Source of the DNA: a virus | DNA length: 41,721 bases | Reading direction: 5' to 3' (one strand) | Virus record (IMG/VR): IMGVR_UViG_3300001533_000706 | Coordinates: 1-41,721 of that record | Part shown: positions 1-41,721 of the stretch, in pieces | Position numbering within the stretch: the stretch's first letter is position 1 | Layout of the letters: every line of letters begins with the position of its first letter | Made by a program: the position numbers and the translations under genes | The notes under the pieces: model-generated | The model's database searches: none | The model's input: only the letters and a program-made list of their open reading frames with translations | What the model was told of the DNA's origin: nothing

Positions 1-112
1 CGACTAGCGGATCATCTTGCAGCGAAACACTAATGCCAGTTAGATCTTCACCGGGCACGTATTCCCTCATTTCAGCCAATCCCTTTCTTTTATACAACTT
101 CCATTTTGACAT
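1..112 (-). CDS. Conserved phage protein, N-terminal part (runs off the window)
   Basis: The first 37 codons of a gene continue past the left edge. The protein begins MSKWKLYKRKGLAEMREYVP and goes on with an acidic G-E-D-L-T-G-I-S-V-S motif. A basic start followed by A-E-M-R-x-Y-x-P-G-E-D-L is common in small phage proteins of unknown role, many of which later carry a line about fields or IDs being 'not permitted'; that rest is outside the window. An AAGGAG ribosome site lies 5 bases before the ATG. A possible promoter sits about 50-80 bases upstream. No function is claimed. Confidence 0.7.
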   Translation of the reverse strand, partial: MSKWKLYKRKGLAEMREYVPGEDLTGISVSLQDDPLV

Positions 113-166
113 TGTTTCTCCTTGTACTAACTAAACGCTAACTTAAAAGTTGCACTCTAATCGCGT

Positions 167-195
167 ACATTAGCAATTTTGCAAACAAAATGCAA
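167..195 (-). promoter_or_regulatory. Candidate promoter between two ACGCTAACT repeats
   Basis: On the minus strand a TTGCAT box (190-195) and a TAATGT box (167-172) are 17 bases apart, reading toward the gene that starts at 112. The 9-base direct repeat ACGCTAACT occurs at 202-210, just before the -35, and again at 135-143, just after the expected transcription start. This suggests a pair of operator sites around the promoter. Both boxes are imperfect, so this is a candidate only. I see no convincing gene in 113-302. Confidence 0.35.
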
Positions 196-302
196 ACTTA
201 CACGCTAACTAATGTTGCCGCTTAACTGCATTCTTTTCTGCGTTTACTTTTCTGTCCACCCCTCTTGAATCGCTCCTGCGTGGTTCCGATGCGCAGCCCC
301 GG

Positions 303-362
303 TTATGGCATGTAGCCTGGAGGCGCATATGGCATATAACCATCTGTGTAGTCCTGTGGCAT
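303..362 (-). CDS. Possible 19-residue Tyr/Pro-rich peptide
   Basis: A very short frame with a GGGGGTGA ribosome site 5 bases before ATG encodes MPQDYTDGYMPYAPPGYMP. It contains a repeated Y-M-P element. Small size makes the call weak; the good ribosome site and the biased composition are the only support. It may be a real micropeptide, or the remnant 5' end of a gene. Confidence 0.25.
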   Translation of the reverse strand: MPQDYTDGYMPYAPPGYMP

Positions 363-376
363 AGCAATCACCCCCT

Positions 377-598
377 TCACTCTTTGCTCTCGACGGGTGA
401 AATTCTGTATTTGGCTTGTAGTGCCCTTGCTACCAGCGCCCTTGTTGTAGCGACGTATCCATCAGCAGATCCACACTTCGCGCAATGGTATTTATCAAGG
501 CCGACGCAGAACGACGGCCCAACTCCTTGCACCGTTGGTGCATGAGCTGTGGAGTGGGAGAGCCTGACTGAGGATCGGGTGTAGGCTTGGTTGTCCAC
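377..598 (-). CDS. Hypothetical protein with one CxxC pair
   Basis: A 73-residue frame starts at GTG with GGAGGGGGAGA directly upstream. The C-terminal half contains H-C-A-K-C-G (one zinc-ribbon-like knuckle) followed by a helical, basic stretch. It overlaps a competing frame (430-639) for most of its length, and only one of the two is likely to be the main product. The ribosome site favours this frame; the start-stop coupling of the neighbour favours the other. No family recognised. Confidence 0.4.
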   Translation of the reverse strand: MDNQAYTRSSVRLSHSTAHAPTVQGVGPSFCVGLDKYHCAKCGSADGYVATTRALVARALQAKYRISPVESKE

Positions 599-639
599 TC
601 TCCCCCTCCATTAGTTTCCTCTTGCCGAAAAAGAATCAC
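430..639 (-). CDS. Hypothetical protein, alternative overlapping frame
   Basis: A 69-residue frame starts at a GTG that overlaps the TGA of the upstream gene (GTGA, 636-639), an arrangement seen at many real junctions in this genome. An AAGGG element lies about 10 bases before it. The product has a Pro/Thr/Ser-rich middle and a C-terminal helix with L-I-N-T-I-A-R-S-V-D-L-L. It overlaps 377-598 in another frame. Either this is a true overlapping pair or only one is translated. Confidence 0.35.
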   Translation of the reverse strand: MILFRQEETNGGGEWTTKPTPDPQSGSPTPQLMHQRCKELGRRSASALINTIARSVDLLMDTSLQQGRW

Positions 640-905
640 TCAGAAGTACCCTTCAACAATGTGCTACCCAACACAGGCTCAAAGGAACTGACTGTCTCGT
701 CTGGAATTACGGGAGGCGTTTTTACTTCATCGCCCCACACCCAAGGATCCCCTTCTTTAAGAGCCTTACCATACCCTCTCTCTTCCGCAACATTAACAAG
801 AAGATCACGCATGGCTAGCGGTTGGCCAAATCCTGGCTTGTCGAATTTCCAAGCTCCCATCTGTCTACACTTGTTGACAATTTGTCTACGACCATCACTT
901 CGCAC
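636..905 (-). CDS. Hypothetical protein, 89 residues
   Basis: The frame starts at GTG with AAAGG about 9 bases upstream. It overlaps the end of the preceding small gene (895-1062) by 11 bases. The N-terminal half is basic and contains C-R-Q-M-G-A-W-K-F-D-K-P-G-F-G; a central W-V-W-G-D-E is followed by a Pro/Thr-rich tail. No family is recognised. The tight packing with both neighbours supports translation. Confidence 0.5.
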   Translation of the reverse strand: MRSDGRRQIVNKCRQMGAWKFDKPGFGQPLAMRDLLVNVAEERGYGKALKEGDPWVWGDEVKTPPVIPDETVSSFEPVLGSTLLKGTSE

Positions 906-1062
906 TGTCGTTTGCCTTTAATATCTTGCCAGCCAACTCGCTTGCTAGTAGCTTGCGCACGGTTACGTCGCTCAAGTCTGGCCTGCGATTGGATCTTGAA
1001 GTCACCTTGTAAAACTCTTCGATGACCTCTCTTAACATGCTTAATCGGCTAGATCTATCCAT
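895..1062 (-). CDS. Small basic helical protein, 55 residues
   Basis: This short frame starts with ATG inside the last codons of the upstream gene (8-base overlap) and has AAAGGATGG just before it. The product is rich in Arg, Lys, Leu and Ser, begins MDRSSRLSMLREVIEEFYKV, and is probably all-helical. There is no recognised family. The overlaps at both ends and the codon composition support a real small gene in the leftward operon. Confidence 0.5.
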   Translation of the reverse strand: MDRSSRLSMLREVIEEFYKVTSRSNRRPDLSDVTVRKLLASELAGKILKANDSAK

Positions 1063-1315
1063 CGCCATCCTTTGGCCACTTATAGGTCTCTGAAACGTAA
1101 TAATCCTTGTTGATAAACACGTACAGGTGCGATGTTCCGTCAGGGTCTGGTGCAGCCCACTGGAACCCTACAATTTGACACCCAGCGGGTACTGCAACAT
1201 CCCCCACGTCGTCAGTGGACTCGATCTTAATAACTTCGCTTGCGTCAATTTCTGTCAGCGGGTCGGTGCAATCAAACACGTGCAACTCCCATTCTTGTGT
1301 CGGTGTGTTGCTCAT
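1055..1315 (-). CDS. Hypothetical acidic protein, 86 residues
   Basis: The ATG is preceded by TTTAAGGGAGGGGA, the stereotyped leader found before several genes here. The protein is acidic and probably beta-rich, with E-W-E-L-H-V-F-D near the N-terminus and a central F-Q-W-A-A-P-D-P-D-G. It contains two cysteines (in F-D-C-T-D and A-G-C-Q) and no signal peptide. It sits directly after a membrane-protein gene (10-base gap). No function can be given. Confidence 0.7.
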   Translation of the reverse strand: MSNTPTQEWELHVFDCTDPLTEIDASEVIKIESTDDVGDVAVPAGCQIVGFQWAAPDPDGTSHLYVFINKDYYVSETYKWPKDGDG

Positions 1316-1324
1316 TCCCCTCCC

Positions 1325-1681
1325 TTAAACAACCTTTAGTAACATAAGCATCCAGGCGATATACGTAGCAACTGCTAGCGCCGCTATAGCTTTACCAAAG
1401 ATGACATCGGTTTCCCCTTCGTACCCAAAACCCCACTGATAGGTAGTTATCTCGCCCTCAGCATCGTAAGACACATCACCCTGTACAGAGTACGCGCCTT
1501 GCTCGTAGTAATAGGTATCGTCCGTGTAATAAGAGCCATCATAGGTATATGTATCAACCGATTCGTCATAGGTGTATGTATCGTCAGTGTCGTCAGTGCT
1601 AAGGGTTAAGATGATGAACGCCGACATCGCGGCAATGATCAAGAAAAGAGCTATTACCCCGCACACCTTGACTGTTTTCAC
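1325..1681 (-). CDS. Membrane protein with an Asp/Thr/Tyr-rich external loop
   Basis: The 118-residue product has two membrane segments, about residues 6-28 and 95-115. Between them is a low-complexity acidic region made almost only of Asp, Thr, Tyr, Ser and Gly (for example DDTYTYDESVDTYTYD). With both segments spanning the membrane, this loop would lie on one side, most likely outside. The start is GTG with only a distant AAGGAAGG site, so the exact start is less certain. No family recognised. A surface-exposed host-modification protein is possible, given the surface-related genes upstream, but this is inference. Confidence 0.7.
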   Translation of the reverse strand: MKTVKVCGVIALFLIIAAMSAFIILTLSTDDTDDTYTYDESVDTYTYDGSYYTDDTYYYEQGAYSVQGDVSYDAEGEITTYQWGFGYEGETDVIFGKAIAALAVATYIAWMLMLLKVV

Positions 1682-1714
1682 TTACTCTGCATGCCTTCCT
1701 TTACGTTGTACGTC

Positions 1715-1843
1715 TTACGATCCCTGAACTCTGCCTGTTTGCCTTCGTTCCAGTTTTCTACTGGCCTTAAAAAGCTTCTCTGCTGGAATTACCGCGCCAT
1801 TCTCAAGGACTAAGTTACCGTCTTGGTCTTCTTCGTAATTCAA
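1715..1843 (-). CDS. Small charged protein with TTG start
   Basis: A 42-residue frame beginning at TTG has GGAGG five bases upstream. The product reads MNYEEDQDGNLVLENGAVIP and ends in a strongly basic tail. The sequence before the ribosome site forms a perfect 11-base inverted repeat (1855-1886), which could control access to it. Short length and the TTG start make this moderate at best. Confidence 0.4.
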   Translation of the reverse strand: MNYEEDQDGNLVLENGAVIPAEKLFKASRKLERRQTGRVQGS

Positions 1844-1854
1844 AAATACCTCCA

Positions 1855-1886
1855 AACCTTTAATAAGAATTTCGCTATTAAAGGTT
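1855..1886. repeat. Perfect inverted repeat, 11-base arms, 10-base loop
   Basis: The arms AACCTTTAATA (1855-1865) and TATTAAAGGTT (1876-1886) are exactly complementary around a 10-base loop. On the minus strand the repeat ends a few bases before the GGAGG site of the 42-residue gene. It could be a dyad operator or an mRNA hairpin. There is no T-run after it on the minus strand, so it does not look like a terminator. Confidence 0.6.
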
Positions 1887-1891
1887 GCTTA

Positions 1892-2044
1892 TTAGTACGG
1901 CAAAAACATACAAGAGACCGACGCTACGGAACTCGTTAAGCGGGTAAATAAGTGGGTAGAGACGGCGTCATATATCGTCATATAAAACCTTATGTCCGCA
2001 GCCGTGGCGGGTTTATGGCGGGTTTTGTCTTCGGCGTAATTCAT
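1892..2044 (-). CDS. Hypothetical protein, 50 residues
   Basis: The ATG has a near-ideal site (GGAGGAAGT directly before it) that lies inside the upstream membrane-peptide gene; the two frames overlap by 32 bases. The product begins MNYAEDKTRHKPATAADIRF, with a hydrophilic N-terminus and a Ser/Thr/Val-rich end. No membrane segment or known family. The nested arrangement recalls overlapping lysis accessory genes (Rz/Rz1), but this product has no lipobox, so I do not propose that role. Confidence 0.5.
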   Translation of the reverse strand: MNYAEDKTRHKPATAADIRFYMTIYDAVSTHLFTRLTSSVASVSCMFLPY

Positions 2045-2153
2045 ACTTCCTCCACAACCAACACAGCAGCTTAGACAGCAGAAGGCCCAGGGCTATCCCT
2101 ATAAGCCCACACACGGCTATTAGGGACAGCCCCATAACTAGCGACCAGATCAT
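2013..2153 (-). CDS. Small single-pass membrane protein, 46 residues
   Basis: The start codon shares its A with the stop of the upstream lipoprotein gene (TGATG at 2151-2155), implying translational coupling. The product starts MIWSLVMGLSLIAVCGLIGI, one long hydrophobic segment, and ends with a basic tail containing W-R-K-Y-E-L-R-R-R. It is likely an inner-membrane peptide with its C-terminus in the cytoplasm. Its job is unknown; the coupling suggests it works with the lipoprotein and metallopeptidase-like proteins encoded just before it. Confidence 0.6.
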   Translation of the reverse strand: MIWSLVMGLSLIAVCGLIGIALGLLLSKLLCWLWRKYELRRRQNPP

Positions 2154-3619
2154 CAATATCCACCTATCCCCTCAGCATATGAAGGTGTGGCGCTTCCGTT
2201 AGGGTTCGCAACACCAACGATCTTGTATTGCAAGATGCCGGTGTCGTCCTCATCGGATAGCTGTACCCATTCGTCGCCATCGAGGTAGATAATCGCCCTG
2301 AGCGCCCCACATACAGAGTCAAGTACCAACTCTTCCGGGGCCTCGCCTTTACGCTGCAATCGCACGTTGCGCAGTAGTGTGACACAACTCTCTAGGTCGC
2401 CCGCGTATGCTTCACTCGGATCGTAGTATTCCCAAACACTACCATCGCTCCAGCGTTTCGCTAGGTATGCTAGTGTGTGGAACGGGTAGCCAGCAGGTTT
2501 ATCTTCAAAGCCCTTTCGTGCCAGCCAATCCACTAGGTACTCGTCTTTGTACTCGTATGGAACCGTCCAGCCGTCAGCGTTATAATCCCCGCGCCACTTG
2601 TCTATTTCCCCAGTGCGCACAATATGCAGGGATAGCTCTGTATCTTCCCATTGTCTGTCACGCGCAGCCTCTGCTTGGCGTGATTCGGACAAACTGGCAA
2701 ACAGATCTGCCTTAGACTCATAAAGCGCACCCCCTGTCCGCGAGTAGCAAACATCGACCTCGTCAACTACCCCAAAGCCAGCCTCGCCTTCGCTGTCATA
2801 GTCAATGACCATAACTTCAAGCGCTTTGCCGCTTAGTCTCTTCATCGCCCGCAGGCACGGCTTCTCTTCTGGAATAATATCCAATCCGTTAATCTCTACG
2901 CGGTAAACCTCTGTGTAATCGGCTTTTAGCTCACTCGGCTGTTTATCATTAAGGATTGCGTAAGAGATGATTAGATAACCCTGTAGCTTACTGCGCCAAA
3001 TGAATGCATTAGTATCATCTGGTGCAGCCGGATCGCGGTCTTTGTAGCCAAGCGGGGTGTATACATATGACACAAACCGCTCGACCTCTTTTAGTGTTCC
3101 CGCTTCCCGTGCGTTAGTGATATACTCAGCCTCGTAGCTAACATCCACGTTCGCAGGCCATAGATACTTAATGCTATACGCTTTTTCTTCTTCGGTAACC
3201 GTGTATCCCAGCATTTCGCGGAATGACAGGTAAGTCTTTACCTGTCCTAGCTGAGATTGTATGTATAACCAGCGTTGCTCTTCCCTCTCAAACGCCTCAC
3301 GCTCTGAGGGGATAGCAGCCAGTAACTTGCGCCACGATGGGTTCGAAGTAGAAAGTATTTGATCAAGATCGCCTAAAACATTACCGGCCATCACCCAAGC
3401 ATCTTCTACCGTGACCTTGGTATAATCAATGACATACCCCTCATCGGTCTCTTCCATAAAGCTGTTCTTCAAGAAAAGATCCCAAGCAGCTTCAATTTGG
3501 CGCGATGTCCATTTCTGGGTGCGTCCTTTATCGACAAAGATGTCATAGCCGCTTTGCACACAACCAAACAATCCGGCAAGCAATGCCAGAAGTAAGACAA
3601 GTATGGTAATCCTTCTCAT
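2153..3619 (-). CDS. Large predicted lipoprotein, unknown function
   Basis: A 488-residue protein starts with a type II signal peptide: Met-Arg-Arg, a Leu-rich core, then the lipobox L-F-G-C with the modified Cys near residue 20. The mature part is mixed alpha/beta, acidic and rich in Tyr and Trp, without repeats or catalytic motifs that I recognise. The ATG overlaps the stop of the HExxH gene upstream by four bases (ATGA), so the two are almost certainly co-translated. GGGGGTGG precedes the start. A membrane-anchored surface partner of the secreted peptidase-like protein is a reasonable inference. Such long lipoproteins are unusual phage cargo and suggest host-envelope modification. Confidence 0.75.
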   Translation of the reverse strand: MRRITILVLLLALLAGLFGCVQSGYDIFVDKGRTQKWTSRQIEAAWDLFLKNSFMEETDEGYVIDYTKVTVEDAWVMAGNVLGDLDQILSTSNPSWRKLLAAIPSEREAFEREEQRWLYIQSQLGQVKTYLSFREMLGYTVTEEEKAYSIKYLWPANVDVSYEAEYITNAREAGTLKEVERFVSYVYTPLGYKDRDPAAPDDTNAFIWRSKLQGYLIISYAILNDKQPSELKADYTEVYRVEINGLDIIPEEKPCLRAMKRLSGKALEVMVIDYDSEGEAGFGVVDEVDVCYSRTGGALYESKADLFASLSESRQAEAARDRQWEDTELSLHIVRTGEIDKWRGDYNADGWTVPYEYKDEYLVDWLARKGFEDKPAGYPFHTLAYLAKRWSDGSVWEYYDPSEAYAGDLESCVTLLRNVRLQRKGEAPEELVLDSVCGALRAIIYLDGDEWVQLSDEDDTGILQYKIVGVANPNGSATPSYAEGIGGY

Positions 3620-5253
3620 CGCAGACCACCCCCTAAAAGCAGGTCAGTTACTGCGTCCATGCCACCGCCTTCGTAGGCTTCAATGATTGCTTCCTGTAGA
3701 TCGAACGGTAAGCCGCTCCATACAGAAAGCGCGTTAATGGAATCGAATTCTAGAAGTTCTTCGTAACGGTTGTCCGGTTCTTTTTTAAGCTCTTTGAGAA
3801 CGCTCTCGCCAACCTTGTTGATTGCCGCTTGGTTGGCTACTTGCCAGCGCTTAGTCTCTTCTGCTGCCTCTACGGGACTCATACCGGCATCACCTAAGCA
3901 AGTCGGCTCGTAGAGCTGGGCATAGATAAGGTCAACGGCTAGCGAGCTATCCCTGAACACATCGCCAAGGGAAATGTAAAACAGCGGATCAGAGTAAAAC
4001 TCACGATAGATCTCACGGCTAGCCACCTTCATCTCACCCGAAATACGGTGAACCATATCGGCCACTTTGTAGTACTGGTCGGCGTCAATCTCTAACACGC
4101 CGCCTATATCAGTCTTCTTGATCGAGTCAAGCGCAGCGGCTGCATCAAATCCCCAATAGCGTAGCGCTATCTTCCTTATCCTGGTTAAATAGGAATGAGA
4201 CAAGAATGATATTTCATCCACTTCTACGCAGTTTGTATACATCTCGTTCCATAGTTCACAGTCATACCACCAGGCAAGCGGGAAGCTCTGGAACGAGTGC
4301 ATTATCTCATGCCTGGTTACTTGAGGAACGCCCAAGATCCAGTCGTAGCCCAACGCCTCTTCGCACAACCCCATTCTGCGCTCAGGCTTAGTCCCGTCTT
4401 TAAGCGGCATTGCCGATCCTGACGTCAACCAGCCCCAAGACTGTATTGGGCCATAGTAAAGTTTCTCTGGCATTAGCTCGTCATATCCCCACCAAGGAAG
4501 TCCAAGGACATCGGCAAGGGTAAACTGCTCATCCCCCCAGGGAACTGGCTCAAACAACGATGAAACGTCCAGCGACTCTTGTGCTACGCCAACGAGGTGT
4601 TCTTGTAACACCCTTAGCCCTTCGGTCTCGCCATCCCCGTACCATAGCCAGTCTAACGCCCTTATAAAGCTGTCTTTAAGAAAGACGTCAATCTTGTTAA
4701 ACTCTTCCCAGGATAGCTCAACCCGCTTTTGCTTGTATTCGTCCGCAGAGATATAGCCAGATACCCACCCCGCATACACCTTTGGGAAGGCCGGTGATTC
4801 CTCGGCTAAGTACACCCTACCACTGGCGTAGTCAATGACCGCTTCGCCGTCGTGGATAGAGTATTCGGTGTAAATCACAGTTACGTGCTTTCCTTCTTGT
4901 GGGGGGACACCCTCTGATACCGCACGCGGCATTATCCACTCACGGACTACAGACCCCTCACCCCATAGGACAACTCTGGAAGCGCCGCCCTCGTGTCTTG
5001 ACTCGGTCGTGTCTAGCCACTCATAAAGCTCTTTCACTCTTTCCAAGGGATCGTCTTCTGCGTTGAACTGATTGAAGTCCCGCAAGAAAAATGGTAGCTC
5101 ATCACGGGTCATATCATGCCCAACAAACTCATCGTAGTAGCTTTGCTCAACCCCAGTTGCGAGTGCGTCTGGAACTTCCTTTTGAGAAACCCCGAATAGA
5201 ACAACGGCTCCGACTAGGGCAAAGATAACCAGACTTGCAATTTTGGTCTTCAT
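3616..5253 (-). CDS. Secreted or anchored HExxH protein, putative zinc metallopeptidase
   Basis: This 545-residue protein has an N-terminal hydrophobic segment (about residues 5-22) that fits a signal peptide or membrane anchor. Residues 315-319 are H-E-I-M-H within T-R-H-E-I-M-H-S-F-Q, the classical zinc-binding and catalytic motif of metallopeptidases. Acidic residues 14-32 positions later (E333, E337, E344, E347) could supply the third ligand of a gluzincin. The rest is Trp/Tyr-rich and matches no family I know. It is followed by a coupled lipoprotein gene and preceded by an envelope-sugar gene cluster. A role in trimming host surface proteins, for exclusion or host fitness, is plausible. 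The activity is inferred only from the motif, and a non-catalytic relative is possible. Confidence 0.65.
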   Translation of the reverse strand: MKTKIASLVIFALVGAVVLFGVSQKEVPDALATGVEQSYYDEFVGHDMTRDELPFFLRDFNQFNAEDDPLERVKELYEWLDTTESRHEGGASRVVLWGEGSVVREWIMPRAVSEGVPPQEGKHVTVIYTEYSIHDGEAVIDYASGRVYLAEESPAFPKVYAGWVSGYISADEYKQKRVELSWEEFNKIDVFLKDSFIRALDWLWYGDGETEGLRVLQEHLVGVAQESLDVSSLFEPVPWGDEQFTLADVLGLPWWGYDELMPEKLYYGPIQSWGWLTSGSAMPLKDGTKPERRMGLCEEALGYDWILGVPQVTRHEIMHSFQSFPLAWWYDCELWNEMYTNCVEVDEISFLSHSYLTRIRKIALRYWGFDAAAALDSIKKTDIGGVLEIDADQYYKVADMVHRISGEMKVASREIYREFYSDPLFYISLGDVFRDSSLAVDLIYAQLYEPTCLGDAGMSPVEAAEETKRWQVANQAAINKVGESVLKELKKEPDNRYEELLEFDSINALSVWSGLPFDLQEAIIEAYEGGGMDAVTDLLLGGGLR

Positions 5254-5301
5254 CTTATCGCCCCTTTTCGTCTGTGTACTAAATCCAACAATCCGGGGCC
5301 T

Positions 5302-6372
5302 TTAAGGCACTCGTCTAAGGGCTTCAACTATCCTTCGCGCTGCTCCACCGTCACCGTATGGGTTGCCGTGTTTCGACATACTTTCGTATACAGCTTCATA
5401 CTTCAACACGCTCACGGCTTCTTGTACAATGTCTTCTGGGTCAGTTCCTACAAGCCGCGCCATGCCTGCCTTTAGTCCCTCTACCCGCTCTGTCTTATCG
5501 CGCAAGACCAATGTGGGTATATCAAGCGCCGCAGCGTCCTCTTGTATACCGCCTGAATCAGTTAGAATTAGCTCTGCCTTACTCATTAGGTGTGCAAAAG
5601 AGATATAATCAACAGGGTCAATAAGATGTATCCCCATCATCCCTTCTAGCTTGCTATAAACCTTCTGTTTCACCCTTGGGTTTGGGTGTACCGGCCAAAC
5701 AATATCATGCTCTATCCATCTGCTTAGCTTTTCTAATCCTCGGCAGATCCTGTCCAAGCCATCGTCAAAGTTTTCGCGCCTATGTGCTGTAACTAAGACA
5801 AACTTCTTGTATGGATACGTCTTGGCTGGCATTTGCGTTAGGGCATAATACAGCGCATCTATCTCCGTATTGCCTGTGACCCTAATAGCGCCTTTTACGT
5901 TCTCCTCTTCTAGGTTTGCCTTAGCTTGGTCTGTTGGGGCGCACAGTAAAGTAGCGATGTGATCAATCATCACTCTATTGCCTTCTTCAGGATAGGGTGC
6001 GGTTAAGTCATGTGTTCTTAACCCCGCTTCAACGTGTATTACTGGCGTTTGCGTCAAATACCCCGCCAAAGCTCCGGCAAAAGCAGATTGTGCATCACCC
6101 TGTACAATGACACCATCATAGGCCCCTAAAAGGATGTCTTGTAAGCCCTCTAACGCTCTATGAGTAACCGATAGAGGGGTTTGCGTATCGGTCATCACAT
6201 CTAGGTCAAAGTCCACCTTACCTAGAGCCAAAGTGCCCTGCAGTAAATCCCTGTGTTGGCCAGTGCAAACAAGAACGGGTTCTATGTCATCTGTCTTGCG
6301 CATTTCCTTTACTACGGGCGCAAGTTTTATGGCTTCCGGCCTCGTTCCGTATACAACTAAATACTTACTCAT
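5302..6372 (-). CDS. wecB: UDP-N-acetylglucosamine 2-epimerase (non-hydrolysing)
   Basis: The 356-residue protein interconverts UDP-GlcNAc and UDP-ManNAc in the cytoplasm, a step toward ManNAc-containing surface polymers. Family signatures are clear: G-T-R-P-E-A-I-K-L-A-P-V at residues 9-20, H-V-E-A-G-L-R-T, Y-P-E-E-G-N-R, and T-D-S-G-G-I-Q-E-D near the UDP site. Length fits the family (about 360-380). I place the start at the ATG overlapping the stop of the upstream glycosyltransferase (6365-6372) because the conserved domain begins there; an in-frame ATG seven codons earlier has no better site. It is last in a row of sulfotransferase, two glycosyltransferases and epimerase, so it likely feeds sugar to that pathway. 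WecB is rare in phages, which points to host-derived cargo. Confidence 0.9.
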   Translation of the reverse strand: MSKYLVVYGTRPEAIKLAPVVKEMRKTDDIEPVLVCTGQHRDLLQGTLALGKVDFDLDVMTDTQTPLSVTHRALEGLQDILLGAYDGVIVQGDAQSAFAGALAGYLTQTPVIHVEAGLRTHDLTAPYPEEGNRVMIDHIATLLCAPTDQAKANLEEENVKGAIRVTGNTEIDALYYALTQMPAKTYPYKKFVLVTAHRRENFDDGLDRICRGLEKLSRWIEHDIVWPVHPNPRVKQKVYSKLEGMMGIHLIDPVDYISFAHLMSKAELILTDSGGIQEDAAALDIPTLVLRDKTERVEGLKAGMARLVGTDPEDIVQEAVSVLKYEAVYESMSKHGNPYGDGGAARRIVEALRRVP

Positions 6373-7243
6373 ACCAATCAATCCAAGGAACATGCTTCAA
6401 CGATTCATCGCCTTCTCTAAACCGCTTCTCTACCCACCATATACGGTCTCGATCTACAATCCCGTGCATCATTGCCTTTACTTCGGGAAATTTTTCAAAC
6501 TTTCGCCAGCGCCCTTCTGCCCAATTTCTCTGATATATCTTCCGATACTGTTCGGATTCGATTATTCCCCTTTGTGGTCGTTCATCAACCGATATGTGTT
6601 GTGCGGGAAAGGCAGGCGTAAATGCAACGCTTCGAGGAAAAGCATGGTAAAGCCGCCAGAAGAACGGCACATGTTCTGACATCTTTAAGTGAGTATCCCA
6701 CCTCACTTGCTCAAAGATTTCTCGCTTTGCAACAAAGAAATTCAGCACACAATCACAATCTATCCAGGGAATGCCGTCTGTTTCTTTCCAGGATTCCCCT
6801 GGCTCAGGGGCTTCCACCTTGTATAATATGCCGCTTTCGCCAAGGTATAAACGTAGATGCCAGCGCCGCTCTGCTTTATTAGGAAGCGCGCCTCCAACAA
6901 GCTTTACTTCATCGTTTTTGCTTAGGATGTTAATGGGTATAGAAATGTCTGTATCCGGGCCGACAAAGATATCGTCATCTGTAAGGAACACATACTCTTC
7001 ATCTTGCAGGGCATCTATTCCGGCATTTCTTCCAGCCGACAAACCAGAATCAAAGGGCAACCGGATAACCGAATGTCCTCTATCTATCAGATCATCGTAG
7101 AATGCTGTTTGCGTATCACTGATGTCGCCAGAATCATCTACCACATACAGCCTGAACGGTGCATGAATATACTGAAAGATGTTTTTTACACACTTTCGGA
7201 TAACCTTTTCTCTTAGAAACGTCTTAATCACTATAGCCAGCAT
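6365..7243 (-). CDS. Glycosyltransferase, family 2 (GT-A fold)
   Basis: The 292-residue protein has the N-terminal GT-A layout: hydrophobic strand A-I-V-I-K-T-F-L, the V-V-D-D-S-G-D loop at about residues 34-40, G-L-S-A-G-R-N-A-G at 67-75, and the metal-binding acidic motif L-T-D-D-D at 87-91. The G-L-S-x-G-R-N pattern resembles GalNAc/galactosyl-type transferases, but the donor cannot be read from sequence. It overlaps the previous glycosyltransferase by 13 bases and the epimerase by 8, forming one translational unit. There is no membrane segment, so it acts in the cytoplasm on a carrier lipid, a teichoic or capsule precursor, or a virion protein. Confidence 0.85.
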   Translation of the reverse strand: MLAIVIKTFLREKVIRKCVKNIFQYIHAPFRLYVVDDSGDISDTQTAFYDDLIDRGHSVIRLPFDSGLSAGRNAGIDALQDEEYVFLTDDDIFVGPDTDISIPINILSKNDEVKLVGGALPNKAERRWHLRLYLGESGILYKVEAPEPGESWKETDGIPWIDCDCVLNFFVAKREIFEQVRWDTHLKMSEHVPFFWRLYHAFPRSVAFTPAFPAQHISVDERPQRGIIESEQYRKIYQRNWAEGRWRKFEKFPEVKAMMHGIVDRDRIWWVEKRFREGDESLKHVPWIDWYE

Positions 7244-8046
7244 TGCCCCCCCTTTTGACTAAGTAATGCGTCGGGAAAAGGTTCATGCTGTTCTGGTACA
7301 TACGGGTACATCTTTTGAGGATATGGCAAGCGATTGTTTTGCTGAATAGCTCCTGGTGCTAAAGGCACGGTGCCATCGCTAACGCTATCCCACCACTGGC
7401 TCAAAAGGTCTTTATATTTACGCCCCAGTAGGTCCATCACAAACTGGGTTAAATCGATAGGCTTAGGGTCCAGCTGTTGCCACATAGAATAATACTCTCG
7501 TATAAATAACCGTTCAGGTGACTTGACACAAACATTCACAAACAAAGGCTTTTCCACCGCAAGCCGCCTATTATTAACCCGATCTATCAAGTCAATTGAG
7601 TGCTTATCCAATCCTTCACCAGCTCGCACCAAAATGGGGTGAAACGTCATGTATGGCGAGTACTCCCATTCTCCGCGATAGCTATAGTAATCCCTATATA
7701 GCTTGACACATCGAGACACCAACGTAATGTCTTCTTCTGGTAAATCGTCTATGGCCTTTGTTAATCTGTCTTTATAGAAAAACTGGTCGCCATCTACGGT
7801 AAGTAGCCAGTCACCATGCGCGATTGCCGCAGCTTTGAGCCTCTTTTGGTCTACCGCATGAATCTTTCTATCATATATATAATGAAATGGCACATCTAAG
7901 CTTTTTGTAACGTCACGTATAATATCTGGCGTTCCATCAGTTGATGAGTCCACAATGCAGTACTCGTCCACTATTCCCGCAACGCTTCTCAAGGCCCCCT
8001 CAATGGTCGTTTCTTCGTTGTAAACAGCTGTAATTGCTGAAATCAT
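7231..8046 (-). CDS. Glycosyltransferase, family 2
   Basis: The 271-residue protein shows the GT2 start I-T-A-V-Y-N-E-E, then I-V-D-S-S-T-D-G-T at about 31-39, and the D-x-D metal site in T-V-D-G-D-Q-F (residues 83-89). The C-terminal half is Tyr/Trp-rich and probably defines the acceptor. Its start overlaps the sulfotransferase stop by four bases (ATGA at 8043-8046). It resembles the TagA/SunS-like 'glycosyl transferase family 2' proteins that phages and bacteria use on surface polymers, but I cannot assign a substrate. Confidence 0.85.
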   Translation of the reverse strand: MISAITAVYNEETTIEGALRSVAGIVDEYCIVDSSTDGTPDIIRDVTKSLDVPFHYIYDRKIHAVDQKRLKAAAIAHGDWLLTVDGDQFFYKDRLTKAIDDLPEEDITLVSRCVKLYRDYYSYRGEWEYSPYMTFHPILVRAGEGLDKHSIDLIDRVNNRRLAVEKPLFVNVCVKSPERLFIREYYSMWQQLDPKPIDLTQFVMDLLGRKYKDLLSQWWDSVSDGTVPLAPGAIQQNNRLPYPQKMYPYVPEQHEPFPDALLSQKGGQCWL

Positions 8047-8657
8047 CGCACTCCTTGGTTGTATCGACAGGGAAGCAGGTATTTCCCTTTTATGCCCAAA
8101 AACGAGAATATCTCGTCTTGCCCTTCCTTGGTGTTTAGCTTGTCCATACCATATAGCTGTATATGCCCTGGGTGTCTACCGATTAGGTGCAAAACCTTGT
8201 CATAATACTCATCATAGTACATCTCTATCGCGGCTTGCTTGCTAGGTGTAATGATCTTTGGATACTTTGGATAACAATCATCCCATACGGGATCAAGCTT
8301 CCAGTAAGACCCATCATGTCGCATCCAGTGGTTACGTCCTTGGGTCTTGTGCATATAAGAATCAACGGTCTCTTCCTTGTCGCGGATAAGGGCTATTACT
8401 TTAGTTCCAATGGTCTCTCTAAGCAGTGTTGTGAGATATGGCAGCCAAAAGAAACCGACCTCACCTACAAGGCCGCTTTCAGGTCGTGCGTCAAACCCCG
8501 CTATCCGCATCTGCAAAAGCCCATCATCCACAATCCACGGGAGCAAGGGCCTAGATTCGTGTTCTACATAGGAATCTTCTTGAGCGTTAAGTAGCTTTTG
8601 TAAACTAACCGTGCCACAACGGCCCGTGCCAACGCCTATCACTAATTTCTTGCACAT
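8043..8657 (-). CDS. Sulfotransferase-family protein (PAPS-dependent)
   Basis: A 204-residue soluble protein with the PAPS-binding elements of the sulfotransferase fold. The 5'-phosphosulfate loop is G-V-G-T-G-R-C-G-T-V-S-L at residues 8-19 and the 3'-phosphate element is I-R-D-K-E-E-T-V-D-S-Y at 91-101. It would move a sulfo group from PAPS to a hydroxyl, most likely on the sugar built by the neighbouring glycosyltransferases. It is shorter than typical carbohydrate sulfotransferases (about 250-300) but both cofactor loops are present. It begins a four-gene overlapping unit that ends with the epimerase. Sulfation genes are unusual in phage genomes; host PAPS would be required. Confidence 0.8.
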   Translation of the reverse strand: MCKKLVIGVGTGRCGTVSLQKLLNAQEDSYVEHESRPLLPWIVDDGLLQMRIAGFDARPESGLVGEVGFFWLPYLTTLLRETIGTKVIALIRDKEETVDSYMHKTQGRNHWMRHDGSYWKLDPVWDDCYPKYPKIITPSKQAAIEMYYDEYYDKVLHLIGRHPGHIQLYGMDKLNTKEGQDEIFSFLGIKGKYLLPCRYNQGVR

Positions 8658-8665
8658 TGCGCCTC

Positions 8666-8800
8666 CTAATATCTAATCTCTTCATAGAGGCACATACAGA
8701 CCGCGATAAGCGCCCACGTCAATGTCCCTGGTAAAAAGATAATATAGCTCACCCACCAGGGCGCAATGAAAGACTTAGGATCCTTTAAAAACACAAGCAA
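8666..8800 (-). CDS. Small single-pass membrane protein
   Basis: The frame ends nine bases before the sulfotransferase start. I choose a TTG start with GGAGG four bases upstream, giving 44 residues; in-frame starts farther upstream would overlap the portal gene. The product has a motif K-D-P-K-S-F-I-A-P-W-W-V followed by a membrane segment and a short charged end. W-W next to the membrane suggests an interfacial anchor. No family recognised; a holin- or exclusion-type role cannot be told apart from sequence. Confidence 0.5.
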   Translation of the reverse strand: MLVFLKDPKSFIAPWWVSYIIFLPGTLTWALIAVCMCLYEEIRY

Positions 8801-8849
8801 GACACCTCCACAACAACGGAACAAACGACCACCAGGGCATACCATCCTC

Positions 8850-10190
8850 CTACTCTTCCGCAAATAATTGTTCCATCAAGCTCCGGTTTCCAATCTCGCC
8901 CTCTCTCACCTTTGACAGCAACCCCGCTATGGCGTCAGGGTCGACTACACCAAGATCAGCCAGGTTCATCAACGCCTGAGATAGTGATTGGAATGCCGTT
9001 GCTTCCTTATTCAGTCGATCAGCTTCCTTGACATCGCCGTCTAACTCTTCCTCGCGGCTTGGAGTTTCGAGGGAGTTAAACTCAATCTCATAGGAAAGCT
9101 CTTGCCCTCTTTTGCCAATAGTGTCGGTCGCCAACACCAAATTAATTAACTTGCGAAGGGCGGGCTCGACATAGTTTCGTTGCCGAGCAGCAATAAACTC
9201 GTAATACCGCCGCAGATCGGACTCTGAAGAAGCCAACACCCCCGCTTGCGCACCTAGAAGGCTGGCGCGGTTAATCTGTGTCGCCGCAGACGCTAGATCC
9301 CATACAAAGTCCACAAACCATTTGAGCGAACCCGGGCTATTACTCACCGTTGATACACTCTCGTTTTCACCCATGACTAACATAGAAAGTGAGTTAATGC
9401 GGGTCTCAAGCTCTTCCATGAACTCCAAGCGCTTCTCAGCACCCTCATTGAGTTGCTGGCTGGTCACTACGCGCGTGGCCATGTTGTAGGCCATCTGCCC
9501 AAGACTCCACACGGTATTCTCGACCACCTGCACAACAGACCAGATGGGAGTGAAGAACGACAACCCCCAACTGCTCTTAATGCGCGGACGAGTTTGGAAG
9601 TGAATCATGCGCGAGGCGTCTACTGTAATCTCTTTATCGCCCTGCTTGATCACATAAGCTTTGGGATTCCCGTAATTAGGGCTGTTAGCGTCAGCCTCTA
9701 GTTCGATACCCGTAAAACGATCATCGCGCGAAATGTTCTCAAGGTATAGAATCTCTTTTATCTTATCTGGCTCTACCGGGGTTGTAGGATCAGCTACACC
9801 CTTGCCGGCGGCTTGTATACCCATGCCAATTAAACCGTCGCCGTATACAACCTCATCAAACAGCGCATGCTGAAACGACTGCTTAGCGTGAAGCTGTTCA
9901 AGGTACTGCTGTACGGCATATGCTAGGTCGTCATCCGGAGGGGTAAATTCTATGTTGAACCAATTCTTAACTGGCTCTTCACTCATTACATTGGCAATTC
10001 GACGACAAAACCAAATGCCCTCCACCATCGTAGACAGTTGGTTTGGTTCCCACTGTGTAGCAGCAAAGGGTAATTGATTAGCTAGGGGGTCACTCGTTCC
10101 CATCTGTGAACCGGAGGGGATATATATACCCGCATCCGTCCTTATCCGACGCGCTTTATTGGCCTGCCCACGCAATGATTCCAAGCTCAT
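8850..10190 (-). CDS. Portal protein, DUF1073 type
   Basis: The 446-residue protein forms the twelve-subunit ring at the capsid vertex through which DNA is packaged. It matches the DUF1073 (PF06381) portal group: an N-terminal W-F-C-R-R-I-A-N region, F-D-E-V-V-Y-G-D-G-L-I-G in the wing, and a highly typical L-L-G-A-Q-A-G-V-L-A-S-S-E-S-D-L segment around residue 320 followed by an R-N-Y-V-E-P-A-L helix. Length is normal. It follows the large terminase by 25 bases, the usual order. The ATG has the shared GGGAGGGGGACAA leader. What follows is a sugar-modification cluster, not a head protease or scaffold gene, so the head module has been interrupted or rearranged here. Confidence 0.9.
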   Translation of the reverse strand: MSLESLRGQANKARRIRTDAGIYIPSGSQMGTSDPLANQLPFAATQWEPNQLSTMVEGIWFCRRIANVMSEEPVKNWFNIEFTPPDDDLAYAVQQYLEQLHAKQSFQHALFDEVVYGDGLIGMGIQAAGKGVADPTTPVEPDKIKEILYLENISRDDRFTGIELEADANSPNYGNPKAYVIKQGDKEITVDASRMIHFQTRPRIKSSWGLSFFTPIWSVVQVVENTVWSLGQMAYNMATRVVTSQQLNEGAEKRLEFMEELETRINSLSMLVMGENESVSTVSNSPGSLKWFVDFVWDLASAATQINRASLLGAQAGVLASSESDLRRYYEFIAARQRNYVEPALRKLINLVLATDTIGKRGQELSYEIEFNSLETPSREEELDGDVKEADRLNKEATAFQSLSQALMNLADLGVVDPDAIAGLLSKVREGEIGNRSLMEQLFAEE

Positions 10191-10215
10191 TTGTCCCCCT
10201 CCCTACACTTAACAG

Positions 10216-11490
10216 TTAGCGCCGTAGCCTCGATGTGACCATATACTTGTCTAGCCCACTTTTATTCATTTTCATAAGTGCCGTTAATAACCATACAAGT
10301 GCGTCGAGTCTATTTGGACTATGTGAACTATATGGTGTCCAGCCACACAATTCAGCCTCAAGGTCATCAAAACTACCCACATGGTGAACCTTACCTTGCT
10401 CGTATAAATTAGCTATTGGCTCTGCCCGTACAGCCTTGCCGCGCGAAGCCCGCACCTTTTCAATTCTAGGTTTTAGCATGTCGCCCCAGTCTGCTGCGTC
10501 AAGGTTGGCAACAACCAAATCACCGCCAAAGTTGACCTCAGGTATGATCAAATCAACATCGTATAATCGGCACGCGTGCATAACAACCTCAGCCCACTGC
10601 TTAGGTGAATAGCGATTAGTTAAATCTTTTAAGATGTACGCCTCTTTGTCGTTGGTCACACCGCCTACAATGATTCCCACTTCATCAGCCGATGGATCAT
10701 TTGAGCCAGATGGGTCTATACCGATGCCGACTCGCACTAGCTTGTGTTTCGGCACTTCTTGAACACGATAAGGGTCAATCATCTCCCTAGTCCAAAGCGC
10801 ACCGGGTACTTCTTCTATATCCTCCGCCATGATCTCCTGCAAGAAAGCAGTTGAGGTCATATCCGCCCTACTACCCTCAATGGCCTCAGAAGAAATATAT
10901 GGATTATCATAGCTTGTGAAGTGAAAACGCTCCCAGCGCGGATCGTCTTTAACGGCCTTCCAGAGCTTGGCTGCATGTAACGGGTCACGCGCCTTACTGG
11001 TTGACCGCGACCGAAGGCTTGGTGGTGTATACACAAAGACCGCGTCACCATTGTTGTCTAGCAACATCGGCGCTCCCACTTCAGCCCAGGCCGTCTCGTC
11101 CATCAGTTGATACTCATCGAAAATTATAAGATCCCCGTAGTCGCCACGAAGACCATCAGCGTTCCAGGCTGTCTTTGCTCTTATACGCTGTTCGCTGCCT
11201 AGCAATTCGATTGTGTGCACCGTCTCATTCTTAACGAACACGCCCTCGTTAATGGGATCAGCCAATGCCCGGCTAACCTCAAACCAAAAGCGCTGTAGCT
11301 GCTCACTCGTGGGAACCGCATACAAGACACGCGCTCCCCGTAAGAAGCTCTCCACAGCCAATACAGATGTTCCCACTGTCTTTCCAGATCTTCGGCCAGC
11401 CCGGATAATCTTGCGTTTAGCCGTAGACGTGATGAATTTACGTTGTTTCTTGTGAGGTTCCCTGAGCCTGATTATCAGCGTCTTCTCCAT
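10216..11490 (-). CDS. terL: Terminase large subunit
   Basis: The 424-residue packaging motor combines an N-terminal ATPase and a C-terminal RNase-H-like nuclease. Walker A is R-A-G-R-R-S-G-K-T (residues 30-38) and Walker B is L-I-I-F-D-E (121-126). Nuclease acids are in G-I-D-P-S-G (257-262), I-P-E-V-N-F-G-G-D (about 316-324), and the C-terminal S-P-N-R-L-D-A-L-V-W. The start (AAAGGTGGTAT before ATG) lies 53 bases inside the end of the small-subunit gene. Length fits the Terminase_6 family. Confidence 0.95.
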   Translation of the reverse strand: MEKTLIIRLREPHKKQRKFITSTAKRKIIRAGRRSGKTVGTSVLAVESFLRGARVLYAVPTSEQLQRFWFEVSRALADPINEGVFVKNETVHTIELLGSEQRIRAKTAWNADGLRGDYGDLIIFDEYQLMDETAWAEVGAPMLLDNNGDAVFVYTPPSLRSRSTSKARDPLHAAKLWKAVKDDPRWERFHFTSYDNPYISSEAIEGSRADMTSTAFLQEIMAEDIEEVPGALWTREMIDPYRVQEVPKHKLVRVGIGIDPSGSNDPSADEVGIIVGGVTNDKEAYILKDLTNRYSPKQWAEVVMHACRLYDVDLIIPEVNFGGDLVVANLDAADWGDMLKPRIEKVRASRGKAVRAEPIANLYEQGKVHHVGSFDDLEAELCGWTPYSSHSPNRLDALVWLLTALMKMNKSGLDKYMVTSRLRR

Positions 11491-11911
11491 ATACCACCTT
11501 TAGCTTTACAGGCCCCCCAACAGCTATGTCCCTCTTGTCTTTCCACCCGTGGTTGTTCTTGAGGTCAAATATGTATCCTGTGGTAGATCCATCGCCATCT
11601 AACATGTGTACAACCTTGTTTGCTTCAATCCGCTGCTTCGCCTTTTTTATAGTCACAGAAAACTCTTCCCTCATTTGATATTCTCGCAATCCCTCTGTAG
11701 TCAGATCCAGCCATACCGCTATCCCTTGGATTGTATATGGCTCTGGCTTTGGCACATCAACCAGAACCTTCTTTCCGCTTTGCGTAACAACTTCTTTCAC
11801 TACACGGCCATCACACTTACGGAAATACGCCTCTATAGCTTCACTCATACTATCGACTGTCTCATATTTCCGAGGGCGGCCTATAGGATTTGATTGCTTT
11901 TTCTTAGGCAT
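11438..11911 (-). CDS. terS: Terminase small subunit, P22 gp3-like
   Basis: The 157-residue protein recognises phage DNA and starts packaging with TerL. It begins with a basic patch and G-R-P-R-K-Y, followed by a helical DNA-binding region with Y-T-I-Q-G-I-A-V-W-L-D-L and a C-terminal I-F-D-L-K-N-N-H-G-W-K-D-K motif. This arrangement is typical of the gp3/PF16677 group. AAGGA lies about nine bases upstream. A 22-codon GTG frame with a GGGGGAACAA site (start near 11943) overlaps its start and might act as a leader peptide. Confidence 0.85.
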   Translation of the reverse strand: MPKKKQSNPIGRPRKYETVDSMSEAIEAYFRKCDGRVVKEVVTQSGKKVLVDVPKPEPYTIQGIAVWLDLTTEGLREYQMREEFSVTIKKAKQRIEANKVVHMLDGDGSTTGYIFDLKNNHGWKDKRDIAVGGPVKLKVVYGEDADNQAQGTSQETT

Positions 11912-11945
11912 TGGCTATCGTCCTTACGCGGATCTAATTTGATGC

Positions 11946-12137
11946 TCACTTGTTCCCCCTACTCGGACGAAAATGATTGGCCACCTTTGGCGGCAATAAG
12001 CTCATCATTGCCCCACATTCAGGGCACGGCAGCTCTTTTGGTATTTCGCCACCGAATTTCGCTAGTTCAGCCTCATCGAATGTCACCTTGTACGGTGGTT
12101 CGCCACACACCGGACATAGGTAGTGCCTTGTCTTCAT
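11946..12137 (-). CDS. Small zinc-ribbon protein
   Basis: The 63-residue protein carries two C-P-x-C-G knuckles (C-P-V-C-G near residue 8 and C-P-E-C-G near 38), the pattern of a zinc ribbon. An in-frame GTG 30 bases upstream is possible; I prefer the ATG with AAGG nine bases before it. The gene lies between the PP-loop-like gene and the small terminase. It may be a DNA- or RNA-binding accessory to packaging or late transcription, but no partner can be identified. Confidence 0.65.
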   Translation of the reverse strand: MKTRHYLCPVCGEPPYKVTFDEAELAKFGGEIPKELPCPECGAMMSLLPPKVANHFRPSRGNK

Positions 12138-12148
12138 CCTAACTAGCC

Positions 12149-13036
12149 TTAACTTCCCTCTAGCCACAATGCTTCTTTGACCTCATCGGGCACATTTGCT
12201 GTAGCAACAATCTTCCCTTTGTGGTGATATCGTCCACCATTGTCTTTCGTCCAACCATCAAGCGGGTTCTCAAGCACAGGCTCGTCGTATACAAGCAAAT
12301 TCTCCATCTTGATATAGGAATCAATCGCGCTTTTGTTCCATGCCTTTAGAATAGGCTCAGTCGAGATGTTCTCGTTTTTGTATACAGTTTCTAGCCTGCT
12401 TTCCCCGGCCACTAAAACAACCTGAATTTCCTCTAAATCGAAAATCTGCTTGTCGTAAGCATCAATCGGATCTAACCCAAACCGCGCCCGGATCTGCTCC
12501 ATGTACTGAATTCTCTTCTTGTCCTGTGGGTTAGCTGTAAATATAGTCGGCAACACAAACCGCCCGCGAAAGTAGCGTTTAACTAGGTGTAACAAGACTA
12601 ATGATCGAGGATCCCCCGTAAATTCTACAGCCACTTCGGTTAAATCACGCGCCGTCATAATTGCTGATAGGTCTTCCCAAAAATTCTGTATCAGCATTGT
12701 TCGTTGCTCTTGCGATATATTTGTCTCCATCTCGCCCCCTTTATTGTGATATTCTTGCCCGGCTGCCAAATACAATGCTTCAAGTAGCTTGGGGTTTTCC
12801 TTTTCCAAAATTTCAGGCAATACCTTCCAGCAAAAATACTCGGCCTCGAGACCGCTCCCGAAGCCTAAGTGTTTGGCCAGGATGTTCCACTTGTTGTTGT
12901 TCAAGGGATATAATTGCTCTAGTTCCTCAAAGAGTTTGGATATTTTTAGGCCATCCACCCTAACGTCATTTTCTAATAGCTGTTCCACTAACAGGCTTTG
13001 GCCTAACTCTTCCGAGAAAACCCTTACCCGCTTCAC
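12149..13036 (-). CDS. Unknown protein with a degenerate PP-loop (PAPS-reductase-like) region
   Basis: The start is a GTG overlapping the stop of the sigma-like gene (GTGA at 13033-13036), giving 296 residues. The N-terminal 100 residues contain W-N-I-L-A-K-H-L-G-F, resembling a small helical DNA-binding unit. From about residue 130, strand-loop-helix spacing resembles the ATP-binding PP-loop of PAPS reductases and CysD: V-A-V-E-F-T-G-D-P-R-S-L-V-L-L-H (135-150) stands where those proteins have S-G-G-x-D-S-x-V-L-L-H. This is followed by L-P-T-I-F-T-A-N. The key Gly and Asp are changed, so ATP pyrophosphatase activity is doubtful. Position between a sigma-like gene and terminase suggests regulation rather than sulfur metabolism. 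The similarity is by eye and may be coincidental. Confidence 0.55.
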   Translation of the reverse strand: MKRVRVFSEELGQSLLVEQLLENDVRVDGLKISKLFEELEQLYPLNNNKWNILAKHLGFGSGLEAEYFCWKVLPEILEKENPKLLEALYLAAGQEYHNKGGEMETNISQEQRTMLIQNFWEDLSAIMTARDLTEVAVEFTGDPRSLVLLHLVKRYFRGRFVLPTIFTANPQDKKRIQYMEQIRARFGLDPIDAYDKQIFDLEEIQVVLVAGESRLETVYKNENISTEPILKAWNKSAIDSYIKMENLLVYDEPVLENPLDGWTKDNGGRYHHKGKIVATANVPDEVKEALWLEGS

Positions 13037-13539
13037 GCGATGCTGCCTCGACCAGCCTTGCAAGCGTGTTGAAAGATCAGATCGGTATAGTCAACGTCCT
13101 CAATCTCGTTATCCATCATGCCGTGATCTAGGGATATTTCTTTGCTTTGTGGCAGTGTTCGCCTTTTGCGCCTGTCTTCCGCTTTGTATACAAACGAAGG
13201 AATTAAAAACGGCGAGGCTATAACCACGCCGTATCGGTTTATCGTTCGCGCCCAGTTTCGCGCCAAGTTTGTTGACCATTTACGCAAATTGTCCAGGCAC
13301 TCTTTGTCACCTGCAGGATCATCTACATCAATTGGATATCGGAAGTATTGTTCAAACCGTGGAAGATACACGAAGATACGAACAAGCGCATCTTGCAGCG
13401 CCTGTTCGCCATCTTCTCGTGACCGCGTGACCTTCATTACTACTCGGGTAATATCGCCCTTGAGCAGCGCAATTAGCTTATCTACCGCCTCCGGGTCACG
13501 CCGCTGTGCTCGGACTAACAATGCCCTTACATTCTCCAT
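13033..13539 (-). CDS. Sigma-factor region-2-like protein, putative late-gene regulator
   Basis: The 168-residue protein resembles region 2 of ECF sigma factors: L-V-R-A-Q-R-R-D-P-E-A-V-D-K-L at residues 8-22, then A-L-Q-D-A-L-V-R-I-F-V-Y-L-P-R-F (47-62) at the place of the core-binding helix, and K-W-S-T-N-L-A-R-N-W (87-96), like the usual 'WL..IARN' helix. A recognisable region 4 is missing. Phages of Gram-positive hosts often carry such sigma-like activators (ArpU/RinA type) just before terminase, the same position as here. The ATG has the shared TTTTAAGGGCAGGGAACAGA leader. A strong promoter lies about 80 bases upstream. An upstream in-frame GTG has no site and is rejected. Confidence 0.65.
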   Translation of the reverse strand: MENVRALLVRAQRRDPEAVDKLIALLKGDITRVVMKVTRSREDGEQALQDALVRIFVYLPRFEQYFRYPIDVDDPAGDKECLDNLRKWSTNLARNWARTINRYGVVIASPFLIPSFVYKAEDRRKRRTLPQSKEISLDHGMMDNEIEDVDYTDLIFQHACKAGRGSIA

Positions 13540-13568
13540 TCTGTTCCCTGCCCTTAAAACACAAACGC

Positions 13569-13593
13569 CCCCAAGGGTCTTCACCCCTTGAGG
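13569..13593 (-). terminator. Leader hairpin upstream of the sigma-like gene, possible attenuator
   Basis: On the minus strand CCTCAAGGG and CCCTTGGGG pair (one G-U) across a seven-base loop. The sequence GGGCGTTTGTGTTTT follows. It lies between the promoter at 13624-13652 and the start codon at 13539, where an attenuator or antiterminator target would sit. The T-tract is interrupted, so termination would be partial. Confidence 0.4.
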
Positions 13594-13623
13594 ACGGAGC
13601 CTAGCTCTAGCCCATACGTTACC

Positions 13624-13652
13624 ACTATATCACAAAACTAAGGCAAAGTCAA
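13624..13652 (-). promoter_or_regulatory. Sigma70-type promoter for the sigma-like/terminase unit
   Basis: TTGACT (13647-13652) and TATAGT (13624-13629) stand exactly 17 bases apart on the minus strand. Expected transcription start is near 13617, giving a leader of about 78 bases before the sigma-like gene. This is one of the best promoter matches in the window and separates the early genes from the packaging genes. Confidence 0.7.
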
Positions 13653-13653
13653 A

Positions 13654-13986
13654 TCAGGATACGTGGCTAAGCTTTATAATCTGGCCCTTTGCCAAACATC
13701 CCGTAGTCCCTATATGCCAACCCATAATCATATGTCCAGCTATATCCATCTCGATGTAACCGTAACCAAGCTCTTTACAAGCCGCTATTACAGCCATTTC
13801 ACCAGCGCAAAAATGATCAACTGGAGCTATGTTAGCCGGCAACGGAATCATCACGTCGGGCGTGTTCGATTCCGCCGGTTGACCGTCACGCACGGTTATT
13901 ATTACATGACAGTCGGGCCATTCACGAATCAGCCCTATCAACGCTTCCTGTTCCTTGGTAAGCTGGCTCAAGTCTATGAGATTCAT
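13654..13986 (-). CDS. Hypothetical soluble protein, 110 residues
   Basis: The ATG has AAGGCGGAAC directly before it and lies 65 bases inside the end of the glycosyltransferase gene. The protein begins with a polar helix (L-T-K-E-Q-E-A-L-I-G-L-I), continues with V-I-I-T-V-R-D-G and P-L-P-A-N, and has two cysteines and several His/Met residues toward the end (D-I-A-G-H-M-I-M-G-W-H-I-G). No family recognised. It is the last gene before the internal promoter, so it probably closes the early operon. Confidence 0.65.
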   Translation of the reverse strand: MNLIDLSQLTKEQEALIGLIREWPDCHVIITVRDGQPAESNTPDVMIPLPANIAPVDHFCAGEMAVIAACKELGYGYIEMDIAGHMIMGWHIGTTGCLAKGQIIKLSHVS

Positions 13987-14794
13987 GTTCCGCCTTTAAC
14001 CAATCTTCGATAAAGATACCGTAAGGATATCCGCTAATATCAACCGCCCTGTATTGGTCTTTTGCAATATGTAATCCTCTGATCATCTTATTAACCGCTA
14101 TCTGGAAGCCATGCCCTTTCGCTGCCCGACAAACAGCAATATCTTCGCCTTGTGGGTGCGGACCAAACCGCAGCCCCCATGAGAATATTTCGCGGCGGAA
14201 TAACGCAGCACCACCACCACCAACAGTATCGCAAAAAACCAATGCTGTCTTTGGGTGTCGTTTAGGATGGTTGTACTTGCCTGGAGATGTCTCGTACATG
14301 TAGTTGTGGAACTTGCCCTGACAATGCGGGTGTTGAACATCGGCGGCAAGAATGCCTATACTCCCATGCTTAATGATGCTAGTCAGCGATTTAGGATCAT
14401 CAGACAACGCCAGCTCTGGAAGGATAACATCTGAATCCCAAAACAGTAGATAATCGCCATCTGTTTTGAGAAATTCATCGACAATCATATTGCGCAAAAT
14501 GGCTAGCTCTGCCTTGTCATTACTAGGATTCACGCCCGGCAACCCCCTCTCTCTTTCTGTCACCCGGTAATGCTTATAGCCAAAATCATGCTTTAAGATT
14601 GTCGCTTGTGCGTCTACAGCAAACTCCTTCAATAGATCCGATGTACTATCAATGCTATCATTTTCTAGAAATATATAAGCAATGTCAAGGGGTGATGCAT
14701 TATGCGCTATGCGCAAGTGATCTAAGTAATCGGGCAAAATCCAAGCCCTGTCTCGTATTGGCGCTGCTATAACAACTTTTTCAGCCGTTGCCAT
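13922..14794 (-). CDS. Glycosyltransferase-like protein (GT-A, Anp1/GT2-related)
   Basis: The 290-residue protein has the pattern of a nucleotide-sugar GT-A enzyme. The N-terminus is V-V-I-A-A-P-I-R-D-R, with I-F-L-E-N-D-S-I-D-S at about 41-50. The metal motif F-W-D-S-D-V lies at residues 118-123. An A-I-L-R-N segment precedes it, and G-G-G-G-A-A-L-F-R-R-E precedes the catalytic E-D (G-E-D-I-A-V-C-R). The layout is like the Anp1 mannosyltransferase group. It stands alone among early genes, more than 5 kb from the other glycosyltransferases, so it may modify DNA bases, host polymers or virion proteins. The substrate is unknown. The start overlaps the preceding gene by 28 bases. Confidence 0.75.
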   Translation of the reverse strand: MATAEKVVIAAPIRDRAWILPDYLDHLRIAHNASPLDIAYIFLENDSIDSTSDLLKEFAVDAQATILKHDFGYKHYRVTERERGLPGVNPSNDKAELAILRNMIVDEFLKTDGDYLLFWDSDVILPELALSDDPKSLTSIIKHGSIGILAADVQHPHCQGKFHNYMYETSPGKYNHPKRHPKTALVFCDTVGGGGAALFRREIFSWGLRFGPHPQGEDIAVCRAAKGHGFQIAVNKMIRGLHIAKDQYRAVDISGYPYGIFIEDWLKAEHESHRLEPAYQGTGSVDRADS

Positions 14795-15150
14795 AATCCT
14801 CCTGGTTGCTTAACTGGCAATTCTAATTTACGCGCTTCTTTGACTAAGGAAGTCAAATCTACGCCAAAGCAAGCTTGGGACTGTTCGAATAAAACCTCTC
14901 GGCTTTCAGGCGACATGTATTTCAGCTTGTCATCTATGCCTATCGTTGCCAGTAATCCACCAACCCATAGCCTGCCCCGTACATCCGGGGAGAACGATAC
15001 ATCCGAGCCCACCAATTGTGGACAAATCAATAGCTTGTAAGTATAAACCTTTTTGCCCTTATGCGAGATTACTAATTTGTAGCTATAGCTGTACCCAACC
15101 CGTCTCATCTTTTCTGGTATGTGAATGGCTCCCTTAGTTGATACGCGCAT
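14767..15150 (-). CDS. Hypothetical protein, 127 residues
   Basis: A basic N-terminal half rich in Lys, Tyr and Ser (S-Y-S-Y-K-L-V-I-S-H-K-G-K-K-V-Y) is followed by G-R-L-W-V-G-G-L-L-A-T-I-G-I and a helical C-terminus ending in K-L-L. The gene overlaps the nuclease gene upstream by 17 bases and the glycosyltransferase downstream by 28. No known domain. Its place next to a PD-(D/E)XK enzyme suggests a DNA-metabolism context, nothing more. Confidence 0.6.
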   Translation of the reverse strand: MRVSTKGAIHIPEKMRRVGYSYSYKLVISHKGKKVYTYKLLICPQLVGSDVSFSPDVRGRLWVGGLLATIGIDDKLKYMSPESREVLFEQSQACFGVDLTSLVKEARKLELPVKQPGGLWQRLKKLL

Positions 15151-15688
15151 GACGCCCCTCCCAGTTATGGATACCTAAAATGGGGCCGCTGTCCATAATA
15201 GCGCCAAGATCAAAGATCTGTATAGACTTAGCCTGGCCACTAAAGCGTTTGTTCCACTTTTGCGCTGCATTGCGTGCATTGCTAACCAACAACAGAAAAT
15301 GCTCCGCTTCGTCTGGAAAGTATTTAATGAACCTTGATAACCGTGTTTGTGACTTGGGGTCCATCCACCCCTTCACTTCAATCCAATACTGGGTCGGCTC
15401 TAACTCTTCCAGCACTCGTAGCCATGCTTGCTTAGATTTGTTCGGATCCTGCCAAGGCGTAAGGTCAATCCTAAAATCTGGGGTATAACTTCGTGTTCCC
15501 CTCTTAACTGGAAACGTAAACTCCCTCGGCTCATACTCCCACGGAATCCTATAGTGTTTAAACAGCCGCGCTAAATTGGCTTCAGCTTGTGACCTAAAAA
15601 ATTGGCCGTCAAGATCTGCCCTTTTACCGACCGTTGATCGTGACTGAGGATGTTGATATGTCTTGCGTTGATATGTTACAACCATCAC
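15134..15688 (-). CDS. PD-(D/E)XK nuclease, phage resolvase / DUF1064-like
   Basis: The 184-residue protein has the full nuclease core: S-Q-A-E-A-N-L-A-R-L with E36, then Y-T-P-D-F-R-I with D71, then W-I-E-V-K-G-W with E104 and K106. The spacing, with an F-x-S-Q-A-E start and Y-x-P-R-x-F before P-D-F, is that of small phage enzymes related to DUF1064 and T7 endonuclease I, thought to cut branched DNA. It would resolve junctions before packaging. It overlaps the upstream gene by four bases (ATGA). Confidence 0.8.
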   Translation of the reverse strand: MMVVTYQRKTYQHPQSRSTVGKRADLDGQFFRSQAEANLARLFKHYRIPWEYEPREFTFPVKRGTRSYTPDFRIDLTPWQDPNKSKQAWLRVLEELEPTQYWIEVKGWMDPKSQTRLSRFIKYFPDEAEHFLLLVSNARNAAQKWNKRFSGQAKSIQIFDLGAIMDSGPILGIHNWEGRHARIN

Positions 15689-16659
15689 GCCCCCAAAAGT
15701 TCACTACGTATTTCTTCGGAACTCATTGGCGTCGTGTCAGTATCTCCTCTATTTCGATCTTCTACGGTCTGAACAGAAAAGATCACATCTGTAGCATCTT
15801 CCTTTTCGGCAAAGAAATCACATCCAGCCGCCATGTTTTCTGCACGATTAAAGTTCTGCGTGTATACAGATATGATTTTGTTGTGCTTTCGGCACACCCA
15901 AACAGGAGCCTCTTGCAAAACCATGTCGATTGCCTCAGTGCCCTTGACGTTGATCACGCCTAAACGATGGTGGTCAGTCAACTTCCAGCTATGCTTGCAA
16001 TCGTAGCAATTGCGTGATAGTGGGGTTTCTGGCTCATCATCAAACTGGGTGTATTCATGATCTTGTGCTGGAGCCTCAAAAGTGCCCGCGCGGGCACTTT
16101 TCTCCTCCAGAGTAACCTCAGGCTCATTGTATTCTTCAACCTCTTCTGGTTCTTTGCGTGGCTTAGGAGTCAAATCTTGCCTAAATTGTCTGGTGGTGTA
16201 CGCCGGCTTGCTCGACGGATTCTCCCTGTATTCTGCAACGCGCCTTTGCGCTACTTGCAGCGCAGCTATGGGGTCATTTGCATCAAGCGCCTCAAAAAAG
16301 AATCTCTTGGACAATGCCGGGAAGTCTCTTGCCATCCTGAGATTGTTATCCCTCAGCAAATGTCCAATTCTAGACATCTTCTTTGCTGAGTCAAGAGCCA
16401 CCGTTCTTGTTCCCGCCTTCTGGGCTTCTAGATTGTATTGGTCGATAAACGCAGTCAGCCCACGCTCATCGGCGTGGCTTGCGCAAATAACACACTGCGC
16501 CTCGAAGGATCCGTCCTCATACTCTAGCATTGTCCGAAATAGCTCACGCTTCTCATCTGGTGAAAAGTCATAAACATGTTGGTATACAAACTCTAGTGGA
16601 TCAGACAACCCGCGCTCTGAAAGTGATACCCGCTGAATTTCCGCGACAGTGTCGCTCAT
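15685..16659 (-). CDS. Hypothetical protein with C-terminal Cys/His cluster
   Basis: The 324-residue protein has a helical N-terminal half, a Glu/Pro-rich linker (about 165-215, E-P-E-E-V-E-E-Y-N-E-P-E), and a C-terminal part with a likely metal site: C-Y-D-C-K-H-S-W, then V-C-R-K-H-N-K, then A-G-C-D-F-F. This looks like a zinc-ribbon. A perfect 24-base palindrome lies in the linker codons (16078-16101). The start has the shared TTTAAGGGGGGAACAA leader. No function can be given; early location suggests replication or nucleic-acid binding. Confidence 0.65.
   Translation of the reverse strand: MSDTVAEIQRVSLSERGLSDPLEFVYQHVYDFSPDEKRELFRTMLEYEDGSFEAQCVICASHADERGLTAFIDQYNLEAQKAGTRTVALDSAKKMSRIGHLLRDNNLRMARDFPALSKRFFFEALDANDPIAALQVAQRRVAEYRENPSSKPAYTTRQFRQDLTPKPRKEPEEVEEYNEPEVTLEEKSARAGTFEAPAQDHEYTQFDDEPETPLSRNCYDCKHSWKLTDHHRLGVINVKGTEAIDMVLQEAPVWVCRKHNKIISVYTQNFNRAENMAAGCDFFAEKEDATDVIFSVQTVEDRNRGDTDTTPMSSEEIRSELLGA
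16078..16101. repeat. Perfect 24-base palindrome inside a coding region
   Basis: The element reads AAAAGTGCCCGC and then its exact reverse complement, with no spacer. It has a GC-rich core flanked by four A and four T, the shape of a two-way intrinsic terminator, and on the plus strand continues into a T-rich run. On the minus strand it lies within the linker of a 324-residue gene and codes for K-S-A-R-A-G-T-F. Either it attenuates the operon, or it is a protein-binding or cut site. Confidence 0.7.
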
Positions 16660-16676
16660 TTGTTCCCCCCTTAAAG

Positions 16677-16895
16677 CTATTGTCTATCGATAATCTTCTC
16701 TATTTCCTTAAGCATTATGATCTGTGATATATTGCGTTTCTTCCTCCGTTTTTGTTCTTTAATAGACCATTTCTGTACAGCACTATTTATCGCCTCAGTT
16801 TCATAACCCAACCGTTCTCGTAAGAAACTGATCACCTCAGCCGCCATTTTAAATGCAACTAAATCTACCTTTTGCTCCTTATTTCTGCGCAGCAT
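16677..16895 (-). CDS. Small basic helical protein, 72 residues
   Basis: The ATG with GGAGGGAGG just before it is chosen; an upstream TTG is less likely. It overlaps the end of the HNH gene by 17 bases. The protein is highly basic (K-E-Q-K-R-R-K-K-R-N) with amphipathic helices and no cysteines. It may bind nucleic acid. No family recognised. Confidence 0.6.
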   Translation of the reverse strand: MLRRNKEQKVDLVAFKMAAEVISFLRERLGYETEAINSAVQKWSIKEQKRRKKRNISQIIMLKEIEKIIDRQ

Positions 16896-17676
16896 AGCCT
16901 CCCTCCACAATCACATCGATCATCATTGCGTCTATTGACTCAATGTCCTCTAACCATTGTACTTCCCCCATCGTCTTGCCAACCCTGATGGCCGTCCCAC
17001 CCATCTTGACGAGATCGCCAAGTTCGTCATCCGTCGCCTTTAAAACATGCACATCGCCAGCGGTATCATAAAATAGCCACCTCCACTGGCGAGGACTCGT
17101 AAGACCCAAATCCTTTATAGCATGCCTAATATCCGTAGCCGTCTGGCCTTCCCGCCAATCAATGTCGGCCTCTTGCGCCTGCTTGTATAGGCTGATCAAG
17201 TTCATGGCTCGGCGAGTATCCCATCCGCGCGACTCTGAATACTCTTTGAAGCTCGCCGCTTCAGGGTCCAATGCTAAGTAGTTATCGTCCTTCCAAAGCT
17301 CGTATAGATCTGCTGCCACTTGGCCGTCTAAGACATGTAGGCCCTGTATACGCGCCTCGATTGGCTCTAGCTTCTCGATCAGTTGGCGTCGATAGAACCA
17401 CAGGTCGCTGTTTGGTATCCGCTTACTAGCTTGATCTATAACGATAAGCTCTTCACCTGGTGTAAACGCATAGACTGAATAGACGTTATTATGCACCTTA
17501 CGGTGACACTCGCCGCATAACGTGATCATGTTCTCGGCTACGTCCTTCTCATCGCTACCGCCCACGCCCAACGGCGCAATGTGATGTACTTCGATAACCT
17601 CATCCGCACCGCATATTTGGCAGCGATGATTATCACGCTCAAGAACCTGTTGCCTTACTGCTTCGCTACGGCTCAT
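16879..17676 (-). CDS. HNH endonuclease-domain protein
   Basis: An HNH domain fills the N-terminal 65 residues: Cys pair C-Q-I-C (19, 22), E-V-H-H-I (29-33, catalytic His), N49 in A-E-N-M-I-T-L, then C-G-E-C-H-R-K-V-H (54-62). The remaining 200 residues form an unrecognised region with W-R-W-L-F-Y-D and a small beta section. The start overlaps the dnaC stop (ATGA). HNH enzymes are common beside phage replication genes, as homing-type nucleases or packaging partners. The long extra domain makes a dedicated replication or recombination role as likely as homing. Confidence 0.8.
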   Translation of the reverse strand: MSRSEAVRQQVLERDNHRCQICGADEVIEVHHIAPLGVGGSDEKDVAENMITLCGECHRKVHNNVYSVYAFTPGEELIVIDQASKRIPNSDLWFYRRQLIEKLEPIEARIQGLHVLDGQVAADLYELWKDDNYLALDPEAASFKEYSESRGWDTRRAMNLISLYKQAQEADIDWREGQTATDIRHAIKDLGLTSPRQWRWLFYDTAGDVHVLKATDDELGDLVKMGGTAIRVGKTMGEVQWLEDIESIDAMMIDVIVEGGYAAQK

Positions 17677-18263
17677 TCTACACCCCTACGCTTTCTGTAA
17701 TCCTCGCCACCAACCTTCACGACTTCACACGTCTCGACCCAGCGCGAAATTGCCCGCGCGCCGTACTTCGCTGTAATCTCTGCAGGCGTCAAGTTTGTAG
17801 ACACAGCTATCGCCTTCTTGCACCTGTAGCGTGCGTCAACGATCCGCTCAAGCTCTTCTAATACGAAGTCCGTCGACCGCTCGACGCCAAAGTCATCAAG
17901 CACAAGCAAGTCTGCGTTCATGCAGCGCCGCGCTATCTCACGGTCGCCGTTGCGGATCTCAGATCGGAGCTCGCTTACTAGATCCAAGATCGGCCAGTAT
18001 TCAACTGTCCGCGCCTGTTGCGTTTCAAGGTAGACACCGTCCTCGTTTAGGTCGCCCTTTGCGTCTTGCGTATATGCCATCGCCAATGCCGAAAGCAGGT
18101 GTGTCTTGCCTGTCCCAACGTGACCGCATAGAAGGACACCGTCACTCTTACCATCTGCAACGCGCTTACATGCGTCGAGTGCGTCGTGGTTGAGCATTGT
18201 CACTTCGTAGTTCTCGAACGTGCAAGCCTCGAATCGCCGCCCGATCTCAGCACCCCGAATCAT
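17673..18263 (-). CDS. dnaC: DnaC-type helicase loader ATPase
   Basis: The 196-residue AAA+ protein shows Walker A G-H-V-G-T-G-K-T-H (47-55), Walker B L-L-V-L-D-D-F-G (119-126), sensor 1 V-S-T-N-L, and an arginine-finger region A-R-A-I-S-R-W. It would load the host replicative helicase at the phage origin, since no helicase gene is seen in the window. It lacks the N-terminal helicase-binding extension of E. coli DnaC and is at the short end for phage loaders. It overlaps the organiser gene by four bases, the usual DnaD-DnaC order. Confidence 0.9.
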   Translation of the reverse strand: MIRGAEIGRRFEACTFENYEVTMLNHDALDACKRVADGKSDGVLLCGHVGTGKTHLLSALAMAYTQDAKGDLNEDGVYLETQQARTVEYWPILDLVSELRSEIRNGDREIARRCMNADLLVLDDFGVERSTDFVLEELERIVDARYRCKKAIAVSTNLTPAEITAKYGARAISRWVETCEVVKVGGEDYRKRRGVE

Positions 18264-19138
18264 GTGGCCCCCTTTAACACGTCATCGTAGTAGTCACCGC
18301 CGCGACCGTTAACGATAGCACCGATGCTGCGCTTCTTTCGTTTCGGATCCGGTCGACCAGCTTTATCCCACGCAATAGCGGCGTTTAGGTACTCCTCGAG
18401 ATGTGCCGGCCTGAACAGCGTGCTAGGTCGTAAATACTCAGAAAAGTCAGGGTCATCTTTCCATTTAGCTGTCTTGAAGTCTATTATCAGCTTGCAATCG
18501 TTTGGCGTTGCTCCTTCAGCTAATCTGGCATGAATAGGCTTGCGCGAAGTTGGCTTATGATCAAAATGTTTGCCAATCTTTGCGTTGAGATAATCAATAA
18601 TTTTATCAGTGCTCGAGTAATCAATTGCGGATTTATCCGCACTATCTTTTTCTATATCTCCTTCTACATCTATATCTATATCTAGGGGGGGATAGTCCTC
18701 AGACTGTCCTGGGACTGTCTCCGGGAGGGTGTCAGTCCTTGTTACATGCTTCTCTGAGGTATTACCATCAATTAACGCTACTATCCGATCATGAAAATCC
18801 TGACTTTTAACGTATTCTAGCTCTTTGTGGATCATGCTCTTGATTGCGTCGCTCTTGGCCGAATTGAACTTGAACCAGTCAATAATTAAGATTTCACGTG
18901 TTTCCTCGTCGTATTCAATATAACCTTGCTTCACAAACCGCTTGATTAAATTCTGAACAGTTTCAAGGTTATATCCGGTGTGCATGACTGCTTGTTTAGG
19001 GTGCAGCGTGTATACACCGCATGATGTTGTGAGAGGGTTTGTTAGAAGATATATGTAAAACAGTCTATCCTCCGGGGTCATGTCTAAGGTATCAGGATCA
19101 TCCCAAAATCTTGTCTGTACTTTTCGCCATTCTGCCAT
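18260..19138 (-). CDS. Phage replisome organiser (DnaD-like, conserved phage C-terminal domain)
   Basis: A winged-helix N-terminal part (K-V-Q-T-R-F-W-D-D-P to about residue 100, with T-L-H-P-K-Q-A-V-M-H-T-G-Y) is followed by a variable acidic linker. The C-terminal domain is the conserved phage replisome domain (PF09524 type): I-I-D-Y-L-N-A-K-I-G-K-H-F, R-K-P-I-H-A-R-L-A-E-G-A-T, and Y-L-R-P-S-T-L-F. It binds the origin and recruits the loader encoded next. The likely origin is in or near this gene, in its linker coding region, or in the CCNNG arrays upstream, but no iterons were identified inside it. Confidence 0.85.
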   Translation of the reverse strand: MAEWRKVQTRFWDDPDTLDMTPEDRLFYIYLLTNPLTTSCGVYTLHPKQAVMHTGYNLETVQNLIKRFVKQGYIEYDEETREILIIDWFKFNSAKSDAIKSMIHKELEYVKSQDFHDRIVALIDGNTSEKHVTRTDTLPETVPGQSEDYPPLDIDIDVEGDIEKDSADKSAIDYSSTDKIIDYLNAKIGKHFDHKPTSRKPIHARLAEGATPNDCKLIIDFKTAKWKDDPDFSEYLRPSTLFRPAHLEEYLNAAIAWDKAGRPDPKRKKRSIGAIVNGRGGDYYDDVLKGAT

Positions 19139-19151
19139 TTATTTCACCGCC

Positions 19152-19301
19152 TTACTTGCATTTTGCCCCCGGCCATGCTATACTCATAGCAATGGACGGC
19201 GGGACGCCGTTACAGCGCCCTAAACGTCTCAACAGTGCAGCCGCCAACTTCACTATCTCCAAACCCCACCTCCTAACCAGGAGGTATCTTTTTGTGCTCA
19301 T
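19152..19301 (-). CDS. Possible small basic protein, 49 residues
   Basis: ATG with AAAGGGGAACAT before it starts a frame coding for MSTKRYLLVRRWGLEIVKLA and on to a Cys/Pro end. The first 11 codons overlap a 7-base-pair hairpin (19268-19285) that would also act as a terminator on the other strand. The ribosome site belongs to the stereotyped GGGAACA-ATGAGC group. It may be real, or the region may only serve a plus-strand RNA. Confidence 0.4.
   Translation of the reverse strand: MSTKRYLLVRRWGLEIVKLAAALLRRLGRCNGVPPSIAMSIAWPGAKCK
19191..19293 (+). ncRNA. Candidate plus-strand small RNA, about 100 bases
   Basis: An extended -10 (TGC then TATACT at 19179-19184) with a TTGCAT box 17 bases upstream (19156-19161) points to a start near 19191. 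The transcript would end at a classical intrinsic terminator: ACCTCCT, four-base loop, AGGAGGT (19268-19285), then ATCTTTTT (T-run 19289-19293). It runs against the early operon in a gap between two genes. An A-C-G-G-C / G-C-C-G-T hairpin lies near the 5' end. It is the best of three such candidates. Confidence 0.45.
19268..19293 (+). terminator. Intrinsic terminator on the plus strand
   Basis: Perfect 7-base-pair stem with a four-base loop followed within three bases by five T. It has no plus-strand gene to serve, other than the proposed small RNA. On the minus strand the same stem holds an AGGAGGT that could pair with ribosomal RNA or be hidden in the hairpin. Confidence 0.6.
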
Positions 19302-19364
19302 ATGTTCCCCTTTACCCTTTGTAATGCTCATCACATCCTAGCACCGTATCCCTCAAATGTCAAT

Positions 19365-19718
19365 TCAGTCTCCCACGTTGATTTCATGGTCTGTCAATGC
19401 TCTCGTGGTATTGACGCGCAAAAACCCGTGCTTGTCGCGGTGGGTCCAATAGTGACCATTTTCCAAATGCATAAGACGAAACACTGGGTTACATGAGATT
19501 TCCATGCCACTCGAGCGATTGTATAGCCTAAAATCGCCATCTCCATTCTCAAAGAACTGAAAGAACAAAAGATCTTTCTCCTGATACAACCGTACCGACT
19601 GGAAATTCCGCAACCTATAGCTTTCGACCGCCTTTTCCGGAAAGTAAAACTTGTGCGATACGGGAAAGACGCTAACAACATTTTTCGGTAAGTTGCGTCG
19701 CTTTATAATCCGTTGCAT
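19365..19718 (-). CDS. Hypothetical protein, 117 residues, downstream of CCNNG arrays
   Basis: The protein has a basic N-terminus (M-Q-R-I-I-K-R-R-N-L-P-K) and an aromatic-rich middle that looks all-beta (L-L-F-F-Q-F-F-E-N-G-D-G-D-F-R-L-Y). No family is recognised. A purine stretch with GGAGG-like bases (AGGGTTGG) lies in the last bases before ATG. The 150 bases upstream hold two arrays of CCNNG pentamers and a 9-base-pair hairpin, so its mRNA leader, if it has its own, would be very unusual. Confidence 0.65.
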   Translation of the reverse strand: MQRIIKRRNLPKNVVSVFPVSHKFYFPEKAVESYRLRNFQSVRLYQEKDLLFFQFFENGDGDFRLYNRSSGMEISCNPVFRLMHLENGHYWTHRDKHGFLRVNTTRALTDHEINVGD

Positions 19719-19752
19719 CTACTTTTCCAACCCTCCATTGTGCGTTCTGTTT

Positions 19753-19812
19753 CCTTGCATTGCCTTGCCGCGCCGCGCCCAGCCTAGCCGCGCCCCGCCA
19801 AGCCGCGCCTTG
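19753..19812. repeat. CCNNG pentamer array 1 (12 units)
   Basis: Twelve unbroken 5-base units with the form C-C/A-N-N-G: CCTTG, CATTG, CCTTG, CCGCG, CCGCG, CCCAG, CCTAG, CCGCG, CCCCG, CCAAG, CCGCG, CCTTG. Positions 1, 2 and 5 are fixed with one exception while the middle two vary. It lies upstream of the 117-residue gene. The context TTCCTTGCATTG at its start is repeated at the start of array 2. Confidence 0.85.
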
Positions 19813-19819
19813 GTTCTTT

Positions 19820-19851
19820 CTACCGCAGAAGGATTTCTCCCCCTGCGGTAG
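19820..19851. repeat. 9-base-pair inverted repeat between pentamer arrays
   Basis: Arms CTACCGCAG (19820-19828) and CTGCGGTAG (19843-19851) are exactly complementary around a 14-base loop that is C/T-rich on the plus strand. It lies between array 1 and array 2, which are not in the same 5-base phase. It may be a DNA cruciform, a protein site, or an mRNA hairpin. A short T-rich run on neither side argues for a terminator. Confidence 0.65.
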
Positions 19852-19854
19852 GTT

Positions 19855-19904
19855 CCTTGCATTGCATTGCCTCGCCTAGCCTAGCCGTGCCGTGCCTTGC
19901 CCTG
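19855..19904. repeat. CCNNG pentamer array 2 (10 units)
   Basis: Units are CCTTG, CATTG, CATTG, CCTCG, CCTAG, CCTAG, CCGTG, CCGTG, CCTTG, CCCTG. The array ends about 11 bases before the stop of the upstream gene (19916), so the intergenic gap consists almost wholly of repeats. Middle dinucleotides differ from unit to unit, which is not expected for simple slippage. Confidence 0.85.
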
Positions 19905-19915
19905 AGTATTTTCCA

Positions 19916-20464
19916 TCAACTAACCGTTACCGATTCCTTCTTAAGCTCTCCCCTCATTTCTGCTACGTGTTCATCTATCACCGTTGTTATCCCCTCCAAC
20001 TCTTGATATTGTCTGTATCTTTCGGCCCAGTATTCTGCTTCCTGTAGCGCTCGAACAATCACTTGCGACCGATAGTCATTGTTCTCCAATACGTCTTGAA
20101 GTGATACGTACGTGCGGTAAGGCAATGCCTCAACATCAACGTTAGGTTTATTGCTGGGCGTTTTGACTACATTGTAGAATGCCTTAATGGGCTTCGTTTC
20201 TTCTTTCTGATCAATGTAGTACACCTCAATTGATCGGATAAGGTAGCGAGCTTCATCTACCCGGTGCAAAAAGGCAGCCTCTTCATCGTCCCACGTGAAA
20301 TGCTTATGCAGTCTTGATTTTACATCTTCAGCCGCCTTCACAACCCTTTCGGGTCTAAGGTCTCCATCATGTTGCTTAAGTCGCTCTAGCTCTTCTCCAA
20401 CAACTTGTGCTTCTTCATCATTTAGTCGAAAGCCTTTCCTCGCTTGATACTGTGTTTTAGGCAT
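19916..20464 (-). CDS. Conserved phage early-region protein, 182 residues
   Basis: The start ATG overlaps the stop of the upstream gene by eight bases; a TTG start nine codons earlier is an alternative. Conserved-looking blocks are K-G-F-R-L-N-D-E-E-A-Q-V-V-G-E-E-L, then L-R-P-E-R-V-V-K-A-A, then L-H-K-H-F-T-W-D-D-E-E-A-A and A-R-Y-L-I-R-S-I. Proteins with this series are widespread in tailed-phage early regions but have no known function. The remainder is helical. It may bind DNA. Confidence 0.75.
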   Translation of the reverse strand: MPKTQYQARKGFRLNDEEAQVVGEELERLKQHDGDLRPERVVKAAEDVKSRLHKHFTWDDEEAAFLHRVDEARYLIRSIEVYYIDQKEETKPIKAFYNVVKTPSNKPNVDVEALPYRTYVSLQDVLENNDYRSQVIVRALQEAEYWAERYRQYQELEGITTVIDEHVAEMRGELKKESVTVS

Positions 20465-21056
20465 TTGTTTCGCCAATCGTAAATGTGCCAAATCTACCCC
20501 CTCGTTCAGGACGCCATGCGCCTACTCCTATTTTTTGTCCTGCAATGTACATCAGGTTAAGTAACGACGCTTTAGGTACTATGTCGTTGTCGAACCTTAA
20601 TCTAACTTGCGTTTTCCAGTCTAGGAACTCTGGCCTCACGGCTATATTCAACGCAGCCGTCATTCCACTATTCTTTACAAAGTCCTCCCTTCGCCGGATC
20701 TTGCTGTATTCAGTGATCTTGCAATACTCGTCTAAGACCAGAATATTGCGCCGGATTGTCGTAGTGTAGATGTCTTTCAAATCCTTGGTTGCTTCACATA
20801 GTGCTTCTAGAAAAGCTGCTCCCGGTATGGCATACTCGCCATCTTCGTTGTAATGAAAACACTGCTCATACTCAGCATCCAAGTCTCGATTCTTAGATGT
20901 CTTAATAACATTTCCATGTTCGTCAGGGATTCCCTTCACTGCGCTTCTTTGTGGTCTTCTGGGTATATATCCAGTCTGGCCGATTATGGGAATTGTGAGT
21001 TCTCGGAAATCACGCTCCATGATTGTTACTGCATTCCCTTCCTGTTTCTTCGCCAT
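20457..21056 (-). CDS. Conserved phage protein with GVG-WRPE-GG-FG motif, 199 residues
   Basis: The true start is the ATG at 21056 with AAAGGGGTGATTATC before it; a longer reading through the pentamer array gives an artefactual A-R-x-G repeat. The protein has an N-terminal beta region, I-P-G-A-A-F-L-E-A-L in the middle, and ends with I-G-V-G-A-W-R-P-E-R-G-G-R-F-G-T-F. This C-terminal signature recurs in early-region phage proteins of unknown function. The beta-rich fold and place next to annealing genes suggest nucleic-acid binding, by inference. Confidence 0.7.
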   Translation of the reverse strand: MAKKQEGNAVTIMERDFRELTIPIIGQTGYIPRRPQRSAVKGIPDEHGNVIKTSKNRDLDAEYEQCFHYNEDGEYAIPGAAFLEALCEATKDLKDIYTTTIRRNILVLDEYCKITEYSKIRRREDFVKNSGMTAALNIAVRPEFLDWKTQVRLRFDNDIVPKASLLNLMYIAGQKIGVGAWRPERGGRFGTFTIGETNA

Positions 21057-21083
21057 GATAATCACCCCTTTTAAGTGTCTTCG

Positions 21084-21143
21084 CTTTGCCTTGCCATGCC
21101 CCGCCATGCCTTGCCTCGCCTCGCCACGCCGTGCCAGGCCTCG
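21084..21143. repeat. CCNNG pentamer array 3 (12 units)
   Basis: Twelve units: CTTTG, CCTTG, CCATG, CCCCG, CCATG, CCTTG, CCTCG, CCTCG, CCACG, CCGTG, CCAGG, CCTCG. As with arrays 1 and 2 it fills the gap just upstream of a gene start (ATG at 21056) and just downstream of a stop (21150). On the minus strand the units read CNNGG. Any frame through it encodes a run of Ala-Arg-x-Gly-like residues. Confidence 0.85.
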
Positions 21144-21149
21144 TTTCAT

Positions 21150-21587
21150 CTACTTTGTTATCCTCCCAAGTAAGTATGCTTCGAGAACATCGCACCCTGT
21201 TCGGATATGCGCAAATGCCTCTTCTATATCTCGGAACCCTTGCGGCATGTCAACCTTTGTCTTTTCCTTTGTTTGTTCCTTATATGGAAGTTTATCCATA
21301 TCCTCACCCCAAGATTCATCAAACGGCCTTATGAACGTGCACGTAGTGTACCCGTTGCTTTCTGCTGCCTGATATAAAACCTTGCTCGGGCTATCCTTGT
21401 GTGCATATAGTCGAATATCGTACTCAGAGGAGCTATTCTCTGAACCGCCGAACCACATTGCGTCAAACAGGTTTATCCACTCACCCTCTGCGTCTGGCGT
21501 TTGGGCTATAAGCAATGCTACAAACGGATCGCCCTTTCGCGTGATCTTGTCCTTAGCTATTTTGAGATATCCAGTTTTACCTTCCAT
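21150..21587 (-). CDS. Hypothetical protein, 145 residues, possibly OB-fold-like
   Basis: Start ATG shares a base with the stop of the zinc-finger gene (TAATG) and has AAGGAGGCGTA before it. The N-terminal half (K-T-G-Y-L-K-I-A-K-D-K-I-T-R-K-G-D-P-F-V-A-L-L-I-A then W-I-N-L-F-D) has strand spacing seen in single-strand-binding OB folds. The C-terminal half is helical and acidic. As no other SSB is seen in the replication region, this is a candidate, but no SSB signature is firm. Confidence 0.6.
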   Translation of the reverse strand: MEGKTGYLKIAKDKITRKGDPFVALLIAQTPDAEGEWINLFDAMWFGGSENSSSEYDIRLYAHKDSPSKVLYQAAESNGYTTCTFIRPFDESWGEDMDKLPYKEQTKEKTKVDMPQGFRDIEEAFAHIRTGCDVLEAYLLGRITK

Positions 21588-21790
21588 TACGCCTCCTTAG
21601 CGTTATATACTCGCTGCGCCTCTGCGTCTCCTTTATGTATTAGACTTAAATACGGCCTGTCTCTGTTGTATTGCGCCTTTGCTGATGCAATAACAGACAT
21701 TACATATGCAGACGCTTTGCCTGTACCATTACATTCAGTACAAACATTAGATCCATCTTTGCCGGTTCCATTGCAGTATGGGCATTCCAT
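21587..21790 (-). CDS. Small DnaJ-type zinc-finger protein
   Basis: The 67-residue protein has two C-x-x-C-x-G-x-G units, C-P-Y-C-N-G-T-G (3-10) and C-T-E-C-N-G-T-G (17-24), the central zinc-finger repeat of DnaJ, without a J domain. The rest is a basic helical tail. Such short stand-alone fingers are frequent in phage early regions, with unknown role. It starts by TAATG coupling to the C-terminal frame of the ATPase gene, evidence that this frame was its original end. Confidence 0.75.
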   Translation of the reverse strand: MECPYCNGTGKDGSNVCTECNGTGKASAYVMSVIASAKAQYNRDRPYLSLIHKGDAEAQRVYNAKEA

Positions 21791-21921
21791 TAAAGTAGTA
21801 CCTCCTCAGGAACAGATATAGTTCCATCTTCAATCAAAACAGATACCTCTGGGCCATTTCCTACACGTTCAATCCAAATTTGCGCATCATTCTGATCTGC
21901 AAGATCTTGTACAAGCTCCAT
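21790..21921 (-). pseudogene. Out-of-frame C-terminal remnant of the SMC-like ATPase
   Basis: A 43-codon frame reads MELVQDLADQNDAQIWIERV and continues to E-V-L-L. This is what the end of an SMC-like phage ATPase looks like, where a strand of the type Q-I-W-I-E-R-V follows the Walker B region. It is displaced by +1 relative to the main ATPase frame, which ends instead in an unrelated tail (A-C-T-R-S-C-R-S-E). A few codons (family pattern S-x-L-D) seem to be missing at the junction. It has no ribosome site of its own. Confidence 0.6.
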
Positions 21922-23038
21922 CGCGGATCAACATCACTCGTAGTTTTGGGTTCATATGTAGTCCCATTGCAACCGACACGCGAAGCTTTTCAGCTTGTGA
22001 TATTTGATCGAAGGGAATGCCGTTAAACAGCACGTCATTATCAGCAATAGAAAGTCCATCAATCGGAAATTCCGCAGCAGAAATTGCTTGTGCCTTCTGC
22101 TTCTCGATCTCCTGTAGCCGATGAGTCATCTTGTCCGCATCGGCCTTTGCTTCACTGTATGCTGCTTCAGTTGCCGCCCTCTTCTCGTTCTGCCTCACTT
22201 TAGAGTTGATCTCGTCAGCATCGGAAATCTGTTGCCGAATCTCGTCAACGTCAAGATCCTGAAGCTTTTCGACCCGCTTCGCTTTCGTCTTACCTTGCTC
22301 AATCTGCACTTTGATGGCTTCTTCAAGCTCGGCAAGATCATTCTGCAAGCTCTCAATCTGGGATACGATGACTTCCTTATCCTTTTTGATTGCCGTAACC
22401 AGACGCCGTTGTGCATCAAGCTCTTCTCTGTCACGGGCGTTTGCGGCATTTATGCTCTCTCGCTGCTTCAGCTCTTCCATCAGTGCAGAGACAGACACCG
22501 GAGATGCCGGAGCCTCCTCCAACGGCATACTATCCAGGGTTGCTTTTAGATTCTTTACGTTACGGTTAAGATCGCGCCGTTCAGCAAACACCAGATCTCG
22601 CTCTTCGTCCAGTTTCGAGAAATCCAGACCGGCAAGCGAACGCAGTAACTCAGCCCTTTCTGCCTGTTGTTGTGTGGCAAATGCCAGTGGATCAAAGGTT
22701 AATTTCCCAACAAGTGCATCAAGAATAGCTTGTGGGGAACTTGCCGCGAAACCATCCGGGTTCTTAACTGTTAGATAACTGCCAGCCTGAGTAAATGTTC
22801 TCTCAACGATCAACTCGCCAAGGTTTACGCGAATCGTGGCTTTCTCCGCGCCATCTTTAATAGGACGCTTCGGAAGAAGCGTCTTCCCTCCAAGAGCGTA
22901 GGCGATGCTGTCCAACACGCTACTTTTTCCCGCGCCATTTTCGCCGCCAATGACCACCATAGACCCGTTTGGCTCTATGTGAACCGCAGAAACCTTTTTT
23001 ACATTTTCAACATCAAGTGCAACAATCTTGCCATTCAT
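21887..23038 (-). CDS. SMC/RecN-like ATPase, C-terminus altered by frameshift
   Basis: The 383-residue protein is a phage recombination ATPase of the Rad50/SMC type. Walker A is G-G-E-N-G-A-G-K-S-S (31-40). A long heptad coiled coil covers about residues 135-310 (many Glu, Lys, Arg, Gln, Leu). A signature-like S-Q-A-E-K-L-R-V-S-V-A-M-G and a strand L-R-V-M-L-I-R-D-G follow. After R-D-G the frame runs into nine unrelated residues, whereas the expected end continues in the +1 frame (21790-21921). Loss of the last 40 residues may disable it, unless the break is an assembly error. It follows the ERF annealing protein, a usual pairing. Confidence 0.75.
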   Translation of the reverse strand: MNGKIVALDVENVKKVSAVHIEPNGSMVVIGGENGAGKSSVLDSIAYALGGKTLLPKRPIKDGAEKATIRVNLGELIVERTFTQAGSYLTVKNPDGFAASSPQAILDALVGKLTFDPLAFATQQQAERAELLRSLAGLDFSKLDEERDLVFAERRDLNRNVKNLKATLDSMPLEEAPASPVSVSALMEELKQRESINAANARDREELDAQRRLVTAIKKDKEVIVSQIESLQNDLAELEEAIKVQIEQGKTKAKRVEKLQDLDVDEIRQQISDADEINSKVRQNEKRAATEAAYSEAKADADKMTHRLQEIEKQKAQAISAAEFPIDGLSIADNDVLFNGIPFDQISQAEKLRVSVAMGLHMNPKLRVMLIRDGACTRSCRSE

Positions 23039-23489
23039 TATTCACCTTCTTTGAATTACTTGCAGTTGGTGTGATGGCTTCCCTTTCTCGATTGCTCCTG
23101 CTTGTTCTAGCTTGTATTGCAGCATGTCCTGTCTTATCCATCAAAGCCTTTTCCATCTTGCCTTTCTGAATAGTCACAAAGGGGGCAACCTCGCTAGGCT
23201 CGAAGTAGTCATACAATACAGGCATGGCCTTCTCGGCATTGATGGAGGTACGCCCATCGCTTTCGACGATAGCAATTGCTAGCTCAGGCAATGTCTCTAG
23301 CTGCAAGGGTCCGCTCTTTTGAACGGCCTCCTTTAGCTGAGCCTCGTACTCTTTACACATCTTTGATATGTGCTTAGCTGCTTCTAGCCACTCGTAGAGC
23401 GTATCTGGTGGCAACAAAGCCCCCTTTTCGTCATGTACTAGATCTGTAGAGTTCTCTAGCTTTTGCGTAAATTCCACTAATGCGTTCAT
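23013..23489 (-). CDS. Hypothetical phage protein between ERF and SMC-like genes
   Basis: I place the start at the ATG overlapping the ERF stop (ATGA 23486-23489), with GGAG about 11 bases upstream; a longer frame through the ERF tail is unlikely. The 158-residue protein begins with a helix (N-A-L-V-E-F-T-Q-K-L-E-N-S), contains Y-E-W-L-E-A-A-K-H-I, and has a basic Ser-rich tail. Genes in this place are often partners of the annealing protein or nuclease, but the sequence gives no motif. Confidence 0.65.
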   Translation of the reverse strand: MNALVEFTQKLENSTDLVHDEKGALLPPDTLYEWLEAAKHISKMCKEYEAQLKEAVQKSGPLQLETLPELAIAIVESDGRTSINAEKAMPVLYDYFEPSEVAPFVTIQKGKMEKALMDKTGHAAIQARTSRSNREREAITPTASNSKKVNNEWQDCCT

Positions 23490-24202
23490 GCTGTCACTGT
23501 CTCCTTTTCCTTTTTGATTCGACTTAGCAAAGCGTTTGCCTGTGCTGGCGTTGCATCCCAAATCGGCTTAGATATCAGCTTTTCTGTCCAATCAAGCAAT
23601 TGTTGTTCATCCCAACCTAATCCCATCGCAGCGCCAAGAATAGAACGCAGCGCGGGCGCACCTCTCGCCCCCTTTTTAAGGTGGGTAGCGATAGTCTCAT
23701 AGCCGTCTATTTCGCCATCGTGAAAAGGATCTGGCTCAGGAATGGGTTCATGCGCGGCCCTCTCAGGAAGAGGCTCGTGCGCAGTCTGGATAAATGGCTT
23801 CTTAGAGACCGCCATCATGTCGGTGGTCGCGTCTGCCTCTGGGTCATCGCCCCAGCTAATCATGAAGGCATTTGCAAGAGCATATTTAAGTGCCGCCGTG
23901 TTTGCCTTCATGGTCGCCTTGTCCCCCTTGTCGCTCCCCTCGCCTAGTCCTTGTACCGTCAACGATTCATCGCCATCATGAAATGTCAGCGATAGCCGGA
24001 CAATTGCGTGACCTCCATCGTAATGTGTTAATTCAGCCTCGCTTGATACGGCTATCCCGCGTTCGCTGAGAGCGCTATTTACCTTCTTAAGCACTGCCTC
24101 AGCGCTTGCGTAGCGGTACTTATGAAAAGAGGAGTTGGTAGCATCCTTCTGAACGTATCCAACCTCTGCCATTACTTCAGATAGTTTCTCGGCCAAGTTC
24201 AT
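23486..24202 (-). CDS. erf: ERF-family single-strand annealing protein
   Basis: The 238-residue recombinase anneals complementary single strands during phage recombination. The ERF core is plain: N-terminal M-A-E-V-G-Y-V-Q-K, then F-H-K-Y-R-Y-A-S-A-E-A-V-L, a Y-D-G-G-H-A-I-V-R-L-S-L-T-F strand, and G-S-D-K-G-D-K-A-T-M-K-A-N-T-A-A-L-K-Y-A (about 90-110). A Pro-rich linker and a helical C-terminal domain follow. The start has AAAAAAAGGGG about 11 bases upstream, next to the plus-strand -10 of a candidate small RNA. Confidence 0.9.
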   Translation of the reverse strand: MNLAEKLSEVMAEVGYVQKDATNSSFHKYRYASAEAVLKKVNSALSERGIAVSSEAELTHYDGGHAIVRLSLTFHDGDESLTVQGLGEGSDKGDKATMKANTAALKYALANAFMISWGDDPEADATTDMMAVSKKPFIQTAHEPLPERAAHEPIPEPDPFHDGEIDGYETIATHLKKGARGAPALRSILGAAMGLGWDEQQLLDWTEKLISKPIWDATPAQANALLSRIKKEKETVTA

Positions 24203-24447
24203 TTTGTATTCACCCCTTTTTTTGCTATAATCACATTGCCCGCATCAAGGGCAACTTTGATGCTTATTTGTTCCCTGCCCGTTGTTGGCAGCAACGGGCA
24301 CCCTTTGTTTGGGACGGGATGTTTCCACCCCGCCCCATGTGGTGTGCACATCAACGTCTCCGCTTCAAGGAGGTCCATCCTGGCGGATGGCGAAAAAACA
24401 GCGAAGGTGGGAGAGGCGAAGTCTCCATGTGTGGTCTCAATGCACAC
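24199..24447 (-). CDS. Doubtful 82-residue frame in a structured gap before erf
   Basis: A GTG start with AGGAG eight bases upstream opens a frame that overlaps both neighbours, but its protein (Cys, Pro, Thr-rich, no secondary-structure pattern) looks like non-coding DNA read through. The last part after G-R-E-Q resembles the start of other small frames (S-I-K after GGGAACAA). The region 24203-24436 holds several hairpins, including CCATCC/GGATGG and the 9-base-pair stem of a plus-strand RNA candidate. I keep it at low confidence. Confidence 0.25.
   Translation of the reverse strand: MCIETTHGDFASPTFAVFSPSARMDLLEAETLMCTPHGAGWKHPVPNKGCPLLPTTGREQISIKVALDAGNVIIAKKGVNTK
24238..24310 (+). ncRNA. 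Candidate plus-strand small RNA upstream of erf
   Basis: An extended -10 TGC-TATAAT (24223-24231) with a weak TTGTAT upstream predicts a start near 24238. The RNA would fold as GCATCAA/TTGATGC (24242-24263) and then TGCCCGTTG/CAACGGGCA (24276-24300), followed by CCCTTTGTTT. The final stem is strong but the T-tract is poor. It opposes the erf operon in the gap between two genes. Confidence 0.3.
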
Positions 24448-24751
24448 TTTCCATCTCCTGGTTAAAGCGGCCTACTTCACCCAAGTGCGTATGCACTGCT
24501 TCAGCTTGGGCATGCCCTAACGTATCTACGATCATGCTTATCGCCATGCTGCTAGAGGATGCTTGCTGCAAGCCATCAAGCAACGTGGCTGCCATATTCT
24601 CGCGTTGTTCAAGATCTTCTTGATAGCGCTGTTCGAATTCGTATACAGCGTCGCCGTATACATCATGCCAATCTTCAGCCGCTATCTGTGGTGACATCTT
24701 GCGGTTATAGGCGTAATTCCTGTACGTAAGATAGTCGATTATCTTGGCCAT
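24437..24751 (-). CDS. Hypothetical helical protein, 104 residues
   Basis: The ATG with GGGGAGGCAACA before it is preferred over an upstream in-frame start. The product begins MAKIIDYLTYRNYAYNRKMS, contains W-H-D-V-Y-G-D-A-V-Y-E-F-E-Q-R-Y and a helical end with M-V-D-T-L-G-H-A-Q-A-E-A-V. It overlaps its upstream neighbour by 13 bases. No family recognised. Confidence 0.65.
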   Translation of the reverse strand: MAKIIDYLTYRNYAYNRKMSPQIAAEDWHDVYGDAVYEFEQRYQEDLEQRENMAATLLDGLQQASSSSMAISMIVDTLGHAQAEAVHTHLGEVGRFNQEMESVH

Positions 24752-25209
24752 TGTTGCCTCCCCAAACTTGGATTGCTTAACTCTGCGACTCTGCGCTTTT
24801 GAGATTTGCATTCATCGGCAAAAGCCTCGTCTTCGCGTAGCTTGTCAATTTCTGCCAGTAGACGTTCATCCATTGCTCTACGCAAGATACCGTAGGAAAG
24901 CTCCACGTCCTCCACGATTTGGTAGAAGATCCCCTCATCAAACCATTTCACCCCAGACAGGGCTTCATCATGGAGGGCGCGTAAGCCGTAGGGTGTACCA
25001 ATGGCATACCCGATCACGGGGTGCCAAAAGATTTTGGAATCGTTAAACGTCCCTACTAGGTAAAAGGTTGGGTGTTCCTCGGATCGTCCGTAGACAGAGC
25101 GACGATTTTTTGCTATACTCTGGGTGCAATTAGCTTGCTCGAGGGTTAGTCCCCTCGGGACTGCCTCCGGCTCGTTAGCGCGGGCCGGAGCGCCTTTTGT
25201 CTGAGTCAT
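24739..25209 (-). CDS. Hypothetical early protein, 156 residues
   Basis: A very strong ribosome site (AAAGGAGGAAAACA before ATG) lies inside the end of the repressor gene. The first 35 residues are Pro/Ala/Arg-rich and their DNA forms several hairpins. From about residue 40 a folded domain follows: Y-L-V-G-T-F-N-D-S-K-I-F-W-H-P-V-I-G-Y, then K-W-F-D-E-G-I-F-Y-Q-I-V. The C-terminus is helical and basic. No family. A plus-strand promoter and hairpins lie within its 5' codons, so antisense control is possible. Confidence 0.6.
   Translation of the reverse strand: MTQTKGAPARANEPEAVPRGLTLEQANCTQSIAKNRRSVYGRSEEHPTFYLVGTFNDSKIFWHPVIGYAIGTPYGLRALHDEALSGVKWFDEGIFYQIVEDVELSYGILRRAMDERLLAEIDKLREDEAFADECKSQKRRVAELSNPSLGRQQWPR
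25126..25200 (+). ncRNA. Candidate plus-strand RNA antisense to the first early gene
   Basis: TAGACA (25091-25096), 17 bases, then TATACT (25114-25119) preceded by TG makes a good promoter with expected start near 25126. The RNA would carry two mutually exclusive hairpins (CGAGGG/CCCTCG 25140-25157, or GTCCC/GGGAC 25149-25161) and then CTCCGGC/GCCGGAG (25165-25190) ending in CGCCTTTTG. It ends a few bases from the start codon of the opposing gene (25209), covering that gene's first codons. It could block translation or act in trans. Confidence 0.35.
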
Positions 25210-25396
25210 TGTTTTCCTCCTTTAAGGAAATGCCTAATAATTTCTCCAGATGCTTCTTATATAGACCAGTTGGTTTCGATTCACCCCCTTCCCATCGGAC
25301 GATGGTCTGTTCGGCACAGTGCATCTTTTCAGCTAGCTGTATCTGCGTAAGCCCCTTTCCTTTTCTTGCTTCTCTTATCTTTTGCGCCGTATTCAT
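25175..25396 (-). CDS. Xre/Cro-type repressor, short
   Basis: The 73-residue DNA-binding protein has a single helix-turn-helix: I-R-E-A-R-K-G-K-G-L-T-Q-I-Q-L-A-E-K-M, then A-E-Q-T-I-V-R-W-E-G-G-E-S-K-P (about residues 7-42). There is no cleavage or oligomerisation domain, so it is more Cro-like or a minimal repressor. Its promoter is at 25403-25431 and the -10 ends six bases from the ATG, so the mRNA should start at or next to the ATG (leaderless, as for lambda cI from pRM). It is the first gene of the early operon and is divergent from the plus-strand gene. Confidence 0.85.
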   Translation of the reverse strand: MNTAQKIREARKGKGLTQIQLAEKMHCAEQTIVRWEGGESKPTGLYKKHLEKLLGISLKEENNDSDKRRSGPR

Positions 25397-25402
25397 ACTG
25401 TC

Positions 25403-25431
25403 ACTATACTACACAATTGTTAGTATGTCAA
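25403..25431 (-). promoter_or_regulatory. Leaderless early promoter with operator
   Basis: TTGACA (25426-25431), 17-base spacer, TATAGT (25403-25408) on the minus strand: near-perfect. The spacer holds ACAATTGT, within a wider TACTA-N9-TAGTA dyad (25407-25425). The same ACAATTGT-C/T-AGTA element recurs at the plus-strand promoter (25506-25518), so both promoters share an operator, likely bound by the Xre protein. Start of transcription coincides with the ATG at 25396. Confidence 0.7.
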
Positions 25432-25450
25432 TAATATACAACAGGGAAGT

Positions 25451-25470
25451 CTATCACCTATTAATGATAG
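25451..25470. promoter_or_regulatory. Inverted repeat between divergent promoters
   Basis: CTATCA (25451-25456) and TGATAG (25465-25470) form a dyad with an 8-base spacer, about 12 bases upstream of the plus-strand -35 and 20 bases upstream of the minus-strand -35. It is a likely regulator site, different in sequence from the ACAATTGT element, so perhaps for a second regulator. Confidence 0.5.
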
Positions 25471-25481
25471 ACGTGTACCCC

Positions 25482-25510
25482 TTGACATTGGATTAAGTTA
25501 CCCTTACAAT
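25482..25510 (+). promoter_or_regulatory. Promoter of the only plus-strand gene
   Basis: TTGACA (25482-25487) and TACAAT (25505-25510) are 17 bases apart. The -10 merges with the operator-like TACAATTGTCAGTA, inside a TTAC-N8-GTAA dyad. A TAAGTTA repeat lies at 25494-25500 and 25517-25523. The ATG is at 25537 with AAAGGAGGTG upstream, so this mRNA has a normal leader. Confidence 0.75.
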
Positions 25511-25536
25511 TGTCAGTAAGTTAAAGGAGGTGAATC

Positions 25537-25857
25537 ATGAAACTTGAAGTAGGCAAGGCAGACGTAAGGTGTCCCAAATGTGGATCAACCAATGTGCTAC
25601 CAACAAAGCGGGGATATTCAATTGGCCTGGCTTTCGCTTTTACGATCATCTTTGGGGTGCTTCTGAGTGGGATCTTGTTTGTTTTTCCCATGCTGTATAT
25701 CGTGATACTTGTTCTCTGCTTGCTTAGTGGTTTTGCGGGTCACAACGAGGTGCGCTTAAGCTGTCTGAACTGCGGGCATACATGGACGCCAGAAGAGAAC
25801 AAGGGCAGCTTTTTACATCGATGGAACACTCTTTGGAGCAGTAAACATGAGGGTTAG
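25537..25857 (+). CDS. Zinc-ribbon membrane protein, only plus-strand gene
   Basis: The 106-residue protein has V-R-C-P-K-C-G-S near the N-terminus and L-S-C-L-N-C-G-H-T-W near the C-terminus, together a zinc ribbon split by a hydrophobic core of about 45 residues (two membrane segments, about 29-72). The start has an AAAGGAGGTG site. It is transcribed opposite to the rest from a repressor-type switch region, the usual place for a lysogeny or superinfection-exclusion gene. The stop overlaps that of the MerR-like gene on the other strand by four bases. Confidence 0.8.
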   Translation: MKLEVGKADVRCPKCGSTNVLPTKRGYSIGLAFAFTIIFGVLLSGILFVFPMLYIVILVLCLLSGFAGHNEVRLSCLNCGHTWTPEENKGSFLHRWNTLWSSKHEG

Positions 25858-26297
25858 CTTCGCCAAAACTGCCACCAATGTCTCGATCCCCGTTCTTTTG
25901 ACGCTAACGCTGGCGTGATTAGCCGGTCAAGTAGTGAATACAACTGATTCTTTTCAACCTCTAGTGTTTGTATCCGATCATTCAGCTGTTCAATCTCTCT
26001 TTCTAGCATGTGTACGACTTCCAGCGATGGATCTTTAGCAGCAGGTTCTTTGCTTTTGCTGGTTTCGCTTATGACCCTCTCAATCGCGCCATCAATGGAC
26101 ATACCAGCTTGCTCGAGTTCGCGTATACGGATTAAGGCGGCTAGTCCCGCATCGGTTACAAGCCACTTTCCCCGCTTGCCAGATCGTGAAGCCCAATCAG
26201 GCTTAACCTCTGCGGTCTTGACCACGCGAGACTGTAACTCATAGTAGCCCCAGTTTAGCCGTGCGTGATTCTCCAGGTCCTTCAGGGTGTACGTCAT
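25854..26297 (-). CDS. MerR-like regulator with coiled coil and aromatic C-terminus
   Basis: The 147-residue protein starts with a winged-helix pattern of the MerR type: Y-T-L-K-D-L-E near the start, a Y-Y-E-L segment, G-K-W-L-V-T-D-A-G-L-A-A-L-I-R-I-R-E-L-E-Q-A-G-M-S-I-D-G-A-I (about 44-75). A coiled coil follows (about 90-130, M-L-E-R-E-I-E-Q-L-N-D-R-I-Q-T-L-E). The end R-H-W-W-Q-F-W-R-S could dock on a membrane. The combination resembles plasmid/prophage partition-like or RacA-like proteins. Its promoter has a dyad in the long spacer, as for MerR targets, so it probably regulates itself. Start of RNA falls at the ATG. Confidence 0.7.
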   Translation of the reverse strand: MTYTLKDLENHARLNWGYYELQSRVVKTAEVKPDWASRSGKRGKWLVTDAGLAALIRIRELEQAGMSIDGAIERVISETSKSKEPAAKDPSLEVVHMLEREIEQLNDRIQTLEVEKNQLYSLLDRLITPALASKERGSRHWWQFWRS

Positions 26298-26304
26298 GCC
26301 TGCT

Positions 26305-26334
26305 AGGATAACCTACATATAGGTAATAATGCAA
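26305..26334 (-). promoter_or_regulatory. MerR-type self-regulated promoter, leaderless
   Basis: TTGCAT (26329-26334) and TATCCT (26305-26310) on the minus strand have an 18-base spacer. The spacer holds the exact dyad ACCTA-N4-TAGGT (26311-26324), the MerR-family arrangement of an operator between -35 and -10. The -10 ends seven bases before the ATG at 26297, so the mRNA has no room for a ribosome site. Confidence 0.6.
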
Positions 26335-26344
26335 CAGGCGGCCT

Positions 26345-27049
26345 TTACGGATTTATCTGTATGGTCTTAGTAATAGTGGTCTGTCCACCCCACGGGTCGC
26401 GCACGTCTATGGTCAACAGATATTCAAGCTGATCTGAGGCGCACATAAGCTGGTATGGCACGAATGGATACGGGGGCACAGCCCCTTGCCAACCAGCAAA
26501 CCAGGTTACTTTAGTGTCACTCACCCAGTCACCAGCAATTGGCTCACGTGAGGAATTGTAAATGCTGTCGTATTTGCCGGTGTCCATACAGCGCACGGTG
26601 TAGCGAAACTCTAAAGAATCGTCATCTCGATCACGCGCACCATAGGCATAAGTTGAATAGCAACTACCGGAAATGCGGTAGTCCATACAAATCGTGATCC
26701 GCTCGCCATAGCCATAGTCGCCCGCAGAGATAGCTGGAGGATACACTTCTGGGGGCAGATTCGTCACTTCAACAGTCGCCTCCCCCACAGATCCTTTGTG
26801 TGATACGGTTATAGTGTATTCACCAGCTTGAGTGTAAAGGTGGTAGACAGAATCCTCGTACACCTTTAGGGCCGTCCCGTCGCCAAAGTCAATATCAGCA
26901 GGCGCAAGATAGCCATAGATTCTCACCCGAAGGCCATCATCACTTGGGTGTCCGCTAGAAGGAGAGACCAAGACATTTATATCCTGCGTAAACCAGGTAC
27001 AGCCAGATAGGAAGACAACAATCAATAGCAATAACCATACCTTCTTCAT
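26345..27049 (-). CDS. PKD-domain lipoprotein
   Basis: A 234-residue protein with a type II signal peptide (lipobox L-S-G-C, Cys 17). Residues about 30-98 form a PKD-like Ig fold: I-D-F-G-D-G-T, Y-H-L-Y-T-Q-A-G-E-Y-T-I-T-V-S. A second, less clear beta domain follows (Y-A-Y-G-A-R-D-R-D-D-D-S-L-E-F-R-Y) and ends with I-T-K-T-I-Q-I-N-P. GAGAGGTGATAAA precedes the ATG. PKD lipoproteins sit on the cell surface; in a phage late region it may be a host-surface exclusion factor or a lysis helper. Confidence 0.8.
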   Translation of the reverse strand: MKKVWLLLLIVVFLSGCTWFTQDINVLVSPSSGHPSDDGLRVRIYGYLAPADIDFGDGTALKVYEDSVYHLYTQAGEYTITVSHKGSVGEATVEVTNLPPEVYPPAISAGDYGYGERITICMDYRISGSCYSTYAYGARDRDDDSLEFRYTVRCMDTGKYDSIYNSSREPIAGDWVSDTKVTWFAGWQGAVPPYPFVPYQLMCASDQLEYLLTIDVRDPWGGQTTITKTIQINP

Positions 27050-27061
27050 TTTATCACCTCT

Positions 27062-28384
27062 CTATTCAACATAGAATGTCCGCGTAACTTCTACGCCTCG
27101 GTCGGGGTGAACAAGGCATGCCATTTGAGCAGGTCGCGACGTAGTAAAAAGCGTTCTTTCTGAGTACTCATCCCCGCCTACTAGCGAGGGACACCAGATC
27201 CATTCCATTCCCTGTGTTTCCTTGAAGTTCTCAATGTAACTCTTGCGGTGGTGTAGATGTCCTAAGAATACGTATTTGTTAGTCGCGGAATGTTGCGCCG
27301 GATTAGCCAGTTCAGCTAATGCTGCAATCCTGAGCGCCTTGGCTTCAGATAATGAAGACCCGATATTGCGACCGTGCATGAAGGCCAATAATGAATTGCC
27401 GACGCGGTGAGTCGACAAAAAGCTTGCGCTAGATTCGATGGTCAGTCGTGGTTCGGACGCAAACTTGTTCTTCAGTAATGGATCAAAGAGTAATTGGTCG
27501 AACATTGCTGCAAGTTCGCCGCCCTTTGGTCCATGATTGCCCCGCACGGCAATAACTTTTATGGGTAGTGGTATCTGCCTGAGTAGTTCCTCGAAAAACC
27601 ATGTAAATAGGTCGTTTGCTGATCTTACTTGTTCGATATCACGCTTGTCTTGAAAGGCTGCTTGGTCTGGAAAAACCATCGCATGAGGGTCATCCGCCAT
27701 ATCTCCTAAAGAGGCCACAACTAATTCACGAACACTACCCTTAAACAAACGGTAAAACTCTAAAAACTGCGTAAGAAACTGTTCCACTCGACGGGTTAAT
27801 ATACCAAAGCCATATTCCTTAGAAGTTACGGTCATTCGAGGGAAAACAACCCTGCCAATATGCCAGTCAGCTAGATTTAGTAATAAGGTATGCTTGGCCC
27901 CTCTCTGGCGGTCAATTTTTGGCAGCGAGTGCTTTGTGCCAGAATTGCCCTGGTTTGCCATAGCTTGTTGTAGAGCTTTAACCATGCGATCTTGATCGGC
28001 AAGCTTATTCAATGCCTCGAGGTATTTCCGCTTGAACCAATCGGGAGACCTTGCTGCAAGCTTTTTCTCGTAGTCTTCTTCCCGCTGTTCCAGCGTCTGT
28101 TCGACGAGGTCGTTAGTGTCAGCTTGGTTCATTATCCAGGGTGGAAACGGCGTCGAGGAATGCGTAAGGCCTAAAATATCTTTGATTGCCAGAAATCGCT
28201 TACGCGCAATATTGAAAGATCGACAAATTTGGTTGACTTGTAGCGCTTGGCCATCACGAGAATAGGCCCTCCAGATATCTTCCCAGAGAGCCTTCTTCTC
28301 AGTGTAAATCCTTTTAGGCGATAGCCAGACAACCAGCTTATCGCCTTGTAGCTCCCACGTCGGCTCAAATCGTTTTTCAGTCAC
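27062..28384 (-). CDS. Metallophosphoesterase (calcineurin-like) with N-terminal HTH region
   Basis: The 440-residue protein has all five metal motifs: A-D-W-H-I-G (172-177), L-G-D-M-A (226-230), R-G-N-H-G (281-285), F-M-H-G-R (335-339) and L-G-H-L-H-H (374-379). The N-terminal 80 residues include a helix-turn-helix-like I-C-R-S-F-N-I-A-R-K-R-F-L, then a helical linker. It may be a nuclease or phosphatase on nucleic acid. The start is GTG with no ribosome site; the 70 bases before it are a pyrimidine tract on the minus strand. Position among late genes is unusual for a DNA-repair type enzyme. Confidence 0.85.
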   Translation of the reverse strand: MTEKRFEPTWELQGDKLVVWLSPKRIYTEKKALWEDIWRAYSRDGQALQVNQICRSFNIARKRFLAIKDILGLTHSSTPFPPWIMNQADTNDLVEQTLEQREEDYEKKLAARSPDWFKRKYLEALNKLADQDRMVKALQQAMANQGNSGTKHSLPKIDRQRGAKHTLLLNLADWHIGRVVFPRMTVTSKEYGFGILTRRVEQFLTQFLEFYRLFKGSVRELVVASLGDMADDPHAMVFPDQAAFQDKRDIEQVRSANDLFTWFFEELLRQIPLPIKVIAVRGNHGPKGGELAAMFDQLLFDPLLKNKFASEPRLTIESSASFLSTHRVGNSLLAFMHGRNIGSSLSEAKALRIAALAELANPAQHSATNKYVFLGHLHHRKSYIENFKETQGMEWIWCPSLVGGDEYSERTLFTTSRPAQMACLVHPDRGVEVTRTFYVE

Positions 28385-28456
28385 GTGAAGAGGGGAAGAA
28401 GGGGCTCTAGGGGTGAAGTCGTGAAGAAGAAAAGCCCCCTCTCCCGGCCAGATCAG

Positions 28457-28636
28457 CTACTTCTTCAGTGCCTTGGCGAAATCTACCAATCCCTCTGCGC
28501 CCAGGAACACACCTGCTGCAGCTAAGATTATCTTCACCCCAAGATCTGGCGTTATGTTGCCCGTTATCATCAAAAACAGGGCACACAACGCGCTAACAAC
28601 CGCGAACCAAAACTTTCTTGATGTTAATTTCGTCAT
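28457..28636 (-). CDS. Holin-like small membrane protein
   Basis: The 59-residue protein starts MTKLTSRKFWFAVVSALCAL, has two hydrophobic segments (about 9-25 and 34-49) and ends in a Lys-rich tail (F-A-K-A-L-K-K). T-S-R-K-F-W at the start and a two-segment hairpin are typical of small phage holins of Gram-positive hosts. AAGGAGAACGG precedes the ATG. It makes pores at the end of infection. No endolysin gene is recognisable nearby. Confidence 0.6.
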   Translation of the reverse strand: MTKLTSRKFWFAVVSALCALFLMITGNITPDLGVKIILAAAGVFLGAEGLVDFAKALKK

Positions 28637-28659
28637 CCGTTCTCCTTATACGATGCGGC

Positions 28660-29178
28660 TTATAGCCAATCAAACAATGACCAGTAGTTACCACCATATG
28701 TAACATCTCCCCAATATAGTCCCACTGTCAGCGTAGGCATTAAAACAGGGTCGGTGTATACAAACCGCACTCCGCCGTAAATATCTAGCGTTGGAACAGG
28801 TTCATCGATCGCGTCTGGGTCATCGTTGAGGATGCAAAAGATCTCGCCTACGTGAATAACGCCTGATACCGTAAGCTCAAAGGTTTCTAGTGTAGGCTGA
28901 TACCAGTGATCACCAAAACCAAGATCGTTGACCATTACACCGTATTCAGTTTCGATTAGGCCCGACTTGAAATCCTGTGTCAAAGCTGCCTGAAACGCAA
29001 ATCCTGGCGTATCTAAAAGGTCTATCACTCCAGCCTGTACAATAAAATCACCAGACTGAATACCAAATAAAGCTTTTCCATCATTAGGTAGTGTAACATC
29101 TAGCTTTGCGAAAGGAGACGCAAAAGCAGCGACCCCCAGAAGCACAACAGCCATCAATACAACTATATTCTTTCTCAT
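28660..29178 (-). CDS. Secreted beta-rich protein, possible outer-membrane barrel
   Basis: A 172-residue protein with a signal peptide (Met-Arg-Lys, then V-L-M-A-V-V-L-L-G-V-A-A-F-A-S) and a mature part of alternating hydrophobic strands (F-A-K-L-D-V-T-L; L-D-I-Y-G-G-V-R-F-V-Y; L-T-V-G-L-Y-W-G-D-V). The strands and aromatic end fit a small outer-membrane barrel, which would imply a diderm host. It has the shared AAAAGGGGAGGGAACAA leader. A phage carrying such a gene may alter host receptors. Other beta folds are possible. Confidence 0.6.
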   Translation of the reverse strand: MRKNIVVLMAVVLLGVAAFASPFAKLDVTLPNDGKALFGIQSGDFIVQAGVIDLLDTPGFAFQAALTQDFKSGLIETEYGVMVNDLGFGDHWYQPTLETFELTVSGVIHVGEIFCILNDDPDAIDEPVPTLDIYGGVRFVYTDPVLMPTLTVGLYWGDVTYGGNYWSLFDWL

Positions 29179-29216
29179 TTGTTCCCTCCCCTTTTAAACG
29201 TTAGTTAATTTAACAA

Positions 29217-29978
29217 TTACATGTTTTCGATCGGGATAACGATATCAGCCTCAAGGTGTTTCTCTTTTGTTGATAGCGCAACCACGCTCACTTTGTAATT
29301 ATGGCGATCCTCTCCGCCCTCGCATCTAAACCACACCATTTGACTTCCTTCGACGTCTCCCCAGCCAACTGACCCAGTTGTGATAAACCCTTCCTTTTCT
29401 ATCCACGGCAAGCTGTTTATCGCCTGGAAATAAAGGGTATGCTGGCCAGCTGACAGACCAATTGTATCGCGGCCTAATAGTGCGCCGTCCGAGTAAAGGG
29501 CAACCTCTACCATATCCGCACCAGCGTAGAGCTCTTCCAGATCATAACTGCGGTTCACCTGCGCTCGTAAGTCCCACTCATAAGCCGTAGCGCTGGCCGA
29601 GGAAAGAGTCTCCTCACAATGTGCAGTAAAGCTCCACTCGTCGTCTTTGGTATGGCCTGTAGTGGCTGTAAAGGTGATAGACACGCCACACGTCAAAAGC
29701 TGTGCAGTGCCAGTTATGTCTATTGCGCTAGACCACGTGGCTCCGCCGTCCTCAGACCATATAAACTTGTCTGGCGTGCCCTCAGTATCGATCTTGACCC
29801 GAAACTCTTTGTTAGAGTCCGCAAAATAGTCGCCATCATTCTCTAAATCATTAAGGCCACACCCCGTAACCATCTCTACCGGGTCTAGCCAAGCCGCATC
29901 TAAGGCAGAAGAGAAATCTATGCGGTAGGCCTTAACTTCATCGGGCTGTTTTGAGCTGACCTCAACAGAGAAAGCCAC
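29217..29978 (-). CDS. Virion-associated beta-rich protein, 253 residues
   Basis: The start is GTG overlapping the stop of the 41-residue gene by one base (TAGTG). The protein is beta-rich with F-T-A-T-T-G-H-T-K-D-D-E-W-S-F in the middle, a pattern found in tail-fibre and decoration proteins, and L-S-A-G-Q-H-T-L-Y-F-Q-A-I-N typical of carbohydrate-binding Ig-like modules. No signal peptide. Probably a tail-tip or baseplate-attached adhesin. Confidence 0.65.
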   Translation of the reverse strand: MAFSVEVSSKQPDEVKAYRIDFSSALDAAWLDPVEMVTGCGLNDLENDGDYFADSNKEFRVKIDTEGTPDKFIWSEDGGATWSSAIDITGTAQLLTCGVSITFTATTGHTKDDEWSFTAHCEETLSSASATAYEWDLRAQVNRSYDLEELYAGADMVEVALYSDGALLGRDTIGLSAGQHTLYFQAINSLPWIEKEGFITTGSVGWGDVEGSQMVWFRCEGGEDRHNYKVSVVALSTKEKHLEADIVIPIENM

Positions 29979-30103
29979 TATTTAGCCTCTTTGACTGCCT
30001 TCTTGGCTTCTTCTAATGCCGCTATATACTTTTTTGCTGTTTCAATGTCTGCGGTGAAATAAGCATCACGCGCAGGATCATATAGCTTGACCTTCTTTGA
30101 CAT
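29978..30103 (-). CDS. Small Lys/Ala-rich helical protein, 41 residues
   Basis: The ATG has AGGAGGCCATA upstream. The product runs MSKKVKLYDPARDAYFTADI and ends in a Lys/Ala helix (A-A-L-E-E-A-K-K-A-V-K-E-A-K). It is coupled to both neighbours and is likely translated. It resembles small tail chaperone-like or assembly peptides seen next to fibre genes, but no family is known. Confidence 0.6.
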   Translation of the reverse strand: MSKKVKLYDPARDAYFTADIETAKKYIAALEEAKKAVKEAK

Positions 30104-30112
30104 TATGGCCTC

Positions 30113-30595
30113 CTACGATAACGTAATTTCTAGGGTGACAACCCAGGTTTGACCGGAGGTTTTAGTCCCTTCGTCTTCAACCTTACGGTTAAGCATAACT
30201 CCACTACTAGAAGCGTTAAATACACCGAACTCTTCCCAGTGCCAGTTAGCGTCTGATCCACCAAACGAGGATTTAAACGTAATCTTCTGGCTAGATCCGT
30301 AGGTGGGATACGTTGCCTCCATGCCTTGGCGTAGTTTGTTTGTTACCGCTTGTAGGTCTGTTTGTCCAGCTGCAAATGCTGTGTTGTCGTCGCCAACACC
30401 GATATAAGCATTAGTATTGTCAAACTGCGTTGCGCCTGTACCGCCAACTAATGTCCAAAGCTCATCAATACCCGTGTTAGCTAGTCCGTTATTATCAAAT
30501 TCCGAAGTATTGTACAATACCCCATTTTCATCGTATCGCTCAATCATCCAATGTGCATGCCAGCGTCCTTTTGTGGCAAGGCCCACATCTTTCAT
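30113..30595 (-). CDS. Virion structural/fibre-associated protein, 160 residues
   Basis: The shared TTTTAAGGGGAGGGAACAA leader precedes the ATG. The protein contains A-Y-I-G-V-G-D-D-N-T-A-F and W-E-E-F-G-V-F-N-A-S-S-S-G-V-M-L-N-R, a pattern frequent in phage structural proteins that form beta-sandwiches on tail tips (also found in prophage loci as 'phage tail protein'). No enzyme motif. It likely attaches to the fibre apparatus. Confidence 0.65.
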   Translation of the reverse strand: MKDVGLATKGRWHAHWMIERYDENGVLYNTSEFDNNGLANTGIDELWTLVGGTGATQFDNTNAYIGVGDDNTAFAAGQTDLQAVTNKLRQGMEATYPTYGSSQKITFKSSFGGSDANWHWEEFGVFNASSSGVMLNRKVEDEGTKTSGQTWVVTLEITLS

Positions 30596-30624
30596 TTGTT
30601 CCCTCCCCTTAAAACGTTGTGGAA

Positions 30625-31893
30625 TTATTCCAAGTTATATTCTATGTTACCTTCACCCGGGTACGTTACATCTATCGCAACTTTCGGTATCCAGTTTCGT
30701 GTTTCTACATCTCCTTCCGTAAACGTTCCTGTTTCTGCAATTGTCATAAATACTTGTATAAGACTTAACAAATCACTGCCAGCCCCTGCCTCGTAAATGG
30801 TCATCTGCGCAAGAATATCAACCACGTCAGTCGCTGCTACGCTATCAGCGATGGGTATTTGTGCCAGAAGATCCGCTATACTATCTACACCCGTCCCCGT
30901 ATCAGCAAGAGAGATGTTGCCTTCCACGGAATGCACGTCTGCGCCAGTAGCAGAATCAGTTAGTGTAAACATCACTCGTAACGATACCGCATCAACGCCC
31001 ACACCGATCTCATCAAGGACGGGCAATGTAACCAGAATAACAGGTGATACATCAACGCCCGCCCCCGTATCAGTAACCTTAAACGCAACAGACACGCCGT
31101 GTTGGTCTACGCCAGAACCCGTATCAGTTATAACAAAGCTATTTATTACAGTCGGGGATGAATCAACCCCCGCGCCTGTATCAGCCTCAATCAACGCTCG
31201 CACCCAAGAAACTGCGTCAGACCCTAAAGCGCTATCTAAAACGGTAAACAATGCTTGCAGTTGCTCTTCATCTAAGCCTGTCCCAGAATCGCTTATAACG
31301 GGAACAGTTACGGTTATTGTTGGGGCGTCTGCGCCAGATCCTGCATCAGAAATCGTTGTTTCATTGTCCATGCTGGGGGATGAATCAACCCCCGCGCCTG
31401 TATCACTCAGGGATACATCAACGTTTATATCCTCTGCATCAACCCCTGATCCGGAATCTAAGACAGACAAAAGGTAGTGCGTGATAAAATCTTCAACGCC
31501 ACTATAGCCAGTTCCTTCGGAATTGGTTGCGTAAGCACGAAAATAATATGTGCTTTTCTGGCTAAGGCTAGACATCATAGACGTAAACACGCCCTCAGAT
31601 CCCGCGCCTTCATCTGAGTAATTGTCGGCTGTGGTAGGGTCGGCTGGCTCGCCAGGATCAGAGCCTAGCTTCCAAATCATACCGTGAGCGGTGATTGAAC
31701 CCCCACCATCGTCAGCGATGTTCCCATTTCCCCGTGCCGAATTATGCGTTATTTGATCAGCCGCATTCGTGAGCATAACTGGCGCACAAATGCCAGGGTC
31801 GTATTGCAGGGCAATAGCATCACGCGCCGGTGCTGTATACGAGCCAATGTATTGTAGCTCGATTGCATTTCGTGCCGGTGGTGTGTAGGCCAT
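30625..31893 (-). CDS. Repeat adhesin with an FN3-like domain and about 14 DxGxGxD repeats
   Basis: A 422-residue protein. The first 30 residues carry two copies of P-A-R-(N/D)-A-I-(E/A)-L-Q-Y. Residues about 37-137 form an FN3-like domain ending T-Y-Y-F-R-A-Y-A-T-N-S-E-G-T-G-Y-S. From about 140 to 400, a repeat of roughly 15-25 residues is built around (L/I)-x-D-(T/S/A)-G-(A/S/T)-G-(V/A/S)-D, for example D-T-G-A-G-V-D and D-S-G-S-G-V-D. The regular Asp/Gly motif may bind calcium or make a beta-solenoid. It is likely a tail fibre or receptor-binding surface protein. Copies vary, suggesting old duplication. No family known to me covers all parts. Confidence 0.7.
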   Translation of the reverse strand: MAYTPPARNAIELQYIGSYTAPARDAIALQYDPGICAPVMLTNAADQITHNSARGNGNIADDGGGSITAHGMIWKLGSDPGEPADPTTADNYSDEGAGSEGVFTSMMSSLSQKSTYYFRAYATNSEGTGYSGVEDFITHYLLSVLDSGSGVDAEDINVDVSLSDTGAGVDSSPSMDNETTISDAGSGADAPTITVTVPVISDSGTGLDEEQLQALFTVLDSALGSDAVSWVRALIEADTGAGVDSSPTVINSFVITDTGSGVDQHGVSVAFKVTDTGAGVDVSPVILVTLPVLDEIGVGVDAVSLRVMFTLTDSATGADVHSVEGNISLADTGTGVDSIADLLAQIPIADSVAATDVVDILAQMTIYEAGAGSDLLSLIQVFMTIAETGTFTEGDVETRNWIPKVAIDVTYPGEGNIEYNLE

Positions 31894-31894
31894 G

Positions 31895-32410
31895 CTAGAC
31901 GTTCACCTGTATGTCGCCGTTTTCATCAGACGCTGACGGCCAGCAAAATACCGCTATCTTGTCCTCGTCTGTATCATCAGCCGCGCCGTCAATGTCGATT
32001 GAAAACTCGCCCGATGCGTCAGTGTCGTCGGTGAAAAACTGTGGATAGCCCCATTTGGCTACTGCATAGACTGTTTCGCCAGCGCCAACCAGCGTGCCCG
32101 TGGTGTCTTTTAACGTGCCGGAAACAGTCGTAACTACAGCAACATACTCTTGACAGTTTTTCTTAGTGCCCACGTTCCCCCCGACAGCATAGCCTTTGCC
32201 ATCAATAGCAAACGCGGCTAAGTAGTTCTGCCCAACTGGCATGTCGGTCTTCGCTGTCCATGCGTTAGTATCAGGGTCGTACTCTTGACAGTCTTTATAA
32301 TCGCCCTGGATCCCCCCGACAGCGTAGCCTTTGCCATCAACCGCAAACGCGGCTAAGCCGTTCTGCCCAACTGGCATGTTGGTTTTGGGATACCATGTAT
32401 TAACGGCCAT
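31895..32410 (-). CDS. Two-Kelch-repeat protein with a C-terminal Ig-like domain
   Basis: Residues about 1-90 consist of two Kelch-type units, each with M-P-V-G-Q-N-x-L-A-A-F-A-x-D-G-K-G-Y-A-V-G-G. A third, partial unit merges with a carboxypeptidase-regulatory/CNA-B-like domain (S-G-T-L-K-D-T-T-G-T-L-V, G-E-F-S-I-D-I-D-G). Two blades cannot close a propeller, so it must be a fragment, an oligomer, or an adhesin module that grows and shrinks by recombination. It is in the fibre cluster, so a receptor-binding role is likely. Confidence 0.75.
   Translation of the reverse strand: MAVNTWYPKTNMPVGQNGLAAFAVDGKGYAVGGIQGDYKDCQEYDPDTNAWTAKTDMPVGQNYLAAFAIDGKGYAVGGNVGTKKNCQEYVAVVTTVSGTLKDTTGTLVGAGETVYAVAKWGYPQFFTDDTDASGEFSIDIDGAADDTDEDKIAVFCWPSASDENGDIQVNV
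32146..32403. repeat. Tandem 135-base repeat coding for Kelch units
   Basis: Two copies, 32146-32280 and 32281-32403 (second partial), share ACTCTTGACAGT at their starts and long identical blocks such as CCCCCGACAGC and GTTCTGCCCAACTGGCATG at the same offset. The near identity at DNA level, including synonymous positions, implies a recent duplication or ongoing gene conversion. Confidence 0.8.
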
Positions 32411-32802
32411 TATATGCCCTTTATAATCTCATCCACTATCCGCTTCGCCATTAAGCCGTCTACAATCTTTTCCAGGTGTGCTTTCTTAGCATCGGCCAGT
32501 GTAGTAGCGTTTAGTTCGCCGCCAAGGATGTTGTCGTATTGGAAATACACCTGTTTGCCGTCGATGTATACATGATACGCCGCGCCGCCATCTTTCAGCT
32601 TAGGGTGCGCGTCCTCATATAGCTTACCCGTCGTGGCGCGATCCCCAAGCTTCCAGTCGGTTATTGTCACTCGCGCTTCTTCTTCGGCACGTAGAGCGTC
32701 CAGGTCAAGCGTGTCGTATACATTCTTCACTGTCAGAACGTCGCTTAGCGACAAGGTGATCTTGTCTGCTATTGTTTGCACTGCTTCTTCTTTTGTTATC
32801 AT
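32410..32802 (-). CDS. Hypothetical virion or chaperone protein, 130 residues
   Basis: The start at 32802 has AGGAGTCCAA before ATG; the longer upstream frame overlaps the previous gene and is unlikely. The protein is helical at both ends (I-T-K-E-E-A-V-Q-T-I-A-D-K-I and A-K-K-A-H-L-E-K-I-V-D-G-L) with a beta hairpin in the middle (Y-H-V-Y-I-D-G-K-Q-V-Y-F-Q-Y-D). Known type unclear; the site amid fibre genes suggests an assembly factor. Stop abuts the Kelch gene start. Confidence 0.6.
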   Translation of the reverse strand: MITKEEAVQTIADKITLSLSDVLTVKNVYDTLDLDALRAEEEARVTITDWKLGDRATTGKLYEDAHPKLKDGGAAYHVYIDGKQVYFQYDNILGGELNATTLADAKKAHLEKIVDGLMAKRIVDEIIKGI

Positions 32803-32810
32803 TTGGACTC

Positions 32811-33173
32811 CTAGGGTTCGACAAGCTGTGGTTGTTTGCCTTCCGCTAATTCGTAAGCCAAAGACGCTGGCTTGCCCCACTTTTTAAGTAGCCCGCTAGC
32901 CTTTTTCACCGTAAGCCACGTGGCCTCTTTTTCTAGATCGAGTGCGTGTAACACGGGTACTGCAGCCAGGACTACCCACAACTGCTCTTGGTTAGGTTTG
33001 TCGGGATTGACGGCCACAACGTCTACTTGCATTCCAGGCACTTCGGGAAAAGAGTAATGCGATTGTTTGTTCTTGGTTTTCTTTTCCTTACCGTTTTCGT
33101 CAATGTCTATAGTGATAATAGTCTGTTCTTCCTTGCTTGCCGTGACCTGCAAGAATGCGTTAACTTTATTCAT
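32811..33173 (-). CDS. Hypothetical protein, 120 residues
   Basis: Starts with N-K-V-N-A-F-L-Q-V and a highly charged loop (D-E-N-G-K-E-K-K-T-K-N-K-Q). Then come beta strands and a helical end with W-L-T-V-K-K-A-S-G-L-L-K-K-W-G. GGGGGTAAT precedes the ATG. Probably cytoplasmic. No family recognised. Confidence 0.6.
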   Translation of the reverse strand: MNKVNAFLQVTASKEEQTIITIDIDENGKEKKTKNKQSHYSFPEVPGMQVDVVAVNPDKPNQEQLWVVLAAVPVLHALDLEKEATWLTVKKASGLLKKWGKPASLAYELAEGKQPQLVEP

Positions 33174-33181
33174 ATTACCCC

Positions 33182-33751
33182 CTATTCGTGGATAATTGTC
33201 TTATCGATACCAGTAATTGCTAGATCTACGCGAACAAGCTGATAGTTTCTAATCAATAGCCAGTTAAAGTACGTTGGTTTCAGCAGCAGGTCAACGCGGT
33301 TTAAACCATCCGTAGCGTCACTAACCAACAGGAGCGTGCGGGGATAGCTATCATCGGTTGCCCACACCTCGACTGGCCACACGCCCAGGTCTTCGACGCT
33401 AGCATTAATGCGTGGTGATGCAACGATCCCATGTATTTCCCACTGCCACTCAATGTGTGGCCGTATAAACGCCTCAGTTGGACGGAGAATCTGAAAATCC
33501 GTACTATCTGCCGCTATCGCAGTATCCAAAGTTAACTCTGTCGCGCTTACCACTTCTAGCACATGTGCGGATGCGGCGGTTTCAGTAGGATCGATAACCA
33601 CCATATCGCCAGCACGCACAAATTGGTCCCAGCTTGTGCCGCTTCCTTTCATGGTGTATCCGCTGTTGCCAGATCCGGCTGTTGTGCTTGATGCAATCTC
33701 GCTTGCTGGCCCTAGTTCTAGTTGTTCGTTGATCGTGTCAAAAAGTGCCAT
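33182..33751 (-). CDS. Putative tail-tip protein, 189 residues
   Basis: Beta-rich protein with S-G-T-S-W-D-Q-F-V-R-A-G-D-M-V-V-I-D-P (a hedgehog/fibre-like segment), V-V-S-A-T-E-L-T-L-D-T-A-I-A, and a C-terminal L-L-K-P-T-Y-F-N-W-L-L-I-R. No signal peptide. The pattern G-D-x-V-V-I-x-P...V-x-S-A-T-x-L-T-L is usual in baseplate and fibre proteins. It likely belongs to the host-adsorption complex. Confidence 0.65.
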   Translation of the reverse strand: MALFDTINEQLELGPASEIASSTTAGSGNSGYTMKGSGTSWDQFVRAGDMVVIDPTETAASAHVLEVVSATELTLDTAIAADSTDFQILRPTEAFIRPHIEWQWEIHGIVASPRINASVEDLGVWPVEVWATDDSYPRTLLLVSDATDGLNRVDLLLKPTYFNWLLIRNYQLVRVDLAITGIDKTIIHE

Positions 33752-33752
33752 T

Positions 33753-34847
33753 TTACCACCCCAGATCCAGTGCTGTTACCCGATCTTCTGCTGTTGCTTC
33801 ATCGGCGTAGATGTATGCCTCGCTGACAGGGATGCCGGATAGTAAAGCCTTTGGTATCTTCCACATTTCGATTATGCGGGCTCGTTGTGCCGCGCTACTT
33901 GCCGTAGAACCTTCCGTGGTGAGTTGCTCTACCCATCGTTTACGTAGCCCAAATGACCCGTTCCACGCCTGTGCCGTGTGAATAGCGTTAAACCACTGTG
34001 GCCGAAGCACTCGCCCAGAAGACGATAGTTCTGGCTGAAACTCGAAATAGCCATAATCTTCCGTCACGGTTGGATACGTAGATTGAACGACATTAACGTT
34101 TGGCGTTAGTTTCTCTACCATCCGTCCCGCTTGGCAGTTTGCGTATGTCAATGATGCAGTTGCATCACTCTTAATTCGCCACAGCTTTATCCTGTTGGAC
34201 CTGTTGGCATATTGCGGAAAGTGATCAAATAGCTCCTGCGATGACGGCCCAGATAGTGTAATATCCGCTGAGGCCGCATTAGGAGACACATCCATTCCCA
34301 TCGCCAAAAGCAAATCGTTTTGTACTACATTAAGCGACGCTTTATTTCCAACAGAAACGGGTGATTGAGCACTCTCAGAAAAACCAACATCTGTAACTTC
34401 TTCAGATGCACCTGGTGTAAGTGAAGGACGCATCACCTTTAGCGCTGTGCTAAATACAGTACCGATTCCAGAAGGCTCGCTAAATGCCATGCTAATCGTT
34501 CCATCATCATCAGCCTTATATACCTCTACCCTTGATACTACGATCGGGTAGTAATACCACCAATAGTAATAGTTCCAGTACCAGTAATAGTTGTAGTAAT
34601 AATATCTGTAGTAGTATCGCCAAGACCCATTCCAGTACTGTGCCTGATAAGGCGAACTGTTCTTGCCTAGAATCTTTGTAACGGGTATACCGCTTGGCGA
34701 TAAACTAGATATTTCACCGTAATTTCCTCTTGTGGTCGAGGCTGCTATGATTAGGTCATTTTCTTGTACTGATGTGATCGATAGCGTTCCTGCCCCAGAC
34801 CCAGTCGCAGCATCTACCTGCGAAAAGTCTCCCCAACTAGCTCCCAT
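33753..34847 (-). CDS. Putative tail fibre with an extreme Tyr/Trp-rich segment
   Basis: The 364-residue protein begins with a lectin-like beta region (L-S-I-T-S-V-Q-E-N-D-L-I-I-A-A-S). At about residues 70-98 it has a stretch made almost only of Tyr, Trp, Asn and Arg (for example YYYRYYYYNYYWYWNYYYWW), followed by P-I-V-V-S-R-V-E-V-Y and a beta-rich body. Codons alternate TAT/TAC, so this is not a simple DNA repeat. It is likely a receptor-contact loop; aromatic-rich tips bind sugars. It might be a diversification target, but no reverse transcriptase or template repeat is seen here. Confidence 0.7.
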   Translation of the reverse strand: MGASWGDFSQVDAATGSGAGTLSITSVQENDLIIAASTTRGNYGEISSLSPSGIPVTKILGKNSSPYQAQYWNGSWRYYYRYYYYNYYWYWNYYYWWYYYPIVVSRVEVYKADDDGTISMAFSEPSGIGTVFSTALKVMRPSLTPGASEEVTDVGFSESAQSPVSVGNKASLNVVQNDLLLAMGMDVSPNAASADITLSGPSSQELFDHFPQYANRSNRIKLWRIKSDATASLTYANCQAGRMVEKLTPNVNVVQSTYPTVTEDYGYFEFQPELSSSGRVLRPQWFNAIHTAQAWNGSFGLRKRWVEQLTTEGSTASSAAQRARIIEMWKIPKALLSGIPVSEAYIYADEATAEDRVTALDLGW

Positions 34848-34855
34848 ATTTCCTC

Positions 34856-35158
34856 CTACTGTGGTCTACGCAGCACGGACGCCGCAAATGCTTGTTGATG
34901 TGCGGACGGACCAAATGCTGTATGACCACTCACTCTCGATATCGGTAGTTCACCCGTATGCGTGTCGGAATCTAAGTCATGCGGGGCTACGTAAGGATTT
35001 CCAGCTACTTCATCCCAACCAGATCCATTTCCTCTGTAAAGCTTGCCCAGGTTAGTTGTTCCTTCTGTTACGCGGTACCATTGATCAGTGTCACCAGATG
35101 CAGGGATAGCCGCATACGTACCAGCTAGCATAATCTTGTATTTATCGCGCCATGCCAT
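34856..35158 (-). CDS. Small virion or fibre protein, 100 residues
   Basis: The protein has an N-terminal G-T-Y-A-A-I-P-A-S-G-D-T-D-Q-W-Y-R-V-T-E-G, a carbohydrate-binding or fibre-N-terminal style, and a polar end with H-D-L-D-S-D-T-H-T-G-E-L-P. The pattern is often the start of longer fibre proteins, so the gene may be a truncated fibre or a stand-alone tip. Short spacing on both sides supports co-translation. Confidence 0.6.
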   Translation of the reverse strand: MAWRDKYKIMLAGTYAAIPASGDTDQWYRVTEGTTNLGKLYRGNGSGWDEVAGNPYVAPHDLDSDTHTGELPISRVSGHTAFGPSAHQQAFAASVLRRPQ

Positions 35159-35818
35159 TTAGACCACCTCTATTGCGTGTACGTATATATCATTGCTTAT
35201 GCTGTCTGCTATCGCTGTTCCGTCGTGCTCTACAATGACCTCTAAGCTCTCGCCCTGCGTCAAGACAGGCAAAGTAACCTCCGTGGTTACTCTACCGTGC
35301 TCAACGGTGCTGTCGCTTGCTTGCTTCGTAACAGTAGACACCGCCGCAATTAAGCTTTCATCATCGCCAGCCGCTAAATAGTGTATTTTCCACACAGCTG
35401 TTTCTTCTAATGTCCCTTCCGTGGACCAGCGTATTCGGATTATCGTAGCCGTGGGCGCTCCTACAGAATCGCTCTTACGGACAATGCCTCGTACACGACA
35501 ATCACGCGATACGCCTGTTTCTAATTTGATTGCTGGGATATAGCGTCCATCGTCGCCCGTGAGAAGTTCAAATTCGCCGGGGGTATCGCCTATTAGCTCG
35601 ATGGATTCTGGCCGAAAGATCTGAGGCATTACCCATGTTTCGATCGCGTCTAGAAGGTTTGACACATCTTCATAGACGTAGTAAAAGTGATAGTCAAACT
35701 CCTCTGCGGTCGGTTCTTGGCCGGCAGAAAAGTCTCTTTGCCCTAAAGCTGTCTCAGTCCCAGCGCTTTCCCATTCCGTTATGTGTAGGTCTATCAATTT
35801 TTTAGATGTCTGACTCAT
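35159..35818 (-). CDS. Putative tail fibre/appendage protein, 219 residues
   Basis: Begins with a helical region (D-L-H-I-T-E-W-E-S-A-G) and a Y-H-F-Y-Y-V-Y-E-D-V-S-N-L-L-D-A-I helix, then a beta body with I-R-I-R-W-S-T-E-G and V-E-H-G-R-V-T-T-E-V-T-L-P. N-terminal helix plus beta body is usual for fibre proteins linked to the baseplate. It is directly downstream of the tail protein I-like gene. Confidence 0.65.
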   Translation of the reverse strand: MSQTSKKLIDLHITEWESAGTETALGQRDFSAGQEPTAEEFDYHFYYVYEDVSNLLDAIETWVMPQIFRPESIELIGDTPGEFELLTGDDGRYIPAIKLETGVSRDCRVRGIVRKSDSVGAPTATIIRIRWSTEGTLEETAVWKIHYLAAGDDESLIAAVSTVTKQASDSTVEHGRVTTEVTLPVLTQGESLEVIVEHDGTAIADSISNDIYVHAIEVV

Positions 35819-35828
35819 TATGTGCTCC

Positions 35829-36533
35829 CTATCCTATTACTCTGCGCCAGTGACCGCTATTAAATCCGTATGAACTGTCATCGGTTCGCGTTGTGGGGTT
35901 AAGGCTAAACCGGAATCCCCCGTGTGCCGCAATTTGATACTGGACGCCTGTCCCCAAAATTCTCTCGACAAGCTCATTGACTTCTGCAAGATGCTGAATA
36001 TGCATTGAGCTTCTTCCTTTCCATTTACCAACATCAAAGCCCCTTGCGCTACCAGTTGTCCGGCTTCCGGTGTCGCTAAACTTAAACCATCTATCGTCTA
36101 CATCTAACAAAAGTGCGCCCCAGTCAAGCGATATTTCGCAAAAGAAAGGCAAGTCGGTCAGTCCTTGCGATGGGGCTTGATTGTTGTAGATCAGGATTTG
36201 GGTGTCATCTATCTGTAAACCTTCAGCCAAGATCTCCCTTATCTCCTCAATGCGGCCTTGTGAGATAAGAATCATGATCTCTAGTTTTAATCTTCTTCGA
36301 TAGGTTTTGTCGGACTCTTCGGTTTCACGTCCTAGGCTTAGCTTCGCGCCTATCAAATCCAGTGAGTACCCGGTAGCAGTGTCAAGGTATCTATTGTCTT
36401 GTATATCATCTAGAATAGCGCGTATCTCATCAATGCGATTGGCGTGTGAGGTCAGAAATTTAGCGATGTTTGACCCAGGATCGGTTGCATAATAATGGCC
36501 AAGGATCTTAAGTAATTCGTGTAACTCAGCCAT
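35829..36533 (-). CDS. Tail protein I / DUF2612-like baseplate protein
   Basis: The 234-residue protein contains the family pattern R-Y-L-D-T-A-T-G-Y-S-L-D-L-I-G-A-K-L (about 48-65) and S-D-K-T-Y-R-R-R-L-K-L-E-I (72-84), found in DUF2612/DUF2313 and gpI-like proteins that close the baseplate wedge. The C-terminal half is beta-rich. Order after J is the usual one; the stop of J abuts its start. Confidence 0.8.
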   Translation of the reverse strand: MAELHELLKILGHYYATDPGSNIAKFLTSHANRIDEIRAILDDIQDNRYLDTATGYSLDLIGAKLSLGRETEESDKTYRRRLKLEIMILISQGRIEEIREILAEGLQIDDTQILIYNNQAPSQGLTDLPFFCEISLDWGALLLDVDDRWFKFSDTGSRTTGSARGFDVGKWKGRSSMHIQHLAEVNELVERILGTGVQYQIAAHGGFRFSLNPTTRTDDSSYGFNSGHWRRVIG

Positions 36534-38227
36534 TATGCTGTAACCTCAACGGTGATCAGGGATGTCTTAGTTTCAGCCACTTCCGTTATTGCTATGTCGA
36601 GGTTTGATGTGCCCGTGGGATCTGCGCCTTCACCAACAGTTAAGGTAATATCCGTTATGCCCGTGATCCCCATAGCAATTGCAATTAGCTTTTGGTAAAC
36701 AACATCCTCGCCTGGCGGTAGCCCTACATAAAAGGTTCCCTCGCTATCTTCTCCACCGATATAGGCTATCAGCGCATCCTTAAGTGCAGTAATAGCAGTA
36801 TCATGTGAGAAGCTAGAATCAACGGTAAGTGAAGCATCTATGTACGTATCCACCCGTGTTGCCTTGTTAAAGTTGAATACATGTGTTTGCCCTATGCTGT
36901 CTGGCACAATTACAGCCGAGCTTCCTAGTGTCTCACAGCCTGCTGGGACAGACCCAAGTAATGCTTCCCCTATTTCATCCGGGTCACCACCGTATACGGT
37001 CACCGTTACAGAATGTGGGTTCATACCATCCACTACTTCATTGCTTCTATTTTGCTCTACAGTTACGGAATGTACGCCTTCCACGCGGTAGACCTGTGAC
37101 CTGATTGCCTCCGCGGTGGCCGAGCCAAAGGTTGCTGCAGTGTAGCGATACCTTAACCGTAGCTCGGGGTCTGTTTCACCATCTGTGCCGCTACTTGTGC
37201 TGCCGGGCAAAGAGGAAACTAAATACATGATTGCATCGTAACTTGCCTGTTCCACAGTGTTAAGGTATAGCGCCCCTCGTTGGTATTGATCCTGGCCATC
37301 ATAAGCCAGCCCTAATGCTGCAGCACTAGATGCCTCGTTTACGAAAGCTACACGCAAGTAATCGCCAGTTATCTCGTGTATGTCTATTGCTTGATTTGTA
37401 AACAGCAGGTCTCTTTCTTCGGCCACATCAAGCGAAAAGGTTTGTGTCTCAGTGCGCCCTAATATTTCGCCTGTATCGTGGTCTACCAGCTCAACATGAA
37501 AATTATATTGTGCGGTGAATGGTGTTGGCTCTACATCATTTCGGACACGTACACTAATTTCGTCAATGCGATGTGGATGTGCAATATCAGACACTGAGAC
37601 TAGCTGATAATCGTTTTTCACGCCGTCGGCGGCTAGGGATATGCTACCGTAATCATTTTGCCCAAACAGTAGTGTTGTGCCCGGATCGTAGCCATTAGCG
37701 ACGCTATCAACGCCCGAGATACCAGTAACTAGGGTGATAATTGTTCCAGATGCTACATTGCCTTCACTCCCCGCCTCTACGGCTTGTATGGCAACATCGA
37801 CCCTTCCCCAAGCAGGAATTATCGCCGCTTCCTGCGTTTCAAATAACGCCCCGCTATTTGCTTGTAATCTTGTACCAACTGGGATGTCCGTATCCTCTCT
37901 GCCACGAAAGGTAACAACTCCACATGCATACCCAGCCGAACGACGATATATTCCCAACTCGCCCGCTTTAAGAGATAGTGCATCCCCTGCAGCCGTGGGG
38001 ATATAGCCTGCATAGTACAACGCCTCTAATTCAGTCCACAAAGCGTCTTCACGTTCTGCTTCTGCGGCCAGCCATCTCCCCATTGGCGAGGCTGCAGATA
38101 GGTCTATGTGTGGCCCAAACTGCGCAATAGCGTCTGATCGCTTCTGTGCTAGTATCTCCGTTCTGGTAGGCCTCTTAAACCCTGTTGCAAGCACGCCAAA
38201 ATTGCTTCCATCTATGCTTACACTCAT
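36533..38227 (-). CDS. Baseplate J-like protein with an inserted domain
   Basis: The 564-residue protein has the J-family N-terminus (P-T-R-T-E-I-L-A-Q-K-R, W-T-E-L-E-A-L-Y-Y-A-G-Y-I-P-T-A-A-G-D-A-L) and A-G-S-E-G-N-V-A-S-G-T-I at about residue 155. The body near the C-terminus has D-P-E-L-R-L-R-Y-R-Y-T and a beta-strand pair (G-V-H-S-V-T-V-E-Q-N-R). Between about 190 and 345 there is an extra beta region that usual J proteins (about 350-390 residues) lack. It forms the baseplate wedge of a contractile tail. Overlap with gp25-like gene by four bases. Confidence 0.85.
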   Translation of the reverse strand: MSVSIDGSNFGVLATGFKRPTRTEILAQKRSDAIAQFGPHIDLSAASPMGRWLAAEAEREDALWTELEALYYAGYIPTAAGDALSLKAGELGIYRRSAGYACGVVTFRGREDTDIPVGTRLQANSGALFETQEAAIIPAWGRVDVAIQAVEAGSEGNVASGTIITLVTGISGVDSVANGYDPGTTLLFGQNDYGSISLAADGVKNDYQLVSVSDIAHPHRIDEISVRVRNDVEPTPFTAQYNFHVELVDHDTGEILGRTETQTFSLDVAEERDLLFTNQAIDIHEITGDYLRVAFVNEASSAAALGLAYDGQDQYQRGALYLNTVEQASYDAIMYLVSSLPGSTSSGTDGETDPELRLRYRYTAATFGSATAEAIRSQVYRVEGVHSVTVEQNRSNEVVDGMNPHSVTVTVYGGDPDEIGEALLGSVPAGCETLGSSAVIVPDSIGQTHVFNFNKATRVDTYIDASLTVDSSFSHDTAITALKDALIAYIGGEDSEGTFYVGLPPGEDVVYQKLIAIAMGITGITDITLTVGEGADPTGTSNLDIAITEVAETKTSLITVEVTA

Positions 38228-38619
38228 ACTTTCACCTTGACCTTCGATCCGTCCCTCGTTGTTGCGTATGCCGTTACCGCTACATGCCTGAGGTCTTCAT
38301 CGCTATCAATCCCTAGCTGGTCTACCTGGACAATGCGATCTTCCTTCCGCAGTTCTTGTAGCATTTCATGGTGTAGAAAAGGCGTGTTAGGCGGCCTCAT
38401 CCCCATCAACGTATGCCAAGGCAAGCCACAACCAGGAGCCTCCCATGCCTCTCCCCGCACCATCAAAAGCCGCAGGGTAACAGTCTGGCAAAGCTCAGGA
38501 GAATCTTGAATTAACATCGGGCCGCCGTCTTCATCAAGATCAAGATCAAACACAGTGCCAAATACGCCAGCCCGCGTGGTTCGTTTCATTTTCCATGATG
38601 TCGTTGGGTATGTTTCCAT
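38224..38619 (-). CDS. gp25/W-like baseplate wedge protein
   Basis: A 131-residue protein with a lysozyme-like small fold: Q-D-S-P-E-L-C-Q-T-V-T-L-R-L-L-M-V-R-G-E-A-W-E-A-P-G-C-G-L and I-V-Q-V-D-Q-L-G-I-D. The E-x-x-x-P-x-x-G-L pattern is that of phage W/T4 gp25 homologues. Its neighbours, the spike upstream and J downstream, are the usual order of contractile baseplates. Confidence 0.8.
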   Translation of the reverse strand: METYPTTSWKMKRTTRAGVFGTVFDLDLDEDGGPMLIQDSPELCQTVTLRLLMVRGEAWEAPGCGLPWHTLMGMRPPNTPFLHHEMLQELRKEDRIVQVDQLGIDSDEDLRHVAVTAYATTRDGSKVKVKV

Positions 38620-39320
38620 TATTCACCCACAAATACGTGTTCACTTACTTCGGGGCATGGCTCTGTGGGTGGATTTGTAGTACATCCACAAGGGCAACTG
38701 TGCACATGATTGTCTGCCCACGCTTTGTGCCGCGTGCCTAAAATAGCCCCGTCAATAGCAATGCTTTCCATCTCGCCGTTTATCACTCCTGGGCCTAAAT
38801 ACAGCTTCTTGCCCGGCTCGACCTGTATACCGATATTTCCGCTAGGATCTAACCGTATAGCGGTGCCTAACTCGCGTGTGTGGATTATTAGCTCGTCATC
38901 CCACCCAGAAGGCAACGGCCTGTCCTCACCCTCTTTGTCTGTCATGCGCCCTTGTACGACTAAGGCATCGGTCAAATGGTGTTTGCGCGAGAAATAAGGA
39001 TCGCGCTGTTCTATATCCCTCAATATACGCTCTATAGATCGCTCGTAAAACCCAATACTTACGGTATCATCCTCTTTGTACGGTGGCCGAATCACGAAGT
39101 ATTCCGTTAAGAGTACGTCTACAGGGACTTCCAGAAGAAGAGGGTACGGTAGCTTTGTTTCATTACCATCAGGGCCAACAACCTTCTTTATGGTCGGCTC
39201 TACGATCGCACGCAAGGTGGTATGATCAAACTCTATAATCTTTGCCGGAAGCCACGTATGCACCCGCTCAAGGCGAGATTCCATTATCTGCCGTAAAAGC
39301 ACACTTATGTTTTCTCTCAT
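38619..39320 (-). CDS. Baseplate spike, Gp138/gpV-like
   Basis: The 233-residue protein starts with an OB-fold N-terminus (H-T-W-L-P-A-K-I-I-E-F-D-H-T-T-L-R-A-I-V-E-P) of the Gp138_N type. A beta-helical spike body follows. The C-terminus has H-K-A-W-A-D-N-H-V-H-S-C-P-C-G-C, His and Cys residues that may coordinate iron or zinc at the spike tip, as in P2 V. It pierces the envelope. Confidence 0.8.
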   Translation of the reverse strand: MRENISVLLRQIMESRLERVHTWLPAKIIEFDHTTLRAIVEPTIKKVVGPDGNETKLPYPLLLEVPVDVLLTEYFVIRPPYKEDDTVSIGFYERSIERILRDIEQRDPYFSRKHHLTDALVVQGRMTDKEGEDRPLPSGWDDELIIHTRELGTAIRLDPSGNIGIQVEPGKKLYLGPGVINGEMESIAIDGAILGTRHKAWADNHVHSCPCGCTTNPPTEPCPEVSEHVFVGE

Positions 39321-40231
39321 TGTTCAGCCGCCCAAATGCTCGTTATAAAGCTCTTGCCATTACAGTCATGGCTTCCGCGTAGTGCCCGCAAATCTAAATT
39401 TACCTCTTTTGATTCAACAGTGAACTCGCTATCTGACCATAAAGCAGGTGTAAGCAAGGCTATAATCTCATAAAGCATCGGGTGTTCATAATCAGTGAGT
39501 TCAGCGATGTATTCCATGTTTTCCGCTATACCTAAGGTGGGTTTAATCTTGAACAGGCCATTGTCAGGGGTAAGTGTTACGCCTGAAGGGATCCCTTTGT
39601 TTGGGTAGGTGATATACACCATACGGCGCGATACGTGTAGCTTTGAGCGCATATCTCTTACAACCATCTCAAGCTCGGGTCGTACTGCGCCTACAATACT
39701 TAACCCCTTTTCGTATTTAGGATCCTCTTTTGGATCAATCTTCCCTATCGGTAGTTCGAGCTTCTTTTCGATTAGATCCGTTGCAACAGTAGATGCTTTG
39801 ACTCCAGGGCTATATCTTTCACTTGCCAAACACATAGGCCAGATATCGGTGGTATCGCCTACCCGCACATGTAACATGTGTGTAGTGGGGCTAACAGTGT
39901 CGACGATAATGTCCTCGATAGTGCCTTCAAGCAACAGCTCTTTATGATCCTCAAACGGGGCGTAACCAGCTTCTATCTTTACCAAATCATGTCGCTTAAA
40001 TTCCGTTATCAGCTGACGCCCAGGGTTATATATCCAAAAATCTCCAGTGTTTGAATCAGATGAAATATCAAACGGAAAATGGAAACGGATAAGAAACCTT
40101 GCGCCGCGTGAATGTTCGCCTCGATGTTTTTGAAGTTGTTCTTGTGAAAAGATCTCAGTGCCGCTTGCGGTAGTAATCTTAATGCGCCAGCCGCCGCCTT
40201 CTCCCTTAAAGGACGCAATAGGCTTAGCCAT
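39317..40231 (-). CDS. Baseplate hub protein, gp27/gpD-like
   Basis: The ATG with AAGGAGAGCA upstream is used, since the earlier frame start adds only six residues that overlap the previous gene. The 304-residue protein has the F-D-I-S-S-D-S-N-T-G-D-F-W-I-Y-N-P-G segment at about 50-65, typical of phage proteins at the hub in baseplates of this type, and a middle V-R-V-G-D-T-T. It would bridge the tube end to the spike encoded next. It overlaps the next gene by four bases. Confidence 0.75.
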   Translation of the reverse strand: MAKPIASFKGEGGGWRIKITTASGTEIFSQEQLQKHRGEHSRGARFLIRFHFPFDISSDSNTGDFWIYNPGRQLITEFKRHDLVKIEAGYAPFEDHKELLLEGTIEDIIVDTVSPTTHMLHVRVGDTTDIWPMCLASERYSPGVKASTVATDLIEKKLELPIGKIDPKEDPKYEKGLSIVGAVRPELEMVVRDMRSKLHVSRRMVYITYPNKGIPSGVTLTPDNGLFKIKPTLGIAENMEYIAELTDYEHPMLYEIIALLTPALWSDSEFTVESKEVNLDLRALRGSHDCNGKSFITSIWAAEQ

Positions 40232-41162
40232 TGCTCTCCTTGAACACATATAGCTTGACAGCTCTACCTAAGTTGTCAGTTGTAACGTCGGTTTCTTTGC
40301 CCGACGTATCAAGCGGTAAAACATGCAAGCCACGCAATGCAGAAGCAGTAACGCCGGCAAACATGTCTTCTGCGTATACAAGGCGACGCTGGTCTACAAG
40401 CATTACATTGTTATAAGCAACACCGTAGGTTACATATCCTGCAACATCGTTTCCGCGTAACCAGAAGCTAATATCCTTTCCATCGATACGGACAGTAAAC
40501 CATTGATAAGGCACACTACCCGTGACAAGAGAAATAGCCCCATACAAGAGCGATCCAACCACATAACCAATGGTGATTGATGGTGTAACTATCATTGATG
40601 CTGTTGCCGCGCCCGTTGCTGCAGTTGCGTCGTCCTGGCTCACACCGTCCATCGACTGTCGCCCACGGCTATAGGCTGCATCTGAAGATATCTCATCGCC
40701 ATCAGCGGTGAATACAACCGAACGAAAGTTAATCTTAGCCCCAATTATATTTATTGGTTTTGTATTACCTTTCATAGCCTCAAACTTCTTTATGCCTAAT
40801 CCCCCAATAACAAGACCAGGCTGGACTATTTGAGAATATGATGTTTGATGAACGAAAATATACGATGTCCATTTGAATGTGCTATCTCGATTGGAGAACG
40901 CCGCAAGCTTGTTGTACTGCTCCATTTCGTAGCCTGGCCCACCTTGCCCTTGGTTGCCAGGCTCTCCGACAAAGTCCGCTATGACATCCAGCTCTAATGG
41001 CTCGTGGTTTATATTTTCGGCCAAGGCCACATCAGTAGCTGCTGTGTCTGTGTCAATAGGCTGATCAGGTAAATCGTTAGGAAATGTAATCCGCTCGGAA
41101 AGAACCGCCCAGAGTAATACTTTCTCTCCAGTCTGTTCGTCCTCTAAGATAGCATTGTGCAT
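40224..41162 (-). CDS. Baseplate/tail protein with Dit-like N-terminus
   Basis: A 312-residue protein. The N-terminal part (A-E-N-I-N-H-E-P-L-E-L-D-V-I-A-D-F-V) resembles the Dit-like phage tail domain, where H-x-P-L-x-L-x-V-x-A/G-V follows a short strand. The C-terminal half has D-I-S-F-W-L-R-G-N-D-V-A-G-Y-V-T-Y-G and is beta-rich with a hydrophobic middle (I-V-T-P-S-I-T-I-G-Y-V-V-G-S-L-L-Y-G-A-I). It lies between the tape measure and the hub. Confidence 0.65.
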   Translation of the reverse strand: MHNAILEDEQTGEKVLLWAVLSERITFPNDLPDQPIDTDTAATDVALAENINHEPLELDVIADFVGEPGNQGQGGPGYEMEQYNKLAAFSNRDSTFKWTSYIFVHQTSYSQIVQPGLVIGGLGIKKFEAMKGNTKPINIIGAKINFRSVVFTADGDEISSDAAYSRGRQSMDGVSQDDATAATGAATASMIVTPSITIGYVVGSLLYGAISLVTGSVPYQWFTVRIDGKDISFWLRGNDVAGYVTYGVAYNNVMLVDQRRLVYAEDMFAGVTASALRGLHVLPLDTSGKETDVTTDNLGRAVKLYVFKESNG

Positions 41163-41338
41163 TATCGCTCCATTGCTTCGCGCTTTAGCATACCTTGTTC
41201 AAACGATCGCGCCATCTGCCTTGTTGTGGCTTCTTCGTAGCGTGATATTTCTTCTACAGCACGACTACCCGCGTCCTCAGCATCCTTAACGCCATTGATC
41301 TCCATGTGCTCAATTTGGACACTGGAAGTAACATTCAT
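41162..41338 (-). CDS. Short helical protein after the tape measure, 58 residues
   Basis: ATG overlaps the tape-measure stop (ATGA 41335-41338). The product starts MNVTSSVQIEHMEINGVKDA and ends in a polar helix (E-I-S-R-Y-E-E-A-T-T-R-Q-M-A-R-S-F-E-Q-G). N-V-T-x-x-V-x-I-x-x-x-E-I-N-G-V-x-D-x-E is often the very end of tape-measure proteins, so this may be the natural C-terminus split off by a frame change, or a small separate chaperone-like gene. Confidence 0.55.
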   Translation of the reverse strand: MNVTSSVQIEHMEINGVKDAEDAGSRAVEEISRYEEATTRQMARSFEQGMLKREAMER

Positions 41339-41721
41339 CGGCTGGGTGCCATACTGTATACGATTAAAGGGTATAACCATCTCCGGGCCACGTTCGCGCC
41401 TGTAGCGTAAGCATACTGATACGCTCCTGGGGCTGTTGACCTGCCTTCGTTATATTGCTCTTGATACCCTAGAACCCTGGCCAAGATATCGAAGATGAAA
41501 GTAAGGATATCTATAACAGGCTGAAAGAACTTTAACGCTGCGCTCACTAGCTTCTCCAGAGAATCCATCACGGGGCGCAAAAAGTTACTTAGCACATTAA
41601 TAATCGGATCGACAACTACGCTCATCAGCTTGGCCTCTATACCGCCCAGAAGGGACGCCCCAGTCTTCATAACCAGGTCAAGCCCCCAGTCTTTTAGTGC
41701 GCTGCCTATACCACCGCTTGC
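41335..41721 (-). CDS. Tape-measure protein, C-terminal part
   Basis: The frame is open to the right edge of the window (128 codons here) and stops at 41335. It has a Gly/Ile-rich, hydrophobic run (A-S-G-G-I-G-S-A-L-K-D-W-G-L) and membrane-like helices (V-V-V-D-P-I-I-N-V-L-S-N-F-L, I-D-I-L-T-F-I-F-D-I-L-A-R-V). This is how a tape-measure end looks, and it is followed by the Dit-like, hub and spike genes. The rest of the gene lies outside the window, so length and tail size cannot be given. Confidence 0.7.
   Translation of the reverse strand, partial: ASGGIGSALKDWGLDLVMKTGASLLGGIEAKLMSVVVDPIINVLSNFLRPVMDSLEKLVSAALKFFQPVIDILTFIFDILARVLGYQEQYNEGRSTAPGAYQYAYATGANVARRWLYPLIVYSMAPSR

Follow-up and report, generated by a model that had tools for sequence, protein, structure and literature searches.

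Candidate antisense RNA units opposing the early operon of a Bacillales-type phage and their recurrence in the early loci of related phages

The sequence studied here is a 41.7-kb virus record (41,721 nucleotides, all of which we refer to as the window) from a Bacillales-type phage. Baseplate, portal and terminase genes are present, and nearly all genes of the window are carried on the minus strand. The early operon and the three plus-strand units that oppose it have the following features.

25431-25403, minus strand: strong early-operon promoter
25175-25396, minus strand: Cro/CI-type HTH regulator, gene 1 of the operon (PF01381, E=4e-10)
24739-25209, minus strand: early gene of unassigned function with SD AAAGGAGG, its 5' codons opposite unit 3
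23486-24202, minus strand: ERF-family single-strand annealing protein (PF04404, E=1.5e-15; phrog_155, E=7e-27)
23038-21887, minus strand: AAA/SbcC-like ATPase of the early operon
Between the AAA/SbcC-like ATPase and the DnaD-like gene, minus strand: several unassigned genes of the early operon
19152-19302, minus strand: small ORF of about 49 aa with SD AAAGGGG, opposite unit 1, no family match
18260-19138, minus strand: DnaD-like replication initiator/replisome organizer, counterpart of lambda O (phrog_6251, E=9e-45; PF09524, E=9e-25)
17673-18263, minus strand: DnaC-like helicase loader, counterpart of lambda P (phrog_50, E=4e-45)
19176-19184, plus strand: unit 1 extended -10 TGCTATACT, 38 nt from the DnaD-like start codon (from the coordinates)
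19191-19295, plus strand: predicted antisense RNA of unit 1, about 105 nt, its ends deduced from the -10 and the T run
19268-19290, plus strand: unit 1 terminator ACCTCCT-AACC-AGGAGGT with ATCTTTTT tail
24218-24231, plus strand: unit 2 extended -10 TTTTTTGCTATAAT, a perfect match, 21 nt from the ERF ATG
24238-24308, plus strand: predicted antisense RNA of unit 2, about 70 nt, two clean hairpins, ends deduced
24276-24300, plus strand: unit 2 terminator TGCCCGTTG-TTGGCAG-CAACGGGCA, from sequence and folding
25091-25119, plus strand: unit 3 promoter, TAGACA-17-TATACT extended by TG, within the gene running from 25209 to 24739
25126-25197, plus strand: predicted antisense RNA of unit 3, about 72 nt, two hairpins, ends deduced

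The sequence TGCTATA(A/C)T occurs at exactly three sites in the window, all on the plus strand (19176-19184, 24223-24231 and 25111-25119) and all opposing the early operon, and a terminator-like hairpin follows each within 110 nt. The hairpin has 7 bp and the tail ATCTTTTTG in unit 1 (19268-19285), 11 bp and the tail CCCTTTGTTT in unit 2 (24276-24300), and 11 bp and the tail CGCCTTTTGT in unit 3 (25165-25190). A preliminary description of this DNA credited the best unit with a textbook terminator, which we did not find: a strong stem and a clean T run come together in none of the three, the T tract being best in unit 1 and interrupted in units 2 and 3, while folding z-scores are -3.0 and -3.4 for units 2 and 3 and an unremarkable -1.4 for unit 1, whose fold is no better than those of shuffles. 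The TAGACA/TATACT promoter with 17-base spacing in unit 3 was correctly described, and it is the fullest of the three; its placement in the 5' part of a gene is unlike the usual one. The string TTTTTTGCTATA(A/C)T is identical in units 2 and 3, and a comparison of these two units beyond the promoter found no sequence in common.

Some of the placements given earlier need amendment. Two units had been assigned to gaps between genes, but unit 1 lies opposite a small ORF (about 19302 to 19152) that is preceded by a good SD; opposite unit 2 there is only a doubtful 82-aa ORF, and opposite unit 3 the Cro-like 3' end. The predicted unit 3 RNA opposes approximately codons 5-28 of the gene at 25209 to 24739, and thus does lie over 5' codons, but the first early gene is the Cro/CI-type HTH gene (25396 to 25175), of which it overlaps the 3' end. 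In a check for type I toxins, the 49-aa ORF opposing unit 1 proved to be partly hydrophobic, with no family match, and no small hydrophobic toxin ORF was found opposite units 2 and 3. No hairpin with a T run was seen in the sense leaders of the window. Among the three, our confidence is highest in unit 2, followed by unit 3, and unit 1 is the weakest.

We then fixed a single definition of a unit, namely TGNTATANT or TGNTANAAT followed, 12-110 nt on, by a hairpin stem of six or more pairs and a T-rich tail. By this definition the window holds three units on the plus strand and one on the minus strand (at 13632). When the window was block-shuffled 300 times, the plus strand carried no unit in 270 shuffles, one in 28, two in 2 and three in none. 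The number of motifs is by itself weak evidence, because at least three TGCTATA(A/C)T sites appear in 6 of 100 shuffles, a mild enrichment only; the rarity lies in the combination of promoter and hairpin and not in the motif alone. The units, as the preliminary description had them, and their non-random occurrence are seen directly.

This phage has no near relatives in the phage, IMG/VR and GTDB collections and no DNA match among phages, and a locus homologous to the three units of the window was not found in these collections. Protein scans with ERF and the AAA ATPase returned distant loci only, without units, and a genome scan with ERF gave no relative locus. The exact promoter plus terminator pattern was also sought in IMG/VR; the five unrelated contigs recovered, mostly with a terminator and, straight after it, a promoter that precedes a gene, were set aside. 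With Rfam covariance models there was no hit in the window at the gathering thresholds, none up to E=5 across 18900-25500, and none in seven relatives. The early operon of Listeria A118, picked for its published anti2330 RNA, contained no unit when scanned.

Some better-known Bacillales phages have an antisense extended -10 with a short terminator a short way upstream of a gene: Gp157/Gam in Geobacillus E2 and D6E, XtrA in AP45, and dnaD in Geobacillus PK5.1. In E2, D6E and PK5.1, recombination or replication genes are thus preceded by antisense units. Having met this layout, we therefore collected, through the DnaD-like protein (alignment A2), a panel of 159 early loci of phages and prophages (L020-L178), of which 131, totalling 1.93 Mb, were left after removal of near-duplicates. 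Under the same fixed definition, 84 units in these loci oppose the operon and 10 lie on the operon strand, the expectation from dinucleotide shuffles in 300-nt blocks, which keep local composition and strand skew, being 5-10 antisense and 0-7 sense units. The 84 antisense units form 48 sequence clusters in 48 loci, and the excess therefore does not stem from one family counted repeatedly. Several units per operon are usual in the panel, with at least three in 10 of 131 loci. Forty stretches (0.8 Mb) of Bacillales host chromosome, used as a control, hold 10 antisense units per Mb as against 39 in the phage loci; the units are therefore enriched in phage early regions and not exclusive to them.

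The units of the panel are also placed at gene starts. An SD-led start codon lies within 60 nt downstream, in the sense direction, of 34 of the 84 antisense units, compared with 8% of random positions and with 35 of 318 (11%) antisense extended -10s that have no terminator. Spacings from unit to start bunch at 13-22 and 33-39 nt, and those in the window are 21 nt for unit 2 (ERF, the gene downstream of it in the sense direction) and 38 nt for unit 1 (DnaD-like); units 1 and 2 thus match the placement in the panel, and unit 3, inside a gene, does not. In units 1 and 2 the predicted RNA starts upstream of the SD and would leave the ribosome-binding site uncovered. Of the 48 clusters, 11 overlap a 3' end and 26 are intergenic. 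By a looser definition, an antisense unit lies directly upstream of dnaD in 14 of 130 loci and a sense unit in 3, and other offsets around dnaD hold 1-9 antisense units. Only about one tenth of DnaD loci have a unit in that position.

The stems indicate which of the two strands folds, since a G-U pair in the antisense RNA is an A-C mismatch in the sense RNA. A stem-finding rule that gives G-U and A-C equal treatment, and is therefore neutral as to strand, yields 82 G-U and 16 A-C in the unit hairpins, in contrast to 166 and 179 in a comparison set of promoterless T-tailed antisense hairpins. (A first tally of 55:1 was dropped, as its G-U-permissive stem finder was biased.) Families A3-A5, which come from other phages and so back the class and not the units of the window directly, hold 33 G-U and 1 A-C, with sense-strand folds that are weaker or absent: RNAalifold energies for antisense and sense are -12.4 and -8.8 kcal/mol in A3, -10.3 and 0 in A4, and -11.0 and -1.2 in A5, and pairing and covariation exceed those of shuffled and slid controls. 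Since G-U is kept, the antisense RNA is the strand that folds. In A3 and A5 the interval between promoter and terminator drifts through insertions and deletions, and the -10 and the terminator are kept. Antisense bias, placement at gene starts and structure on the antisense strand are thus direct observations in other phages, and the antisense small RNA genes first proposed from this one sequence have gained indirect but strong support from the 84:10 bias and the conservation of antisense-strand stems.

We consider it probable that the three units encode constitutive cis-antisense RNAs of 70-105 nt that damp leaky early expression in the manner of lambda OOP. Each unit would pair an extended -10 promoter of the sigma-A type with a self-terminating RNA of 70-105 nt opposite the polycistronic early mRNA. 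The RNAs of units 1 and 2 would start beside the ribosome-binding sites of the DnaD-like and ERF genes and run away from them, across the intercistronic region and the tail of the ORF that precedes it, and that of unit 3 would face the last part of the Cro-like gene together with the opening codons of the gene after it. Because the antisense promoters look constitutive, these RNAs would be made while the early promoter is off and would pair in cis with the few leaky early mRNAs, which would then be marked for RNase III cleavage or hindered in their expression. Replication and recombination genes would come on only once strong early transcription outnumbers the antisense RNAs. Transcription, the RNA ends, pairing, the part of RNase III and the threshold are steps that we infer. 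Coordination of the three units, which the preliminary description had also suggested, is plausible from their common promoter type by itself. Several points count against this reading: the interrupted T tails of units 2 and 3, the unremarkable fold of unit 1, the position of unit 3 inside a gene, the uncovered ribosome-binding sites at units 1 and 2, the small share of DnaD loci with a unit directly upstream of dnaD, and families A4 and A5, in which antisense pairing would free a sequestered SD, and so activate and not repress.

We favor constitutive cis-antisense damping because of the layout of lambda OOP, the OOP-dependent decay through RNase III, the role of RNase III in B. subtilis and the antisense reads of B. 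anthracis. OOP is made from promoter pO, is antisense to cII, and by pairing with the cII message favors its breakdown by way of RNase III (PMC12197685). Like OOP, the units are predicted to give short terminated antisense RNAs opposite an early (pR-type) operon; the promoter of unit 1 abuts the start of the DnaD-like initiator gene, 38 nt from its ATG, and points away from it, and the DnaD-like gene is followed by the DnaC-like gene as O is by P. In lambda itself, our yardstick, cII contains the antisense terminator (38602-38629), and the start codon of O overlaps with a -10-like CATAAT. Unlike OOP, units 2 (at ERF) and 3 (inside a gene) are not beside the initiator gene, the -10s of the window are of the extended type, an operon can carry several units, some of them at recombination genes, and the window has no cII counterpart. 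The comparison is therefore one of layout, and we claim likeness and not membership. In B. subtilis, RNase III acts on sense/antisense pairs of prophages, and the cell cannot do without the enzyme, since it destroys toxin mRNAs of prophages that are bound to antisense RNAs (PMC3531473). In B. anthracis, reads over nine phage-related genes were mainly antisense in each of four conditions (PMC3425587).

A serious rival, which we nonetheless judge to be rather unlikely, is that the effect comes from the antisense promoters themselves, by occupancy or collision of polymerase near the early start sites, the short RNA being a by-product and the terminator merely stopping read-on. Such interference would explain why the -10 abuts a ribosome-binding site that the RNA does not cover, and why in A3 and A5 the RNA body is poorly conserved while the -10 and terminator are kept. 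However, a cis-antisense RNA has equally little need of a conserved body, because its target changes along with it, and the second stable hairpin in units 2 and 3 would be superfluous if only the promoter mattered.

It is also improbable, in our estimate, that the units are functionless promoter- and terminator-like sequences that arose by chance, partly from SD complements (CCCCTTTTT) and partly from coding constraint, although the mild enrichment of the motif, the unit 2 T tract, complementary to the ERF ribosome-binding site (SD), and the insignificant fold of unit 1 would all be expected on that account. The absence of three plus-strand units from all 300 shuffled windows, the 84:10 strand bias in relatives and the asymmetry there between G-U and A-C argue otherwise.

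Alternatively, one could envision activation, in which pairing of the small RNA with an arm lying further 5' in the early mRNA releases a Shine-Dalgarno sequence that is otherwise sequestered. Some families do have an anti-SD arm in the leader, beneath the antisense RNA, and in L102-L104 the predicted accessibility of the SD climbs from 0.1-0.2 to 0.5-0.6; over all 34 units, however, the difference is small (p about 0.03-0.04), and predicted accessibility in the window goes from 0.58 to 0.56 at unit 2 and stays at 0.45 at unit 1, so that we regard this reading as quite unlikely. As a general mechanism, SD sequestration was rejected, being clear in some families only and not in the window. The idea of trans-acting or decoy RNAs against host or phage regulators, the decoy part of which had been raised in the preliminary description, draws on the stability of the hairpins and the presence of several units in one operon, but is very improbable given that units 2 and 3 are alike in promoter only, that no Rfam family matches, and that placement opposite the operon and beside start codons fits action in cis.

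Cis-antisense damping would have further parallels. Phage P22 sar RNA and lambda aQ RNA are phage antisense RNAs that act on lysis/lysogeny genes (PMC12197685). They resemble the units in being phage-encoded and antisense, and differ in positions and targets. Lambda aQ RNA is activator-dependent, whereas the promoters of the window look constitutive. The plasmid RNAs pIP501 RNAIII and pT181 RNAI, of Gram-positive hosts, are likewise short antisense RNAs opposite the leader of a replication (rep) gene; they act by attenuation of rep mRNA, whereas in the sense leaders of the window no hairpin with a T run was seen. Transcriptomics has also shown transcription antisense to prophage genes in lysogens of Bacillus (Irnov et al. 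2010, as cited in PMC3911899; PMC3425587) and of Listeria, where the 66-nt anti2330 RNA of A118 lies over lmo2330/2331 at the prophage end, outside the replication region. The consulted text of these reports does not describe a recurrent promoter plus terminator unit at early gene starts. Our literature search covered open-licence papers, and subscription journals may hold an earlier description of the class.

The units of the window would be a variant of the known phage cis-antisense RNA, and their wider interest comes from recurrence. Presence in dozens of related phages suggests, on the evidence of sequence comparison, a widespread and little-noticed OOP-like layer of early-gene control. 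Transcriptome studies have recorded antisense transcription in Gram-positive prophages, and it is hard to separate from noise; a defined, recurrent promoter plus terminator unit, sited at early gene starts and with stems conserved on the antisense strand, would make part of it a predictable class of genes, would carry the OOP logic of lambda over to Bacillales phages, and would offer a simple test of how prophages keep their replication and recombination genes quiet. Tentatively, and at somewhat less than even confidence, we propose that the early operons of temperate Bacillales phages carry a distributed set, between one and four each, of antisense RNA genes like OOP, sited where genes for replication, recombination and regulation begin. 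Together these RNA genes would set the expression threshold for leaving lysogeny and would form a widespread class with no Rfam family. If this is true, the class would be testable in laboratory lysogens.

Besides the units that oppose the early operon, the window carries the following features:

13632-13566, minus strand: a single sense-direction unit, made up of the extended -10 TGATATAGT and a terminator-like hairpin of 12 bp
19755-19815, 19855-19905 and 21085-21145: GCC-spaced pentanucleotide repeats in early-operon gaps
24199-24447, minus strand: 82-aa ORF with a GTG start, occupying the gap opposed by unit 2, the predicted antisense RNA gene
25403-25510: back-to-back TTGACA promoters (predicted), toward the Cro-like operon and the zinc-ribbon membrane protein gene
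25537-25857, plus strand: zinc-ribbon membrane protein gene
32145-32397: 135-nt direct repeat in the structural region (1.9 copies, 83% matches)

The sense-direction unit is located in the gap from 13654 to 13584. Because its match to phrog_21493 is weak (E 0.005) and tblastn against phages returned no match, the 82-aa ORF may be a chance ORF. The repeat runs in the early-operon gaps read GCCTTGCCTTGCCGCGCC..., and the zinc-ribbon gene occupies the place expected for a repressor gene.

In the leaders of other phages (at the antisense sites L102:14674, L103:7010, L104:14633 and L014:17054, and in A4, a family of aligned units), the Shine-Dalgarno sequence (SD) can pair with an upstream leader arm, and the antisense promoter sits in the loop; it is possible that these leaders are two-state RNA switches.

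What the first reader, a model, noticed from the sequence alone, without database searches (positions are those of the whole stretch)
19753..21143. Three arrays of CCNNG pentamers (34 units) in front of two early genes
Arrays at 19753-19812 (12 units), 19855-19904 (10) and 21084-21143 (12) are unbroken runs of 5-base units whose first two and last bases are nearly fixed (CC..G) and whose middle dinucleotide is free. That is not the product of slippage on one unit. Each array fills a gap between a stop and the next start on the minus strand, in the annealing/replication region. A 5-base period is half a DNA turn, so a filament or multimer could contact one side of the helix and then the other. 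The read-through frames (Ala-Arg-x-Gly runs) are often annotated as odd proteins, yet I know of no role for such arrays. Options are a replication origin, a site loaded by the ERF/OB-like proteins, or a translation/RNA element.
Basis: partly seen in the sequence, partly recalled or inferred. Interest (0 to 1): 0.85.

Follow-up and report, generated by a model that had tools for sequence, protein, structure and literature searches.

The report
Phage VIPR locus with three guides
The odd five-base repeats are the guide-RNA genes of a recently described phage weapon called VIPR, which uses a CRISPR-like protein to bind DNA by reading two letters and skipping one, and one of the three guides appears to be aimed at a regulator gene of a close relative of this phage.

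Summary
The arrays are real: 34 pentamers (12+10+12) at the stated coordinates, reading C-NN-GG (GGC/NN) on the gene-sense (minus) strand. They are not origins, annealing-protein sites or slippage products. They flank a two-gene cassette. Gene 20457-21056 encodes a RAMP/Cas7-fold protein whose family profile matches the solved SUSP1 Vipr (PDB 36pp, E=6e-44). Gene 19916-20464 encodes a family (phrog_15946) seen here only beside Vipr. This is a VIPR (Viral Interference Programmable Repeat) system, described in a 2026 preprint (PMC13142463): the NN dinucleotides of the array RNA pair with DNA under a one-base-skip rule. Vipr genes lie in 85 of 120 array-bearing viral loci and 0 of 56 control loci. 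Array 21084-21143, read by that rule, matches 22 of 24 bases in a helix-turn-helix gene of contig L313. L313 carries the closest terminase found (64% identity) and was fetched by that terminase, not by the guide. Skipped bases are codon wobble positions. Only 1 of 60,000 control guides did as well. No target was found for the other two guides. Verdict: a new member of a known, very recent kind, with a computed (not experimentally shown) natural target and a non-SUSP1-type accessory gene.

The parts
21084..21143 (-). Guide 1 (vrRNA repeat tract), 12 YNNGG units, in the leader of vipr; NN = GA CT AC GT GA GA AA AT GG AT AA AA; target candidate L313:1071-1106
   Evidence: Sequence; target match and controls
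20457..21056 (-). vipr gene, 199-aa RAMP/Cas7-fold protein (phrog_4652)
   Evidence: phrog_4652; PDB 36pp SUSP1 Vipr E=2.7e-8 alone, 6.1e-44 as family profile; AlphaFold2 pLDDT 90.6, Foldseek best matches Csm3/Cmr4/type VII Cas7
19916..20464 (-). vap gene (VIPR accessory protein), 182 aa, phrog_15946 family; likely ATG start 20464, overlapping the end of vipr
   Evidence: phrog_15946; the 28 loci with this family all carry Vipr, 0 of 56 control loci; pLDDT 90.8, no solved fold match
19855..19904 (-). Guide 2, 10 YNNGG units; NN = AG AA AC AC TA TA GA AA AA AA; no target found
   Evidence: Sequence; target searches
19820..19851 (-). 14-bp RNA hairpin directly after guide 2; possible vrRNA tail or processing stem
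   Evidence: -25.8 kcal/mol, z -6.3, 0 of 200 shuffles as stable
19753..19812 (-). Guide 3, 12 YNNGG units; NN = AA GC TT GG GC TA TG GC GC AA AA AA; no target found
   Evidence: Sequence; target searches

Best explanation
The region is a phage VIPR locus. The three arrays are transcribed on the minus strand as vrRNAs. Copies of the RAMP-fold Vipr (20457-21056) line up along the RNA, one per 5-nt YNNGG unit, holding the constant GGY and exposing each NN. Each NN pairs with two bases of target DNA and one target base is skipped, so 12 units read about 35 bp. Binding would silence a competing phage's gene, helped by the accessory protein (19916-20464). Guide 1 is aimed at a helix-turn-helix gene of a close relative of this phage. 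Shown here: array anatomy, protein family and fold, gene linkage, and the target match of one guide. Inferred from the published SUSP1 work (PMC13142463): transcription, loading, skip-rule pairing and repression.
For: Arrays are GGY/NN with all 16 dinucleotides used. Vipr homology and fold. Vipr in 85/120 array-selected versus 0/56 control viral loci. Accessory families found only near Vipr or arrays. Same layout in L096 and annotated phages with different dinucleotides. Guide 1, one-base skip, matches 22/24 bases in L313, the contig with the closest terminase; skips 0, 2, 3 reach 16, 18, 18; 1 of 30,000 shuffled and 0 of 30,000 codon-phase control guides reach 22; 0 of 790 Bacillota genomes at <=2 mismatches. 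The preprint describes exactly this code.
Against: No transcript or binding data for this phage. Guides 2 and 3 have no target in what is held. Two dinucleotides of guide 1 mismatch L313. No tail shared by the three arrays was seen, unlike the invariable tail described for SUSP1. The host is unknown.
Confidence: 0.94

Rival explanations
1. It is a VIPR locus, but the L313 match is a coincidence of a common protein motif and the real targets are unknown.
For: The site covers the start of an HTH_38-like domain, whose D-L-T-x-E-E motif recurs in proteins; two dinucleotides mismatch.
Against: Codon-phase guides from unrelated phage genes never reached 22/24 in 30,000 trials; no match at <=2 mismatches in 790 genomes; the single hit in all viral contigs of the pattern relaxed at one base is in the nearest relative.
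Confidence: 0.12
2. The arrays are cis-acting RNA leaders: repeated triplets bound by a protein ring (as TRAP binds NAG repeats) to control translation of the next gene.
For: 5-nt period, 10-12 units, arrays directly upstream of start codons.
Against: Other loci carry many arrays in tandem, also after the cassette; the linked protein is a RAMP; the dinucleotides of guide 1 match a foreign gene.
Confidence: 0.04
3. DNA element: replication origin or loading site for the ERF/OB-like recombination proteins.
For: The arrays lie between the Erf and DnaD-like replication genes.
Against: Arrays follow Vipr, not Erf or replication genes, across phages of unrelated hosts; near the arrays of LESphi2 the genes listed are repressor, Cro and sigma-like genes rather than replication genes.
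Confidence: 0.01

Closest known systems
VIPR of Escherichia phage SUSP1 (type II; PMC13142463; PDB 36pp) and the near-identical locus of Felixounavirus wV8
   Same: Vipr RAMP, adjacent vap gene, GGY/NN arrays before and after the two genes, phage-encoded, one-base-skip match to another mobile element.
   Different: Vipr only about a quarter identical; constant triplet GGC here, mostly GGT in wV8; accessory gene of the phrog_15946 family, not the phrog_5926-type family of wV8 gp94; no shared structured tail seen, but a 14-bp hairpin after one array.
VIPR-type cassettes of Mycobacterium cluster F phages (Saal gp51/52) and cyanophage Cy-LDV1 (g34/g33), annotated there as hypothetical
   Same: phrog_4652 plus phrog_15946 pair flanked by GGCNN arrays.
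   Different: Arrays there are longer and staggered, joined by a 4-base GGCA step; the window has three discrete arrays.
Class 1 CRISPR-Cas backbone RAMPs (Cas7, Csm3, Cmr4)
   Same: RAMP fold (Foldseek E 2.3e-7 to 1e-5); in the known complexes, a filament on guide RNA with periodic unpaired bases.
   Different: No CRISPR repeats and spacers at these arrays; a contiguous guide is replaced by spaced dinucleotides; no cas gene among the window genes searched.

Membership tests
VIPR | Vipr: RAMP-fold protein of the SUSP1 Vipr family | tested here: met
VIPR | Arrays of 9-16 YNNGG units, GGY constant and NN hypervariable | tested here: met
   12, 10 and 12 units, 30 of 34 perfect; all 16 dinucleotides used and C->T the main departure across loci
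VIPR | vap accessory gene next to vipr | tested here: met
   phrog_15946 family; 28 of 28 loci with it carry Vipr. Not the SUSP1-like accessory family
VIPR | Arrays in the intergenic regions flanking vipr/vap | tested here: met
VIPR | Target recognised through NN with a one-base skip | tested here: met
   Guide 1 by computation only; guides 2 and 3 no target. No binding assay.
VIPR | Invariable structured 3' tail on the vrRNA | tested here: inconclusive
   Hairpin after guide 2 only; no tail common to the three arrays
VIPR | Arrays transcribed to small RNAs that co-purify with Vipr | not testable with these tools
   Needs RNA sequencing and pull-down
VIPR type II (SUSP1) | Type II accessory gene (vap1) | tested here: not met
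   wV8 gp94, beside a Vipr nearly identical to SUSP1's, matches the phrog_5926-type profile at 4.1e-25 and not the profile of the window's accessory. That gp94 is vap1 is inferred.
CRISPR-Cas class 1 | CRISPR repeat-spacer array and several cas genes | tested here: not met
   Pentamer arrays instead; no Cas family among the window proteins searched; not every window gene was searched
TRAP-type leader | (G/U)AG triplets bound by a TRAP ring | tested here: not met
   Fixed triplet is GGC; linked protein is a RAMP
Replication origin | Replication starts at the site | not testable with these tools
   Needs marker-frequency mapping

The most novel reading that the evidence does not exclude
This clade is a VIPR variant in which guides sit in the leaders of mRNAs, including that of vipr itself, without a dedicated shared tail, so that loading of Vipr on its own leader would couple guide production to control of vipr expression.
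Probability: 0.2. Interest if true: 0.65.

Novelty: new member of a known kind. Interest (0 to 1): 0.55.

Why it matters
VIPR is a months-old discovery whose experiments rest mainly on two related type II systems. This locus supports the one-base-skip code, by computation, in a system with a different accessory gene, and names a testable natural target: a regulator-like gene of the nearest relative found. It also turns 'odd Ala-Arg-Gly proteins' and unexplained pentamer repeats in phage annotations into readable guides.

Tried and rejected
(1) Chance or slippage: excluded. (2) Pattern scan of bacterial genomes: many hits are from high-GC genomes and only 3 of 120 stretches have Vipr. (3) Exact 8-unit scans of the three guides over viral contigs gave 22, 8 and 26 hits, near chance; a 9/10 match of guide 2 that recurs in ten contigs is one repeated site and was not accepted. 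(4) 224 guides from other loci against 4.1 Mb of local sequence on both strands: no excess for any skip length tested. (5) Host identification by Vipr in 151 genomes and by terminase in about 400 Bacillota genomes: nothing. (6) Relatives of the L313 target gene in viral contigs: none; homologue in the window: none. (7) Close Vipr relatives by peptide pattern: none. (8) Rfam element: none in the window. (9) Vap fold: no match; weak ferritin-like sequence hits (E=0.005) not believed. The type I-VII assignment could not be made because the preprint's supplement was not readable here.

Full report
What is there. Read on the strand of the genes they are runs of CNNGG, equivalently GGC then two free bases. 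The (GGCNN)5 pattern occurs 16 times on the minus strand of the window, never on the other strand, and never as the reversed control. Array 21084-21143 lies in the leader of gene 20457-21056; the other two lie after gene 19916-20464, separated by a 14-bp hairpin at 19820-19851.

How widespread. Over 407 arrays in those loci and the window all 16 dinucleotides are used while G, G and C are kept; when C is lost it is mostly to T (169 of 220 departures), so the constant part is GGY. In annotated phages a BLAST of one array found Mycobacterium cluster F phages, a Gordonia phage, a cyanophage and Pseudomonas LESphi2. In those examined, except the Omegavirus Wanda, arrays flank the same pair of genes of unknown function: phrog_4652 followed by phrog_15946 or phrog_5926.

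What the pair is. The window's phrog_4652 protein matches a solved chain named SUSP1 Vipr protein (PDB 36pp, E=2.7e-8); the profile of 56 array-linked relatives matches it at 6.1e-44. Its predicted structure (pLDDT 90.6) has Cas7-type RAMPs (Csm3, Cmr4, type VII Cas7, gRAMP) as its best solved matches. The literature search led to the preprint PMC13142463, which describes VIPR: Vipr, an ancestral RAMP; vrRNAs of 9-16 YNNGG repeats; DNA recognition by the NN bases with one skipped base between dinucleotides; and use against competing mobile elements. Before the search I had read the protein by eye as RAMP-like and half-recalled the system's name; both were leads, and the tests are the calls cited.

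Linkage tested here. Vipr lies in 85 of 120 array-selected viral loci and in none of 56 viral loci fetched by unrelated patterns. Two accessory families never occur together in one locus; all 28 loci with the window's family carry Vipr, 25 of 27 with the other do, and neither occurs in the controls. The wV8 locus, whose Vipr is nearly identical to SUSP1's, has the phrog_5926-type accessory, so the window's accessory (phrog_15946) belongs to another branch. Its predicted fold has no solved match. The closest relative, L096 (Vipr 48%, accessory 45% identical), repeats the layout array-vipr-vap-array with different dinucleotides.

What the guides read. With the one-base skip, guide 1 spells GA.CT.AC.GT.GA.GA.AA.AT.GG.AT.AA.AA. 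Among all local sequence the best match in a contig not chosen by a guide is L313:1071-1106, GAC CTA ACG GTC GAA GAA AAG GTC GGG ATC AAG CAC: 10 of 12 dinucleotides, 22 of 24 bases. L313 was fetched because its terminase is the closest found to the window's (64% identity). The site is in frame, codon third bases are the skipped ones, and the gene encodes a 121-aa helix-turn-helix protein (HTH_38, E=5.7e-6, 26.4 bits against a cut-off of 27) of which the window has no copy.

Controls for the target. Skips 0, 2 and 3 reach only 16, 18 and 18 of 24 in the related contigs. Of 30,000 unit-shuffled guides one reached 22, and of 30,000 guides made from codon positions 1-2 of unrelated phage genes none did. 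No other of 43 related records matches with up to 3 mismatches, and the reversed pattern matches nowhere. The site relaxed at one base occurs once in all viral contigs, in L313. No match with up to 2 mismatches was found in 790 Bacillota genomes. The relaxed pattern was chosen after the hit, so one search shows rarity, not independent discovery. Three guides were tried, so the shuffled rate should be multiplied by about three. Guides 2 and 3 have no convincing target in what is held. A scan of 224 guides from other loci against unrelated local phage sequence showed no excess at any skip, as expected if true targets are rare and specific.

Mechanism. Shown: anatomy, protein family and fold, linkage, target match of one guide. 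Inferred from the SUSP1 experiments: transcription, filament of Vipr on the RNA, DNA binding, silencing, help by the accessory protein. Most likely use: repression of a regulator-like gene of a related phage competing for the same host. The host itself is unknown: a DnaD-like gene and a baseplate gene point to Bacillota, while the terminase is 52% identical to that of Methanosarcina virus MetMV.

Verdict. The origin and annealing-protein ideas are not supported. It is a new member of a very recently described kind, with a different accessory branch and a plausible natural target.

Noticed in passing
L355 (phage wV8) 1827-2380 and 3412-3800: The deposited 'DR_4' repeats lie in the GGT-rich array stretches flanking the wV8 vipr/vap genes and appear to be the shared vrRNA tail rather than unexplained direct repeats.
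   Followed up: partly
L253:3961-4764 (Trine gp40), L254:2988-3146 (ByChance gp39): Annotated hypothetical proteins that read through GGCNN arrays (Ala-Arg-x-Gly runs); the array part is probably not coding.
   Followed up: no
L106:5276-5560, L110:11116-12220, L058, L068, L249:3865-4115: Staggered arrays: successive tracts joined by a 4-base GGCA step (GGCAGGC), with AG as the last dinucleotide in 55% of tracts in loci with the phrog_15946 accessory.
   Followed up: partly
L015:6351-6980, L042:7742-9112: Very long arrays (138 units in L015; 50 and 56 in L042), far beyond the 9-16 units described; could be many fused guides.
   Followed up: no
37 loci, e.g. L010, L016, L028, L095: Array-linked Vipr without either of the two accessory families found here; other accessory genes were not examined.
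   Followed up: no
window 32145-32397: Two 83%-alike tandem copies of a 135-bp unit, inside or overlapping the ORF at 31895-32410.
   Followed up: no
window 10216-11490: Terminase is 52% identical to that of Methanosarcina virus MetMV although the replication genes look Bacillota-like; the host of either may be misassigned.
   Followed up: no
window 19365-19718: 117-aa gene directly after guide 3 with no family match and no relative in any locus held.
   Followed up: partly
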